Shown here in pieces: positions 1 through 52,540 of a DNA stretch of 52,540 nucleotides (within the stretch, counting starts at the first letter, position 1; each line of letters begins with the position of its first letter). The stretch is from an uncultured Nitratifractor sp. (GTDB lineage Bacteria; Campylobacterota; Campylobacteria; Campylobacterales; Sulfurovaceae): NCBI GenBank assembly GCA_913054475.1, contig CAJXJF010000003.1, positions 1-52,540 of the forward strand, given 5' to 3'. The notes under the pieces are model-generated. The model was given only the letters and a program-made list of their open reading frames with translations. It was not told the DNA's origin and did no database searches. The position numbers and the translations under genes were made by a program.

Positions 1-179
1 CAAGCCGTACCATGCCTGCAAGAAAAGAGCGCCTACCAAAACATCACAGGGATATGGTGGTCTCCCCGCTCTTCCTGCTCTTTTGGGACGATAAACCCCC
101 TCTTCTATTCTTCATAAGGAATATAGGCTTTCATCTCCTCTAAGAACTTCATACCCCTCATGTTTGAAGGCATATTCAT
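1..179 (-). pseudogene. IS5-family transposase, N-terminal remnant, cut by window edge
   Basis: This stretch is too short for the ORF track. One minus-strand frame reads MRGMKFLEEMKAYIPYEE and then stops at 105-107. A second frame continues EGVYRPKRAGRAGRPPYPC and then DVLVGALFLQAWYGL up to base 1. The pieces match the start of IS5-group transposases (FLEEM...IPW, then YxPKxGxGRPPYP...LLQxWYGL) but lie in different frames. About seven residues normally found between them are missing, so I infer a small deletion with a frameshift. The rest lies outside the window. Its possible ATG (177-179) overlaps the stop of the metalloprotease gene. Family assignment is from motif memory only. Confidence 0.65.
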
Positions 180-745
180 TTTACAACACCAAGGTTTTTC
201 AGGCGATACTCCATGGCTTGGCGTGAAACTTCAAACTGCTGTGCGAGTTCTTGAACAAGATCGGTAAACGGCATTTTATGCTCAAACTCTCTGATATACT
301 CGTCAACGATTTCCTGACCATATTCGATGATCAAATCTTTTGGCATGAGCAACTGTGCGGCGAAAGTATTTGCTTCGTATTCTCTCGCATCCCAGAATGC
401 GCTTCGTTTTAGACTTTCACCGGTATCTGCGAATCCGCCGTAAGCATGTTTTCCTTTCGGTGCGATATGTAAACACAAATGGCCGATTTCGTGGGCTATC
501 GTGAATCTCTCTCTTGTCACGGTGTAGTTGTTCGTTTTGTTTATGATAATTGTAGGCTGTCCGGCACTGACTTTGATCTCACCCACGATCTCTGTAGATT
601 CGGATATATAGCTTATGTCACACCCCAGTTCTTTCGCGATCGCGTAAATGTCTATCGGCGGCTCGTAGCGAAGCTTTCCAATTTTCACAAGCATATCGAG
701 AAGATCGTAGGCTCTTGTCTTTTTCCTAATGATAATGTCGGTCAT
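176..745 (-). CDS. ImmA/IrrE-type zinc metallopeptidase
   Basis: The 189-residue protein has the zinc protease motif HEIGH at residues 85-89, within FTIAHEIGHLCLH. Further on, EYEANTFAAQLLMP near residue 120 supplies the likely third metal ligand, as in the ImmA/IrrE (COG2856) family. Known members cleave a repressor to release mobile-element or stress genes, or act in toxin-antitoxin pairs. The usual partner is an Xre-type helix-turn-helix repressor. None is visible here. Instead the start codon overlaps the stop of an upstream membrane protein by 4 nt (ATGA), so the two are translationally coupled. Transposase debris lies immediately downstream. The substrate is unknown. Confidence 0.85.
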   Translation of the reverse strand: MTDIIIRKKTRAYDLLDMLVKIGKLRYEPPIDIYAIAKELGCDISYISESTEIVGEIKVSAGQPTIIINKTNNYTVTRERFTIAHEIGHLCLHIAPKGKHAYGGFADTGESLKRSAFWDAREYEANTFAAQLLMPKDLIIEYGQEIVDEYIREFEHKMPFTDLVQELAQQFEVSRQAMEYRLKNLGVVK

Positions 746-1182
746 AAAGAGACTCCTTCAATACTTTCTTTTCCACCTATGACATGTTTCTTGGCTTCGT
801 CTTTTATATCTTCAATCGCCGTTTGTTTTATTTTGTCTATCTTTATTTTTATTTCATCGATTATATCTTCATTTTTCATAAGCTCTTCAATAAAAAGCTT
901 TCTTGTCGCATCGTTTTCTCTCAGTTCGCTTCCTATGACGACGATAGTCTGATGTACCTCTTTGGCTCTATCTTCGGAAAATTTCTTCGTGGCCCAAAAG
1001 CCGAGTATTGTAAGCGCCAGCGTCATCAGAATAAAAACAACGGAGACCCACATGATATAGGTATTTGCTATTGCGATCGCATCACTGCCTGTTATGTTCG
1101 TGTCAAAATTAACGAGTATTGCTGTTCCAAACCACGATCCGAGAGCACTACCAAGCAGCACTACGAGAATAAAACCTATCAT
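742..1182 (-). CDS. Small membrane protein with C-terminal coiled coil
   Basis: I do not recognise this 146-residue protein. It begins with two hydrophobic segments, at about residues 2-24 and 42-66. A charged helical region rich in E, K, I and D follows from about 68 to 140 and is likely a coiled coil in the cytoplasm. The stop overlaps the metalloprotease start (ATGA), which implies co-translation. Such a pairing suggests that the membrane protein is the sensor, anchor or substrate of the protease, but that is inference from context only. Confidence 0.6.
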   Translation of the reverse strand: MIGFILVVLLGSALGSWFGTAILVNFDTNITGSDAIAIANTYIMWVSVVFILMTLALTILGFWATKKFSEDRAKEVHQTIVVIGSELRENDATRKLFIEELMKNEDIIDEIKIKIDKIKQTAIEDIKDEAKKHVIGGKESIEGVSL

Positions 1183-1185
1183 CCG

Positions 1186-1245
1186 TCATTTTTTGATAGA
1201 ATCTATGGCATTTTCAAGCCCTCTGCCACCTTCTTTATGCTCCAT
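1186..1245 (-). CDS. Possible 19-residue leader ORF
   Basis: The ORF MEHKEGGRGLENAIDSIKK has a GAGGG ribosome-binding site five bases before its ATG and ends 3 nt before the membrane-protein start. An even stronger AAAGGAGG site upstream drives an 8-codon ORF (MSEGNDGA) that overlaps it in another frame. This may be a leader peptide, or the eroded remains of one gene broken by a frameshift. Evidence is ribosome-site spacing only. Confidence 0.25.
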   Translation of the reverse strand: MEHKEGGRGLENAIDSIKK

Positions 1246-1279
1246 CGTTTCCCTCACTCATACCGCCTCCTTTCGCCCT

Positions 1280-1285
1280 ATTCTA
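1280..1285 (-). promoter_or_regulatory. Candidate -10 box of the membrane protein/metalloprotease operon
   Basis: Minus-strand TAGAAT lies about 35 bp before the first small ORF. No convincing -35 is visible. This is a pattern match only. Confidence 0.3.
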
Positions 1286-1288
1286 CCC

Positions 1289-1433
1289 AACCCAAGTTTT
1301 AAACACCCCAAAACCCGTCCATTGAAGTACAATGCAAATGGGAAAAGGACTAAAATCCCATATCGGGTAGCTTTTGCAGGTGGAAGTCATAGGTGCGGAA
1401 GCGGCCCGCCGGGTCGGGGGCTGCCGGGAGTTG
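1289..1433. other. Non-coding, GC-rich structured segment
   Basis: No plausible gene is seen. The part at 1385-1430 is far more GC-rich than its surroundings and can fold: GGTAGC near 1366 can pair with GCTGCC near 1421. The string GGAAGTCATAGGTGCGGAAGC weakly resembles the variable loop and T-arm of a tRNA, but the T-loop is not canonical. It may be a degraded tRNA or attachment-site relic, or simply a 3' structure after the YfdX gene. Confidence 0.25.
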
Positions 1434-2486
1434 TCAGTTTTTCTGCTGAACTCTATCTTCTCTCACATCCTTGAAGAGTGATTCGAAACTGCCTTTGAGT
1501 TTCTCGTAGAGTTTTTCGACCATATTCTTGCCTTTTATCTCATCCTCTATCGCATCTATCTGTTTCTTCAAAGAGGCATAGGCCTGCGAATGTTTGCCCG
1601 TATAGCCGAGAAGTTCCGCTCTTTTGAGCTGCTCTTTCGCCATCTCGAGTAATTTGAGAGCGTCATCCTTCTTGTTCTTGTCGATTTTGGAAGCCTCGTT
1701 CACCATATCGGCAGCGAGCATTAGAGGTATGGGAGTTACCTCTTTTACCGTTATGAATGTAGCGAAGCCCTGTATCAATATCGCGAGTGCCTCATCCTTT
1801 TTACCCGCCTTGAGGGCTTCCTGAGCCTTCTTAGTGGCTATAGGATAGATTTTCATAGGTATATATTGTGTGATGAAATCCATCTCATCCTGCAGAGGCA
1901 GCACGATATCTCTCGCATCCTGCGTTCTCTTCTCTTTGAGCAGTTTTCCCGCTCTCTCTATCGCCTCCTCGATGATTTTGGAGTCTCCTGCGAATGTCTT
2001 TATATTTATCTGCATCGCCAGAGGCACCAAATCGAGGGAGGGGTCCGCTTTGAGCACCTTCTTGAAATCCTTGGAAGCTATCTCCAGATTTTTGGCGGCA
2101 TCGTCAACTTTACCAGCTTTTATGGCCTGAGCCGCTTTGATACTCATATCGATAGCTTCCATTATCTCCTTGGGAGCCTTCTGGATACCCTTGTGCGCGG
2201 ATGCTTCACTCGCGAAGACCCTCTGCAATCTCGCGGCCCTCGCCGCTTTGGTATTAGCTTCGAGATTCCCAGCCTTCGTCTTGGCTTCGGACTTCTCCTT
2301 GGAGTTCGCCTCTTGCACTTTGGCTTTGGCCGCCGTTTCAGACTTGGGCGCAGAAGAGTTGATCACTACTTGGGCTTCCTTTTTCGCCACACTCTCTTTT
2401 GTCGTATTTTCGGCATTTAGAGCGCTTATGCTGCCTATGAGCAAAACCCCTGCTACCGCTATCGAAATTCCAATTCTCTTTTTCAT
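1434..2486 (-). CDS. YfdX-family exported protein
   Basis: I place the start at 2486, not at the ORF-track start, because GGAAAGGAAG precedes this ATG at good spacing and the protein then opens with a signal peptide (MKKRIGIS...LNAEN). A low-complexity Ala/Lys/Glu linker follows. The YfdX domain comes next, with ADPSLDLVPLAMQ and PLQDEMDFITQYIPMKIYPIA as characteristic stretches. The family consists of periplasmic helical proteins of poorly known role, linked in enterobacteria to acid or stress responses. It lies 73 bp after the glucan phosphorylase gene in the same direction and may share its transcript. Confidence 0.7.
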   Translation of the reverse strand: MKKRIGISIAVAGVLLIGSISALNAENTTKESVAKKEAQVVINSSAPKSETAAKAKVQEANSKEKSEAKTKAGNLEANTKAARAARLQRVFASEASAHKGIQKAPKEIMEAIDMSIKAAQAIKAGKVDDAAKNLEIASKDFKKVLKADPSLDLVPLAMQINIKTFAGDSKIIEEAIERAGKLLKEKRTQDARDIVLPLQDEMDFITQYIPMKIYPIATKKAQEALKAGKKDEALAILIQGFATFITVKEVTPIPLMLAADMVNEASKIDKNKKDDALKLLEMAKEQLKRAELLGYTGKHSQAYASLKKQIDAIEDEIKGKNMVEKLYEKLKGSFESLFKDVREDRVQQKN

Positions 2487-2559
2487 ATCCACTTCCTTTC
2501 CGTTTTTGTTCGACGCAATCATCGCATCATTAGGATAACGGAGAATGAACATAGACAAT

Positions 2560-4212
2560 CTATTGTGGAAATTGATAGTTGTAGAGTTTTTCGTAATACT
2601 CTTTTACCATTCTCGAAGATGAGAAGTAGGACAATATATCGTTCATACCGTTTTTCGCTATCTTGAGCCACTCATCCTCTCTGTCGTAGTAGAGAGGCAG
2701 TATGCTCTTTTCCAGCTTCTGCATCATATTTTCGTAATCTATTCTATCTATCTCATCGTTTGGCAAAGAGGGGTCGGCGTGCTCTATCGTGAAGGAGTTT
2801 ATGCCATCCTCTTCGAATTCAGCATGCCAGCCGTCATCTATGGAGAAGTGTACCGAAGCGTTGATACCGGCTGTCATTCCGCTCGTGCCGCTCGCCTCTC
2901 TTCCCCATCTCGGAGTGTTGAGCCAGAGGTCGGAGCCCTGTTTCAGCATCTTGGAGAGTCTCAGCTCATATCCGGTCAGTACTGCGACATTGGAGAATTC
3001 CCGACTCATCCTCACCAAGTCGTTGAAAGCCTCCACCACTTTGTAATCCAGAGGATAGGGCTTGCCCGCCCAGATAATCTGTACCGGATATTCGCTATTG
3101 GCTATCAGTTTTCTGAAGCGCTCCATATCGTAGGTCAGAAGCCATGGTCTCTTGTACTGAGCGAATCGTCTCGCCCAGACGATGGTCAGCACATTGGGAT
3201 CGAAGAGTTTTCCGGTCTGGTCGGCCACCTCTTCGAAAAGTTTATGTTTCAGATGCTTCTTGCGCCCTACAAGCTGATAGTCTTCATGTTCGAACATCCA
3301 GTTCAAAAGCTCTTTGTCTGCCCAGTATCTCATATTCTGAGCGTTCGTGATACTGATTATCTCACATCTGCCCTCCACATCCTTCCACATCTCGTTGGAG
3401 ACTTTTTCGTGTATCTTCGATACAGCATTGGCTCTTTTGGCCGTCTTGAGGGCACCGACGGTCAGGGAGAACTTTTCGTCGTAGTAGTCGAGTCTCTTCT
3501 GCACTTCACCAGCGGAAAAACCGTTGAAAAAGCCCATCCTCTCCAGCATATATATATTGTGCACCTCGTTGCCGGCCATCTCGGGAGTATGTGTCGTGAA
3601 GACTATATGCTTTTTCAGCTCCTCTATATCCTCGTAGCGCTTCATCAGCTCGAATACCAGAGGCAGGGCGTGCCCTTCATTCAAATGGTAGATATCTATA
3701 TCCACTCCCATCTTCTCCAGCACCCTCACACCGCCAATACCCAGAACTATCTCTTGGGCGACTCTCGTCTCTTCGTTGGCGTCGTAGAGTTTGTGGCTTA
3801 TCGTGCGTGAGAGATGGTCGTTTTCGAAGAGATCGGTAGTGAGCAGAATGACTGGAGCGCTCTCGAAGACTTTCGCGGGAAGCAGATAGGCTTTCACCTT
3901 GACGGGTTTGCCGTTTATCTGTACCTCCACCGTAATGCCGGTCTCTTCGAGAAAGTAGTAGAACTTTCTCCTGAAATCGACTTTGAGTGTATTGTCCTCG
4001 TGCCTGCTCTGGTCGTAATATCCGTAACTCCAGAGCATACCTATACCTATGGTATGCTGTCTCTCATCGTTTACACTGCGCACATGCGAACCGGCGAGAA
4101 AGCCGAGCCCACCCGCATATGTCTTGAGAGACTGCTCTATGGCAAACTCCATCGAGAAATAGGCCACACTCTTTTTGTACTCTTCATCTATCTCGTATGG
4201 AAAGAGCTTCAT
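2560..4212 (-). CDS. glgP: Alpha-glucan phosphorylase homologue (GT35), PLP lysine replaced
   Basis: The 550-residue protein matches the short alpha-glucan phosphorylase type, with SVAYFSMEFAI and TYAGGLGFLAGSH at the start, YHLNEGHALP and TTHTPEMAGNEVH in the middle, and WARRFAQYKRP further on. GT35 enzymes phosphorolyse glycogen or maltodextrin to glucose-1-phosphate using pyridoxal phosphate held by a lysine in EASGTSxMK. Here the motif reads EASGTSGMT, with Thr447 (codon ACA at 2872-2874) in place of the lysine. I recall related bacterial sequences with the same change, so it may define a clade and not a defect. The start lies 7 nt after the stop of pgm, consistent with joint glucan turnover. 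Confidence 0.85.
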   Translation of the reverse strand: MKLFPYEIDEEYKKSVAYFSMEFAIEQSLKTYAGGLGFLAGSHVRSVNDERQHTIGIGMLWSYGYYDQSRHEDNTLKVDFRRKFYYFLEETGITVEVQINGKPVKVKAYLLPAKVFESAPVILLTTDLFENDHLSRTISHKLYDANEETRVAQEIVLGIGGVRVLEKMGVDIDIYHLNEGHALPLVFELMKRYEDIEELKKHIVFTTHTPEMAGNEVHNIYMLERMGFFNGFSAGEVQKRLDYYDEKFSLTVGALKTAKRANAVSKIHEKVSNEMWKDVEGRCEIISITNAQNMRYWADKELLNWMFEHEDYQLVGRKKHLKHKLFEEVADQTGKLFDPNVLTIVWARRFAQYKRPWLLTYDMERFRKLIANSEYPVQIIWAGKPYPLDYKVVEAFNDLVRMSREFSNVAVLTGYELRLSKMLKQGSDLWLNTPRWGREASGTSGMTAGINASVHFSIDDGWHAEFEEDGINSFTIEHADPSLPNDEIDRIDYENMMQKLEKSILPLYYDREDEWLKIAKNGMNDILSYFSSSRMVKEYYEKLYNYQFPQ

Positions 4213-4219
4213 TTTGGAT

Positions 4220-5857
4220 TTATCCTTTTTTGGCGAATATTTTTTTGACTATCTCCACGGCATCGTTCTGGACCTGCCCGAGGTGCTCCCGAGAAACGAA
4301 ACTCTCCGCATAGATTTTGTATATATCTTCGGTGCCCGAGGGTCTGATGGCCGCCCATCCGTTCTTCGTCGTCAGCTTCAGGCCGCCGATGGGTGCTCCG
4401 TTGCCCGGTGCATTGGTGAATATTCCCGTAATCTTTTCACCGCCGAGCTCGTCGGCCTCTATATCCTGCGCTTCGAGCTCTTTGAGTATCCTCTTCTCCT
4501 TCGCATCGGCCGCCGCGTCTATCCTCCCGTAGTAGGATTTGCCGAATCTCTCTTCGAAATCGGCATATATCTCGGCTGGGTCTCTGCCGGTAACAGCTTT
4601 TATCTCCGCCGCCAGCAGTGTCATGACTATTCCATCCTTGTCGGTACTCCAGACTCCCCCATCCTTTTTGAGGAAGGATGCACCGGCACTCTCTTCTCCT
4701 GAGAAACCGAGCCACCCTTCGTACAGACCGTCGACGAACCACTTGAAGCCTACGGGCACCTCGTAGAGATCTCTACCCATATCCGCGGCCACACGCTCTA
4801 TCATGGAGCTCGATACCAGCGTCTTGCCTATCTTCAGGTCGCCACTCCACTCTTTTCTGTGGGAAAAGAGATACCAGATAGCGACCGCCAGATAGTGATT
4901 GGGGTTCATCAGCCCGCCGACGGGTGTCACGATGCCGTGTCTGTCCGCATCGGTATCGTTGGCAAACGCCAAATCGTATCTATCTTTGTAGGCCACCAGG
5001 GAGGCCATGGCGAAGGGCGACGAGCAGTCCATGCGTATCTTGCCGTCGTGGTCCAGAGTCATGAACGAAAAGGTCGGGTCGGCATAGTCGTTGAGTATAT
5101 CCATATCGAGGGAGTATCTGCTATCAATCTGTCGATAGACGGCCATAGCCGTACCCCCCAGCGCATCGGCGCAGAGTTTCAGACCGCTTCGGCCTATAGC
5201 CTCCATATCCAGAATCTCGTCCAGCGCCTCGACATATGGAGTCACGAAGTCATGCTTCTGCACCAGCGGACTCTCGATAGCCTCGGCATAGGAGACTCTG
5301 CGCAGACCCTTCATATCGGCTTCGAGTATATCGTTGGCCCGTCTCTGCACCCAGTCGGTCACATCGGTATCCGCAGGTCCTCCGTTGGGAGGATTGTATT
5401 TGAATCCCCCATCCCCGGGAGGGTTGTGGGAGGGAGTGATGACAATACCGTCGGCCCTCTCCCGCCCTTTTTCGTTGTGTCTCAATATGGCGAAAGAGAC
5501 CAGAGGTGTGGGGATATAGTCGTCGGATATTCTCACACTCACCCCATTGGCCACACAAACTTCCACCGCGCTCATCTGAGCCGGTGTAGAGAGTGCGTGA
5601 GTATCCTTACCTATATATATCGGACCAGCATAGCCCATCTTCTCGCGATATTCGCATACGGCCTGGGTGATGGCGAGTATATGTTTCTCGTTGAAACTCC
5701 CATCGAGAGAACTGCCTCTGTGTCCGGATGTCCCGAACGAGACTCTCTGGGAGCTTTCGGAAAGATCCGGCTCCAGTTCGTAATACGACGATACGAGAGC
5801 AGGGATATCGCAAAGCATATCTTTCGGAGCCTTTTCACCCGCCAACGGATGAGCCAT
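4220..5857 (-). CDS. pgm: Phosphoglucomutase (alpha-D-glucose-specific)
   Basis: The enzyme interconverts glucose-1-phosphate and glucose-6-phosphate. Its 545 residues are the usual length for this bacterial type. The substrate loop FGTSGHRGSS is near residue 42. The phosphoserine loop is ITPSHNPPGDGG, the metal loop is NDTDADRHG, the sugar loop is GEESAGASF, and the phosphate-binding loop RPSGTEDIYKIYAES is near the end. AAAAGGAGAAGAG precedes the ATG. The phosphorylase homologue follows 7 nt downstream, which fits a small operon that links stored glucan to glycolysis. Confidence 0.95.
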   Translation of the reverse strand: MAHPLAGEKAPKDMLCDIPALVSSYYELEPDLSESSQRVSFGTSGHRGSSLDGSFNEKHILAITQAVCEYREKMGYAGPIYIGKDTHALSTPAQMSAVEVCVANGVSVRISDDYIPTPLVSFAILRHNEKGRERADGIVITPSHNPPGDGGFKYNPPNGGPADTDVTDWVQRRANDILEADMKGLRRVSYAEAIESPLVQKHDFVTPYVEALDEILDMEAIGRSGLKLCADALGGTAMAVYRQIDSRYSLDMDILNDYADPTFSFMTLDHDGKIRMDCSSPFAMASLVAYKDRYDLAFANDTDADRHGIVTPVGGLMNPNHYLAVAIWYLFSHRKEWSGDLKIGKTLVSSSMIERVAADMGRDLYEVPVGFKWFVDGLYEGWLGFSGEESAGASFLKKDGGVWSTDKDGIVMTLLAAEIKAVTGRDPAEIYADFEERFGKSYYGRIDAAADAKEKRILKELEAQDIEADELGGEKITGIFTNAPGNGAPIGGLKLTTKNGWAAIRPSGTEDIYKIYAESFVSREHLGQVQNDAVEIVKKIFAKKG

Positions 5858-5883
5858 CTCTCTTCTCCTTTTATAAGCTATTT

Positions 5884-5915
5884 GTGGAGACGGATGTCAT
5901 ATACGCCATCTCCAC
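5884..5915. repeat. Inverted repeat upstream of pgm
   Basis: GTGGAGA and TCTCCAC form arms around an 18-nt loop, extended by an inner GG/CC pair. It lies between the glycine-zipper lipoprotein gene and pgm. Neither strand shows a clear T-run, so it may be a weak terminator or a leader hairpin of the pgm-glgP transcript. Confidence 0.4.
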
Positions 5916-5934
5916 CACTACATACCTATCTCCA

Positions 5935-6041
5935 AATCTACTACGGGGCCTCGATGCTTACGAATCGAGGCTCTTTGGCTTTGAGAATGGACTCGGGTTT
6001 GGCATTCGAATCTACTACAGAGCCTCGACGCTTACAAGCCG
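5935..6041. repeat. Tandem imperfect duplication of a gene 3' end
   Basis: The 33-bp segments at 5935-5967 and 6009-6041 match at 27 of 33 positions and are 74 bp apart. The right copy contains the stop codon and last residues (RLVSVEAL) of the glycine-zipper gene. The left copy, downstream of the gene, would encode RFVSIEAP and a stop. This looks like a diverged duplication of the gene's tail. Confidence 0.7.
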
Positions 6042-6464
6042 ACTTCCATTCTTGACGATTCTTATACGCTGTCCGGGAGAGAATCTCAGCCCTTTGGCCA
6101 CCACGACTACATTTCCTCTGCCATTGTCGAGTCGTACCGTCAACTCTTGGGCGTTTGCGGAAGCTATCTGGTTTCCGGCATAGGCGCCGAGCAATCCGCC
6201 TCCAAGTGTGGCGAGGTCTTTTCCTCTTCCGCCTCCTATCATATGTCCGAGTACTGCACCAGTAGCCGCTCCCACGAGCGTACCCGCTCCATTGTCTTTG
6301 ACCACGACAGCCTTCACACTCTGTACCGTACCCGTATCGTATGTCATGACACTTTGTGTCACCACAGGAGACATCCCACCTCCAACACCCAAATCTGCAC
6401 ATCCGCTAACGAAAAAAACTCCCGCACCCAATACAAGTGCCAATGCCTCACTTTTTATCCTCAT
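6015..6464 (-). CDS. Glycine-zipper lipoprotein (SlyB-like)
   Basis: The 149-residue protein starts with a lipoprotein signal ending in VSGC (Cys near residue 21). The glycine-zipper stretch LVGAATGAVLGHMIGGGRG...LGGGLLGAYAGNQI spans about residues 62-100 and resembles the two-helix glycine-zipper domain of SlyB/Rickettsia 17-kDa antigen proteins. A basic beta-rich tail follows, as in that family. It is probably a small outer-membrane lipoprotein of unknown detailed role. AGAAAGGAGAG precedes the ATG. A TAAAAT -10 at 6486-6491 on the minus strand is a possible promoter. Confidence 0.8.
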   Translation of the reverse strand: MRIKSEALALVLGAGVFFVSGCADLGVGGGMSPVVTQSVMTYDTGTVQSVKAVVVKDNGAGTLVGAATGAVLGHMIGGGRGKDLATLGGGLLGAYAGNQIASANAQELTVRLDNGRGNVVVVAKGLRFSPGQRIRIVKNGSRLVSVEAL

Positions 6465-6621
6465 CTTCTCTCTCCTTTCTGTTGAATTTTAGCTATTTTA
6501 ACACTCTTTAGCCGATAAGTAGATTAGTATTTTGAAATATCTACCAAGACCTTCTCCCTGCTTTTCCCGATAAAATATAAAAATTTTCAATTTTTTCAGC
6601 TTTGTTTCAAGATTATACATA

Positions 6622-6627
6622 TATAAT
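6622..6627 (+). promoter_or_regulatory. -10 box of tRNA-Ser
   Basis: A perfect TATAAT starts 23 bp before the mature tRNA 5' end. The upstream sequence is A/T-rich without a clear -35. Confidence 0.6.
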
Positions 6628-6644
6628 GCCACTCCACAAAGCAA

Positions 6645-6735
6645 GGACAGTTGGGTGAGCTGGCTGAAACCACACCCCTGCTAAGGGTGCGTACCTTAAC
6701 GGGTACCGAGGGTTCGAATCCCTCACTGTCCGCCA
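6645..6735 (+). tRNA. tRNA-Ser (anticodon GCU)
   Basis: The cloverleaf is complete. The acceptor stem is GGACAGT/ACTGTCC. The anticodon stem is CACCC/GGGTG with loop CTGCTAA. A long variable arm (GTACC...GGTAC), typical of serine tRNAs, follows. The T arm is GAGGG-TTCGAAT-CCCTC with discriminator G, and CCA is encoded at 6733-6735. It decodes AGC and AGU. It appears monocistronic with its own promoter. The 240 bp downstream hold no gene that I can see. Confidence 0.97.
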
Positions 6736-6977
6736 CTTCAATCTCTATTTTTATCTGATGAATAGTTTGAATCTACATTCAAGGCATATTTCAAGAGTAT
6801 AAGTATTGATTTTTCTCGAAAATCCTCGATACTGCGAATCTGATAAACTCCGGCATTTCCTGCAAAATAGCGCCAAAACACTCTCTTTGGATAATTTGAA
6901 TCTATATCTGCAATCTATTACCGCAGTTCTTCGAACAAGATAGACGACTATTCAATAGTGATTTGGAGTCGATATAA

Positions 6978-7652
6978 TCACCCCTCTATATAGTCGTCGA
7001 GCTCTCTTTGCAGTCTCTCCATATCCTTGAGCGCTATCTTTTTGCGGCCGCTCTCTATGAGACCGTCGTTTTTCAGCTGCTTGATATGTCTGTCCACCAC
7101 ATGCCGTACCGTACCTATCAGCTTGGCTATCTCTGCATGGGAGAGATTGGCCAGCAGGTCGATACCTCTTTGTTTGCTCTTTTTGAGATTGTTCACTATC
7201 AGTTTTATCAGCCTCTCTCTGGTATCCAAGAGCGTCAAATCGGCAGCGAGCTCCTCTACCTGTCTCATCTGTGAAGCTACATATTTCAGGACTATTTCAC
7301 CAAAGACCGGATATCTGTATATCCACTCTCGCGCTTTCGCTATCGGGACCCTCAATACCTCTCCATCTTCGAGGACTTCACTCATCACTTCATGCGGTTT
7401 GCCGTCGAGCAGGGTTACGGTATCGTACATATCACCTCTGCCAAGCAGATAGAGGGTCTGCTCTTTGCCGTTGTTGAGATTCATATGATAGATTTTCACC
7501 TTGCCGCTGAGGATTATATAGAAGTAGTCGAGCACCTCGTCGTAATCGAAAAGCATATCGCTCTTTTCGAAAGATATGATACGCCCATACTCCTCCATCT
7601 CCCGACGCAGAGATTCACCTATGTTCTTCATACCTTCAAGCTGAAACTGCAT
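6978..7652 (-). CDS. Crp/Fnr-family transcription regulator
   Basis: The 224-residue protein has a cyclic-nucleotide-binding fold (about residues 20-120, with LSGKVKIYHMN and LLGRGDMYDTVTLLDG). A long dimer helix follows, and then a winged helix-turn-helix (LSHAEIAKLIGTVRHVVDRHIKQLKNDGLI, about 168-200). No cysteine cluster is present, so it is not an Fe-S oxygen sensor like FNR. The recognition helix keeps two arginines at the positions used by CRP but has His where CRP has Glu. The ligand is therefore unknown and may be a small molecule or haem. AAAGGGGG precedes the start. A TTGCA-N4-TGCAA dyad upstream may be its own operator. Confidence 0.85.
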   Translation of the reverse strand: MQFQLEGMKNIGESLRREMEEYGRIISFEKSDMLFDYDEVLDYFYIILSGKVKIYHMNLNNGKEQTLYLLGRGDMYDTVTLLDGKPHEVMSEVLEDGEVLRVPIAKAREWIYRYPVFGEIVLKYVASQMRQVEELAADLTLLDTRERLIKLIVNNLKKSKQRGIDLLANLSHAEIAKLIGTVRHVVDRHIKQLKNDGLIESGRKKIALKDMERLQRELDDYIEG

Positions 7653-7787
7653 CGGTAGCCCCCTTTATTTCCAAGAATTTCATTTATAATCATTTCGGCT
7701 TTTGTTCAAAAGCTCTCTTTTGCCGTCTTCTACACTCTTCAAGATTGTGCCCAAGCCTTATTCCGGGTATATCCGTCGCATTCGCGA

Positions 7788-7805
7788 TTTTGCATAATTG
7801 CAAAA
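7788..7805. promoter_or_regulatory. Crp/Fnr-type dyad TTTTGCA-TAAT-TGCAAAA
   Basis: A perfect 7+4+7 inverted repeat contains the TTGCA-N4-TGCAA architecture of Crp/Fnr-family operators. It lies about 135 bp upstream of the Crp/Fnr gene, so autoregulation is possible. The assignment is inference from symmetry and position. Confidence 0.45.
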
Positions 7806-7836
7806 AGAATATCTATGCGGAGCAAGCTGGAGCACG

Positions 7837-8361
7837 CTATCTCTCCAGCCTCTTGACTCTCATACGAAGTGCATCGTATTTGGTGCGCAACTCCGAAAGC
7901 TGTTCCACCCAAAATTCGTTTCTCTTCTGGGCCTTTTCGACCTCCTCTATAGCCATTTGCAAATCATCCTTGGCGCTTGCATAGGCGAATTCGAGTTCCG
8001 ATTTGAGCCTCTCGAGCTCTTTTATCTTCTCGTTGAGCGTATCTATCGTCGTGTGAGCCTCTGTGAGTCTGCGCTCTATCTCCTCCTTCTCCCTTGCGAA
8101 TCTCTTCTCCACTCCCGCACACTCTTCGAGCCTCTTTCGCATAGAGAGATCTCTCTCTTTGAGCTTCTCCATATTTTCACTAAGGAGCTGATTCCTCTTC
8201 TCTTTCTCTTTGAGAAGTTTCTCCAGATCCAGAACCCTTTCGTTCTGAGCCTTGTATCTCATCGCGAAAACTATCACGAGAAGTATGAAGGAGAGTATTA
8301 TCGAAGAGACTATCGCTCCAAGTACGATGGCGTCGGTATCCCAGGTAAGAGCTATCTTCAA
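7837..8361 (-). CDS. Single-pass membrane protein with long coiled coil
   Basis: I do not recognise a named family. The 174 residues consist of one transmembrane helix (about 12-34) and then an almost continuous coiled coil rich in E, K, R and L to the end, with an N-out/C-in layout likely. The gene begins 4 nt after the lolA stop and is surely in the same transcript. A scaffold or membrane-tethering role next to lipoprotein transport is possible but unsupported. The 180 bp downstream contain only the Crp-type dyad. Confidence 0.6.
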   Translation of the reverse strand: MKIALTWDTDAIVLGAIVSSIILSFILLVIVFAMRYKAQNERVLDLEKLLKEKEKRNQLLSENMEKLKERDLSMRKRLEECAGVEKRFAREKEEIERRLTEAHTTIDTLNEKIKELERLKSELEFAYASAKDDLQMAIEEVEKAQKRNEFWVEQLSELRTKYDALRMRVKRLER

Positions 8362-8365
8362 CTCC

Positions 8366-8896
8366 TCATCCTCCTATCCTGTCGTAAGCGGGAGGAAGCC
8401 GGCACTCGAGTCTGTCTCTTTCAAAAGGTTTGTCCACATATTTTATTTCGTAGAAATGGATATTCACGACATTGTCCATATCGTCTCTATAGGCTATCTG
8501 TTCCACTCTTCCCTTGGAGTCGAGTGCGATCGTATATATCTTCCCCCCGTAATTCGCGGTATATATATTATCTTTGTAGTGTTTCGCCTTCGAGAGGACA
8601 GAGCTTAGATCCAAACCGCTCTTTAGACGGTATATCGATATCTGTTCGAGATCGTGATCCACCACTGTCACTCTTTTGCCGTCGCTGCACACCTCCTTGC
8701 GGGAGGGCTTTTCATATATCCACTTCATGCTATCGGGAGAGTTCATGAAGACCTTTCCCGAATAGGAGATCGTCTTCCCCGAAGGATTGCTTATTTTCTG
8801 TATGAAATCGGCGGAAAAAGAGCGAGGCAGTCTGATAACTCCGGCACCGAGAGCGAAAGTGAGCAGTGCGGCTGCGGCAAAGTATCTGAATTTCAC
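8366..8896 (-). CDS. lolA: Outer-membrane lipoprotein carrier protein LolA
   Basis: LolA takes lipoproteins from the LolCDE complex and carries them across the periplasm. I choose the GTG start at 8896 because AAGGAGAAAGA lies directly before it and the product then begins with a signal peptide (VKFRYFAAAALLTFALGAG). The ORF-track start at 8977 lacks both. The body has the LolA pattern: FIQKISNPSGKTISYSGKVFMNSPDSMKWIYEKP, followed by SDGKRVTVVDHDLEQ. A LolC/E permease gene lies further right at 18.8 kb. The coiled-coil gene follows in the same operon. Confidence 0.85.
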   Translation of the reverse strand: MKFRYFAAAALLTFALGAGVIRLPRSFSADFIQKISNPSGKTISYSGKVFMNSPDSMKWIYEKPSRKEVCSDGKRVTVVDHDLEQISIYRLKSGLDLSSVLSKAKHYKDNIYTANYGGKIYTIALDSKGRVEQIAYRDDMDNVVNIHFYEIKYVDKPFERDRLECRLPPAYDRIGG

Positions 8897-8990
8897 TCTT
8901 TCTCCTTTTTCGGACTTTTTTATATCACAGTCCGCCCCACTCTCTCGTAGTGTCGCTCTACGGAACAAGAGGGCCAAAAGCTGTTTTATG

Positions 8991-8996
8991 ATTGTA
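8991..8996 (-). promoter_or_regulatory. -10 box of lolA operon
   Basis: Minus-strand TACAAT lies about 95 bp before the chosen GTG start, immediately downstream of the 14-bp palindrome at 8999-9012. Confidence 0.35.
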
Positions 8997-8998
8997 TC

Positions 8999-9012
8999 AT
9001 ATTTGCAAATAT
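8999..9012. promoter_or_regulatory. 14-bp perfect palindrome ATATTTGCAAATAT
   Basis: The palindrome has no spacer and sits just upstream of the likely lolA -10 box, where a repressor would block it. It also lies next to the leuB terminator. The binding protein is unknown. Confidence 0.4.
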
Positions 9013-9022
9013 ATCCAAAATC

Positions 9023-9050
9023 GCCCGGACTTGGCGAATGGGGTCCGGGC
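9023..9050 (-). terminator. Hairpin downstream of leuDB
   Basis: GCCCGGAC and GTCCGGGC form a perfect 8-bp stem with a 12-nt loop. On the minus strand it is followed by GATTTTGG, a short T-run, so it likely ends the leu transcript. Confidence 0.6.
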
Positions 9051-9108
9051 TCGGCGGAGATGGAGAGTAGAGGCGGAAAATATACTCCGTCACGAAGTGG
9101 TAGATACG

Positions 9109-10176
9109 CTATTTGGAGGCGTAGTCGGCTATGATGCTTCCCATCTCTGTAGTCGATACTATCTCTTTGGCATCGAAGGCTCCGATATCTCCCGTCCTGT
9201 AGCCCTCGGCAAGCGCTTTTTTGATCGCATTGTCTATCTTCTGTGCGGCGCTCTCTTCGTCGAGTGCATATTTCAGAAGCATGGAGGCACTCGCTATGGT
9301 GGCTATCGGATTGGCTATCCCCTGCCCCGCTATGTCGGGAGCGGAACCGTGAATAGGTTCGAAGAGACCCACTCCCTCTCCCGTACTCGCACTCGGAAGC
9401 AGGCCTATCGAACCGCTGAGCATACTGGCCGCATCGGAAAGGATATCTCCGAATATGTTTCCGGTCAAAACGACATCGAACTGTCTCGGGTCTCTGATAA
9501 GCTGCATGGCCGCGTTATCCACATACATGTGGGTCAACTCCACTTCGGGATACTCTTTGGCCACCTCTTCGACGATATCTCTCCAGAACTGACTCACCTC
9601 GAGTACATTTGCCTTGTCGACGGAACAGATGCGTTTGTCGCGCTTCATCGCTATTTCGAAGGCCACCTTCGCTATTCGCGTCACCTCTTCTCTCGTATAG
9701 ACCATGGTGTTGTAGGCTTTTTCCTCACCATACTCTCTGGGCTGACCGAAATATATACCTCCCGTCAACTCTCTGACGACCATTATATCCACACCCTTGA
9801 GCACATTCGCCTTGAGTGTAGAGGCGTTGACAAGCTCGTCGTAAACGGTGGCCGGTCTGAGATTGGCGAAGGTCCCCATCGCCTTCCTGAGTCCGAGAAG
9901 ACCGGTTTCGGGACGAAGATCTCTCTCGAGAGCGTCCCATTTGGGCCCGCCGATAGCTCCGAAAAGAACCGCATCGACCTTCTTGACCCCCTGTATCGTC
10001 TCCTCCGGCAGAGGCACGCCGGTGGCGTCTATGGCCGCTCCGCCGAGCAGAAACTCTTCGTAACTCAGATTGAACCCTTCAGAAACAGCCACGGCGTCGA
10101 GTACTTTGATGGCTTCATCCACGATTTCCGGACCTATACCGTCACCCTTTATGACAGCTATTTTATAACTTCTCAT
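9109..10176 (-). CDS. leuB: 3-isopropylmalate dehydrogenase
   Basis: LeuB oxidises and decarboxylates 3-isopropylmalate in leucine biosynthesis. The 355 residues match the family length. Markers are the start [16 protein letters not shown], the substrate arginine block [23 protein letters not shown], the catalytic Tyr/Lys region [13 protein letters not shown] and [10 protein letters not shown], the metal-binding [10 protein letters not shown], and the NAD loop [18 protein letters not shown]. It starts directly after the leuD stop, without a gap. leuC is not in the window. A strong hairpin follows downstream. Confidence 0.96.
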
Positions 10177-10671
10177 CTATTCTCCTTGCTTGGCAAGCTC
10201 TTTTTTGGCGAACTCTATAAGACCTCCGGCATCCACGAGCTCCTGCATGAATTCGGGAATTGGAACGAATTTGTAGCTCTTGCCGCTGCTTTCATCGACT
10301 ATCTCGCCGCTCTCCATATCTATTCTCACGATATCTCCCTCCCGAATCTCGTTCGCTTCGGGGAGTTCGAATATGGGAAGACCCATATTGAAAGCGTTTC
10401 TATAGAAGATTCTCGCGAAGGTGGGAGCTATGACGGCACTCACCCCCGCCGCTTTGAGAGCTATGGGCGCATGCTCGCGACTGCTTCCGCAGCCGAAATT
10501 CTCTCCCGCCACTATGATATCGCCCTTCTCCATTTTCGATACGAAATCGGGATCGGCATCCTCCATCACATGTTTCGCCAGCTCCGAAGGCTCACTCGTA
10601 TTGAGATATCTCGCCGCGATAATGAGATCGGTATCTATATTCTCACCAAATTTCCAGACTTTTCCTCTCAC
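10177..10671 (-). CDS. leuD: 3-isopropylmalate dehydratase small subunit
   Basis: LeuD with LeuC isomerises 2-isopropylmalate to 3-isopropylmalate. The 164-residue size and the motifs KFGENIDTDLIIAARYL, ENFGCGSSREHAP and FARIFYRNAFNMGLPI are those of the short, prokaryotic LeuD/aconitase swivel domain. It opens a leuD-leuB operon that runs leftward from a 208-bp region shared with rpoD. The large subunit must be encoded elsewhere. Confidence 0.95.
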   Translation of the reverse strand: MRGKVWKFGENIDTDLIIAARYLNTSEPSELAKHVMEDADPDFVSKMEKGDIIVAGENFGCGSSREHAPIALKAAGVSAVIAPTFARIFYRNAFNMGLPIFELPEANEIREGDIVRIDMESGEIVDESSGKSYKFVPIPEFMQELVDAGGLIEFAKKELAKQGE

Positions 10672-10763
10672 TCTTTTTCCTTTTGTCCAGACGGAGTGCT
10701 ACTCCGAAATTTTTCGCGATTATAACCAAAATGGATGCAAAAGCAAAATTCAAAATTTTTCGG

Positions 10764-10769
10764 TATAAT
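10764..10769 (+). promoter_or_regulatory. -10 box of rpoD
   Basis: A perfect TATAAT lies 111 bp before the rpoD ATG. A CTTCC...GGAAG hairpin (10775-10791) would form at the very 5' end of the transcript and may stabilise it. No -35 consensus is seen. Confidence 0.5.
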
Positions 10770-10879
10770 ATTAACTTCCAAAAAACGGAAGCTATGGATA
10801 CAGTAGAGAGGAGCGATGGGAGAAGAGAGCCCCTCGCCGATTTCGGATCTTCAATTTCCTCACAGGAGTACTCCGCGAA

Positions 10880-12730
10880 ATGGCTGCAAAGACAAAGAAA
10901 AAAGATATCTTCACCAGAATCGAAGAAGAGTTGGACAAGATCAAAAAAGGTGGAATGGTAACCTTCGAGAATCTTGCCAAAGAGTTCGACAAGGCACCCA
11001 CTGCGGCACAGGGCAAAAAGATAAAAAAGATGGCGGACGAAAAAGATATAGAGGTAGTATCGGCATCCGAATATGCCAAATATCTGACCGTCCAGGAAGA
11101 GCAGAAGAGAGAAGCCACCCGCAAAAGACTCAGCGAAAGCGAACTCGAAGAGGAGTTCGATATCACGAAGGAGAAGGAGCTTCTGGAGTGGAGCCGCTCC
11201 GATTCACCGGTGAGAATGTATCTCAGGGAGATGGGGAAGATTCCGCTGCTGACCAAAGAGGAAGAGATAGAGTTGAGCAAGCAGATCGAGGAGGGTGAAG
11301 ATATCATCATCGACGCCATCTGCTCGGTTCCCTATCTGATAGACTATATACTCAACTACAAGGAGCCTCTGCTCAACAGAGAGAGGAGGGTCAAGGAGCT
11401 CTTCAAAAGCTTCGAGGATAGCGGAAGTGACGACGAAGATGGCGAGCTGGACGAAGCCGACTCCAAAAACCGCAAGGCCGACAAACGGGTAACGCAGGTG
11501 ATAGAGAGTTTCAAGGCGCTCGAAAAGGCCAAAAAAGACTGGATGAAAGAGCGCAACAAAATGTTCAGAATGCAGGAGGAGGGAGCCGACGAGGAGAGTA
11601 TCTTCCACGAAAGACTCAAAGTGGCCTTCAGAAAAGACACTCTGAAAAACGCGCTCCTCAATCTCGGACCCACCAGCAAACTGATCAACGAACTGGTAAA
11701 GGCGATGGAGACTGCTCTCAAAAGCGACGACGGTTTCGAAAAGGAGCTCAAGAGGCTGGAGTATCGACTGCAGCTCTTCAACGACCAGCTCAGAGCCAAC
11801 CATAAGAAGATACTGGACAATATCATCAATATGAGCAAAGAGGATATCGCTGCCGCCGTTCCCGAAACGACCATGGTCAGCACATATGTACAGATAAAGA
11901 AACTCTTCGAAACCAGAGAGGCGAGCAAAAACAGTTTCGATCTGCCTCCCGAAAAGCTGGAGGAGATTCTCAATCAGATAAACATCGGCAAAGCCAAAAG
12001 CGAAAAGGCCAAAACGAGAATGGCGAAATCCAACCTGCGTCTCGTAGTATCCATAGCCAAGAGATATACCAACAGAGGATTGCCCTTTCTCGACCTCATA
12101 CAGGAGGGCAATATAGGGCTAATGAAGGCTGTGGACAAGTTCGAGTATCAGAAGGGATACAAATTCTCCACATACGCCACATGGTGGATAAGACAGGCTA
12201 TCAGCCGGGCCATAGCCGATCAGGCCAGGACCATCAGGATCCCCATCCACATGATAGAGACGATAAACAGAATAAACAAAATCACGCGAAAATATCTTCA
12301 GGAGACGGGTGTCGAGCCCGATACGGAGACTATCGCCAAAGAGGTGGGGCTCAGTGAAGACAAGGTGAAAAATGTCATCAAAATCACCAAAGAGCCTGTC
12401 AGCCTCGAAGCTCCGGTGGGTGACGAAGAGGATGGCCGTTTCGGCGACTTCATCCCGGACAATAGCTCCGTCAGCCCCACCGAGTCCGTAATGAACGACG
12501 ACCTGACCGAACAGATAGACGAAGTGCTCGGTCAGCTCAACGAGAGAGAGCAGGCCGTTATCAAGATGCGTTTCGGTCTGCTCGAAGACAAGAGCGACAG
12601 AACGCTCGAAGAGATAGGCAAAGAGCTCAATGTGACCAGAGAGAGGGTCAGGCAGATAGAGAGCAGCGCCATCAAAAAGCTCAAACATCCCAAAGTCGGA
12701 CGCAAGCTCAAAAACTATATAGAAGAGTGA
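10880..12730 (+). CDS. rpoD: Primary sigma factor RpoD (sigma-70)
   Basis: RpoD directs RNA polymerase to housekeeping promoters. The 616 residues contain region 1.1 at the start and region 1.2 ([33 protein letters not shown], about 110-142). A long acidic non-conserved region follows. Region 2 includes [39 protein letters not shown] and the -10 helix [19 protein letters not shown]. Region 3 is [14 protein letters not shown], and region 4 ends in the helix [16 protein letters not shown]. The start is supported by an AGGAG site 11 bp before ATG. Its stop is followed 2 nt later by the ATG of the molybdopterin-binding-like gene. Confidence 0.97.
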
Positions 12731-12732
12731 TT

Positions 12733-13491
12733 ATGGCCAAAGTAGCTCATCCGCGCTTCTTCGCTCTGATAATCGGGACCGAGATACTCAACCGCAGAAG
12801 GGAGGATAGCCACTTCCTCTTCCTGAGCGAATTTCTTCTATCGAGAGGATACAGACTCTCCGGCAGTTTCGTGATAGAGGACGACCCCGCATTGATAGAG
12901 AAGAGTTTGAGCTTTCTTGCGAATATCGACAACAGTGTCGTCTTCAGTTTCGGCGGTATAGGCTCCACACCGGATGACCATACCCGCATATCGGCCGCAA
13001 GAGCACTCGAAGACGGCAAACTCTATCTACACGACGAAGCCGCCCGAATCATAGAGGATAGACTCGGCGAAAAGGCCTACCCCTACCCTATCCGGATGGC
13101 GCAACTTCCCAAAGGCGCCAAACTTCTGCACAACCCCGTAAACAGGATGCCGGCTTTCTATCTGAAAGAACGCTTCTTCTTCATGCCGGGCTTTCCACAG
13201 ATGAGCCACCCTATGGTGGAGTGGATAATGGATAATATATACAGCGAAAAAAGCGAACCGCAATTCAGAAAAACCCTTCAGGCACTATGCAGAGAGAGTG
13301 AGTTGATAGATATCATGGAGGCTCTCCCGAAAAATGTAGAGCTCTCATCTCTACCCAAACTCTATAGCGACGGCCCCAGAGTCGTGATATCCGTCTCTTC
13401 CAAAGATAAAAAGGCTGCAGAAGATGCCTATCTTCGCTTCACGAAAGCGCTCGAAGAGAGGGGTATAAACTACAGCCCGATCGAAGAGTGA
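12733..13491 (+). CDS. CinA-N/MoaB-like molybdopterin-binding domain protein
   Basis: The 252-residue protein starts ARPRFFALIIGTEILNRRRxD-like and has FSFGGIGSTPDDHT, the glycine-rich loop of the MoaB/MogA fold. FFFMPGFPQMSHPM follows, the pattern of the N-terminal half of CinA (COG1058). The C-terminal deamidase half of CinA is absent. Such stand-alone proteins may act in nucleotide or cofactor repair, but the true substrate is not known. I choose ATG 12733 and not the GTG at 12727 that overlaps the rpoD stop. It is in the rpoD transcript. Confidence 0.75.
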   Translation: MAKVAHPRFFALIIGTEILNRRREDSHFLFLSEFLLSRGYRLSGSFVIEDDPALIEKSLSFLANIDNSVVFSFGGIGSTPDDHTRISAARALEDGKLYLHDEAARIIEDRLGEKAYPYPIRMAQLPKGAKLLHNPVNRMPAFYLKERFFFMPGFPQMSHPMVEWIMDNIYSEKSEPQFRKTLQALCRESELIDIMEALPKNVELSSLPKLYSDGPRVVISVSSKDKKAAEDAYLRFTKALEERGINYSPIEE

Positions 13492-13599
13492 ATATTTCGA
13501 TTTACCATTGCAAGAGCCTCCTCCACTACTGTGGGCAGATGGACTTCTTCTTTTCAAAGCCAAAGCGATAGTTGAGCTGTATGAACTTCGATGTCGATT

Positions 13600-13663
13600 C
13601 CGCGACTGAAGTCGCGGCCCCAAGATAGAAACAACTCTTCCGGGGCGGCGACTTTAGTCGCCG
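13600..13663. repeat. REPIN: two inverted REP hairpins
   Basis: The left hairpin is CCGCGACT-GA-AGTCGCGG followed by CCCC. The right hairpin is GGGG followed by CGGCGACT-TT-AGTCGCCG. They face each other across a 20-bp centre. This is the arrangement of REPIN elements, which in other bacteria are copied by a RAYT (REP-associated tyrosine) transposase. No such gene is in this window. Confidence 0.75.
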
Positions 13664-13815
13664 TAAAAACCTTATATGCAGTGTAATTTTGATTTCGCCA
13701 TCACGATATGAAGTCCGAAAATCGAAGGAAGTGGAAGCTTCAGCCTCACACAGATGGTAGATGGACTTCTACTCTCCAAAGCGATAGTTGAGCTGTATGG
13801 ACTTCAGTGTCGATT

Positions 13816-13833
13816 CCGCGACTTCAGTCGCCG
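13816..13833. repeat. Single hybrid REP hairpin
   Basis: CCGCGACT-TC-AGTCGCCG has the left arm of the first REP and the right arm of the second REP of the neighbouring REPIN. It has no CCCC/GGGG centre. It looks like a collapsed REPIN in the second tandem unit. Confidence 0.7.
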
Positions 13834-14033
13834 AAAAAACCTTATATAGCGGTATGGCTTTTGTTTCGCTGTAATGTCAAGGAATCCGAATAAGAGGATA
13901 AGATCTATATCGAAGTTCTCCAAGAGATGCATCAGGCTTTTTGGATTGTGCCGATAATATTTTATACTTCCAAATAGCTGTGAATTTGAAGTTTGTGACG
14001 GTAGCAACAATTTCACCTACACCGCACTTTGGA

Positions 14034-14039
14034 TATAAT
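14034..14039 (+). promoter_or_regulatory. -10 box of yebC
   Basis: TATAAT lies 30 bp before the yebC ATG. It also shows that the ORF-track start at 13941 would lie upstream of the transcript. Confidence 0.6.
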
Positions 14040-14069
14040 TGCGAAAATTTTCAATCAAGGATTAGTGAT

Positions 14070-14807
14070 ATGGGAAGAGCGTTCGAATATAGAAAAGCCG
14101 CCAAACTCAAAAGATGGGGAACGATGTCCAGAGTCTTTCCCAAACTTGGTCGCATCATAACCATAGCGGCCAAAGAGGGTGGTCCAGACCCAGATATGAA
14201 CCCGAAACTTCGAACCGCGATTTTGAATGCCAAAGCTCAGAATATGCCCAAGGACAATATAGAAGCGGCCATAAAACGGGCTATTGGTAAAGAGGCCGCC
14301 GATATCAAAGAGATAGCCTACGAGGCTAAAGGGCCGTATGGGACACTGATGTATATCGAGTGTGCCACCGACAACCCCACCCGTACGGTAGCCAATGTCA
14401 AGGCGACACTCGTCAGAAACGGCGGAGAGCTCCTTACAAGCGGTTCTTTGGACTTCATGTTCGACAGAAAGGCCGTATTCGAATTCGACAAGAGAGACGA
14501 CCTCGACCTCGAAGAGCTCGAACTTGAACTCATCGACTACGGTCTCGAAGAGATAGAAGAGGACAGAATTCCCCGGGAGAATGGAGAAGATAGGGAGATT
14601 GTCCGAATATATGGAGAGTTCAAATCTTTCGGAGAGCTCAACAAGGCTCTCGAAGATAGAGGTATAGAGATCAAAAAGGCCCAATTGCAGCGTATCCCCA
14701 ATACGCCGCTGGAGTTGAGCGAAGAGCGGATGGACGAGGTGAGTATCCTTATAGACAAACTCGAAGATGACGACGATGTGCAGGTGGTATATACCAATCT
14801 CGCTTGA
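14070..14807 (+). CDS. yebC: YebC/PmpR-family regulatory/translation protein
   Basis: The start is moved to ATG 14070, where the family signature begins ([28 protein letters not shown]). The resulting 245 residues are the usual length. Other markers are [32 protein letters not shown] and [17 protein letters not shown]. YebC proteins have been described as transcription regulators and, more recently, as factors that relieve ribosome stalling. Which applies here is unknown. A small Cys-containing ORF begins 8 nt after the stop and is probably co-transcribed. Confidence 0.93.
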
Positions 14808-14815
14808 GAGAGATT

Positions 14816-15067
14816 ATGAAAAAGAGTCTTAGGGCCATAAGAAAGAGACTGCGCTCTCGAAACAGGGCAATCAACCCGTCGAAGCACTCTGTCGGGAGTG
14901 TGCAGGAGTACGAGAGAGCTACACGCTGTCGATGTACCGACAGATACGGAATGCCCAAAAAACTCTATGCAAGCACCTCGCAGGCCAGAGAGGCCGCGAT
15001 GGATGAAAGCCTCAAGATATACCCCTGCCCTTTCGAGCTGGGATGGCACCTCAGCGCCCGAGACTGA
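14816..15067 (+). CDS. Small conserved-looking Cys-containing protein
   Basis: I do not recognise a named family. The 83-residue protein has a very basic N-terminal half (KKSLRAIRKRLRSRNR). It then has CRCTDRYGMPKKLYASTSQAREAAM and ends YPCPFELGWHLSARD. The C-x-C...C-P pattern with GWHL at the end resembles short zinc-ribbon-like proteins that bind nucleic acid, but only three Cys plus one His are available. I prefer the ATG at 14816 over the upstream TTG at 14804. Coupling to yebC hints at a role in translation. Confidence 0.6.
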   Translation: MKKSLRAIRKRLRSRNRAINPSKHSVGSVQEYERATRCRCTDRYGMPKKLYASTSQAREAAMDESLKIYPCPFELGWHLSARD

Positions 15068-15078
15068 TTCTCTTCTGC

Positions 15079-15546
15079 CTACTTTCGTAGCGTCGCCTTG
15101 ATTCTTCCTATATTGAGAAAAAGCTCCAACATATCCTCCGTAGAGCCACATACGATATCGGCTCTCAGCAGTGTCGCCACGGCACAGCCCTCCCTCCCCA
15201 TAACAGCTATAGAGAGAGCGGCCCTTTCGAGCATCAGGGCGTCGTTGTTGCCGTTGCCTGCCACTGCACAGCGCTCGGCCCCCAAAGACTCGACGAAGGC
15301 CGCCTTTTCGGCGCTATGGTCGTCGCTCTGTAGTATCCTCAACTCCAGAGGCAGAGCCTCGAGCTCACTCGAGACCGTACCGAAGGTATCGGCGGTGAGA
15401 ACATATATCTTCATGAATTTCGCTATCTTCTTCAGGGTGTCGGCGCTCGCTTCGCCTATTCTGCCATCGAGTGCTATGGTACCGTTGTAGTCCAAAACGA
15501 GAAACTCCAACTCCAAAGTGGCATAAGATGCTATATCTATCTTCAT
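15079..15546 (-). CDS. HAD-superfamily soluble P-type-ATPase-like phosphatase
   Basis: The start at ATG 15546 has AAAAGGAGTATGAA before it, unlike the ORF-track start. The 155 residues hold the HAD motifs: LVLDYNGTIALDG (motif I, near residue 20), VLTADTFGT (motif II), K in AEKAAFVESLG (motif III) and AGNGNNDALML (motif IV). Motif I has Asn where most HAD phosphatases have the second Asp, as in COG4087 soluble P-type ATPase-like proteins. It is a cytoplasmic enzyme with unknown substrate. It converges on the yebC pair. Confidence 0.75.
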   Translation of the reverse strand: MKIDIASYATLELEFLVLDYNGTIALDGRIGEASADTLKKIAKFMKIYVLTADTFGTVSSELEALPLELRILQSDDHSAEKAAFVESLGAERCAVAGNGNNDALMLERAALSIAVMGREGCAVATLLRADIVCGSTEDMLELFLNIGRIKATLRK

Positions 15547-16171
15547 TTCATACTCCTTTTCATCCCTCCGACACGCCGTCGGAAGCACTCTGCATCTGCG
15601 TATCGGAGACTTCGGCGAAGTGCTCCATCTCCTCTTTACGCAGAATCCTGATTATATTGGTTGTTATGGTGCTCCCGGACTGTCGGTATATCGTCACTCA
15701 TAACTCCGCTCGAAGAGCTCAGCTCGTTGCATTCTCCATGCGATAGTCGGTTTTCCGAATATACAGAGACGAAAATCTTCGAGAGATTCTATTTTGCATG
15801 AGTGAAATCGGGCCTGAAGAGGTTGGCCCCGCCTCCATCATCCCGAAAATAACATCTATTATGTTCGGGACGAAGGTCCTATCATAGCCAGTATCTTTCG
15901 ATCTTTTCTCATCCCAACCTCGTTTCTTGTGACTTTGAAACGGCACAATCCATCCCGACCCACTATAGCTCCCGAGACCCACCGCAGAGATTGTAAAGAT
16001 AGATTATATCCATCTGTCACTTTCGGGAATGTGAATCGCCAAAGCATCCGTATCGCACTCCTGCCCACGAACTCTCTCATACCCGAATCAGCCCCTAGAT
16101 ATCGCAAGGCAGTTAGCATTAAACCATTTTGGATAAAATAGGGCGAATTTCAAAATCGGGATTGGCAAATT
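15547..16171. other. 625-bp region without a recognisable gene, upstream of secA
   Basis: The ORFs here look like chance frames. I see small inverted repeats: TCCGAC-N5-GTCGGA at 15567-15583, and TCCCGAA...TTCGGGA at about 15840-15870. Neither has a T-run. A likely secA -10 box lies at 16134-16139. Nothing matches a known RNA or a transposon end. It could hold an unannotated RNA or a degraded insertion. Confidence 0.5.
16134..16139 (+). promoter_or_regulatory. -10 box of secA
   Basis: TAAAAT in GGATAAAATA lies 33 bp before the secA ATG. No -35 consensus is seen. Confidence 0.4.
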
Positions 16172-18835
16172 ATGATAGATTCGGTAATGAAGATTTTCGG
16201 TACTGCGAACGATAGAAGAGTCAAGCAGTATATGAAAAGGGTGCAGAAGATAAATGCGCTCGAGAGCAGATATGAGAAGATGAGCGACGAAGAGCTCAAA
16301 GCCGCCTTCGACGAACTCAGAGAGGCTGTAAGAAGCGGCGACAAGAGTATGGACGATGTACTCTACGACTCCTTCGCCATCACGAGAGAGGCCTCCAAAA
16401 GAGTCCTCGGACTGCGCCACTACGATGTGCAGATGGTGGGAGGTATGGTGCTTCACGAGGGCAATATAGCCGAGATGAAGACGGGAGAGGGAAAGACCCT
16501 CGTGGCCACACTCGCCGTAGTACTCAACGCCATGACCGGCAGAGGCGTGCATGTCGTGACCGTAAACGACTATCTCGCCAAAAGGGATGCCCACGATATG
16601 GGACAGCTCTACTCCTTTCTGGGATACACGACCGGCTGTATAGTCTCCGATATACATGAGGACGAAGAGAGAAAGGCCCAGTACGACGCGGATATAACCT
16701 ACGGTACCAACAACGAATTCGGCTTCGACTATCTGCGTGACAACATGAAGGTGAGAGCAGACGAGAAGGTACAGAGAGAACACTTCTTCTCGATAGTCGA
16801 TGAAGTGGATTCGATTCTGATAGACGAGGCGAGAACGCCTCTTATCATATCTGGTCCCGCACAGAGAGACCAGAGTCTCTACTTCAAAGCCAATCAGATA
16901 GCCAAACAGATGATACGGGGAGAGGAGCTCCCCTCCAAACCCGGAGAGCCCAAGAAGATGACGGGCGACTTCGTGGTGGACGAAAAGAACAGAACTATCG
17001 TCATGACCGAGGAGGGTCTCGAAAAGGCGGAGAAACTCTTCGAAGTGGAAAACCTCTTCAGCCTCGAAAACGCCGCCATGGTACACCATCTCGACCAGGC
17101 TCTCAAGGCACACCACCTCTTCGAAAGAGATGTGGACTATGTGGTGAGAAACGGCGAGATTGTGATAGTGGACGAGTTTACCGGAAGGCTCAGCGAAGGG
17201 AGACGATATAGCGAAGGGCTCCATCAGGCGCTGGAGGCCAAAGAGGGAGTGGTGGTACAGGAGGAGTCGCAGACACTGGCCGAAATCACCTATCAGAACT
17301 ACTTCAGGATGTACGAGAAACTTGCGGGTATGACAGGTACGGCCCAGACCGAAGCTACGGAGTTTTCCCAGATATACGGTCTGGATGTCATATCGATTCC
17401 CACGAATGTTCCCGTCAGGAGAATAGACAAAAACGACCTCATCTACAATACCGAAGAGGAGAAGCTCGATGCCGTGGTGGAGAGGGTGAAGGAGCTTCAC
17501 GGCAAGGGACAGCCCGTACTCATAGGTACGGCTTCGATAGAGAAGAGCGAACTTATACACGAACGACTGAAAAAGGAGAAGATTCCCCACAATGTTCTCA
17601 ACGCCAAGAACCATGAGCAGGAGGCGGAGATAATCAAAAACGCCGGTGCCAAGGGGGCTGTCACCGTGGCTACCAACATGGCGGGACGGGGTGTCGATAT
17701 CAAGATAGACGATGAGGTCAGAGAGCTCGGAGGTCTCGCCATAATCGGTACGGAAAGACACGAGAGTCGCCGTATAGACAATCAGCTCAGAGGTCGTTCG
17801 GGACGCCAGGGCGACCCGGGAGAGAGCCAGTTTTTCCTCAGTCTCGACGACAATCTCCTACGAATCTTCGGTGGTGAGAAGATAAGAGGCATAATGAATC
17901 GTCTCGGGGTGGAGAAGGGAGAGTATATAGACTCCAAACTCGTAACCAGAAGTGTGGAGAAGGCGCAGAAGAAGGTGGAGTCGATGCACTACGAATCGAG
18001 AAAGAACATTCTCGAATACGACGATGTGGCGAACTACCAGAGAAAAGTCGTCTATGCCTTCAGAAACCAGCTCATAGACCCTGAGTACGACATCACGGCC
18101 AAAATCGATCAAAACAGAGAGGAGCTTATATATCACCTCCTCGACGAAGCCGAGATTTTCGAAGGTGCACCGAGTGAAGATTACGACCTCGAGCGCTTCG
18201 TGAGCCTTATAAAAGAGTACAGCTTCGTCGATATCGATCCCGCCGAGCTCGAAGGCAAGGGACGGGAGGAGATAGCCAAAGAGAGCATAGAGATTCTGAA
18301 AAAGTTCTACGAAGAGAAGATGTCCGTCTTCGACGAGGAGCAGAGAAAAGAGGTCGAAAAGCTTCTTATTTTGCAGATTCTCGATACGGAGTGGAGAGAG
18401 CATCTGTATGAGATGGATGTCCTCAAAACCGGTATAGGACTCAGAGGATACAATCAGAAAGATCCTCTCACCGAATACAAGCAGGAGAGTTACAGACTCT
18501 TCCAGTCTCTCGTAGAGCGTATCAAATTCGAATCTCTCAAACTCCTCTATACTGTAGAGTTCGACTTCGGCTCACCCGAAGAGGAGATGGAGACTCTCGA
18601 AAAGATCAGAGATGAGCTGGAGATAGACGAAGAGGAGCTCATAAGCAACGAATATCAGGAGCCGCCACACTCCATAGCCGAAGCTGTGATGGGCACAGAG
18701 GAAAACGAGGGAGAGCTCAAACCCTATATAGCGCAGAAAAAGCCAAAAAGAAACGATCCCTGCCCCTGCGGCAGCGGCAAAAAGTACAAAAACTGCTGCG
18801 GTAAGAGCGGCCCCAGAAAGGGACTGCTCGCCTGA
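16172..18835 (+). CDS. secA: Preprotein translocase ATPase SecA
   Basis: SecA drives unfolded preproteins through SecYEG. At 887 residues it is full length. The Walker A site MKTGEGKT is near residue 105, followed by [10 protein letters not shown]. The Walker B/DEAD region is [21 protein letters not shown]. The second helicase lobe has [10 protein letters not shown] and [13 protein letters not shown]. The C-terminal zinc tail [14 protein letters not shown] binds SecB or lipids in other species. The ribosome site is weak. The stop overlaps the ATG of the LolC/E-like permease by one base, which couples protein export with lipoprotein sorting. Confidence 0.98.
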
Positions 18836-20052
18836 TGTTCGACTCCAGCAGCGACTCCCGGCTCATACGCCGGATAGTCCGCCACTACCTGAGATACGAT
18901 TCCGACAATCCGTTTATCTTCATATCCGCTCTTCTGGCCTTTCTCGGCATAGCCGCGGGGGTGATGGTACTCATGATAGCTATGGGAATCATGAACGGTA
19001 CACAGAAAGAGTTCGAAAAGAGACTCTTTGTTATGAACTATCCGCTCACTGTCGTATCCTACTCGGACGGAGTACGAGAATCGACCATGAAGAAGATAGA
19101 GAAGAGTTTTCCCGATATGCACTCGAGTCCCTACTATCGTACGCAGGTGATTGTGAAGAATATCAACGGAGTGGAAGGCGCCCTCCTCTACGGAGTGGAT
19201 TTCGAAAAAGAGGCCAGGATAAATCCGGTCTTCAAAAAGGCTCTGGAAAAAAGCACCCGAAAAGGCAAGTATCGTATAGTCACCGGCGACGACCTAGCGG
19301 TGATAATGGGGCTGGATATCGGCAGTTCGATAGTACTCTACTTCTCCACACAGCAGGCCGTGGGGCTGGGTACCATGCCTCTGCAGAAGCGCTTTGTCGT
19401 AGATGGTATCTTCAATTCGGGTCTTGGCTCATACGACAAGGCCATACTCTACACCACACACGAAGCCTTCGTGAAACTGCTCAAAAAAGACCCCCGAAGA
19501 TTCGACGGAGTACATATCTATACGAAAGAGCCGATGAAGAGGATAGACGATATCAAAAAGATTCTTCCCGACGATGCCGGAGTAGAGGGCTGGTGGCAAC
19601 AAAACGGCAACTTCTTCTCGGCCATGCAGATGGAGAAGAAAGCTCTTTTCCTCGTACTGCTGCTCATCATACTGGTGGCCTCTTTGAATATAGTCTCCTC
19701 TCTCCTCATGACAGTCATGAGTCGCCGAAGCGAAATAGCCCTCCTCAGAACACTTGGAGCGACGAAAAAGGAGATTTACGCCATCTTCTTCAGACTCGGC
19801 CTCATCATAGGCATGGGAGGTATAACGGCCGGTACCCTGCTCGGACTGGGCGGAAGCTGGATTCTGCGCAATTTCGATATCGTCACCCTGCCAGCAGATG
19901 TCTACGGTACGACCCACCTGCCCGTCGAGCTGGAGTTGAACGATTTTCTACTGATTATTGCCGGAACGGTTGTGATAGTCTTCCTCTCCTCCATCTATCC
20001 CGCGAGAAAGGCAGCCGCCACCGACCCTCTGCATGTACTCAGAAACGAATAG
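18835..20052 (+). CDS. LolC/LolE-family lipoprotein-releasing permease
   Basis: The 405-residue membrane protein has an N-terminal helix (FIFISALLAFLGIAAGVMVLMIAMGIMNG), a large periplasmic domain (about 60-255) and three helices near the C-terminus. It carries the FtsX/LolE permease motif LLRTLGATKKEIYAIFFRLGLIIG and ends YPARKAAATDPLHVLRNE. LolCE with ATPase LolD hands lipoproteins to LolA, which is encoded at 8.4 kb. One permease may serve both positions, as in bacteria with a single LolC/E (LolF) type. LolD is not in this window. Confidence 0.85.
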   Translation: MFDSSSDSRLIRRIVRHYLRYDSDNPFIFISALLAFLGIAAGVMVLMIAMGIMNGTQKEFEKRLFVMNYPLTVVSYSDGVRESTMKKIEKSFPDMHSSPYYRTQVIVKNINGVEGALLYGVDFEKEARINPVFKKALEKSTRKGKYRIVTGDDLAVIMGLDIGSSIVLYFSTQQAVGLGTMPLQKRFVVDGIFNSGLGSYDKAILYTTHEAFVKLLKKDPRRFDGVHIYTKEPMKRIDDIKKILPDDAGVEGWWQQNGNFFSAMQMEKKALFLVLLLIILVASLNIVSSLLMTVMSRRSEIALLRTLGATKKEIYAIFFRLGLIIGMGGITAGTLLGLGGSWILRNFDIVTLPADVYGTTHLPVELELNDFLLIIAGTVVIVFLSSIYPARKAAATDPLHVLRNE

Positions 20053-20177
20053 TCCAGAGATTTCCCAAAGCTTCCGATAGACCAGACAAAGAGCAAGAAG
20101 TGTAATACAGAATTGTTCAAAGCTAAAACCGATAAACTCAGATTTAATCGTAAGATTTCAATGGAGAGGGAGATATC

Positions 20178-20267
20178 ATGCAGGAGGGAGAAAATCTATC
20201 CTCGGATTTTCAAATCACCACCCTGCAAAAAGGCGAGTATAAACTCACCCTTGTGCAAATAATTTAG
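20178..20267 (+). CDS. Possible 29-residue ORF
   Basis: ATG is preceded by GGAGAGGGAGATATC. The peptide is MQEGENLSSDFQITTLQKGE... and ends on the opposite strand's petC stop. It may be a chance ORF or a relic. Only the ribosome site speaks for it. Confidence 0.2.
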   Translation: MQEGENLSSDFQITTLQKGEYKLTLVQII

Positions 20268-21187
20268 TGGAGGTCTTTCCACTGATGCTTGTACCAGAGA
20301 TAGGCCAAGAATGCGAATACCACCATATAGAGCAGCACGATAGGACCGACCTTCTCTCTCTTGGGCTTGCTGGGATCTCCAACCTCTTCGAGGTAGGCAA
20401 ACACCTTCTCGTAACCCTCTTTGCTAAGACCTACACGAGGCATACCCGTACCGGGAAGTTGAGACTGGGGATCTTCTACGAAAGTTTCGAGGAACTCTTC
20501 GCTTCTCGCTCTTACGATGATGGAGAGATCGGGCGGAAGCTTGCCGAGATATTTGACCATATTCCCTTTGTATTCAGCCAGCTTCTCATTAAACTTCAGC
20601 TTCGCCAAATCCGCACCTGTCTGAATGTTCTTTTTCGTCTTGGGAACCTCTCCTATCTGAGTCCACTTGGCATATCTCATCTCGTGACATCTGCCGCAAG
20701 CGAACTCGTAAGCCTCTTTGGGTTTTACCTCTTTGGGAGCTATGGACTTGAAGTATGCCACAAGATCGGCCGCACTCTGGTCATCCGTAGCCATTGGAGG
20801 CATGGGGTAGGCTCTATCTTTGAACTTGTGAGCTACTATCGCGGTATGTACGGGGTCTTTCAGGAAGTGGGCAAGATACTTCTCATCCAAAAGTGCGCCA
20901 ATAAGGCTCAAATCGGGAGGATTGACACCATACGCTCCCGACGCAGATACGGGATCCATAGGAGCAGGTACGCCCTGAGACTTGATCGAGTGACAACCCA
21001 TACAGGCCGCCGCGAGCGCTTTTCCGGTCTCGGGATTACCCTTGGCCGCGATAGGCTTGAGATCTGGATATTTGAAGTTGTGACCCTCGACATGTTTGTG
21101 CATTACCGAGTGAGCATACGGCTCGACGCCTATATATACAAGCAGTGTAAAAAATACGACTATGCCGAGTTTTTTCAGATCTTTCAT
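20264..21187 (-). CDS. petC: Two-haem cytochrome c1 subunit of bc1 complex
   Basis: The 307-residue protein begins with a hydrophobic anchor/signal (LGIVVFFTLLVYIGVEPYA). Two haem c sites follow, CMGCH near residue 60 and CGRCH near 165, and a C-terminal transmembrane helix (GPIVLLYMVVFAFLAYLWYKHQW). This two-haem form is typical of Campylobacterota bc1 complexes and differs from the single-haem mitochondrial c1. It passes electrons from the Rieske protein to periplasmic cytochromes. It is the last gene of petABC, and its ATG overlaps the petB stop by one base. Confidence 0.92.
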   Translation of the reverse strand: MKDLKKLGIVVFFTLLVYIGVEPYAHSVMHKHVEGHNFKYPDLKPIAAKGNPETGKALAAACMGCHSIKSQGVPAPMDPVSASGAYGVNPPDLSLIGALLDEKYLAHFLKDPVHTAIVAHKFKDRAYPMPPMATDDQSAADLVAYFKSIAPKEVKPKEAYEFACGRCHEMRYAKWTQIGEVPKTKKNIQTGADLAKLKFNEKLAEYKGNMVKYLGKLPPDLSIIVRARSEEFLETFVEDPQSQLPGTGMPRVGLSKEGYEKVFAYLEEVGDPSKPKREKVGPIVLLYMVVFAFLAYLWYKHQWKDLH

Positions 21188-22419
21188 TATTTACTCCTCC
21201 TTACCGGTTTTTCCAATTTTGTAACGATAGGCAGGGTTACCCAGAGGAGGATGAATACCCATGCTGCCACTGTACCGATAGTCGTATAGACACCCACCGG
21301 AGGCACTTTACCCATGATTGTCAGCACAATCATATCCACCAAGAGAATCCAGAACCAGCATCTAAAGGGCTTTCTTCTGCTAGCAGGAGCTACATTGGGG
21401 CTTCTATCCAAGAAAGGCAACAGGAAGAAGATCACCTGTGCGAAACCGAAGGCTACGAGTCCGGGATCTTTGGGGAACGGTCTTAGAATCTCGTAACTCC
21501 AGAGGAAGTACCACTCGGGATAGATATGCGGTGGAGTCTTGAGAGGATTGGCAGGATCGAAGTTGACCGGATCCATAGCGAATTCAAAATGGTAGAAGAC
21601 CAGATAGAAGTAGATGATGAAATATATCGACATTACGAATACATCTTTGCTCAGAAAGACAGGGTTGAAAGGGATCACTTTGGACTCTTTTCTAAGTCCC
21701 GCTTTCCACTTTTGCGCTTCAGCATCGAAATCGATCTCTTCCCCATCTTGGTTGTTGACATGGGGGATTCTGAGCGTACCGAAGTGCAGTACGATCAAAG
21801 CCATAATGATTAGAGGCATCAAAAGAACATGGAGCATGAAAAATCTATTCAAGAACGCCTGTCCGGGTACATAGTCGCCACGAATCCACTCCACGAGTCC
21901 CTGGAAGTCGAGAGAGCCGAGGCTAAAGAGGTTGGTAATAACCATACCGGCCCAGTAGCTCATCTGTCCCCAGGGAAGCATATAGCCAGAGAAGGCCTCT
22001 GCGGAGAATGTGACAAAAAGAAGCATACCCGAAAGCCATATCATCTCTCTGCCTTTTTTGTAGGAACCATAGTAGATACCTGTAAACATATGAATATATA
22101 TGATGAGGAATACCACCGAAGCGGCCACACCGTGCATATGTCTCCAGAGCCATCCGTAACCGACTTCGCTCATGACTGTGTAGTTTACACTATCAAAAGC
22201 CTGCTTGGTATCGGGGATATAGTACATCAATAGAAAGATACCGCTTATGAGTAGGATTCCGAATGTGGCGGCGAGAATCATTCCCATCGCCCAGAGGAAG
22301 TTAATATTCTTGGGAATCCAATACTCCGTAGAGAGTACCTTCTGGAGTGTATCCACAGCGAGTCTTTCGTTCATCCATTTGTGTGAAAATGGTCTTGCAT
22401 TCGGATCAAAATGTGCCAT
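21187..22419 (-). CDS. petB: Cytochrome b of bc1 complex
   Basis: The 410-residue polytopic protein carries the two pairs of haem-b histidines: HMHGVAASVVFLIIYIHM in helix B, and MLHVLLMPLIIMALIVLHF in helix D. The quinol-site PEWYFLWSYEILR corresponds to PEWY of cytochrome b. About eight membrane helices are present, so it is the full-length b-type and not the split b6/subunit IV. It oxidises menaquinol or ubiquinol in the inner membrane. It sits between petA (9-nt gap) and petC (overlap). Confidence 0.95.
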   Translation of the reverse strand: MAHFDPNARPFSHKWMNERLAVDTLQKVLSTEYWIPKNINFLWAMGMILAATFGILLISGIFLLMYYIPDTKQAFDSVNYTVMSEVGYGWLWRHMHGVAASVVFLIIYIHMFTGIYYGSYKKGREMIWLSGMLLFVTFSAEAFSGYMLPWGQMSYWAGMVITNLFSLGSLDFQGLVEWIRGDYVPGQAFLNRFFMLHVLLMPLIIMALIVLHFGTLRIPHVNNQDGEEIDFDAEAQKWKAGLRKESKVIPFNPVFLSKDVFVMSIYFIIYFYLVFYHFEFAMDPVNFDPANPLKTPPHIYPEWYFLWSYEILRPFPKDPGLVAFGFAQVIFFLLPFLDRSPNVAPASRRKPFRCWFWILLVDMIVLTIMGKVPPVGVYTTIGTVAAWVFILLWVTLPIVTKLEKPVRRSK

Positions 22420-22428
22420 ACTCTCTCC

Positions 22429-22935
22429 TTACGCCACTACGCCGGCTTCTTGCAGCTTCTTGTATTCGGGGCCGGCTTCACCCAAAACCACCTTTTTGCC
22501 ATCTACTTTGAAGGGTGGAATCACCAGAGGACTTGGAGGCGGTGACTTGAGCACCTCTCCCGCGGCATCAAACTGCCCGCCATGACATGCACAGATGAAC
22601 TTATGCTTGTCGGGGAAGTATGCGGGGATACATCCGAGGTGAGTGCAGAGTCCGATGGCTATAAAGAATTTATCTCCACCTACATTAATCAATCTCTTGT
22701 CGGAGTAGGCTTTGTCGTCTTTGGCCACTTTGAGAATGAAGATAGGTTTACCCCTCCACATCTCGGTATAGAGAACATTGGGCTCAGCCTTGCTGAGATC
22801 TACGGTGGTGAAACCGGCAGCTTTGACACTTGGCAGAGGATCCCAGGTTCGTTTGGCGGCATAGAGCGCTCCGAGAGCACCCAGGCCGGCAAACGCACCC
22901 AGAGCCTTGCCGAAGAAATCTCTTCTATCGCTCAT
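22429..22935 (-). CDS. petA: Rieske iron-sulfur subunit of bc1 complex
   Basis: The 168-residue protein begins with a Tat-like signal/anchor (DRRDFFGKALGAFAGLGALGALYAA). The 2Fe-2S ligands are CTHLGC near residue 98 and CACHGGQFD near 115, and the Pro loop is SPPPSPLVIPP. It receives an electron from quinol at the outer site of cytochrome b. It is the first gene of the operon. A TATAAT promoter and an FNR-type dyad lie directly upstream, suggesting redox control of the bc1 complex. Confidence 0.96.
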   Translation of the reverse strand: MSDRRDFFGKALGAFAGLGALGALYAAKRTWDPLPSVKAAGFTTVDLSKAEPNVLYTEMWRGKPIFILKVAKDDKAYSDKRLINVGGDKFFIAIGLCTHLGCIPAYFPDKHKFICACHGGQFDAAGEVLKSPPPSPLVIPPFKVDGKKVVLGEAGPEYKKLQEAGVVA

Positions 22936-22967
22936 ATTGCGTCCTTTTATGAAGATTTAGACGGATT

Positions 22968-22973
22968 ATTATA
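22968..22973 (-). promoter_or_regulatory. -10 box of petABC
   Basis: A perfect minus-strand TATAAT lies 32 bp before the petA ATG. The implied start is near 22961. Confidence 0.6.
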
Positions 22974-22997
22974 GGACGAAAGTACTAAAAAAAAGCA

Positions 22998-23011
22998 TTG
23001 ACAAGCGTCAA
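22998..23011. promoter_or_regulatory. Crp/Fnr-type box TTGAC-AAGC-GTCAA
   Basis: The perfect 5+4+5 dyad matches the FNR-superfamily operator layout. Its centre is about 43 bp upstream of the implied petABC start, close to the -41.5 position used by class II activators. The cognate regulator is not proven. The Crp/Fnr gene at 7.0 kb is one candidate. Confidence 0.55.
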
Positions 23012-23035
23012 AAAGGGCAAAAGAGCCCCTTTTTG
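23009..23035 (-). terminator. Rho-independent terminator after mnmG operon
   Basis: CAAAAAGGG pairs with CCCTTTTTG around a small loop, giving a 9-bp stem with an A-run on one side and a T-run on the other. It can act in both directions. On the minus strand it ends the mnmG and PseG-like transcript, just before the petABC promoter. Confidence 0.75.
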
Positions 23036-23066
23036 AAAAAGGATGTGAAGATTTTATACAGAAATA

Positions 23067-23918
23067 TCAGACAAACAGATGATAAATATCACTGCCCTTA
23101 ATCTTTCTCTCTCTCGCACCCTCTCGAACGGAATCTTCGATGAAAGTCCCAATGGCTTCTCTATCTTCGATTGACGCTCTAAAGGCACCGCACAATTCGA
23201 GCACTCTGCGTATCTTCGTAGTGCTCTCTTCTCTCTCGAGATAGAGCGTCTTCACTCCGTTGAGCGCGGCTTCGAGAGCTATCTGAAGAGATGAGCTCAT
23301 TAGAGCGTAGCCCTGCAAGAGAAGAGTTTCGTACTCCGAACTCTCATGCATGGTAGCGAAAAACTCTCTGTAGCTATCTTCGTATTTGACATAGAAGTAC
23401 TCGCCGAATATCGCTTCCACACTATCGAAAGCGAGATTTTGGGCATTCTCGAGCAGATAGAGGTCGGGGTCGCTATCTCCGTAGTAGAGCAAGACTCTGC
23501 CGTTTGCATCCACCTCTGGAAGCTTCAGCTCCCTGAATTGCCACATCCCATATCGGCCATCTATCTCGAGAGGATCGAGAACTATCTCTCCATACTTCGG
23601 GCCATCGCCGGAAGCTGTCGCGACTCTCACTACCCTCGAAAAGTCCGATACGAACTTTTCGAGCCTGCCTCCATCATCTTCGGGCGAATCTATCACTACC
23701 GAATCACCCCGTTTCGCCACCGCATCTATATCCTTGATACTCTCTATCGGTATAGCAGGAGGCAGACCCATATCCATCCCGACTCTCTGCGCCCTGAAAT
23801 CGTTGAGCAGTATCTCCGCCTCCAAACCTTTTTTGGATAGCTTTTCGTATATGGCCGCCACTCTCCTGAGCGAATCGAGCCCATGCTCTCTACCAGTGTG
23901 TGCATATAGATAGATCAT
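23067..23918 (-). CDS. Unknown protein, weakly PseG/SpsG-like
   Basis: I do not recognise this 283-residue protein with certainty. It starts [27 protein letters not shown], resembling the opening of PseG/SpsG nucleotide-sugar hydrolases (AxxxIGxGHxxR...LA). A Rossmann-like segment [20 protein letters not shown] follows. The catalytic glycine/histidine pattern of PseG is not clear. The ribosome site AGGAAAG is good, and the ATG overlaps the mnmG stop by 4 nt. A strong terminator follows, so it is the last gene of a two-gene unit. A role in sugar modification is only a guess. Confidence 0.45.
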
Positions 23919-25795
23919 ATCTTTCCTTTCTCGGCCATCTTGATATATATATGTATTATCTCTATCGCCGCGGGAGTCACTCCACTTATTCTCGAAGCGG
24001 CGAAGAGTGTCGGTGGAGTGGCTTTGCGAAGCTTTTCCACAATTTCATTGCTCAGCCCCTGTACTCTGGAGAAATCGAAGCCCTCCGGAATCTCCACCTC
24101 CAGCATTTCGTGCATCTTGTCTATCTGGGCTCTCTGCTTCTCTATATATCTGGCATACTTGGCCTCTATGAGAAGCTGTTCGAGTATCGCATCTTCATAG
24201 GAGGCAAACTCCTCGAAGAGCGCCCTTATCTTCTCCACACTCGGCTCGGACATCCTCGCCACTATATCCACCCATGCGGTCTTGTCGTTGATTTTGCACT
24301 CGTTCAACTCTTCGAGTTTGGCACTGAACTCTTTCGTGGGTGTGGCGTAGTTTCGGCTCAGAATCTCCATGGCCGAAGAGAGCTTTTCGACCTTCTTTCC
24401 GACTCTGGCTATATACTCATCCTCGAGCAGACCGTACTTCTGCGCGTACCTGTAGAGCCTCACATCGGCATTATCCTCCCTCAGAAGCAGTCTATATTCG
24501 GCCCTGCTCGTAAACATCCTGTATGGCTCGTTCGTCCCCTTCGTAACCAGATCGTCTATGAGCACACCTATATAGGCTTCGTCCCGTCCGAGGATGAAGG
24601 GCTCCTCTCCCCTTATCGCCAAAACTGCGTTTATCCCTGCCATCAAGCCCTGGGCGGCCGCCTCTTCGTAACCAGTGGTTCCATTTACCTGCCCCGCCCA
24701 GTAGAGTCCCGATATCTTTTTCGACTCCAGAGTGTGGTAGAGTTCGGTAGGCTGGATAAAGTCGTACTCTATCGCATAGCCGAAACGGACAATCTCCGCC
24801 TTTTCGAGCCCTTCGATGGAGCGAATCATCTCTATTTGCACATCCGTGGGCAACGAGGTGTTCAGACCATTTAGATAAAACTCGTTGCTCTCTCTCGTCT
24901 GCGGTTCCACGAAGACCTGATGTCTGGGGCGTTCACTGAAACGGTTTATCTTGTCCTCTATACTGGGGCAGTATCTCGGCCCCACCCCCTCTATCTGTCC
25001 GCTGAAAAGGGGGGCACGGTAGAAGTTGCTCTCTATGATACGATGGGTCTCTTCGTTGGTATAGGTCATCCAACAAGGCAGCTGCTGCGGTTTGAAACTC
25101 TCTCTGTCGGTCCTGAACGAAAAGGGTATGGGCTCCTCATCTCCTGGCTGCTCCTGCATGAGTGAAAAATCTATACTCTCTCCAGCTATTCTGGCACATG
25201 TACCGGTCTTGAGTCTGCCTATCTCGAAGCCCAATTCCCTAAGCTGATTGGCGAGTGTCACCGAAGCAAACTCGCCCTGCCTACCAGCCTTCTGTCTGTT
25301 CTCTCCGATATGTATAAGACCGTTGAGAAAAGTCCCAGAGGCTATTATCACCTTTTTGGCGGGATATTGGTTGCCAAGCTGGGTCACCACCCCTCTGACG
25401 ACACCCCCCTCCACGACGAGACTCTCCACCATCTCCTGTTTCAACTCCAGATTATCGGTATGCAAAATCACATCTCTCATATAGATACGGTATCTATCCA
25501 TATCTATCTGTGCCCTACTCCCCCTCACTGCCGGCCCTTTGGAGGCGTTGAGTATGCGAAACTGCAGACCGGTCGCATCCGTACAGAGCCCCATCTCTCC
25601 GCCAAGAGCGTCTATCTCCTTGACCAGATGCCCTTTGGCCAATCCTCCTATGGCGGGGTTGCAGCTACTCGCACCCACCTGCTCCGCGAGAATCGTCACC
25701 AGCATCGTCTTCGCACCCATTCTCGCCGAAGCGAGGGCCGCCTCTATCCCGGCATGCCCTCCCCCTATCACTATCACATCGTAGCCACTTTGCAT
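23915..25795 (-). CDS. mnmG: tRNA uridine-34 carboxymethylaminomethyl modification enzyme
   Basis: MnmG with MnmE modifies the wobble uridine of several tRNAs, using FAD and methylene-THF or a GTP-dependent route. I start it at ATG 25795, preceded by AGGAGAGAAG, which leaves 626 residues. The FAD motif [21 protein letters not shown] is at the start. [25 protein letters not shown] and [11 protein letters not shown] follow, and the family signature [12 protein letters not shown] is near residue 270. The C-terminal helical tRNA-binding domain ends in [18 protein letters not shown]. It overlaps the downstream unknown gene. Confidence 0.97.
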
Positions 25796-25854
25796 TCTCT
25801 TCTCTCCTGCCATCCCTTTTGCGCTTCTTGCCGTATCGATATACGGATTCAGGG

Positions 25855-25860
25855 TATAAT
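25855..25860 (+). promoter_or_regulatory. -10 box of ribE
   Basis: TATAAT lies 31 bp before the corrected ribE ATG, so the longer ORF-track start at 25819 is upstream of the transcript. Confidence 0.6.
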
Positions 25861-25890
25861 TGCGAAATTATAGCCAATGGGGGAAAAGAT

Positions 25891-26508
25891 ATGTTCACCG
25901 GTCTCGTAAGAGAAGTCGGGGAGGTGCTCTCCACAAGAGGAAATATGATATTCATAAAATCTTCGATTCCTGCCTCTGTAGGAGACTCGATAGCCGTAAA
26001 CGGAGTCTGCCTGAGCGTCACCGAAAGTGGCGAAGAGGGTTTCTGGGTCGAAGCGGCCGACGAGACCAGACGAATCGTACCTCCGGAAAAATTCGAGGGT
26101 AGAGTGCATCTGGAGGCGGCCATGGGTATGAACGACAGATTCGAAGGGCACATAGTACAGGGGCATGTGGATACGGTGGGGGTAATAGAGGATATCCGAA
26201 AGGGGGAAAACGCCGTAGAGTTCATCGTGAGGGTGGAGCCTGAATATATCAGGTATATCGTCCCCAAGGGCTCCATAGCCATTGACGGTATCTCCCTTAC
26301 CGTAAACGAGGTCTTCGACTCCTCTTTCAGACTCACGATCATACCTCACACCATGCGCAACACACTCATATCGGAATATGAAAAGGGGAGCAGAGTCAAT
26401 ATAGAGACCGACCTCTTCGCCAGATATATAGACCATATCCTCTCCCACAGGAAGAGCGCTCCCTCCGTTAGCTGGAGAGATATCGACGCTATGCAGATGA
26501 GTTTCTAA
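25891..26508 (+). CDS. ribE: Riboflavin synthase alpha subunit
   Basis: It dismutates two lumazine molecules to make riboflavin. The correct start is ATG 25891 because the family always begins MFTGLVxExG, and GGGGGAAAAG lies before it. The 205 residues form two similar lumazine domains. Markers are VGDSIAVNGVCLSVT and GHIVQGHVDTVG in the first domain, and the matching PKGSIAIDGISLTVNEV and SRVNIETDLFARYI in the second. No FMN riboswitch is seen, since the leader is only about 25 nt. A cupin gene follows after 1 nt. Confidence 0.95.
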   Translation: MFTGLVREVGEVLSTRGNMIFIKSSIPASVGDSIAVNGVCLSVTESGEEGFWVEAADETRRIVPPEKFEGRVHLEAAMGMNDRFEGHIVQGHVDTVGVIEDIRKGENAVEFIVRVEPEYIRYIVPKGSIAIDGISLTVNEVFDSSFRLTIIPHTMRNTLISEYEKGSRVNIETDLFARYIDHILSHRKSAPSVSWRDIDAMQMSF

Positions 26509-26509
26509 G

Positions 26510-26881
26510 ATGAACATATACGACTACGAAATTCCCTCCGACGGTGAACTCTTCGAAACTCTCTATCGAAATTCGCAAACCGCGATTGTGCGTATTGTCA
26601 GCTCCGAAACTCCCGAAGAGAAACTATATATACAGGAAGAGGATGAGTGGGTATGTCTGCTCGAAGGTGAGGCACTGCTGGAGATAGACGGCAAGAAGCT
26701 GGAGATGAAAAGGGGAGACACTCTGCTCATACCCGCTCTTACACCTCATCGCGTCCTCAAGACTGCCGAAGGTACACTCTGGCTGGCTGTACATTGTCAA
26801 TCGGATTCGAGCAAAACGATGAAGACGGAAAATAGGCAGAATCGTAAACGAAAGAATGAAACCTCTCGACCTTCACAATAG
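26510..26881 (+). CDS. Small cupin-domain protein
   Basis: The 123-residue single-domain cupin has the two motifs EEDEWVCLLEGEALLEIDGKKLEMKRGDTLLIPA and TPHRVLKTAEGTLWLAVH. The first motif lacks the usual pair of histidines, so metal binding may rely on Glu and the later His. Members of this family range from dioxygenases to sugar binders, and the substrate here is unknown. It is translationally linked to ribE and converges on a lipoprotein gene 6 bp away. The last 20 residues are polar and probably disordered. Confidence 0.75.
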   Translation: MNIYDYEIPSDGELFETLYRNSQTAIVRIVSSETPEEKLYIQEEDEWVCLLEGEALLEIDGKKLEMKRGDTLLIPALTPHRVLKTAEGTLWLAVHCQSDSSKTMKTENRQNRKRKNETSRPSQ

Positions 26882-26887
26882 CAGCCG

Positions 26888-27349
26888 TTATAGCTCGAGT
26901 ATGAAGCTCTCTTGATAGCTCCTGCCGTCATAAAGCTCGACAAAAAGCTCTATTTCGAGCCTATCGTCATCGAGCCATCTCACAAAAGAGGCTCTCGAGC
27001 GTAGCACATCGTCACTATTGAAAGTATGTTTTCGTGCAAAACTCTTCCAGAGCCTTCGCACACGCTCTCTCCCTATTTCGACACACTCTCCATCGGCTTC
27101 GACCGTGTATATAAAGAGTGTTCCTATATTCGAGAGTAAACTCTTATACACAATGAGCTTTTTTTTCTGCGGCGAATAGTGGAGCCTACCCTCTCCCAAC
27201 TCCTTCATGTCGGCACACTCCACCCTTGCCGACTCCTCTTTTTTAACATGGACGAGCGATTTGTGCAATCCACTTTTGCAAGCTTCTACACAGCCGCCCG
27301 TACTCAATAGAGTTAGGGAGATAGATATCGACAAAAGAACCCTACTCAC
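26888..27349 (-). CDS. Putative lipoprotein
   Basis: I do not recognise the family. The 153 residues start with a lipoprotein signal, SISLTLLSTGGC, with Cys at about residue 20. The mature part is mixed and positively charged, with RRLWKSFARKHTF and a final beta-like stretch (RLEIELFVELYDGRSYQESFILEL). The ORF begins 8 nt inside the end of the lysozyme-like gene, so both are translated together. An envelope role with the lysozyme-like protein, for example as inhibitor or tether, is plausible but not shown. Confidence 0.6.
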   Translation of the reverse strand: MSRVLLSISISLTLLSTGGCVEACKSGLHKSLVHVKKEESARVECADMKELGEGRLHYSPQKKKLIVYKSLLSNIGTLFIYTVEADGECVEIGRERVRRLWKSFARKHTFNSDDVLRSRASFVRWLDDDRLEIELFVELYDGRSYQESFILEL

Positions 27350-28148
27350 CTCGGGAATCGCCTTTTAGATAGTATCCGAAGAGTTTTTTGACTGCTGCCG
27401 ATGTTTTGGGGCCAGGAATACCATCGATTCTAAGAGCCACCCCCGCAAAAGTGTTTAGAAAACGCTGAAGCCTTTTTACCTCCTCTTCGGACGAATCACT
27501 ATAAAAAAAGTACGGTTCTTTTTCGTCTGCGGCCAAAAACAGCCCTTTCTCGTCTGTAGCTGAAAGCAGGGATATCTCACCTCTTTCTTCGAGTCTTCTT
27601 AGCAGTACGGCGGCACCACACTGCTTCGATTTTGCGGTATCGGACCATGTGCCGTCGTATATATATTTACCGCAACTGTAGTGTCCCGACCATGACCAGA
27701 GGTATGGCGAGAGTACATGCTTGTGATAGAGTCTGTACCCCCAACCGTTGTATGCCTCTATCTCATAGAGTATCCTGCCCAAAGACCACTCCCCCACCCT
27801 CTCGACTCTCCTAAGCTTTAGGGCATCTATCGCACTCTCCTCCCAACTAAAGGGGGGATTTCCTCTTTTTGGTCTGCCTGCAGGCACATGGATAGTCCTC
27901 TGCTCGAGAGAGTCACCGTTGTGTAGATGTCTGTCGAAACGCATCGAGCTCTCCATATTGTGTATCACAGCTACAAAATACCATGGAATGCCAAGGGTTT
28001 CGGCGACATTCTCGTAACGCTCTTTATGCTCGAGAAGAGTGTCTGTCAAGGCATCTATCTGCGAAAAACGGGACTCTTCGTACACCATCTCTTTATAGAG
28101 CCTCTCATATTCTCTCCTTAGATTTTCACTATATACTACTTTTGCCAT
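27342..28148 (-). CDS. Lysozyme-like peptidoglycan hydrolase with binding domain
   Basis: With ATG 28148 (AGGAGGGG 8 nt upstream) the protein has 268 residues. The core VIHNMESSMRFDRHLHNGDSL near residue 62, then VPAGRP...NPPFSWEESAIDAL, matches a family of lysozyme-like hydrolases seen with peptidoglycan-binding domains. The Glu in HNMESS is the likely catalytic residue. A C-terminal region (LQRFLNTFAGVALRIDGIPGPKTSAAVKKLFG) is a peptidoglycan-binding-type repeat. There is no signal peptide, so release would need lysis, a holin or another route, as for endolysins. It may be a domesticated phage enzyme. Confidence 0.7.
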   Translation of the reverse strand: MAKVVYSENLRREYERLYKEMVYEESRFSQIDALTDTLLEHKERYENVAETLGIPWYFVAVIHNMESSMRFDRHLHNGDSLEQRTIHVPAGRPKRGNPPFSWEESAIDALKLRRVERVGEWSLGRILYEIEAYNGWGYRLYHKHVLSPYLWSWSGHYSCGKYIYDGTWSDTAKSKQCGAAVLLRRLEERGEISLLSATDEKGLFLAADEKEPYFFYSDSSEEEVKRLQRFLNTFAGVALRIDGIPGPKTSAAVKKLFGYYLKGDSRGE

Positions 28149-28253
28149 CTTCATCCCCTCCTTTCTCATTTTTCCAATCATACATCTTCCCCACTTAAAC
28201 GAACAATCGACACCATAAAATAAAAACTAACATTTCACTAACGCACAATAGTA

Positions 28254-28259
28254 TATAAT
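28254..28259 (+). promoter_or_regulatory. -10 box of DUF4214 gene
   Basis: TATAAT lies 45 bp before the ATG. The hairpin CGTTG-N7-CAACG at 28261-28277 would form at the transcript's 5' end. Confidence 0.55.
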
Positions 28260-28303
28260 TCGTTGTTTCGATCAACGGAACTAATTTATCAAAGGAGAGA
28301 AAG

Positions 28304-29266
28304 ATGGCGGAAGAGCTGAAGAAAAACGAAGAGACGCAAGATAGTCAAAACGACAATACAAATGAGGTAGAGAACAACAACGACGATACAAACAAGGCAG
28401 AAAACAGCAGCAACGATACAAACGAGGCAGAAAACAGCAGCAACGATACAAACGAGGCAGAAAACAGCAGCGACGATACGAATGGAGACAATTCCGATAT
28501 TGCACAACAGATAGCAGAGCTCTATATAGCTACATTCAACAGAGCACCAGATGAAGCTGGTCTGGACTATTGGGTAGATCGCCATAAAGATGGCATGAGT
28601 GTGGAGCAGATAGCCGAAAGCTTCTTCGATCAACCTGAGACCAAGAAGCTCTATGGTGATGATGAACTCAATACCTTCATAGATTCGGTATATGAAAATG
28701 TACTGGATAGAGCACCCGATAAGGCGGGAGCCGACTATTGGAAAGCGGAGCTTTCAAGTGGCAAAATTTCAAAACAAAAGTTCATAATAGCTATCCTAAA
28801 CGGTGCCAAAGAGCACGAAGAGGATAGAGAGCATCTCGAAAACAAGACAGGTGTAGGGATGAAGTTTGTCGAAGAGAAGCTCAACGATCCTGAATTGGCC
28901 AAACTTGTAATAGAGGACTATAAAAAAACTGGCGATGTAACTGCCGTCAAAGAGGCAATTAGCGAGTTCGCTCAAAACCACTCTCATCAGAACAAATTCG
29001 GAGATAGCGACTATAGTGAGTTCAACAAGAGTGCGCACGATTTCCATACTCAACATCTAAAAAACAGTGACGCCAAAAGCAAAGACAACCTCTCTACCGG
29101 CATCGACAATACATACAACTATGGTCATGACGATGCAAAAGACAATGGAAGTAAGTCGGAGTATTCAAAAGATGACTCCACACATGATGATGGAAACGAT
29201 AATAACGAAGTCGCACTTGTAGGAGCTCAAGAGCAAAACCATCATGAGGATATGACGGCATTCTAA
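28304..29266 (+). CDS. DUF4214-domain acidic protein with coding repeats
   Basis: The 320-residue protein opens with an Asn/Glu/Ser/Asp repeat region (about residues 16-64). Two DUF4214-type units follow: IAELYIATFNRAPDEAGLDYWVDRHKDGMSVEQIAESF, and FIDSVYENVLDRAPDKAGADYWKAELSSGKISKQKFI. The C-terminal third is rich in D, N, S and H. DUF4214 is common in large secreted or S-layer-like proteins of the RTX type. There is no N-terminal signal, so type I secretion is the likely route, but no RTX nonapeptides are visible. It has its own promoter and a strong terminator, and runs divergently from the lysozyme-like gene. Confidence 0.75.
   Translation: MAEELKKNEETQDSQNDNTNEVENNNDDTNKAENSSNDTNEAENSSNDTNEAENSSDDTNGDNSDIAQQIAELYIATFNRAPDEAGLDYWVDRHKDGMSVEQIAESFFDQPETKKLYGDDELNTFIDSVYENVLDRAPDKAGADYWKAELSSGKISKQKFIIAILNGAKEHEEDREHLENKTGVGMKFVEEKLNDPELAKLVIEDYKKTGDVTAVKEAISEFAQNHSHQNKFGDSDYSEFNKSAHDFHTQHLKNSDAKSKDNLSTGIDNTYNYGHDDAKDNGSKSEYSKDDSTHDDGNDNNEVALVGAQEQNHHEDMTAF
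28351..28485 (+). repeat. 30-bp in-frame coding minisatellite, about 4.5 copies
   Basis: Units of 30 bp start at 28351, 28381, 28411 and 28441, plus a half unit at 28471. The units at 28411 and 28441 are identical (CAACGATACAAACGAGGCAG, then AAAACAGCAG). Each encodes about ten residues such as NDTNEAENSS. Copy-number change would keep the frame. Confidence 0.9.
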
Positions 29267-29286
29267 TCTACCCGATACTCCTTGTT

Positions 29287-29308
29287 TGGCGGCCTTTGCC
29301 GCCATTTT
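29287..29308 (+). terminator. Rho-independent terminator of DUF4214 gene
   Basis: TGGCGGC-CTTT-GCCGCCA forms a perfect 7-bp stem followed by TTTT, 20 bp after the stop codon. Confidence 0.85.
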
Positions 29309-29373
29309 CACAAACAAATGCTTTTTCCCGATAAGTTACACTATAAAAGATACTACCCAATGCCGGAGAGAAG

Positions 29374-30666
29374 ATGAACAAAGAGATACTTCGCCTGGCC
29401 ATCCCCAATATAGTCTCCAATATCTCCATTCCTCTTCTAAGTTCGGTGGATACCGCTCTCATGGGGCATATATCCCCATCCCATCTCGCCGCTTTGGGGA
29501 TAGGGGGTATGATATTCATGTTTCTCTACAGCAGTTTTGCTTTTCTCAGGATGGGCACCACCGGTATGACCGCCCAGGCATATGGTGCATCCGACTTCGA
29601 AACACTCTCCAACACACTCTATCGAGCCATTTTTCTGGCACTTGCTATTTCGCTACTTCTGCTGCTTCTGCATCGGCCTCTCTTTCTATCAGCCGCCTAC
29701 CTGATGAATATAGAGAGCGGATATTACGAACTTGCACAGAGATATTTCGATATAAGAATACTCACGGCACCCGCGGTGATGATACTCTATGTCATGACGG
29801 GTTTCTTCTTCGGGATGCAAAACTCGGCCTATCCTCTCTATATCACGCTGCTTCTGAATATAGTCAATATCGTAGCCAGTCTCTTTATGGTCAGAGTGTT
29901 GGCAATGGGTATCGAGGGGGCCGCATGGGGAACGGTGATAGCCCAATATTCGGCAATGGCGACTGCACTTGTGCTTCTTGGCAGATATGCAAAGAGGCTC
30001 CACGGCGCAAGAAGAGGCGCCATATTCGCGAAAAGTTCTCTCGCACACTTCTTCCATATAAACAGAAATATCTTCATCCGTACTCTCGCCCTCACCTTCT
30101 CTCTCGCCTTTTTCTATGCGCAAGCGGCCAAATATGGCGAAGAGACTCTCTCCGTGATGGTCATCCTGCTGCAGTTCATGATATGGATGAGCTTCGCGAT
30201 AGACGGCTTCGCAAATGCCGCAGAGAGTATCACCGGCAGATATTTCGGTGCCACTGAGAGAGAGAATTTCTACAAAGCGGTCAGACTCTCCATGCTATGG
30301 GGAGCCTCTCTGGCCCTGCTCTTCTCTCTCTTCTACCACTTCTGCGGTAGCTTTATAGTGACGATATATACTTCGGACAAGGCGATAATAGAGAGTACCA
30401 CTCCTCTTCTGCCACTGACCGCCCTGCTTCCACTGCTGGCCTTTCCCGCCTTCATATATGACGGCATATTCATAGGCATGACAGCCGTCAAAGCGATGAG
30501 AGATGCGGTACTTCTCTCCATGTTTCTCTATATGGCTCTTTTCTATCTGCTGGAGAGTTTTATGGATGCACGATACGCATTGTGGATATCTTTCGTCTCC
30601 TTTTTTCTCTTCCGGGGGCTTGTACAGAATAGACTCTTTCGCAGTAGAGGAATCAATCTACGATGA
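29374..30666 (+). CDS. MATE-family multidrug/Na+ (or H+) antiporter
   Basis: The 430-residue protein has about twelve hydrophobic helices. It begins MNKEILRLAIPNIVSNISIPLLSSVDTALMGHIS, the typical MATE entry with an Asp in helix 1 (SVDTALMGH). The second half repeats the fold with WMSFAIDGFANAAESITGRYFGA, again the conserved DGFA-AES-G-Y-GA motif. It uses an ion gradient to export drugs or metabolites. GGAGAAG precedes the ATG. The DUF4214 terminator just upstream isolates it from that gene. Confidence 0.92.
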   Translation: MNKEILRLAIPNIVSNISIPLLSSVDTALMGHISPSHLAALGIGGMIFMFLYSSFAFLRMGTTGMTAQAYGASDFETLSNTLYRAIFLALAISLLLLLLHRPLFLSAAYLMNIESGYYELAQRYFDIRILTAPAVMILYVMTGFFFGMQNSAYPLYITLLLNIVNIVASLFMVRVLAMGIEGAAWGTVIAQYSAMATALVLLGRYAKRLHGARRGAIFAKSSLAHFFHINRNIFIRTLALTFSLAFFYAQAAKYGEETLSVMVILLQFMIWMSFAIDGFANAAESITGRYFGATERENFYKAVRLSMLWGASLALLFSLFYHFCGSFIVTIYTSDKAIIESTTPLLPLTALLPLLAFPAFIYDGIFIGMTAVKAMRDAVLLSMFLYMALFYLLESFMDARYALWISFVSFFLFRGLVQNRLFRSRGINLR

Positions 30667-30683
30667 GGTGAACTTTCTTATGC

Positions 30684-30689
30684 TAAAAT
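30684..30689 (+). promoter_or_regulatory. Candidate -10 box of mogA
   Basis: TAAAAT lies 45 bp before the mogA ATG, between the MATE stop and mogA. Confidence 0.4.
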
Positions 30690-30734
30690 AGCTTTCGACA
30701 AGAAAAACGGAGAAACCTTCCAAAGGAGCAGGCA

Positions 30735-31268
30735 ATGGATATCATAAGAGTGGGAGTACTTACCACAAGCGACAGAGCGAGCGAGGGTATATATGACGAT
30801 ATATCCGGAAAAGCCATCATGGAGAGACTCGAAGAGTATCTGCAAAACGAGATAGAGTTCATCTACCGCTGTATTCCGGATGAACAGAGCACGATAGAAG
30901 AGACTCTTCTCGAGCTTGCAAGAGACAAGAAGTGCGATCTGATCGTGACCACCGGCGGAACAGGACCGGCCGAGAGGGATGTCACCGTGGATGCCACCCT
31001 CAAAGTCTGCCACAAGATACTGCCCGGTTTCGGGGAGTTGATGAGAAGCGTGAGTCTGCAGTATGTACCCACTGCCATACTCTCGAGACAGACAGCCGGT
31101 ATCTGCACCAATTCACTGATAGTCAATCTCCCGGGCAAGCCGAAATCCATCAGAGAGTGTCTCGATGCGGTCTTTCCCGCCATTCCCTACTGTATAGACC
31201 TCATAGGAGGGAACTATATGGAGGTGGACGAGAGTGTAATCGAGGCTTTCAGACCCAAACAGAGTTAG
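30735..31268 (+). CDS. mogA: Molybdopterin adenylyltransferase
   Basis: MogA adenylates molybdopterin before molybdate insertion in molybdenum-cofactor synthesis. The 177 residues show VGVLTTSDRASEGIYDDISG at the start, the loop VTTGGTGPAERDVTVDAT near residue 75, and INLPGKP-like NSLIVNLPGKPKSIRECLDAVFPAIPYCIDLIGG. AAAGGAG precedes the ATG. Presence implies molybdoenzymes such as nitrate or formate-linked oxidoreductases in this organism. A small unknown gene follows after 9 nt. Confidence 0.94.
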   Translation: MDIIRVGVLTTSDRASEGIYDDISGKAIMERLEEYLQNEIEFIYRCIPDEQSTIEETLLELARDKKCDLIVTTGGTGPAERDVTVDATLKVCHKILPGFGELMRSVSLQYVPTAILSRQTAGICTNSLIVNLPGKPKSIRECLDAVFPAIPYCIDLIGGNYMEVDESVIEAFRPKQS

Positions 31269-31277
31269 AGAGTGACG

Positions 31278-31505
31278 ATGAATATAGAATTTATAGAGAG
31301 CAGATTCGAAGAGATTTACAAGGAGCTGGAGAAAGAGGTGATGGAGATTCTCTCCGATATGAGTCTCGACAAGAGAGAGACCAATCTGAGAATGAAACCT
31401 CTAAGCTCCACCAAAAAGATACTCGAAAATGCCATAGACAGCATAAAGACGGTGCAGGAACTCGCACTCAGAGAGCTCGACGAGAGCGATAATATCGGAA
31501 AATAG
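31278..31505 (+). CDS. Small helical protein of unknown function
   Basis: The 75-residue protein is highly charged and predicted to be helical (FIESRFEEIYKELEKEVMEILSDM, then LSSTKKILENAIDSIKTVQELALRELDES). It lacks the conserved pattern of exonuclease VII small subunit, so I do not call it XseB. I choose the ATG at 31278 over the GTG two codons earlier. It lies between mogA and serB with short gaps, so it belongs to their transcript. Confidence 0.55.
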   Translation: MNIEFIESRFEEIYKELEKEVMEILSDMSLDKRETNLRMKPLSSTKKILENAIDSIKTVQELALRELDESDNIGK

Positions 31506-31534
31506 AAAAATATGATAAAAGGGAATGAGAGAGG

Positions 31535-32161
31535 ATGATAAGACTTGCCGTATTCGATTTCGACTCTACACTGATGGATGGGGAGACGATAGATTTTCTC
31601 GCCGCCGAACTGGGACTGGAGAGAGAGGTGGCCGCCATTACCGAACAGGCTATGCAGGGGAGAGTGGATTTCTTCAAATCTCTTCAGGCGCGTGTGGCAC
31701 TGCTGGAGGGTCTGCAGATGCAAAAAGTGGACGAAATCTGCCACTCCCTTCCACTGATGCCGGGAGCGAAAGAGACTGTGGCGGAATTGAAAAAGAGAGA
31801 TATCCGCGTCGTGTGCTTTTCGGGCGGATTCAGAAACGCCACCTCCCATGCGGCCGGGATTCTCGGACTCGATGCCGACTTTTCCAACATACTGCACGAG
31901 GACGAAGGTATTCTCACCGGAAAGGTTGGAGGAGAGATGATGTTTTCCGACTCGAAAGGGCAGATGCTCGAAAGATTACAGTCGCTCCTGCGCATAAAGC
32001 CGGAAGAGACGCTCGTCGTGGGTGACGGTGCCAACGACCTGAGCATGTTCGAATATGCCGCTACGAGAGTGGCCTTCTGCGCCAAAGATATACTCAAAAA
32101 AGCCGCCACCCACATCGTGGATGAAAAAGACCTCAGACATATTCCGGATATAGTCCTGTAA
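31535..32161 (+). CDS. serB: Phosphoserine phosphatase
   Basis: SerB catalyses the last step of serine biosynthesis. The 208 residues carry HAD motif I DFDSTLMDGETIDFLAAELG, typical for SerB with Glu after the loop. Motif II is VVCFSGGF, motif III is the Lys in SDSKGQML, and motif IV is VVGDGANDLSMF. No regulatory ACT domain is present, as in the shorter bacterial SerB type. The ATG is preceded by GAGAGGATG. The ABC exporter starts 13 nt after its stop. Confidence 0.93.
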   Translation: MIRLAVFDFDSTLMDGETIDFLAAELGLEREVAAITEQAMQGRVDFFKSLQARVALLEGLQMQKVDEICHSLPLMPGAKETVAELKKRDIRVVCFSGGFRNATSHAAGILGLDADFSNILHEDEGILTGKVGGEMMFSDSKGQMLERLQSLLRIKPEETLVVGDGANDLSMFEYAATRVAFCAKDILKKAATHIVDEKDLRHIPDIVL

Positions 32162-32174
32162 AGAGGAGAGCGAT

Positions 32175-33932
32175 TTGAAATGTAGAATCTCCTCTTTGTT
32201 GCGCAGTGCGCTCTCTTACAAAGAGGCTATAATCAAGGGAAATCTCGCCGCCGTGGCCGCCACCGTACTCACCGTACTCATCCCACTCTTCATACCCATG
32301 CTCGTGGATGAACTCATTCTGCACAGAAGCGACACCCTCACCGGCTGGGTGGCGCAGCACATAGCCCCAATGAGTGTAAGCGGCTATCTCGCCTTTTTCC
32401 TTCTGCTGGTACTGATACTCAGGGGATTGGGCTTTCTCTTCAATGTCTATCAGGTGCGTACCTTCACATCGGTATCCAAGGATATGGCTTACAAAATAAG
32501 GAAATCGGCGCTCGAGCATCTGCGCAGAGTCTCTCTCGCAGAGTATGAAACCTCATCTCCGGGAGCGGTGGCCTCCAGACTGGTAACCGATATCGATACG
32601 ATAGACGCTTTTATCGGTACGACCGTGAGCAAACTCGTAATATCCATACTTACACTCTTCTTCAGTGCCATCGTACTGCTTCTGATAAACTGGAAACTGG
32701 CTCTCTTCATATTGCTGACCAATCCGGCAGTGGTATATTTCACCGCAAGACTCGCCAGAAATGTCGGAAAGCTCAAGAGAGAACACAACAGGGCGGTAGA
32801 GGCATTTCAGTCGAGTCTTACGGATACCTTGGAGCTTTTCCACCAAATCAGGGCTTCCGACAAGGAGAGTTACTTTTTCGACAGGATAGAGGAGAAGGCA
32901 CTCTCGCTGAGAGAGCGCTCGATAGATTTCACATATAGAAGCGACAAAGCCATAAGGCTATCTTTTCTCGTCTTTCTCGGAGGTTACGAACTTTTTCGCT
33001 CCGTCAGTATCTATTTCGCCGTATATGGTGATCTGAGCGTAGGGCTGATGCTGGCCGTATTCGGATATCTCTGGATAATGATGACTCCGACACAGGATAT
33101 CATCAATTTCCAGTATGCGCTGAGCTCGGCGAGGGCCGCTTGCGGCAGAGTCGAGAAGATATTCGCAATGGAAAGAGAAAAGTTCGTCGATAACGGCAAA
33201 AACCCCTTCGAAAAAGGCTCCTGCGCCTCCATCGTCGCCAAAGGTCTCTCTTTCTCCTATAGCGAAGGCAAAAGGGTGCTCGAAGATATCGAGCTGGAGA
33301 TAGAGGCCGGTTCGAAAGTGGCTATCGTGGGCCCCAGCGGAAGCGGCAAAACCACGCTCTCGAACATTCTGGCGGGATTCTACCCCCTCAGTGAAGGGAA
33401 ACTCTTCTACAACGGTGTACAGAGCAGGGAGATATCGCCGGCCACGATACGGGCCAACTCTCATATGATATTGCAAAATCCCAGACTCTTCAACGACACT
33501 CTGCGCTTCAATCTCACCCTCGGAGAGGATATATCCGAAGAGAAGATAGCCTATGCCCTGCGTACAGCGCAGTTGGAAGAGGTGGTACAAAACATGAGCG
33601 AAGGGCTCGATACGGTAGTGGGCAGAGACGGTGTGAGACTCAGCGGCGGGCAGAGGCAGAGAGTGGCCATCGCCAGAATGCTGCTGAAAGACCCCAAAAT
33701 AGTGATTCTCGACGAATCCACCTCGGCACTCGATGTTCACACCGAAACACGACTCTTCGCCAGATTGTGGGACTATCTGCAGGATAAAACCGTCATCACC
33801 ATAGCACACAGGCTCAGTACGATAGAGAAGGCCGAATGGATATTCGTACTCGAAGAGGGCAAGGTGGTCGATAGAGGCAGACCTCGGGATTTGATGAAGA
33901 AAGAGGAGGGATATTTCGCCGGAATGATATAA
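32175..33932 (+). CDS. ABC-type exporter (fused membrane and ATPase domains)
   Basis: The 585-residue half-transporter has about six membrane helices (residues 1-310). The ATPase follows: Walker A VGPSGSGKTTL near 385, signature LSGGQRQRVAIAR near 487 and Walker B VILDESTSAL. It starts with TTG at 32175 because GAGGAGAG lies at the right distance and there is no better ATG. It belongs to the lipid/multidrug/peptide exporter class (MsbA/LmrA-like). The substrate is unknown. It is probably in the mogA-serB transcript, with envC convergent. Confidence 0.9.
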   Translation: MKCRISSLLRSALSYKEAIIKGNLAAVAATVLTVLIPLFIPMLVDELILHRSDTLTGWVAQHIAPMSVSGYLAFFLLLVLILRGLGFLFNVYQVRTFTSVSKDMAYKIRKSALEHLRRVSLAEYETSSPGAVASRLVTDIDTIDAFIGTTVSKLVISILTLFFSAIVLLLINWKLALFILLTNPAVVYFTARLARNVGKLKREHNRAVEAFQSSLTDTLELFHQIRASDKESYFFDRIEEKALSLRERSIDFTYRSDKAIRLSFLVFLGGYELFRSVSIYFAVYGDLSVGLMLAVFGYLWIMMTPTQDIINFQYALSSARAACGRVEKIFAMEREKFVDNGKNPFEKGSCASIVAKGLSFSYSEGKRVLEDIELEIEAGSKVAIVGPSGSGKTTLSNILAGFYPLSEGKLFYNGVQSREISPATIRANSHMILQNPRLFNDTLRFNLTLGEDISEEKIAYALRTAQLEEVVQNMSEGLDTVVGRDGVRLSGGQRQRVAIARMLLKDPKIVILDESTSALDVHTETRLFARLWDYLQDKTVITIAHRLSTIEKAEWIFVLEEGKVVDRGRPRDLMKKEEGYFAGMI

Positions 33933-33955
33933 GCCTGCCTAAATCGATATCCCTT

Positions 33956-35275
33956 CTAAAGTCGTATGAGTTTGAGAGGGTCTATATATTTGGACTCTTT
34001 CGTCGCTTCGAATATCAGTTTGCTCTTGATTTTTCCGATAACCGCACCCTTTTTGACTCTGCTTCCGCTCTTGAGGCCTGGAGCAGTTTTGGAAAGTCCG
34101 GCATAGACTGTATGAAGTCTGTTTCCGTGAGCTACGACGACCACTTTGCCCAACATACTGTTTTGTCCTATATAGACCACTTTGCCATTGAGTACATTTC
34201 TCACTTTTGAAAACGGAGCGGGTGCCTTTAGTGTAACGGATTCGTTGAAGATCTTGATTTTGTATATAGGATCTATATAGGTTCCGAACTTCTTGACCAC
34301 TATCGCCCTAGAGATTGGAGAGATAGTTCTCGGGCCGGTATAGTCGTATATCTTGTTTTTATGATATGAGGAGCCGTAGCGTTTGACCTTGCTACTCTCG
34401 GCTTTGAGAGTTACGGCACTATAGTCGGCTTCACGCCCCTCGGCTATTGCCTTTTTTCTCTCCTCCTCTCTCTCTTTGCGCAATTTGGCAAGCTTTGCGG
34501 CTCTTCTCCTCAACTCCTCCTGTCTTTCGACCTCTCTGCGTTTAGCCTCCTCTATCTCCTCTTTTCTTAGAATATTGAGCTTGGCCAGAGTCAATCTGAG
34601 CATATTCTGTCTTGTTATGAGGGCCTTTAGTTTCCTCTTGTACTGCTTCTCCTGCTCGCCAAGATGTGATAGAAGCTTCTTCTTCTCTTTCTTCTTTTTA
34701 TTGTAGAGCTTTCTTTTTCTCTCTATTTCGGCTATATTTTTTTTCAGAGCGTTTCTCTCCACACTCATTCTGCTCTTTTCGAGGCGGCTTGTATCTATAC
34801 TCTTTTTGAGGGCTTTGAGGCTCTTTTTGTTCTCTCTTTTGTATATCTCGTAAGCCTCCTTGAGTATCACGCTCTTCTCACTCTTTCTGTGCATACTATC
34901 CATAGCCGCTATAACCGAAAATTGCTCCGTCAGAAGCTGTATGAATCTGTTGTATCTACTCTTTATCTTCTTATCCAGATCCGATATTTCACTATCGAGC
35001 TCCATTACTCTATTTCTGGCAGTGCCATATCTGCTCTCGTTCCTCTTCTTCTCTCTCTCCAATCTATCGAGTATCTTCTCTATGGAGGCATACTCTCTCT
35101 CCATCTTCCTGATGGAGTCGGCTATTTTGGCGAGCTGGCTATTCATCTCCTTTTTCATCTTTTCCGTCGATTCGATATTGTGTCTCGAGCTCTCGATCTT
35201 CTTTGCAATCTGAGAAGCTTCGGACTCGGAGAGAAGCAATACACAAAGCGACAATACGCCAAGCAGACTTTTCAC
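33956..35275 (-). CDS. envC: EnvC-like activator of cell-wall amidases
   Basis: The 439-residue exported protein has a signal peptide, a long coiled coil (about 20-275) and a C-terminal LytM/M23-type domain (VVVVAHGNRLHTVYAGLS...). The family's catalytic histidines are incomplete: the usual final H-x-H is replaced by LIFEA. As in E. coli EnvC, it would activate amidases and not cut peptidoglycan itself. It is the last gene of trmB-ftsE-ftsX-envC. Its ATG overlaps the ftsX stop by 4 nt, which fits EnvC being driven by FtsEX. Confidence 0.85.
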   Translation of the reverse strand: MKSLLGVLSLCVLLLSESEASQIAKKIESSRHNIESTEKMKKEMNSQLAKIADSIRKMEREYASIEKILDRLEREKKRNESRYGTARNRVMELDSEISDLDKKIKSRYNRFIQLLTEQFSVIAAMDSMHRKSEKSVILKEAYEIYKRENKKSLKALKKSIDTSRLEKSRMSVERNALKKNIAEIERKRKLYNKKKKEKKKLLSHLGEQEKQYKRKLKALITRQNMLRLTLAKLNILRKEEIEEAKRREVERQEELRRRAAKLAKLRKEREEERKKAIAEGREADYSAVTLKAESSKVKRYGSSYHKNKIYDYTGPRTISPISRAIVVKKFGTYIDPIYKIKIFNESVTLKAPAPFSKVRNVLNGKVVYIGQNSMLGKVVVVAHGNRLHTVYAGLSKTAPGLKSGSRVKKGAVIGKIKSKLIFEATKESKYIDPLKLIRL

Positions 35276-36087
35276 TCTTTTACCTCTCTACTCTTTATGG
35301 CCACACTCATGACGGCGACTATGACGATACTAAGAGATATCGATATCAAAATCAGCAAATCGGAACTTTCAAAAAGTAGATCTCTTCTCTCTTTCAACAG
35401 TTCTATGCCGCTTCTATCGGCCCAGTAGAATTTGAGAGAGAGAAAGACAATGGTAGTCATAAGTGCCGATACTATCGCATCCACTATACCCATCCTGAAC
35501 AAAACGGCACTGCGCAGCAGCATGGGTGCGCCGAAAATCTCCATTATTCGCATCCTCTCTTTGTGTGCCATCTGCCATACTTCCATCTGTTTGACGATGA
35601 GAAAGAGACTCACGATACTCATGAGTGCCACAAATGACCAAAAGAGCATCTTTATAAATATAAAAAGATTGTATTTGGAGCTGTGACTCTCGCCGAAAGT
35701 CTCCACCCTTTTCACCCATGGATCTTTGAGAAGCTTTTTTTCTATCTCCGCGGTATCTTCGCTATCGAGATAGTTGTTTAGATGCAGCGAGTAGAAATAC
35801 GGAAGGGCGTTTAGTATATCTCTGCCGGTTGTATTCCCCAGACCCTGAGCTATATCCTTGGCTATCTTCTTTCTTTCTATTCTTTTGGCATCGGCTATCC
35901 TGGAATCTATCTTCTTGAATTTCGCCTCATCCATCTGTTTTTTCGTCACGACGAGTATGGAGTAGTTGGCTTTGAGTTTCTCTTCGTAATTCGTAGTCAC
36001 TCTGTCGAAAACGAGGAAAAACTCTATCCCCAGCAATATCGACATCAACGGCAGAATAAACATCATATGTTCTCTAATTGACTTCAT
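35272..36087 (-). CDS. ftsX: Cell-division ABC-type permease FtsX
   Basis: The 271-residue protein has the FtsX layout: an N-terminal membrane helix (MMFILPLMSILLGIEFFLVF), a periplasmic domain (about 35-150) and three helices in the second half. MAHKERMRIMEIFGAPMLLRSAVLFRMG matches the FtsX signature around the coupling helix. With FtsE it transmits ATP energy across the membrane to EnvC at the division site. It overlaps ftsE by 14 nt and envC by 4 nt. Confidence 0.88.
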   Translation of the reverse strand: MKSIREHMMFILPLMSILLGIEFFLVFDRVTTNYEEKLKANYSILVVTKKQMDEAKFKKIDSRIADAKRIERKKIAKDIAQGLGNTTGRDILNALPYFYSLHLNNYLDSEDTAEIEKKLLKDPWVKRVETFGESHSSKYNLFIFIKMLFWSFVALMSIVSLFLIVKQMEVWQMAHKERMRIMEIFGAPMLLRSAVLFRMGIVDAIVSALMTTIVFLSLKFYWADRSGIELLKERRDLLFESSDLLILISISLSIVIVAVMSVAIKSREVKE

Positions 36088-36754
36088 AGATACCCTTGTT
36101 TTCTATTATGAGATGTCTGTACGGTATATTGAATATCGTCGGAATCCTATGCGTAACGACCACGATGGTCGAACCAAGCTGTGCACAGGCATTCTCCATC
36201 AAATCCCAGATGACATTGGAGGAGTACTCATCGAGGTTACCGGTAGGCTCGTCGGCGAGAATGAGAAAGGGATTTCTCGAAAGCGCTCTGGCTACACCGA
36301 CTCTTTGTTGCTCACCACCGCTCAACTCCAGCGGAAAGCGCTCGGCATGTTCGCTCAGTTTTACATGTCTTAGAAGTTTCTGAGCCTGGGTTTTCTGAAT
36401 ATCGATACTGTAGCCGGCGATTATCAGAGGTAGCACTACATTCTTCTCTACCGTCCACTCGTTGATGAGTTTGTAATCCTGAAAGATTATTCCCATATTG
36501 GATCTGAGCGTCTGAAGTCTGCCGTGGCTGATATTGCCCATATCGAAGCCTCCCACTACGAGAGAACCGCTTTTGGGCACCAAAGCTCCGTAGAGCGATT
36601 TGAGCAGTGTCGATTTGCCGCTTCCGCTCGGACCGGTTATAAAGACAAACTCTCCTCTCCCCACTCTAAAACTGGCATTTTTGATAATCTCTTTCTTGCC
36701 ATCGTCGTATGCCAAAGTCAGGCGTGAAGTTGCTATAACATTATTGGTGGACAT
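36074..36754 (-). CDS. ftsE: Cell-division ATPase FtsE
   Basis: ATG 36754 (GGAGAG 7 nt upstream) gives a 226-residue ATPase with Walker A ITGPSGSGKSTLLKSL, signature ELSGGEQQRVGVARALSRNP and Walker B LILADEPTGNLD, the standard FtsE length and motifs. The Q-loop MGIIFQDYKLI is also FtsE-like. It powers FtsX. Its start lies inside the last codons of trmB, so this cluster is translated as a unit. Confidence 0.95.
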   Translation of the reverse strand: MSTNNVIATSRLTLAYDDGKKEIIKNASFRVGRGEFVFITGPSGSGKSTLLKSLYGALVPKSGSLVVGGFDMGNISHGRLQTLRSNMGIIFQDYKLINEWTVEKNVVLPLIIAGYSIDIQKTQAQKLLRHVKLSEHAERFPLELSGGEQQRVGVARALSRNPFLILADEPTGNLDEYSSNVIWDLMENACAQLGSTIVVVTHRIPTIFNIPYRHLIIENKGIYEVN

Positions 36755-37925
36755 CGAGTAACTCTCCAATCTTTTTATGGGCTCTCATATTGGTCTTGTT
36801 GGCTACAGGCCTGCTCGGAAAGTAGTTCACGCTCCCATCCTCCTCTATAAAGAGATATTTATGTTCAGGTTTGTCGAAGTTTCCAAACGATACCTCCACT
36901 ATATACCCTTTGCTATACACTCTGTCGTAAACTCTTGTGAAATGTATGAAATATTCGTCGAAAACGAGAGAATCCGGCGGCAGTTTACCGATAGTTTCCG
37001 ACGATACTTTAGCGCAAAAAGAGAAATCTGTACAAATCTCTCTCTGCGGTGATTTCTCCATCGAATAGAGAGTCAGATTGTAAATGTTCTTCTCCTCTCT
37101 TCTCCATCGCGCCTCATATTTGCTCACGACGGGCAACTCTTCGTTCTTCTTCACTTCGAATCGTACCCGCTTCGCTTCGGAAAAGATCTCCAGAGCGTAT
37201 CTGTAGTAGTTTTCGCTATCCGTTCTAAGCTCCAAAATACCATCGATATCCAATACACGCAGCGCTTCCGATACGAAAGAGCTTCCTATGACCCTTCTAT
37301 GGGGCTTTTTGTCCCAAGGCACCGGGAAATGAACGAATATGGCTTCGGCCAGATTCGAAGGGAGCATCTCCAGCAAAAGCCTGGCATCGTAGTTGAGCAC
37401 CCAGATATTCTCCAGCTTTCTCAAAGCTATCTGCCTGAGTACCTGCTGTGCGGAGGGCGTATGTATCTCTATGCCTATATGCAGTCTATCGGGCTCTTTA
37501 CCCGCCTGATAGAGCAGATGGCGACCGCTACCGAATCCTACCTCGAGTGCGACTCTATCATAGGGGAAAATCCCTTTTTCAAAATCATCGATCTTTTTAT
37601 CGTATCGGGAGGCTATCGTCACCCTCTCTCTCGTACTCTCTATATTGGAGTGCAATATCTCGAGTCCGGCCTCTTTTGCAAGTGAGGCAAGTATTCTCTT
37701 TATGAGCTCCACATCCAGCGGTCGGCTTACACTGTCGCATCGCAAAAGCCACTCTTTTTCCTTTTTTTTCAACTCCAATATAAACTCTTTCCCGTTTTCA
37801 CCCACGAGAAGAAGCTCTTTCGGGCCTTTTTTGCAAACTGCCCTCTCTTTCAAAACGGAATCTCTCTTTGCGACTACGGCATCGAATCTTTGCGAATCGA
37901 AAGGTTTGACCTTGAGATGCGGCAT
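36741..37925 (-). CDS. trmB: tRNA (guanine-46-N7) methyltransferase, long form
   Basis: The SAM-binding core VALEVGFGSGRHLLYQA and IGIEIHTPSAQQVLRQIALRKLENIWVLNYDAR identify TrmB. So do IFVHFPVPWDKKPHRRVIGSSFV and the terminal tRNA-binding motif LRTDSENYYRYALEIFSEA. At 394 residues it is much longer than the roughly 240-residue E. coli enzyme. The extra N-terminal (about 120) and C-terminal (about 90) parts are, to my knowledge, typical of Campylobacterota TrmB. It methylates G46 in tRNA variable loops. It heads the cluster with ftsE. Confidence 0.92.
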   Translation of the reverse strand: MPHLKVKPFDSQRFDAVVAKRDSVLKERAVCKKGPKELLLVGENGKEFILELKKKEKEWLLRCDSVSRPLDVELIKRILASLAKEAGLEILHSNIESTRERVTIASRYDKKIDDFEKGIFPYDRVALEVGFGSGRHLLYQAGKEPDRLHIGIEIHTPSAQQVLRQIALRKLENIWVLNYDARLLLEMLPSNLAEAIFVHFPVPWDKKPHRRVIGSSFVSEALRVLDIDGILELRTDSENYYRYALEIFSEAKRVRFEVKKNEELPVVSKYEARWRREEKNIYNLTLYSMEKSPQREICTDFSFCAKVSSETIGKLPPDSLVFDEYFIHFTRVYDRVYSKGYIVEVSFGNFDKPEHKYLFIEEDGSVNYFPSRPVANKTNMRAHKKIGELLDVHQ

Positions 37926-37936
37926 ACGATACTCCT

Positions 37937-38623
37937 CTACTCTATAGTCACTGTCGCAGCCTCACTCGCATCGGATCTGAATCCATCCGCACTTCTGGCA
38001 ATTATACGATAGCTGTATCTCCTACCCTTGGCGGCCGACATATCGATATACTCGGGACTCAAGCGCCCCTTTACATTGGCCAGATATTTCCACTCTCTTC
38101 CTTCGAGTCTGCGCTCGATGATATAATCGTGGATTCTCGGATCGGGATGGGGAGTCCAAAGTAGTTTCACGACTCCTTTATCGACTATGAAAGCCTTGAA
38201 GAAATCGACCGGAGGAAACGGACTTTTGGTCTTGACGCTCACTATCTTTCCCGGGGAGGAGCCGTAAAACAGACCGTAGGGTTTGAAGGTATAGAGATAT
38301 TTGCGGTTGGGTTTTATATCTGTATCCACGAAATGTGTGGCATAGCGATTTCCTATAGTGGCGATTTTGACATATCTCTGTTTGCTACCCTTGCCCGGTA
38401 CGGCTCTATAGACATCCACCCCTTCCACTCTTTTGTCTTGAATCTCGGACCACTCGAAACCGACACTCGTCTTGTCCACAATAGTCTTTACCTCTTTTAT
38501 CACAGGCATGGACGGATCAACCTTTAGAGCCGTCATACTTTCAACTTCAGAACAACCTGTCGCAATCAGCGAAGCTATCACCGCCGAAGAGATCATCAAG
38601 CCTCTTTTCGATCCACTTTTCAT
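37937..38623 (-). CDS. Lipoprotein with fibronectin type III domains
   Basis: The 228-residue protein has a lipoprotein signal ending in LIATGCSE. Two FN3-type units follow, at about residues 38-130 (VDKTSVGFEWSEIQ...YRAVPGKGSKQRYVKIATIG...HFVDTDIKPNRKYLYTFKPYG) and 135-228 (GVVKLLWTPHP...YIIERRLEGREWKYLANVKG...YIDMSAAKGRRYSYRIIARSADG). It probably acts in protein or glycan contacts at the outer membrane. GAGAGGAGCG 8 nt before ATG supports the start, so it truly overlaps the rluD 3' end by 77 nt. trmB follows 11 nt downstream. Confidence 0.78.
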   Translation of the reverse strand: MKSGSKRGLMISSAVIASLIATGCSEVESMTALKVDPSMPVIKEVKTIVDKTSVGFEWSEIQDKRVEGVDVYRAVPGKGSKQRYVKIATIGNRYATHFVDTDIKPNRKYLYTFKPYGLFYGSSPGKIVSVKTKSPFPPVDFFKAFIVDKGVVKLLWTPHPDPRIHDYIIERRLEGREWKYLANVKGRLSPEYIDMSAAKGRRYSYRIIARSADGFRSDASEAATVTIE

Positions 38624-39536
38624 CCGTTTCGCTCCTCTCGTAATTTTTTTTCAGGTAGGTATTCATATCTTCCGGTAGAGGTGCTTTTATCTCCATCCTC
38701 TTCCCACTCGCCGGATGGGTGAAATAGAGTCTGAAGGCATGTAGAAATATTCTATCTTTCATATTTATCGCTCCTCTATAGCCATAGAGTTCATCTGCGA
38801 GGATATGTCGCCCTATACTGGATAGATGAACTCTTATCTGATGTGTTCTACCCGTATGCAGGCGCGCCGCCACGAGCTCGGTCGTACCGCTTGCGCATCG
38901 GGCTATCTTGGCGAAATCCGTCTTTGCGTATCTACCGTCGGGTACTACGGCCATCTTCAGACGATTGGACGGATTTCTTCCTATTGATCTTTCGATTGTA
39001 AGATTATCCTTCAAAGGGTAATCTATTATCGCGAGATAGTATCTACCCATACTCTTGTTTTGAAGCTGGAGAGAGAGCCTGCTATGTGTATCGTTGTTTT
39101 TCGCCACAAGCAGAGCACCACTGGTAACCTTGTCGATACGGTGGACTATACCGTATCTCTCCTCTCCCGCGATTGTGGAGAGAGATATCCCCTTGGCTAC
39201 AAGCCAATCTACGACAGTAGCATCTTTTACCGAAGGGGCGGGATGCACGACCACACCAGCAGGTTTGTCGAGTACGAGAAGCTCTTCATCTTCATAGAGA
39301 ATTTTCATATCGAAATCGACGGGAGCGGCCTCTTTTTTTTCCGCCTCGATGAAACTGTAGGTTATTTTCTGACCCTCGTGTATCTTGTACGAGCTCTTTT
39401 CAACCACCACTCCATCGACTTCGACAAAACCGCCCTCTATAAGTTTGGCTATCTGACTTCTGCTTTGCGACAATGATTGGGATAGAACCTTGTCGAGCCT
39501 TCCTCCCCTCTCGACACTCAACTCTCCATGCTTCAA
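38547..39536 (-). CDS. rluD: Ribosomal large-subunit pseudouridine synthase (RluD family)
   Basis: The 329-residue enzyme has an N-terminal S4 domain (RLDKVLSQSLSQSRSQIAKLIEGGFVEVDG). The RluA-class catalytic domain has the catalytic Asp in GIVHRIDKVTSGALLVAKN, with HTGRTHQIRVHLSSIGRHILADELYG after it. RluD makes pseudouridines in helix 69 of 23S rRNA, but RluC or RluA-like specificity cannot be excluded. A C-terminal tail of about 30 residues overlaps the FN3 lipoprotein gene in another frame. Confidence 0.85.
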   Translation of the reverse strand: MKHGELSVERGGRLDKVLSQSLSQSRSQIAKLIEGGFVEVDGVVVEKSSYKIHEGQKITYSFIEAEKKEAAPVDFDMKILYEDEELLVLDKPAGVVVHPAPSVKDATVVDWLVAKGISLSTIAGEERYGIVHRIDKVTSGALLVAKNNDTHSRLSLQLQNKSMGRYYLAIIDYPLKDNLTIERSIGRNPSNRLKMAVVPDGRYAKTDFAKIARCASGTTELVAARLHTGRTHQIRVHLSSIGRHILADELYGYRGAINMKDRIFLHAFRLYFTHPASGKRMEIKAPLPEDMNTYLKKNYERSETDEKWIEKRLDDLFGGDSFADCDRLF

Positions 39537-39581
39537 CTACTACCTTTTTTTGAGTACGATAGCACAAAAACGGTTAATGCA

Positions 39582-39595
39582 ATATTAATTAATAT
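39582..39595. repeat. 14-bp perfect palindrome ATATTAATTAATAT
   Basis: It lies in the 62-bp gap between the PagL-like stop and rluD. It is A/T-only, so it could be chance, a minor operator or a promoter element. Confidence 0.3.
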
Positions 39596-39598
39596 CTC

Positions 39599-40123
39599 CT
39601 AAAAAGTATGACTAAGTTGCAACAAGAAGATATCTATTCCGTCATTGGGTTCTGCGATATTGGCATTTGAGTAGTGCATATATCTGATTACGATATCAAA
39701 AGGCTCTCTCTTGATACCTATGCCAATTCTATCTTCGAATAGAAAAGAGCTCGAAAGATCTCTATTCTCTATGACGGTTTTACTAAAGAGCGATATTCCG
39801 ATTCCCGCTTCGAGATAGGGTCTATACTCGTATGGAGAATTTATCTCATAGACGAAAACCGGCGAAAAGGAGATCCCCGCATTGTGCTCTCCGTTTCGAG
39901 CCTTCCAATAGTTGGCACTCCACTCGTAATAGCCGCTGAGATAGCCGAAATCCGAATCAAGCCACTTGGATTGAAAATCTCTTTTTATACCTATCCTGTA
40001 TATATCGATATTGTCTTTACTCTGACCATAACCGATAGTCACACTTTTCGCCGCCCCACCCTCGGCACTCAATGAAGACAAAGCAGCAACCGACAGAAGA
40101 AAACACAAAGAAATACTTTTCAT
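39599..40123 (-). CDS. PagL-like lipid A 3-O-deacylase
   Basis: The 174-residue protein begins with a signal peptide (MKSISLCFLLSVAALSSLSAEG). It continues as alternating beta strands and ends in Phe, the pattern of an outer-membrane barrel (LQLSHTF). The stretch IRYMHYSNANIAEPNDGIDIF matches PagL, whose His and Ser in HxSN are catalytic. PagL removes the 3-O acyl chain of lipid A and thereby lowers endotoxin recognition. ATG 40123 has AGGA 6 nt upstream. A minus-strand TATAAT at 40169-40174 is a likely promoter, and it overlaps the end of the next gene. Confidence 0.72.
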   Translation of the reverse strand: MKSISLCFLLSVAALSSLSAEGGAAKSVTIGYGQSKDNIDIYRIGIKRDFQSKWLDSDFGYLSGYYEWSANYWKARNGEHNAGISFSPVFVYEINSPYEYRPYLEAGIGISLFSKTVIENRDLSSSFLFEDRIGIGIKREPFDIVIRYMHYSNANIAEPNDGIDIFLLQLSHTF

Positions 40124-40168
40124 GCTCATTCCTATAGTCCGATGGACAAGATTTTAATATTAATAAGT

Positions 40169-40174
40169 ATTATA
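40169..40174 (-). promoter_or_regulatory. -10 box of PagL-like gene
   Basis: Minus-strand TATAAT lies 45 bp before the chosen ATG, across the stop codon of the upstream GGDEF/EAL gene. Confidence 0.4.
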
Positions 40175-42311
40175 ATCTCCCTATCCTGAGATTTTCCTTG
40201 ATACACTCTATCTCTCCGAGAGGTTTGCCGATATGGTAACCTTGGGCATAGTCTATTCCTATCGCCCGAACCATTTGCAAAACAGATTCGCTATGCACAT
40301 ATTCAGCGACAGTCTTGAAACCGGCCTCTTTGGCGAAGGTTACGATGGTACGCACTATCAATTGGGCGTGAGTGTCGTGGTCGATTCTGTGTATGAGCGT
40401 GCCATCAATCTTGATGATATCTATATCGAGTGCGAGGATATTCTCGAAGTTGGAGTATCCGCTTCCGAAGTCGTCTATCGCCACCTTGCAACCGAATTTG
40501 CGTACCTCTTTTATAAAATCCTTGACTATCGCATAGTCATATATCTCTTCGCTCTCGAGAATTTCCAGCGTAATCTTCGAAGCGCTCTCTCCTGCATCTT
40601 CGAGAAGTCCGAGTATAAGATTTCTATCTTTTTGATTATACATATCGCCGGCAGATATATTCACACTGAAAGTATAACTGCATCCATGTGCGACCTCGAG
40701 TGTTCTTTTCAACATCTCATATGTCACCATACCGCTAAGCTTAGCCATTTTGGTCGCCTCGAGAAAATTTTCGGGCTTCATGACCTTTGAGTTCAATACG
40801 ATTCGCGCAAGTGCCTCGAAGTGTGTAATCTCTCCTTTGTGCATATCCATCAGAGGTTGGAAGTATGGTATCACCGTATCTTTTCGTTTTTCTAACAAAG
40901 CTTTTTTCAGCTCTCTGATAGTAGCGAGATTCCTCTCTATCTCGCTCCTGTTGTCGAGAGATTCGTTATAGATCGCTGTACGCTCTCTTTCGGATCTTTT
41001 GACATGTTTCAAGGCGATATCGGCTGTCTCGAAGAGTCTTTCTCTATCGTCGCTCGCACCAATCGATATCGAAATATCGAAAGTTATATCATCGATTTTA
41101 ATCTCTTCGTTTTCTACGAAAAGATAAGTCCTCTGCACTATCTCATCTATACTCGACGATGTGGACGAAGCGTCGTACAAGATCCCGAAATCATCGCCTC
41201 CGAGTCTATATAGGCTCATCGATTCCGAACTTCGCGCGATGAATCTCGACAATACACCTGCGAACCTCACCAACACTTTGTCTCCCATATCCGTACCGTA
41301 GAAATCGTTGATATGCTGGAAACGATCTATGTTTACAAGTATAAGCACAGGGCTCTTCAAGCCATCTTTCTCTTGCGCGAAAGCCACCCTGTTTTCAAGT
41401 CCTGTCAGAGAATCGGTCATCAAAGACTTCATCAAAACCGTATGAAGCTTGTCGAGTCTCCTATTCTCTTTCTCGACTCTAAATATGAAATAGATGACAA
41501 TCGAAAGCGAAAGGAGATACAAAAGCAACATGATCTGAACGGTATATTCTATGGTGGATAGCTCTCTCCTCGAACCGTCTTGATAGCTTTTGAGTATTTC
41601 GGAGCTTTTTTGTTTCAATTTGTCGTCGGTCAAATCTTGAAAAATCTCTATATACTCCGGAAATAGTTCTACAAAGAGTCGAACATGTCTCGAAATGGTC
41701 CTAAGTAGGGCTCTTTTTTCATTTTTGTATCTCTTTGCATATCTCTGCAACTCTTCGGCATATCCGCTCATATCGTGTAAGAAGTCGGGATCTTGCGCAT
41801 TTTTGGCTATCGAGACGGTAACACTGATTCGTGAAAGCAACAGCAATACCTTTTTCTCCTCCTCTTTCGAAGAGTCGAAAAGCTCGAAAGCTCGTAGATG
41901 AAGTGTCTGTATATAGAGAGCACTGTTTTTTATGGAGCCATTTAGGCGAACGAATCTTTCGACCTTCGAGACGAATTTATCGAAATCTTTTCTAAAATCG
42001 AGCAATTTCCAATATGCCTGTAGGTAGGATCCCTTTTTCAGAGAGCTGTCGCTATACAATCTCTCAATCGTTTCGCAAGCACGCTTCAACTCTTCGTTGA
42101 GTATATCGTAATTGAAGTAGAGAAGAATACCGTTTTTCAAAAGATCGGCTCTTATTTCGTTCAAAGTATTCTCGAGACTCATCAACTCTTTACCTACTCT
42201 ACGAGTCTCTTTATAGTACGATTCGGTAAAGCTATCGGTGAACAAGAAGATAACTACCCCGGCAAGTGCGGCCAATAGCGCCAATATAAGTCTCATCGAA
42301 ACCCAAGCCAT
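40170..42311 (-). CDS. Membrane GGDEF/EAL cyclic-di-GMP protein
   Basis: From ATG 42311, the first base after one nucleotide past the upstream stop, the protein has 713 residues. An N-terminal helix and a second near residue 275 bracket a helical periplasmic sensor resembling the DAHL-type domain. The GGDEF domain has RLGGDDFGIL, so its signature is GGDDF instead of GGDEF/GGEEF. The EAL domain keeps FEALARI, FSVNISAGDM, LEILESEE, AIDDFGSGYSNF and a Lys in DIIKIDG, so cyclic-di-GMP phosphodiesterase activity is likely. It is co-transcribed with the peroxidase, hinting at redox or haem-linked signalling. Confidence 0.85.
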   Translation of the reverse strand: MAWVSMRLILALLAALAGVVIFLFTDSFTESYYKETRRVGKELMSLENTLNEIRADLLKNGILLYFNYDILNEELKRACETIERLYSDSSLKKGSYLQAYWKLLDFRKDFDKFVSKVERFVRLNGSIKNSALYIQTLHLRAFELFDSSKEEEKKVLLLLSRISVTVSIAKNAQDPDFLHDMSGYAEELQRYAKRYKNEKRALLRTISRHVRLFVELFPEYIEIFQDLTDDKLKQKSSEILKSYQDGSRRELSTIEYTVQIMLLLYLLSLSIVIYFIFRVEKENRRLDKLHTVLMKSLMTDSLTGLENRVAFAQEKDGLKSPVLILVNIDRFQHINDFYGTDMGDKVLVRFAGVLSRFIARSSESMSLYRLGGDDFGILYDASSTSSSIDEIVQRTYLFVENEEIKIDDITFDISISIGASDDRERLFETADIALKHVKRSERERTAIYNESLDNRSEIERNLATIRELKKALLEKRKDTVIPYFQPLMDMHKGEITHFEALARIVLNSKVMKPENFLEATKMAKLSGMVTYEMLKRTLEVAHGCSYTFSVNISAGDMYNQKDRNLILGLLEDAGESASKITLEILESEEIYDYAIVKDFIKEVRKFGCKVAIDDFGSGYSNFENILALDIDIIKIDGTLIHRIDHDTHAQLIVRTIVTFAKEAGFKTVAEYVHSESVLQMVRAIGIDYAQGYHIGKPLGEIECIKENLRIGRL

Positions 42312-42312
42312 C

Positions 42313-43257
42313 CTACAAACCACCCTTTCGTAGGCTCTTCGGGATCTCACCGGTGAGAGTTTGCAAAAAAGCCTTCAAAAGTGCAATCTCCCTTTTGCTC
42401 AATTTAAATCCCAAATTGTAATAGCCCATTTTCGCAAGAGCCTCTTCGAGCGTGGCGGCACTGCCGTCGTGAAAATAGGGAGCCGTTACGGCTATATTTC
42501 TGAGCGAAGGTACCTTATATACATTCTTGTCATCCTCTCTTTTACTGATTGAGAACCTATCTGGACTATCTTCACTCCACGGATAGGGATTGATTAGACC
42601 CATTTTCTGATAACTGTTGCCGCCGACATTCGTTCCGTTATGGCAAGTTATACATCCAAGAGTCTTGAAAAGCCTATAACCCTCTTTCTCCTCTTCGCTC
42701 AAATCGATCTCGCCTCTGAGATATCTATCGAATCTGGAATTTGGGGTTATGAGCGTCTTTTCGAACTCCGCTATCGCATCTAGGACATCTCTATACTCTA
42801 TCTCTTTCTTCCCATATACCTTCTCAAACTCTTTTATGTATGAACTATCGTTGCGCAAATACCTCAACACTCCCTGCGAATCGTTATGCATCTCGACCGG
42901 ATTCTCTATGGGAGCGGCGGCTTGCCGAGCCAAATCCGCGGCACTGCCGTTGTACATCTGTCTGAAGTTGAATACACTATTGAAAACCGTGGGGCTGTTT
43001 CGATTTCCCTCTCGTCCTCCCACTCCATACGAAAATTTACCAACATCTGCTCCATTATTGATCCTGTGGCAGTTGGCGCAGGATACACTTCCGTCGCTGG
43101 AGAGTTTCGTATCGAAAAAGAGTCTCTTTCCGAGTCTGGCCTTGTCCGTATCGTATTGAATATCGGATGGAATCGGACTAATCGGCTCCTCGGATAGACA
43201 ACCGATTGTACTTACGAATATCGATATTACGACAAAAATTCCAAAATAAGGCGACAC
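42313..43257 (-). CDS. Di-haem cytochrome c peroxidase (CCP/MauG family)
   Basis: The 314-residue exported protein has an N-terminal lipoprotein-like signal (FVSTIGC). Haem c sites follow at CANCH near residue 60 and CITCH near 205. RLGKRLFFDTKLSSDGSVSC and VPSLRNIAVTAPYFHDGS are signatures of bacterial CCP/MauG proteins. It most likely reduces hydrogen peroxide in the periplasm with electrons from small cytochromes, downstream of the bc1 complex in this organism. The GGDEF/EAL gene begins 1 nt after its stop. Confidence 0.9.
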   Translation of the reverse strand: MSPYFGIFVVISIFVSTIGCLSEEPISPIPSDIQYDTDKARLGKRLFFDTKLSSDGSVSCANCHRINNGADVGKFSYGVGGREGNRNSPTVFNSVFNFRQMYNGSAADLARQAAAPIENPVEMHNDSQGVLRYLRNDSSYIKEFEKVYGKKEIEYRDVLDAIAEFEKTLITPNSRFDRYLRGEIDLSEEEKEGYRLFKTLGCITCHNGTNVGGNSYQKMGLINPYPWSEDSPDRFSISKREDDKNVYKVPSLRNIAVTAPYFHDGSAATLEEALAKMGYYNLGFKLSKREIALLKAFLQTLTGEIPKSLRKGGL

Positions 43258-43274
43258 CCTTTCTCCTCTGTCTT

Positions 43275-43295
43275 CTATCTTTTTTCCGAAGATAG
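43275..43295. repeat. Inverted repeat between CCP and gatB
   Basis: CTATCTT-N7-AAGATAG lies in the divergent region, 18 bp before the CCP start codon and 28 bp upstream of the gatB -10 box. It could be an operator for the peroxidase gene or a leader hairpin. Confidence 0.35.
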
Positions 43296-43322
43296 TTCAT
43301 CTCCTTCAAACCATCCTGACGC

Positions 43323-43328
43323 TATAAT
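43323..43328 (+). promoter_or_regulatory. -10 box of gatB
   Basis: TATAAT lies 42 bp before the gatB ATG. Confidence 0.55.
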
Positions 43329-43369
43329 AACTCATTATATGGAGATTTTGTCTTAAAGGATGACTTGAA

Positions 43370-44800
43370 ATGTTTGAAACGATCATCGGCTTGGAGGTTC
43401 ATGTACAACTAAATACGAAATCCAAGATTTTCTGTTCATGCCCGACCAGCTTCGCCGAACAGCAGAATACAAATACATGCCCGACCTGCTTGGGGCTTCC
43501 CGGAGCGCTTCCAGTATTGAACAAAGAGGCTGTGAAAAAGGCGGTCAGCTTCGGCTATGCCGTAAACGCCACCATCAACAGGCGTTCCATCTTCAATAGA
43601 AAAAGCTACTTCTATCCCGACAGTCCCAAAGCCTATCAGATATCGCAATTCGATGTACCTATAGTGGAAAAGGGGGAGCTCTTCATCGGCGATGGCAGAG
43701 GCGGAGAGAAACGCATAGGAATAACGAGGGCCCATCTCGAGGCGGATGCCGGCAAGAGTATCCATGACGGCGATATCTCTCTTGTGGACCTCAACCGCGC
43801 CGACACCCCTTTGCTCGAGATTGTGAGCGAACCAGATATGCGCAGTTCGGACGAGGCCGTAGAGTATCTGAAAAAACTTCACGCCATCGTGAGATATCTC
43901 GATATCAGCGACGCCAACATGCAGGAGGGCTCTTTCCGCTGCGATGTCAATGTCTCCATTCGTCCCAAAGGGAGCGAGAAATTCGGTACGAGGGTGGAGA
44001 TAAAAAATCTGAACTCCTTCAGATTCGTAAAACAGGCGATAGAGTACGAGGTGCAGAGGCAGATAGAGGCCTGGGAGGACGGTATATACGATGAAGAGGT
44101 CTGGCAGGAGACGAGACTTTTCGATACAGCCAAAGGTATGACCAAATCCATGAGGGGCAAAGAGGAGAGCGCGGACTACAGATACTTCCCCGACCCTGAC
44201 CTAAGACCGGTGGTGGTGGATGACGAAATGATGCGTATTGCCGGAGAAATTCCCGAACTCCCCGACGCGAAGGTGAAAAGATATGTCGAAGAGTTTGGAA
44301 TCAAGAGAGTCGATGCTCTGGTAATCACGGCGGTCAAAGAGATGGCATACTACTTCGAAGAGATGATGGAAAAGGGCATAAGCGCCAAAAACGCCGTCAC
44401 ATGGCTTACTTCCGAGCTCTTGGGCAGACTCAACAAGAGTGGCCTAGATATAAGCGACTCACCGGTGGATGCCGCCACACTCGCGCAACTCGTCTCGAAG
44501 ATAGAAGACGGCACCATCTCAGGAAAAGGAGCGAAGGAGATACTCGATTATATGATGCTCGAAGAGGAGAGGGATATCGAAAAGCTCATAGAGAAACTCG
44601 GTCTCGAACAGATGAGTGACGATAGCGCCATTCTCGGCATAATAGACGAGGTACTCCAGGCCAACGAAAGCAAAGTGGAGGAGTATAGAGGCGGCAAGGA
44701 GAAGCTCTTCGGATTCTTCGTGGGACAGGTGATGAAGGCGAGCAAGGGTACGGCCAACCCAGCGAAGGTGAATCAGCTTCTAAGAGAGCGCCTCGGCTGA
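43370..44800 (+). CDS. gatB: Asp/Glu-tRNA amidotransferase subunit B
   Basis: GatB with GatA and GatC amidates misacylated Glu-tRNAGln and Asp-tRNAAsn. The 476 residues begin [22 protein letters not shown]. They continue with the zinc-binding [17 protein letters not shown], then the kinase site [34 protein letters not shown] and the C-terminal YqeY-like tail ([23 protein letters not shown]). GATC-dependent amidation is standard in this phylum. The stop overlaps the K+ channel ATG by one base. Confidence 0.97.
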
Positions 44801-46416
44801 TGCTCCGCTTCAGGTCAATATTGTCGATTTTCGAAAAGTATAGGCAAAAATCAAAAAGATTTATCGACTCAGTGAAGCATAGGCTCATAACCTGGGCCGT
44901 GAAACTCGACAACTCCCGGAAACAAAAGGAGCTCAGGAAGAGGGTGGAGGATATTCTGAACAATCCGTCCAACCCCAAGAAGCGCTATCTCGACATCTTC
45001 ATAATAGTTCTCATAATCAGCTCTGTATTCATAATGATATACGAGGTCAAACATCCCCTACCGCTATGGATGGATATCTACGATATCTACTTCGTATCGC
45101 TCATCTTTCTGATCGAGTACATTCTAAGACTGTGGATATCGAGCGATATGACAAGCGAATTTGTAGAGGAGTACAACAAAGCCACCTTTCTCGGCAGAGA
45201 GTTCAAGGTGCTGCCCGCTCTTGCCAGGGGTTTGAAGAAGAAGCTCGAATTTATGATAACTCCGGCGGCCATAATAGATCTGCTCGCCATACTCCCGGCC
45301 TACAGACCGCTGAGAGTCCTCAGAATATTCGTACTCTTCAGATTTCTGAAACTGCTTAGATACACGAGAAGTATCAATCAGTTCGTCGAAGTGCTCTCCA
45401 ACAAGCGCTTCGAACTTCTCACACTGCTTCTTCTGCTCCTTTTCGTGATGATGACGGGAGCTATAGCCATATATGTACTCGAAGATATGCGCAATCCCGA
45501 CATAAAGAGTATGTTCGACGCAATCTACTGGTCGCTCGTGACCATAAGTACTGTCGGATACGGAGATATATCGCCCGTTTCGGATATGGGGCGGGTCATA
45601 GCCATGATAATAATACTCTTCGGCATAGCGATGATCTCTTTCGCCACTTCGGTTATCGTATCGGCCTTTTCCGAAAAATTGCACACACTCAAAGAAGAGA
45701 GGATAATAGACGAAATCAACAAGAGTGAAGAGTTTCTCATTATCTGCGGCTACGGACAGATGAGCAAAATGTTCTTCAGACAGTTTAGCAAGATAGATTT
45801 CAAATATATAATTCTGGACAAGAACCCAGAGAGGGTCAAAGAGGCTCTGCACGATGGATATGACGCTATTGTCGATGATGCGAGCAGACACGAAACTCTG
45901 GCACGCTTCGATACGAACAACTCGAGAGTGACGGTGATGTGCATGACGCACGACGATGTGGAAAATATCTATATCACCCTCAACGCCAAGAATATCTCTC
46001 CCAAAATCAAGGTGATAGCCAGAGCGGGAAGTGAAAATATCGTCAACAAATACAGACGGGCGGGAGCGGACCATATACTGCTTCCCAACGAAACAGCCAG
46101 TACCATGATGGCCGTAGCGATTATGCGCCCCACCATGTACAAGGCCATCGATGCCATCTTCAGCGGTAAAAATGTCGCCATGCTCGATGAAGTGATAGTC
46201 CACAGCCACGGACATCTATTGGGCAAAAAGATAAAAGATATCGACTTCAAACATTTCAAACTCATTCCGATTGGAATACAAAAACAGAATGAAAAGCGTT
46301 TCATATTCAACCCAGATCCCGAAATCGTATTAGAGCACAGAGATGTACTACTGGTGATGGGAGACAAGAGAAGTATCTCCTATTTCATAGAGATAAGTTG
46401 TAAGGATAGATGCTGA
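44800..46416 (+). CDS. Six-helix voltage-gated-type K+ channel with RCK domain
   Basis: The 538-residue protein has a cytoplasmic N-terminus (about 65 residues) and six membrane helices. The fourth is Arg-rich (RPLRVLRIFVLFRFLKLLRYTRS), resembling a voltage sensor. The selectivity filter TISTVGYGDISPVS is near residue 250. After the pore, an RCK/TrkA-N fold (FLIICGYGQMSKMFFRQF...YIILDKNPERVK) and a TrkA-C-like segment follow. It conducts K+ and is gated by voltage and/or a nucleotide. The Helicobacter channel HpKchA is a likely relative. A separate RCK protein follows at once. Confidence 0.9.
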   Translation: MLRFRSILSIFEKYRQKSKRFIDSVKHRLITWAVKLDNSRKQKELRKRVEDILNNPSNPKKRYLDIFIIVLIISSVFIMIYEVKHPLPLWMDIYDIYFVSLIFLIEYILRLWISSDMTSEFVEEYNKATFLGREFKVLPALARGLKKKLEFMITPAAIIDLLAILPAYRPLRVLRIFVLFRFLKLLRYTRSINQFVEVLSNKRFELLTLLLLLLFVMMTGAIAIYVLEDMRNPDIKSMFDAIYWSLVTISTVGYGDISPVSDMGRVIAMIIILFGIAMISFATSVIVSAFSEKLHTLKEERIIDEINKSEEFLIICGYGQMSKMFFRQFSKIDFKYIILDKNPERVKEALHDGYDAIVDDASRHETLARFDTNNSRVTVMCMTHDDVENIYITLNAKNISPKIKVIARAGSENIVNKYRRAGADHILLPNETASTMMAVAIMRPTMYKAIDAIFSGKNVAMLDEVIVHSHGHLLGKKIKDIDFKHFKLIPIGIQKQNEKRFIFNPDPEIVLEHRDVLLVMGDKRSISYFIEISCKDRC

Positions 46417-47138
46417 TGAATAAGGGCAAGATGGGGATTATCCTTTTCGGTTATGGGAAGTTCGGCAGGAATGTAGCTCGTACACTCAAGAAGGAGGGGA
46501 TAGAGTCGATGCTTCTCATAGAGTCCGACACGGAGAACTACAACAAGGCTATCGAAGACGGTTTCGATAATGTGAAATTGATGGATGTCACAGATGATGC
46601 AAATCTCGAAGAGATAGCGGTCACAGAAGAGGACCAGCTAGTCTGTCTGATGGATGACGACCATCTCAATGTCTTTCTTGTCCTCTCCCTCAAAGCTCTC
46701 TATCCCAACAACAATGTTCTTGCACTCTCGGACTCCATATATGCCACGAGCAAACTGAAAATGGCAGGAGCCGACAGGGTGATAGACCTATATTCCGTAA
46801 GTGCGAATCGGATATACAATATCCTAAGAAAGCCCATAGCCACCCGCTTCCTCGACGGTTTCACCGATGGCAATCACGGATATAATTTCAGACAGATTCG
46901 CATACCGGAAAACTCCTTTCTGCATGAAAAGAGACTCGATGATATAGATTTCAGACGCTATGGTATCATTTTCATAGGGATGATAGATGTGGAGCTTGCA
47001 AACAGCTTCATCTTCGTGACAACAGGTCTGGAGCACAAGCTCGATGCGGGTGACATAATCGTATGTATAGGTCACTGCGAAGATCTGGACCGTTTCGAAG
47101 AGATCATAAAAGAGCCTGAGGAGGAGTGCAGAATATGA
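46416..47138 (+). CDS. TrkA-type RCK-domain protein
   Basis: I choose ATG 46416 because AAGGA lies 9 nt before it, whereas the ATG at 46410 has too little spacing. The 240 residues hold an RCK_N domain (GIILFGYGKFGRNVARTLKKEGIESMLLIESD, with GxGxxG NAD/ATP loop) and an RCK_C domain (about 160-235, ending GDIIVCIGHCEDLDRFEE). No membrane segments are present. It probably forms part of the gating ring of the neighbouring channel, or regulates another K+ uptake system. Its stop overlaps the gpsA ATG (ATGA). Confidence 0.85.
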   Translation: MNKGKMGIILFGYGKFGRNVARTLKKEGIESMLLIESDTENYNKAIEDGFDNVKLMDVTDDANLEEIAVTEEDQLVCLMDDDHLNVFLVLSLKALYPNNNVLALSDSIYATSKLKMAGADRVIDLYSVSANRIYNILRKPIATRFLDGFTDGNHGYNFRQIRIPENSFLHEKRLDDIDFRRYGIIFIGMIDVELANSFIFVTTGLEHKLDAGDIIVCIGHCEDLDRFEEIIKEPEEECRI

Positions 47139-48055
47139 ATATGGCAATCATTGGAGCGGGCAAGTGGGGAAGAGCTCTCAAGCACGCTTTTTCGGATAGA
47201 AACAGTGTCGTAATAAGCTCCAGAAGAGTACATGAGCTGGAGAACTTCGTGGATATGGACGAAGCGCTGGAGAGAGAGTATCTCGTAATGGCCATACCGG
47301 CACAGTTCGTACGGGAGTGGATGAGAGAGAATTTCACAGACAGAGGACAGAAGATTCTTGTGGCGGCAAAAGGCATAGAGACTGAAAGCGGCTCTATGCT
47401 GAACGAGATTTTTCAAAATTTTCTGCCGAAGGAGAGGATCGCCTATCTCTCGGGCCCCTCTTTTGCCGCGGAGGTTATGCAGTCTCTGCCCACGGCCCTC
47501 GTGGTCAGTTCCCAAAATCAGGAGCTTGCACGAAAGTTCGTTTCGGCCCTTCCTAGCTATATAAAAGGCTATGTCGATGACGATGTGATAGGGGCGGAGA
47601 GCGGAGGGGCCTACAAAAATGTGATCGCGATAGCTTCGGGAGTGTGCGAAGGATTGAAGCTCGGAAGCAACGCGAAAGCGGCTCTCGTATCCAGAGGTCT
47701 CGTGGAGATGGCGAGATTCGGAGAACACTTCGGTGCCAGAAAGGAGACATTTCTCTCGCTCGGAGGAGCCGGAGATCTCTTTTTGAGTGCCAACAGCATA
47801 CTTTCGAGAAACTACAGGGTCGGACTCGGACTCGCCGAAGGCAAAAAGCTCGAATCTATCCTCGAAGAGCTCGGAGAGGTCGCCGAAGGAGTCGCCACCG
47901 CCAAAGCTCTGAGCTATATAGCCCAATCTCAAAAACTCTATCTCCCCATAGCGACCGAAGTTTACGCCATGCTCAATGGCAAAGACCCCAGAAAGAGTCT
48001 GGAAGACCTGCTCGGCAAAAGTATGGAAGAACTCAGGGGAGGGCTTGATGTATAA
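47135..48055 (+). CDS. gpsA: NAD(P)-dependent glycerol-3-phosphate dehydrogenase
   Basis: GpsA reduces dihydroxyacetone phosphate to sn-glycerol-3-phosphate for phospholipids. The ATG at 47135 has AGGAG 8 nt before it, leaving 306 residues. Markers are the NAD motif NMAIIGAGKWGRALKHAF, VAAKGIETESG, YLSGPSFAAEVMQSLPTALVV and the catalytic Lys loop GAESGGAYKNVIAIASGVCEGL. LGGAGDLFLS-N and NYRVGLGLAEGKKLESILEE follow. It overlaps the RCK gene by 4 nt. Confidence 0.95.
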   Translation: MNMAIIGAGKWGRALKHAFSDRNSVVISSRRVHELENFVDMDEALEREYLVMAIPAQFVREWMRENFTDRGQKILVAAKGIETESGSMLNEIFQNFLPKERIAYLSGPSFAAEVMQSLPTALVVSSQNQELARKFVSALPSYIKGYVDDDVIGAESGGAYKNVIAIASGVCEGLKLGSNAKAALVSRGLVEMARFGEHFGARKETFLSLGGAGDLFLSANSILSRNYRVGLGLAEGKKLESILEELGEVAEGVATAKALSYIAQSQKLYLPIATEVYAMLNGKDPRKSLEDLLGKSMEELRGGLDV

Positions 48056-48056
48056 T
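48051..48056 (+). promoter_or_regulatory. -10 box of L,D-transpeptidase gene
   Basis: TATAAT overlaps the gpsA stop and lies 42 bp before the next ATG. The direct repeat ATAATTTCG-ATAATTTCG-ATA spans 48052-48072. Confidence 0.45.
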
Positions 48057-48097
48057 TTCGATAATTTCGATACCCAAATCAGAAAAGAGAGAAGCCA

Positions 48098-49381
48098 ATG
48101 AAAAAGATCCGTATTGCACTCGTCGTCATGACGCTCCTCTTCGCAGGATGCAGAGGACCTCACATAGGAGACAAAAACGGGTGGGGAGATGAGCAGAAGA
48201 GAGAGTTCGAAGAGATTCTCTCCAGCGACAGGTACGCTTCTCTTTGCAATCTCACCCCTCTCTACCAAGAGTATCTGCAAAGCGGAGATACTGCCGTACT
48301 GTCGAAACTGCTCGTCGGCTACAGCGTAAATCTCGCCAACAGCTGTATAGATATCGAGCACTTCAGGGAGGAGATGCGCAAAAGAGAGGAGAAGAAGATA
48401 AAATCACACTACCAAATCTCCCTACAAAACATATCTTCCGCGGAGATAATATCGAAACTGAGAGATGGCTATACGATAAAAGAGATTCTAAACAGCTACA
48501 AACCAGCCAATCCATATTTCTATATTCTCACCCGCCGTTATCTGAGATATCGTCACGGAGGTCTTTCAGCAGAGAACCTGAGGAAGCTGAAGCTAAACAT
48601 AGAAAGGACGAAAATCATGAATGACGAGGGCTGGGGGGATAGATTTATGCTCGTCAATATCCCGGAATACACCTTCCGTCTCATCGAGCACAATCGCAGC
48701 GTGATGAAGTTTCCTGTAGTCGTCGGGCGAAAAAAGTGGCAGACACCCGTTTTCGACTCCACGATGAAATATATCGTTCTCAATCCAAATTGGAATGTCC
48801 CAGACAATATAGCCAGAGACGAAGAGATTCCCAAAATCATCAGAAATCCCTTCTATCTGAAAAAGAAGAATATGTTGGTTTACAGAAACTGCGATGACGA
48901 TTCCAAACCGATAAATCCGCGCAAGGTACCATGGAGAAAGCTTCTGAGCAAAGAGTATAAAAAGAGAAATCTTCCCTACAAGATAGTGGAACTTCCGTCG
49001 GAAAAGAATGCACTGGGAAAAGTGAAGTTCATCTTTCCCAACGAATATTCTGTCTATATGCACGATACTCCCTCCAAACACCTCTTCAGGCACAAATTCA
49101 GAGCCTATAGTCACGGCTGTATAAGACTCTCCAAGCCCATAGAGCTTCTCGAGCGACTCTCCGACAGCAACCTGACTCTGGAGAGGAAGAGTATAGATGA
49201 GATATTCGAATCGAAAAAGATGCGCTACACCACACTCAAAGAGTATATCCCGGTACATATAGTCTATCTGAGCGCCTTCGTGGAGGAGGACGGGAGTCTG
49301 AAATTTTTCCACGATATCTACGGATTCGACACCATACAGAGACTTAGGGGAGAGGAGCAAGATGGCACTGAGGGGCTGTAG
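48098..49381 (+). CDS. L,D-transpeptidase (YkuD/YcbB-type) lipoprotein
   Basis: The 427-residue protein has a lipoprotein signal, VVMTLLFAGC. A helical region follows (about 25-175), and then a YkuD domain with FPVVVGRKKWQTPVFDS, YIVLNPNWNVPDNIA and the catalytic loop YMHDTPSKHLF...AYSHGCIRLSKPIELL (active-site Cys). It forms 3-3 cross-links in peptidoglycan or links lipoproteins to it, from the periplasmic side of a membrane. AGAGAGAAG precedes the ATG. The alpha/beta hydrolase gene starts 20 nt inside its end. Confidence 0.92.
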   Translation: MKKIRIALVVMTLLFAGCRGPHIGDKNGWGDEQKREFEEILSSDRYASLCNLTPLYQEYLQSGDTAVLSKLLVGYSVNLANSCIDIEHFREEMRKREEKKIKSHYQISLQNISSAEIISKLRDGYTIKEILNSYKPANPYFYILTRRYLRYRHGGLSAENLRKLKLNIERTKIMNDEGWGDRFMLVNIPEYTFRLIEHNRSVMKFPVVVGRKKWQTPVFDSTMKYIVLNPNWNVPDNIARDEEIPKIIRNPFYLKKKNMLVYRNCDDDSKPINPRKVPWRKLLSKEYKKRNLPYKIVELPSEKNALGKVKFIFPNEYSVYMHDTPSKHLFRHKFRAYSHGCIRLSKPIELLERLSDSNLTLERKSIDEIFESKKMRYTTLKEYIPVHIVYLSAFVEEDGSLKFFHDIYGFDTIQRLRGEEQDGTEGL

Positions 49382-50084
49382 ATACGACAAGGGACTTTTC
49401 GAAATATCCTACGATATTCTCAATCCCGACAAGGAGAAAAGCATTCTCTTTCTCCATGGCTGGGGCAGTGAGAGAGAGATAATGAAACAGGCTTTCTCAT
49501 CCACTCTGGATTCATACAGGCATATCTATATCGATATGCCCGGTTTCGGAAAGTCGCCCAACGATATTTTTCTCGAAACAAAAGAGTACGCATCCATAGT
49601 GAAACTCTTTCTCGATGAAATCGGTATGCAGGCCGATATCGTCGTCGGACACTCCTTCGGAGGCAAAGTCGCCACTGTGCTAAATCCGAACTGTCTCGTC
49701 CTCCTCTCCTCTTCGGGAATCAAGGTGCCCAAAAGCTTCGGGGTAAAAGCCAAAATAGCCATCTACAAAACTCTGAGAAAAATGGGTCTGGGGGCACTGA
49801 GAAGATATTTCACGAGTGAAGATGCCAGAGATATGAACGATGCGATGTATGAGACCTTCAAATATGTGGTAAACGAGGATTTCGAGCCGAATTTCGAAAA
49901 GGTCGATGGCAAAGCTCTGCTCTTCTGGGGAAAATCGGACACCGCCACACCGCTATGGACTACCGAAAAGATAATGGCGCGAATCCCCGGCATCTCGAAA
50001 CTCCACACTTTCGAAGGCGGACACTACTTCTTCCTGCAACACTCCCGTGAAATAGCTTCCATAATCGAAAAGGAGTGTCCATAG
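49362..50084 (+). CDS. Alpha/beta-fold hydrolase
   Basis: The 240-residue protein has the fold's motifs ILFLHGWGSEREI (oxyanion loop), YIDMPGFGKS and the nucleophile elbow VVGHSFGGKVA (Ser near residue 98). The Asp in LLFWGKSDTATP and the late His in TFEGGHYFFLQ complete the triad. The substrate is unknown. Its start overlaps the L,D-transpeptidase gene by 20 nt, so both are coupled and it may act on envelope precursors. I recall similar genes next to murein genes in Campylobacterota. Confidence 0.82.
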   Translation: MALRGCRYDKGLFEISYDILNPDKEKSILFLHGWGSEREIMKQAFSSTLDSYRHIYIDMPGFGKSPNDIFLETKEYASIVKLFLDEIGMQADIVVGHSFGGKVATVLNPNCLVLLSSSGIKVPKSFGVKAKIAIYKTLRKMGLGALRRYFTSEDARDMNDAMYETFKYVVNEDFEPNFEKVDGKALLFWGKSDTATPLWTTEKIMARIPGISKLHTFEGGHYFFLQHSREIASIIEKECP

Positions 50085-50087
50085 GGC

Positions 50088-50759
50088 TTATAGAGAGTCG
50101 TACTCTATAGGATCTTCTATCCCCGCCTTTTCAAAACCTGCAAGCCTCAGTCTGCAGCTGTCACACAGGCCGCAAGCTTTTTGGCTGTTTTGATAACAGC
50201 TCCATGTATGCTCGAGCTTCACTCCGAGCCTCGAAGCCGTTTCGACTATCTCCGACTTTTTCAGATGCAGCAGCGGAGCCTCAATGGCGATGAGCGTATC
50301 GTCTTTGGTACCGAGATTGACAGCCCTCTCCATCGCTTCGATATAAAACTCACGGCAATCCGGATATCCGCTGCTATCCTCTTGAACCACTCCTATGAAA
50401 ATCGCTTCGGCACCCTCTTTTTCGGCTATGGCCGTGGCTATGGAGAGAAATATGCCGTTGCGAAAAGGTACATAGGTCACGGGAACCCCCTCTTCCAATC
50501 CGCCCGTAGGCACCTCTATCGATTCGTCGGTAAGTGCCGACGCCCCAATCACGGAGAAGAACGGAAGGTCTATCTCATATCTCTCCCGAGCTTCTAGGTC
50601 GTCGCATATCGCTCTGAAAGCTTCGAGCTCCTTTTCCTGCGTCCTTTGCCCATAATTGAAGTGTACGGCTACGAGCGTATAGCCCTCCTCTTTGGCGATG
50701 GCCGCACTTACCGCACTATCCATCCCTCCCGATAATATAACTACAGCTTTGGCAGACAT
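50088..50759 (-). CDS. queC: 7-cyano-7-deazaguanine synthase
   Basis: QueC converts carboxydeazaguanine to preQ0 with ATP and ammonia, on the way to queuosine in tRNA. The 223 residues begin AVVILSGGMDSAVSAAIAKEEGY (PP-loop ATPase). They contain VPFRNGIFLSIATAIAEKEGAE and YPDCREFYIEAM. The zinc site near the end is CYQNSQKACGLCDSCRLR. AAGGGGGG precedes the ATG. It diverges from ybeY across a 53-bp gap that contains a perfect dyad. Confidence 0.96.
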   Translation of the reverse strand: MSAKAVVILSGGMDSAVSAAIAKEEGYTLVAVHFNYGQRTQEKELEAFRAICDDLEARERYEIDLPFFSVIGASALTDESIEVPTGGLEEGVPVTYVPFRNGIFLSIATAIAEKEGAEAIFIGVVQEDSSGYPDCREFYIEAMERAVNLGTKDDTLIAIEAPLLHLKKSEIVETASRLGVKLEHTWSCYQNSQKACGLCDSCRLRLAGFEKAGIEDPIEYDSL

Positions 50760-50784
50760 CCAGATACCCCCCTTTTACTGCGAT

Positions 50785-50804
50785 TTTACCCTAAATTGGG
50801 TAAA
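50785..50804. promoter_or_regulatory. Dyad TTTACCC-TAAATT-GGGTAAA in queC/ybeY gap
   Basis: The perfect 7+6+7 inverted repeat fills much of the divergent 53-bp region. The minus-strand TAAAAT at 50784-50789, a likely queC -10 box, overlaps its left arm. A regulator bound there would block queC and possibly ybeY. No known family's operator is recognised. Confidence 0.45.
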
Positions 50805-50812
50805 CTCCCGAC

Positions 50813-51235
50813 ATGGTAAGTATAGAAAACAGAAGCGAAAGCGAAATCGCAAGCGATATAGTGCACACAATCGCCGAAAGGTTCGGCGAGAGAGAAGTGG
50901 AGCTGATACTGTGCGACGACAGAGAGATAAGAGAGCTCAACCATAGATACAGAGGTATCGACAGAGCTACCGATGTACTTAGTTTCCCCACGGAGGGGGA
51001 GCTTCCCGTCCTTCCGCTGGGCTCCATCGTAATCTCCGTGGAGAAGGTGAAAGAGAAGGCCGCCGAGTACGGACATTCGCAGGAGGATGAACTCGCACTG
51101 CTTTTCATACATGGAATGCTCCATCTTGCAGGATACGATCACGAAAGCGACGACGGAGAGATGAGAGCCAAGGAGAGAGAGCTCATAGAGGAGTTCGGAC
51201 TTCCCGAGAGTCTTATAGTCAGAAACGGGGGATAG
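50813..51235 (+). CDS. ybeY: Endoribonuclease YbeY
   Basis: YbeY is a metal-dependent RNase used in 16S rRNA 3' maturation and ribosome quality control. The 140 residues include ELNHRYRGIDRATDVLSFP and the zinc site FIHGMLHLAGYDHES (HGxLHLxGYDH). It has an unremarkable ribosome site. The exchanger gene starts 3 nt after its stop. Confidence 0.95.
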   Translation: MVSIENRSESEIASDIVHTIAERFGEREVELILCDDREIRELNHRYRGIDRATDVLSFPTEGELPVLPLGSIVISVEKVKEKAAEYGHSQEDELALLFIHGMLHLAGYDHESDDGEMRAKERELIEEFGLPESLIVRNGG

Positions 51236-51238
51236 AGT

Positions 51239-52189
51239 ATGGATTATCCTATTTTCGTGATATCACTGGCCACGCTGATATGGGGAGCCGATCTTCTCAT
51301 TGCGCAGAGTGAGAAGATAGCCTTGAGATTCGACATCTCCGAATATGTAATCGGCGCCACACTCATAGCGCTGGGTACCAGCCTTCCGGAGATGGCGGCC
51401 TCCATAGCCGCAAGTGCGAACCTAAAGGCGGAAATAGCTCTCTCCAATGTCATCGGAAGCAATATACTCAATATCACACTCGTACTGGCTTCCGTCTTTC
51501 TGATAGCCAAAAAGATAGAGCCGGAGAGGGACTTCTTCGCCAAAGACAGCTCTTGGGCACTCTTCCCCATACTGATATTTCTCGTTATGGCATATACGAA
51601 CAGCTTCGATAGGATAGATGGCCTTTTGCTGATATCGATGATGCTCGCATATCTGCTCTTTCTCAAAAACAGTGCCAGAGAATTACTCGCCATAGAAGGA
51701 GATGAGATCGAGGAGATACAGAAGAGCCCCTTCTCTTGGAGTCGTACGGCCTCTCTGCTCATACTGGGTTTCATACTCGTTATCGGCGGAGCCGAATTTA
51801 CCGTAGAGAGTGCCTCCAATATCGCGAGGGAGCTTGGTGTGAGCGAATGGATAATCGGTATAGTCATGGTCTCGATGGGAACCTCCATGCCCGAACTCAT
51901 AGTCTCCATCGTAGCGGCGGGCAAGGGCAAGGCCGATATGGCCATCGGCAATATCATCGGCTCGAATATGACCAATATCACTGTAGTACTCGGTGCAGCA
52001 GCTCTCGTAAATCCCATCTCTCTCGATATGAGACCCTATATCTTCGACATATCGGTAATGATAGCGGCGACGCTGATGCTGGTGTTCATCACCGCCAACA
52101 GGATGTACAGCAAACCTGCGGGTATCAGCCTGCTCGTTCTGCTCTTCATATTTCTGAAACATCTCGCAGGCACTCTATCACATGGCTGA
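51239..52189 (+). CDS. Na+/Ca2+ exchanger (CaCA family, YrbG type)
   Basis: The 316-residue membrane protein has two inverted halves. The first has GATLIALGTSLPEMAASIAAS and NVIGSNILNIT. The second has GIVMVSMGTSMPELIVSIVAA and NIIGSNMTNITVV. These are the alpha repeats whose Glu residues bind Ca2+ and Na+. About ten helices are predicted, and there is no cytoplasmic regulatory loop. It likely exports Ca2+ or balances Na+ in a marine cell. It is in the ybeY transcript. Confidence 0.92.
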   Translation: MDYPIFVISLATLIWGADLLIAQSEKIALRFDISEYVIGATLIALGTSLPEMAASIAASANLKAEIALSNVIGSNILNITLVLASVFLIAKKIEPERDFFAKDSSWALFPILIFLVMAYTNSFDRIDGLLLISMMLAYLLFLKNSARELLAIEGDEIEEIQKSPFSWSRTASLLILGFILVIGGAEFTVESASNIARELGVSEWIIGIVMVSMGTSMPELIVSIVAAGKGKADMAIGNIIGSNMTNITVVLGAAALVNPISLDMRPYIFDISVMIAATLMLVFITANRMYSKPAGISLLVLLFIFLKHLAGTLSHG

Positions 52190-52261
52190 GGATAAAAGGC
52201 TATCTTTATAAACAAGAGCGGTTAAACATAGCTTTAAAAGCAAAAATTCATCTACCCAAGT

Positions 52262-52275
52262 GCGACTTCAGTCGC
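52262..52275. repeat. REP hairpin
   Basis: GCGACT-TC-AGTCGC, without the GGGG flank. Confidence 0.6.
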
Positions 52276-52338
52276 GGATTCAACACAAAAGTTCATACAA
52301 GCTTACCATCGCCATGGATTATAAAAGTCCATCTACTT

Positions 52339-52360
52339 GGGGCCGCGACTTTAGTCGCGG
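52339..52360. repeat. REP hairpin with GGGG flank
   Basis: GGGG followed by CCGCGACT-TT-AGTCGCGG, a perfect 8-bp stem. Confidence 0.75.
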
Positions 52361-52510
52361 AATTGTGTCGGAGTCCATAAAACTCGCCATCGAAATGGAA
52401 AGCAGAAGTCCATTTACCATCTATGCGTGGCTGAAGTTTCCGACTTCTTTGGGTTTCGGACTCTATCTCGCAATGGCTAAATTTGAACCCTGCTCTATGC
52501 AAGGTTCTAT

Positions 52511-52532
52511 CGGCGACTAAAGTCGCCGCCCC
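52511..52532. repeat. REP hairpin with CCCC flank
   Basis: CGGCGACT-AA-AGTCGCCG followed by CCCC. It is the reverse complement of the REP at 13642-13663, identical in all 22 bases. Confidence 0.8.
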
Positions 52533-52540
52533 TGTGAGAG

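What the first reader, a model, noticed from the sequence alone, without database searches (positions are those of the whole stretch)
2560..4212. Glucan phosphorylase homologue lacking the PLP lysine
The motif EASGTSxMK has Thr (T447, codon ACA) where PLP binds. Glycogen phosphorylases depend on this cofactor. The operon with pgm is intact and the protein has no stop or frameshift, so it seems to be used. It may be a PLP-independent glycosyltransferase or a regulator. I believe similar sequences occur in other bacteria, so the whole clade may be misannotated.
Basis: partly seen in the sequence, partly recalled or inferred. Interest (0 to 1): 0.5.

Follow-up and report, generated by a model that had tools for sequence, protein, structure and literature searches.

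The report
Glucan phosphorylase relative with relocated lysine
A glycogen-metabolism enzyme carried by two phyla of bacteria has lost the lysine that holds vitamin B6 in every characterised glycogen phosphorylase, and has gained an invariant lysine 23 residues earlier, so this whole annotated branch either holds the cofactor in a new way or works without it.

Summary
The ORF at 2560-4212 (-) encodes 550 aa with EASGTSGMT447 (codon ACA). The column aligns with E. coli MalP K646, the PLP lysine. All 83 members examined (Campylobacterota, Bacteroidota) have Thr, Ser or Ala there. All other GT35 proteins examined keep Lys, including a 709-aa paralogue in the same genome. In the tree the Lys-less group is one side of one branch, with a long stem. 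The protein is not decaying: it is under purifying selection, every other catalytic and phosphate-binding residue is conserved, and it sits in glycogen clusters. It tracks glycogen synthase (36 of 40 carriers against 8 of 60 non-carriers). It is the only GT35 found in 26 of 40 Campylobacterota and 15 of 16 Bacteroidota genomes.

It lies on a predicted helix of the cofactor-binding domain. My leading reading is an active alpha-glucan phosphorylase whose cofactor anchor moved to K424 or became non-covalent. A PLP-free enzyme is about as likely; a bare regulator is unlikely. I could not read the model's coordinates or run an assay, so the cofactor remains unproven. I found no characterised member in the papers searched.

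The parts
2560..4212 (-). CDS, 550 aa, GT35-like alpha-glucan phosphorylase homologue without the PLP lysine ('noK' clade)
   Evidence: TIGR02094 413.1 bits against cut-off 191.7; AF2 model pLDDT 87.4, best PDB match Segatella copri glycogen phosphorylase, TM 0.87-0.90 of the query
2872..2874 (-). Codon 447 ACA (Thr) where the PLP-binding Lys stands (MalP K646)
2941..2943 (-). Codon 424 AAA (Lys): invariant in the clade, V/T/I/L/Y in Lys447-type relatives; candidate relocated cofactor lysine
   Evidence: predicted helix 417-426
2896..2898 (-). E439, conserved catalytic Glu of EASGTS (GPb E672 / MalP E638)
   Evidence: 81/81 and 25/25
3151..3171 (-). R348-R349...Y353-K354: phosphate/PLP-phosphate ligands (MalP K534, R535, K540)
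   Evidence: R348 80/81 (1 Lys), R349 and K354 81/81; MalP roles in PMC11046441
3343..3345 (-). N290 (GPb N484), followed by clade-specific A291-Q292 instead of G-V/I
3589..3591 (-). H208 (GPb H377), glucose-binding His
   Evidence: 81/81
4220..5857 (-). pgm, phosphoglucomutase (alpha-D-glucose-1,6-bisphosphate-dependent), directly upstream
   Evidence: TIGR01132 839.9 bits, cut-off 778
1434..2486 (-). Downstream gene, signal-peptide-like N-terminus plus YfdX domain (start at MKKRIG inferred); link to the system uncertain
   Evidence: PF10938 E=8e-25; a 45% homologue lies near the long GT35 in G050 (L071)

Best explanation
It is a catalytically competent GT-B alpha-glucan enzyme of glycogen metabolism, most likely still a phosphorylase that feeds glucose-1-phosphate to the adjacent phosphoglucomutase. 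Its cofactor site was rebuilt once in a common ancestor: the Schiff-base lysine at 447 became Thr/Ser and a new lysine appeared at 424. I think it most likely that a phosphate-bearing cofactor, probably PLP, still sits with its phosphate on R348/K354/T443. It would be anchored by K424 from the neighbouring helix or held non-covalently, since in this fold type only the PLP phosphate takes part in catalysis. Shown: the loss, the K424 gain, the conserved active site, the glycogen context and the one-branch pattern. Inferred: phosphorylase activity, PLP binding and the role of K424.
For: Perfect exchange: T/S/A447 with K424 in 83/83, and K447 with non-Lys424 in every Lys-type sequence, including the nearest Lys-bearing row L127 (T424); no intermediate. 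The noK label needs one change on the tree, support 100, stem 1.43. GGLG loop, H208, N290, R349, Y353, K354, E439, S441, G442, T443 invariant; R348 (MalP K534, which coordinates the PLP phosphate, PMC11046441) is basic in 81/81, whereas GlgA has a non-basic residue there. S33, N432 and W297 are also kept. Only the PLP phosphate acts in this fold type (PMC9081730, PMC6411801). pN about 0.12-0.17 against pS 0.73-0.93 from the window protein to relatives. GlgA association 36/40 against 8/60. It is the only GT35 found in 26/40 Campylobacterota and 15/16 Bacteroidota genomes; in a 297-genome Bacteroidota sample noK (33) and Lys-type (166) never co-occur. Clusters hold pgm, pgi, GH57, GlgA, GlgB. 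Pontibacter noK lies beside type II GAPDH and DUF1622, genes that also flank Lys-type short GT35 on Indioceanicola and Methylophaga plasmids.
Against: No coordinates were available, so K424's distance to the site is unknown; the claim that its helix face borders PLP rests on remembered GPb geometry. Other pocket residues changed on the same stem (A291, Q292, G414, E416, S420, R438), which would also fit a different ligand. The clade scores better than Lys-type GT35 against a GlgA profile (median 28.6 against 8.0 bits). In 14 Campylobacterota genomes, the window's included, a Lys-type paralogue is also present, so there noK may do something different. Co-occurrence tests ignore shared ancestry.
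Confidence: 0.4

Rival explanations
1. PLP-free retaining phosphorylase: phosphate and glucose-1-phosphate bind directly, the cofactor's place being filled by K424 and other clade-specific side chains, as GT4 trehalose phosphorylases manage without PLP.
For: Lysine lost in all members and pocket residues S420, Q292, E416, G414 changed together; catalytic residues kept; GT4 and GT35 phosphorylases are both thought to use a front-face (SNi-like) mechanism (PMC8950772); it takes the place of Lys-type enzymes.
Against: R348, S33, N432 and W297, which I take to line the PLP site, remain conserved although a cofactor-free enzyme would be free to lose them.
Confidence: 0.25
2. NDP-glucose-dependent glucosyltransferase (glycogen-synthase-like): the nucleotide occupies the old PLP site.
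For: noK scores above Lys-type relatives on a GlgA profile and 14 of 18 members match TIGR02095 weakly; G414 and S420 resemble the GlgA GY..S pattern; clusters often contain an NDP-sugar pyrophosphorylase; 8 of 17 named carrier genomes lack a GlgA above cut-off.
Against: A full GlgA above cut-off is already present in 36 of 40 noK Campylobacterota and 9 of 17 other noK genomes; noK scores are far below the GlgA cut-off; the extra basic residue R348, absent in GlgA, is kept; mutual exclusion with Lys-type phosphorylases points to degradation.
Confidence: 0.2
3. Pseudoenzyme or regulator: a catalytically dead glucan-binding protein that senses glycogen or scaffolds other enzymes.
For: Loss of the cofactor lysine; in the window's genome an apparently complete Lys-type paralogue exists.
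Against: All other catalytic residues invariant in two phyla; the only GT35 present in most Bacteroidota carriers.
Confidence: 0.12
4. Sequencing or assembly error, or recent decay of an ordinary phosphorylase.
For: None.
Against: Same kind of substitution in 83 of 83 sequences from independent genomes, with purifying selection.
Confidence: 0.01

Closest known systems
Segatella copri glycogen phosphorylase (PDB 9l6i, 20yr; TIGR02094 type)
   Same: Best sequence and fold match (E=1.7e-69; TM 0.87-0.90 of the query); same catalytic motifs
   Different: 852 aa with N- and C-terminal extensions; keeps the lysine (EASGTSGEK); about 26-27% identity
Short Lys-type TIGR02094 proteins (L127, 575 aa; Simkania, Methylophaga, Indioceanicola, 564 aa)
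   Same: Same length and domain set; some lie next to pgm or DUF1622
   Different: K at 447; V or T at 424; G-V/I after N290
E. coli GlgP / MalP (GT35, TIGR02093)
   Same: GT-B fold; R, K, H, N, E and T catalytic residues align
   Different: About 800 aa; PLP on K646 (MalP); I at the 424 position; about 17% identity by structure alignment
Glycogen synthase GlgA (GT5)
   Same: GT-B fold, weak profile similarity, GY motif near the donor site
   Different: Far below the TIGR02095 cut-off; lacks the R348-type residue and the EASGTS motif
GT4 trehalose phosphorylase
   Same: Retaining GT-B-type phosphorylase that needs no PLP (my knowledge), so a precedent for mechanism only
   Different: Different family; not compared by sequence here

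Membership tests
TIGR02094 alpha-glucan family phosphorylase (sequence family) | Score above the curated cut-off | tested here: met
   413.1 bits against 191.7; matched by 18/18 members scanned
PLP-dependent glucan phosphorylase (GT35, EC 2.4.1.1) | Schiff-base lysine in EASGTSxMK | tested here: not met
   T/S/A in 83/83
PLP-dependent glucan phosphorylase (GT35, EC 2.4.1.1) | GT-B fold and conserved catalytic residues (GGLG, H377, N484, R569, K574, E672, GPb numbering) | tested here: met
   residues; fold
PLP-dependent glucan phosphorylase (GT35, EC 2.4.1.1) | PLP-phosphate ligands (MalP K534, K540) | tested here: met
   R348 (80/81, one Lys) and K354 (81/81); roles from PMC11046441
PLP-dependent glucan phosphorylase (GT35, EC 2.4.1.1) | Another lysine at the cofactor site | tested here: inconclusive
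   K424 invariant and exchanged with K447, but the distance was not measurable
PLP-dependent glucan phosphorylase (GT35, EC 2.4.1.1) | Bound PLP and phosphorolysis of alpha-1,4-glucan | not testable with these tools
   Needs protein
Glycogen synthase GlgA (GT5, TIGR02095) | Score above cut-off 328 bits | tested here: not met
   Best noK score about 60 bits; window 29 bits to a related GlgA model
GT4 trehalose phosphorylase | GT4 family membership | tested here: not met
   No GT4 Pfam match for the window protein at E 0.001; cited only as a mechanistic precedent

The most novel reading that the evidence does not exclude
A glycogen phosphorylase lineage that moved its PLP-anchoring lysine to another helix (K447 to K424), or gave up PLP while keeping phosphorolysis, and replaced the classical enzyme across large parts of Bacteroidota and Campylobacterota. 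To my knowledge either would be a first for fold type V PLP enzymes.
Probability: 0.5. Interest if true: 0.75.

Novelty: new variant of a known kind. Interest (0 to 1): 0.6.

Why it matters
Glycogen phosphorylase is a textbook PLP enzyme, and why it needs PLP at all has been argued over for decades. A natural, intact, widespread branch without the lysine allows a direct test of what the cofactor contributes, or shows how a cofactor anchor can migrate. Public annotation calls these proteins glgP, so metabolic models of these bacteria assume a PLP-dependent phosphorolysis that nobody appears to have tested.

Tried and rejected
Another lysine within the local loop or helix: none at 443-451 in any member. 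Short length as the cause: rejected, since about 564-aa Lys-type forms exist. Error or decay: rejected. Presence of a second GlgP-type enzyme in carriers: searched with TIGR02093 and TIGR02094 and absent in most. A GT3 glycogen synthase accounts for only 2 of 17 genomes. Literature searches for a PLP-less GT35 or a characterised member returned nothing on point. K424 geometry could not be read, because the structure tool returns no coordinates. Promoter and terminator scan was uninformative. Rfam found only a tRNA in the window.

Full report
Observation. The minus-strand ORF 2560-4212 encodes 550 residues with no internal stop. Residue 447 is Thr, codon ACA, in REASGTSGMT447AGIN. In an alignment with E. 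coli MalP and GlgP it falls on MalP position 646, the lysine reported to carry PLP (PMC11046441).

Not chance. Related proteins were collected from Campylobacterota relatives, GTDB species genomes and a Bacteroidota sample. 81 distinct sequences of this clade have Thr (57), Ser (23) or Ala (1) at the site; 25 related sequences plus E. coli MalP and GlgP all have Lys. Two more clade members from public plasmid records have Thr, and six further relatives have Lys. The window's own genome has a 709-aa Lys-type paralogue, EACGTSGMKAS, on another contig. Between the window protein and close relatives pN is 0.12-0.17 and pS 0.73-0.93, so the gene is under purifying selection.

Phylogeny. On a maximum-likelihood tree the Lys-less sequences form one side of one branch (support 100, stem length 1.43). 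The nearest Lys-bearing row, L127 (575 aa), joins just outside, but it is a long branch whose place is unsure. Short (about 564 aa) Lys-type proteins in Simkania, Methylophaga and Indioceanicola show that short length and lysine loss are separate things.

Active site. GGLG, H208, N290, R349, Y353, K354, E439, S441, G442 and T443 are invariant in the clade; R348 is basic in 81/81 and Y415 is kept in 80/81. R348 and K354 align with MalP K534 and K540, which coordinate the PLP phosphate (PMC11046441). The AF2 model (pLDDT 87.4, pTM 0.89) matches Segatella copri glycogen phosphorylase best, with other GT35 enzymes filling the rest of the displayed list.

The lysine exchange. The new finding is K424: Lys in all clade members and V, T, I, L or Y in all Lys447-type sequences, including L127 (T). 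It lies on predicted helix 417-426, and T447 lies on helix 443-449 of the same domain. From remembered geometry of rabbit phosphorylase, positions 420 and 424 correspond to A653 and I657 on the helix face beside PLP; this was not measured. Other stem changes (A291, Q292, G414, E416, S420, R438, P385) show that the whole donor or cofactor region was remodelled.

Biological role. Carriers have GlgA far more often than non-carriers: 36 of 40 against 8 of 60 Campylobacterota genomes, and GlgB 29 of 40 against 8 of 60 (relatedness not corrected). Neighbourhoods hold pgm, pgi, an NDP-sugar pyrophosphorylase/phosphomutase fusion, two GH57 proteins, a GalT-like protein, ROK kinase, GlgA and GlgB. In 26 of 40 Campylobacterota carriers and 15 of 16 Bacteroidota genomes no Lys-type GT35 was found. 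In 297 sampled Bacteroidota genomes 33 have the Lys-less form, 166 a Lys-type form and none both (counted by hand from the table; test; relatedness not corrected). GlgB is above cut-off in 15 of 17 named carriers, GlgA in 9 and GT3 synthase in 2. In Pontibacter the gene sits beside type II GAPDH and DUF1622, genes that also flank Lys-type short forms on Indioceanicola and Methylophaga plasmids. Together this points to the same job as a glucan phosphorylase.

Mechanism. In this PLP fold type the phosphate, not the aldehyde, takes part in catalysis (PMC9081730, PMC6411801). A phosphorylase could therefore tolerate a change of anchor as long as the phosphate stays in place. Retention of R348 and K354, of S33, N432 and W297, and the one-for-one appearance of K424 favour a retained, re-anchored or non-covalent cofactor. 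The GlgA-like shift (median 28.6 against 8.0 bits) and the remodelled pocket keep a PLP-free phosphorylase or an NDP-glucose enzyme open. A dead protein is unlikely given the conserved catalytic set.

Novelty and limits. I found no paper describing such a protein, but subscription journals are mostly not held. The protein belongs to the TIGR02094 sequence family but fails the defining cofactor test of PLP-dependent phosphorylases, so it should not be filed as one until assayed.

Noticed in passing
window 1434-2486 (-): YfdX-domain protein with a signal-like N-terminus directly downstream; a 45% homologue lies near the long GT35 in another Campylobacterota genome (L071:13384-14370), a possible recurrent partner of glycogen clusters.
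   Followed up: partly
L147:3947-6082: In Runella rosea the Lys-less gene is followed 30 bp later by a pyridoxamine 5'-phosphate oxidase family protein (a generic family name).
   Followed up: no
L147-L152; e.g. L148:2308-5638, L152:1-3674: Short GT35 genes ride on plasmids of several phyla, some beside type II GAPDH, DUF1622, CBS-domain proteins or pgm, which looks like a mobile glycogen or stress island.
   Followed up: partly
genomes G101-G116: Bacteroidota genomes encode about 270-aa proteins matching only the N-terminal half of GlgA, besides or instead of full-length GlgA.
   Followed up: no
L057:11552-14152 and equivalents: About 840-aa fusion of a sugar-1-phosphate nucleotidyltransferase and a phosphohexomutase in the Campylobacterota glycogen clusters; probable source of the NDP-glucose.
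   Followed up: no
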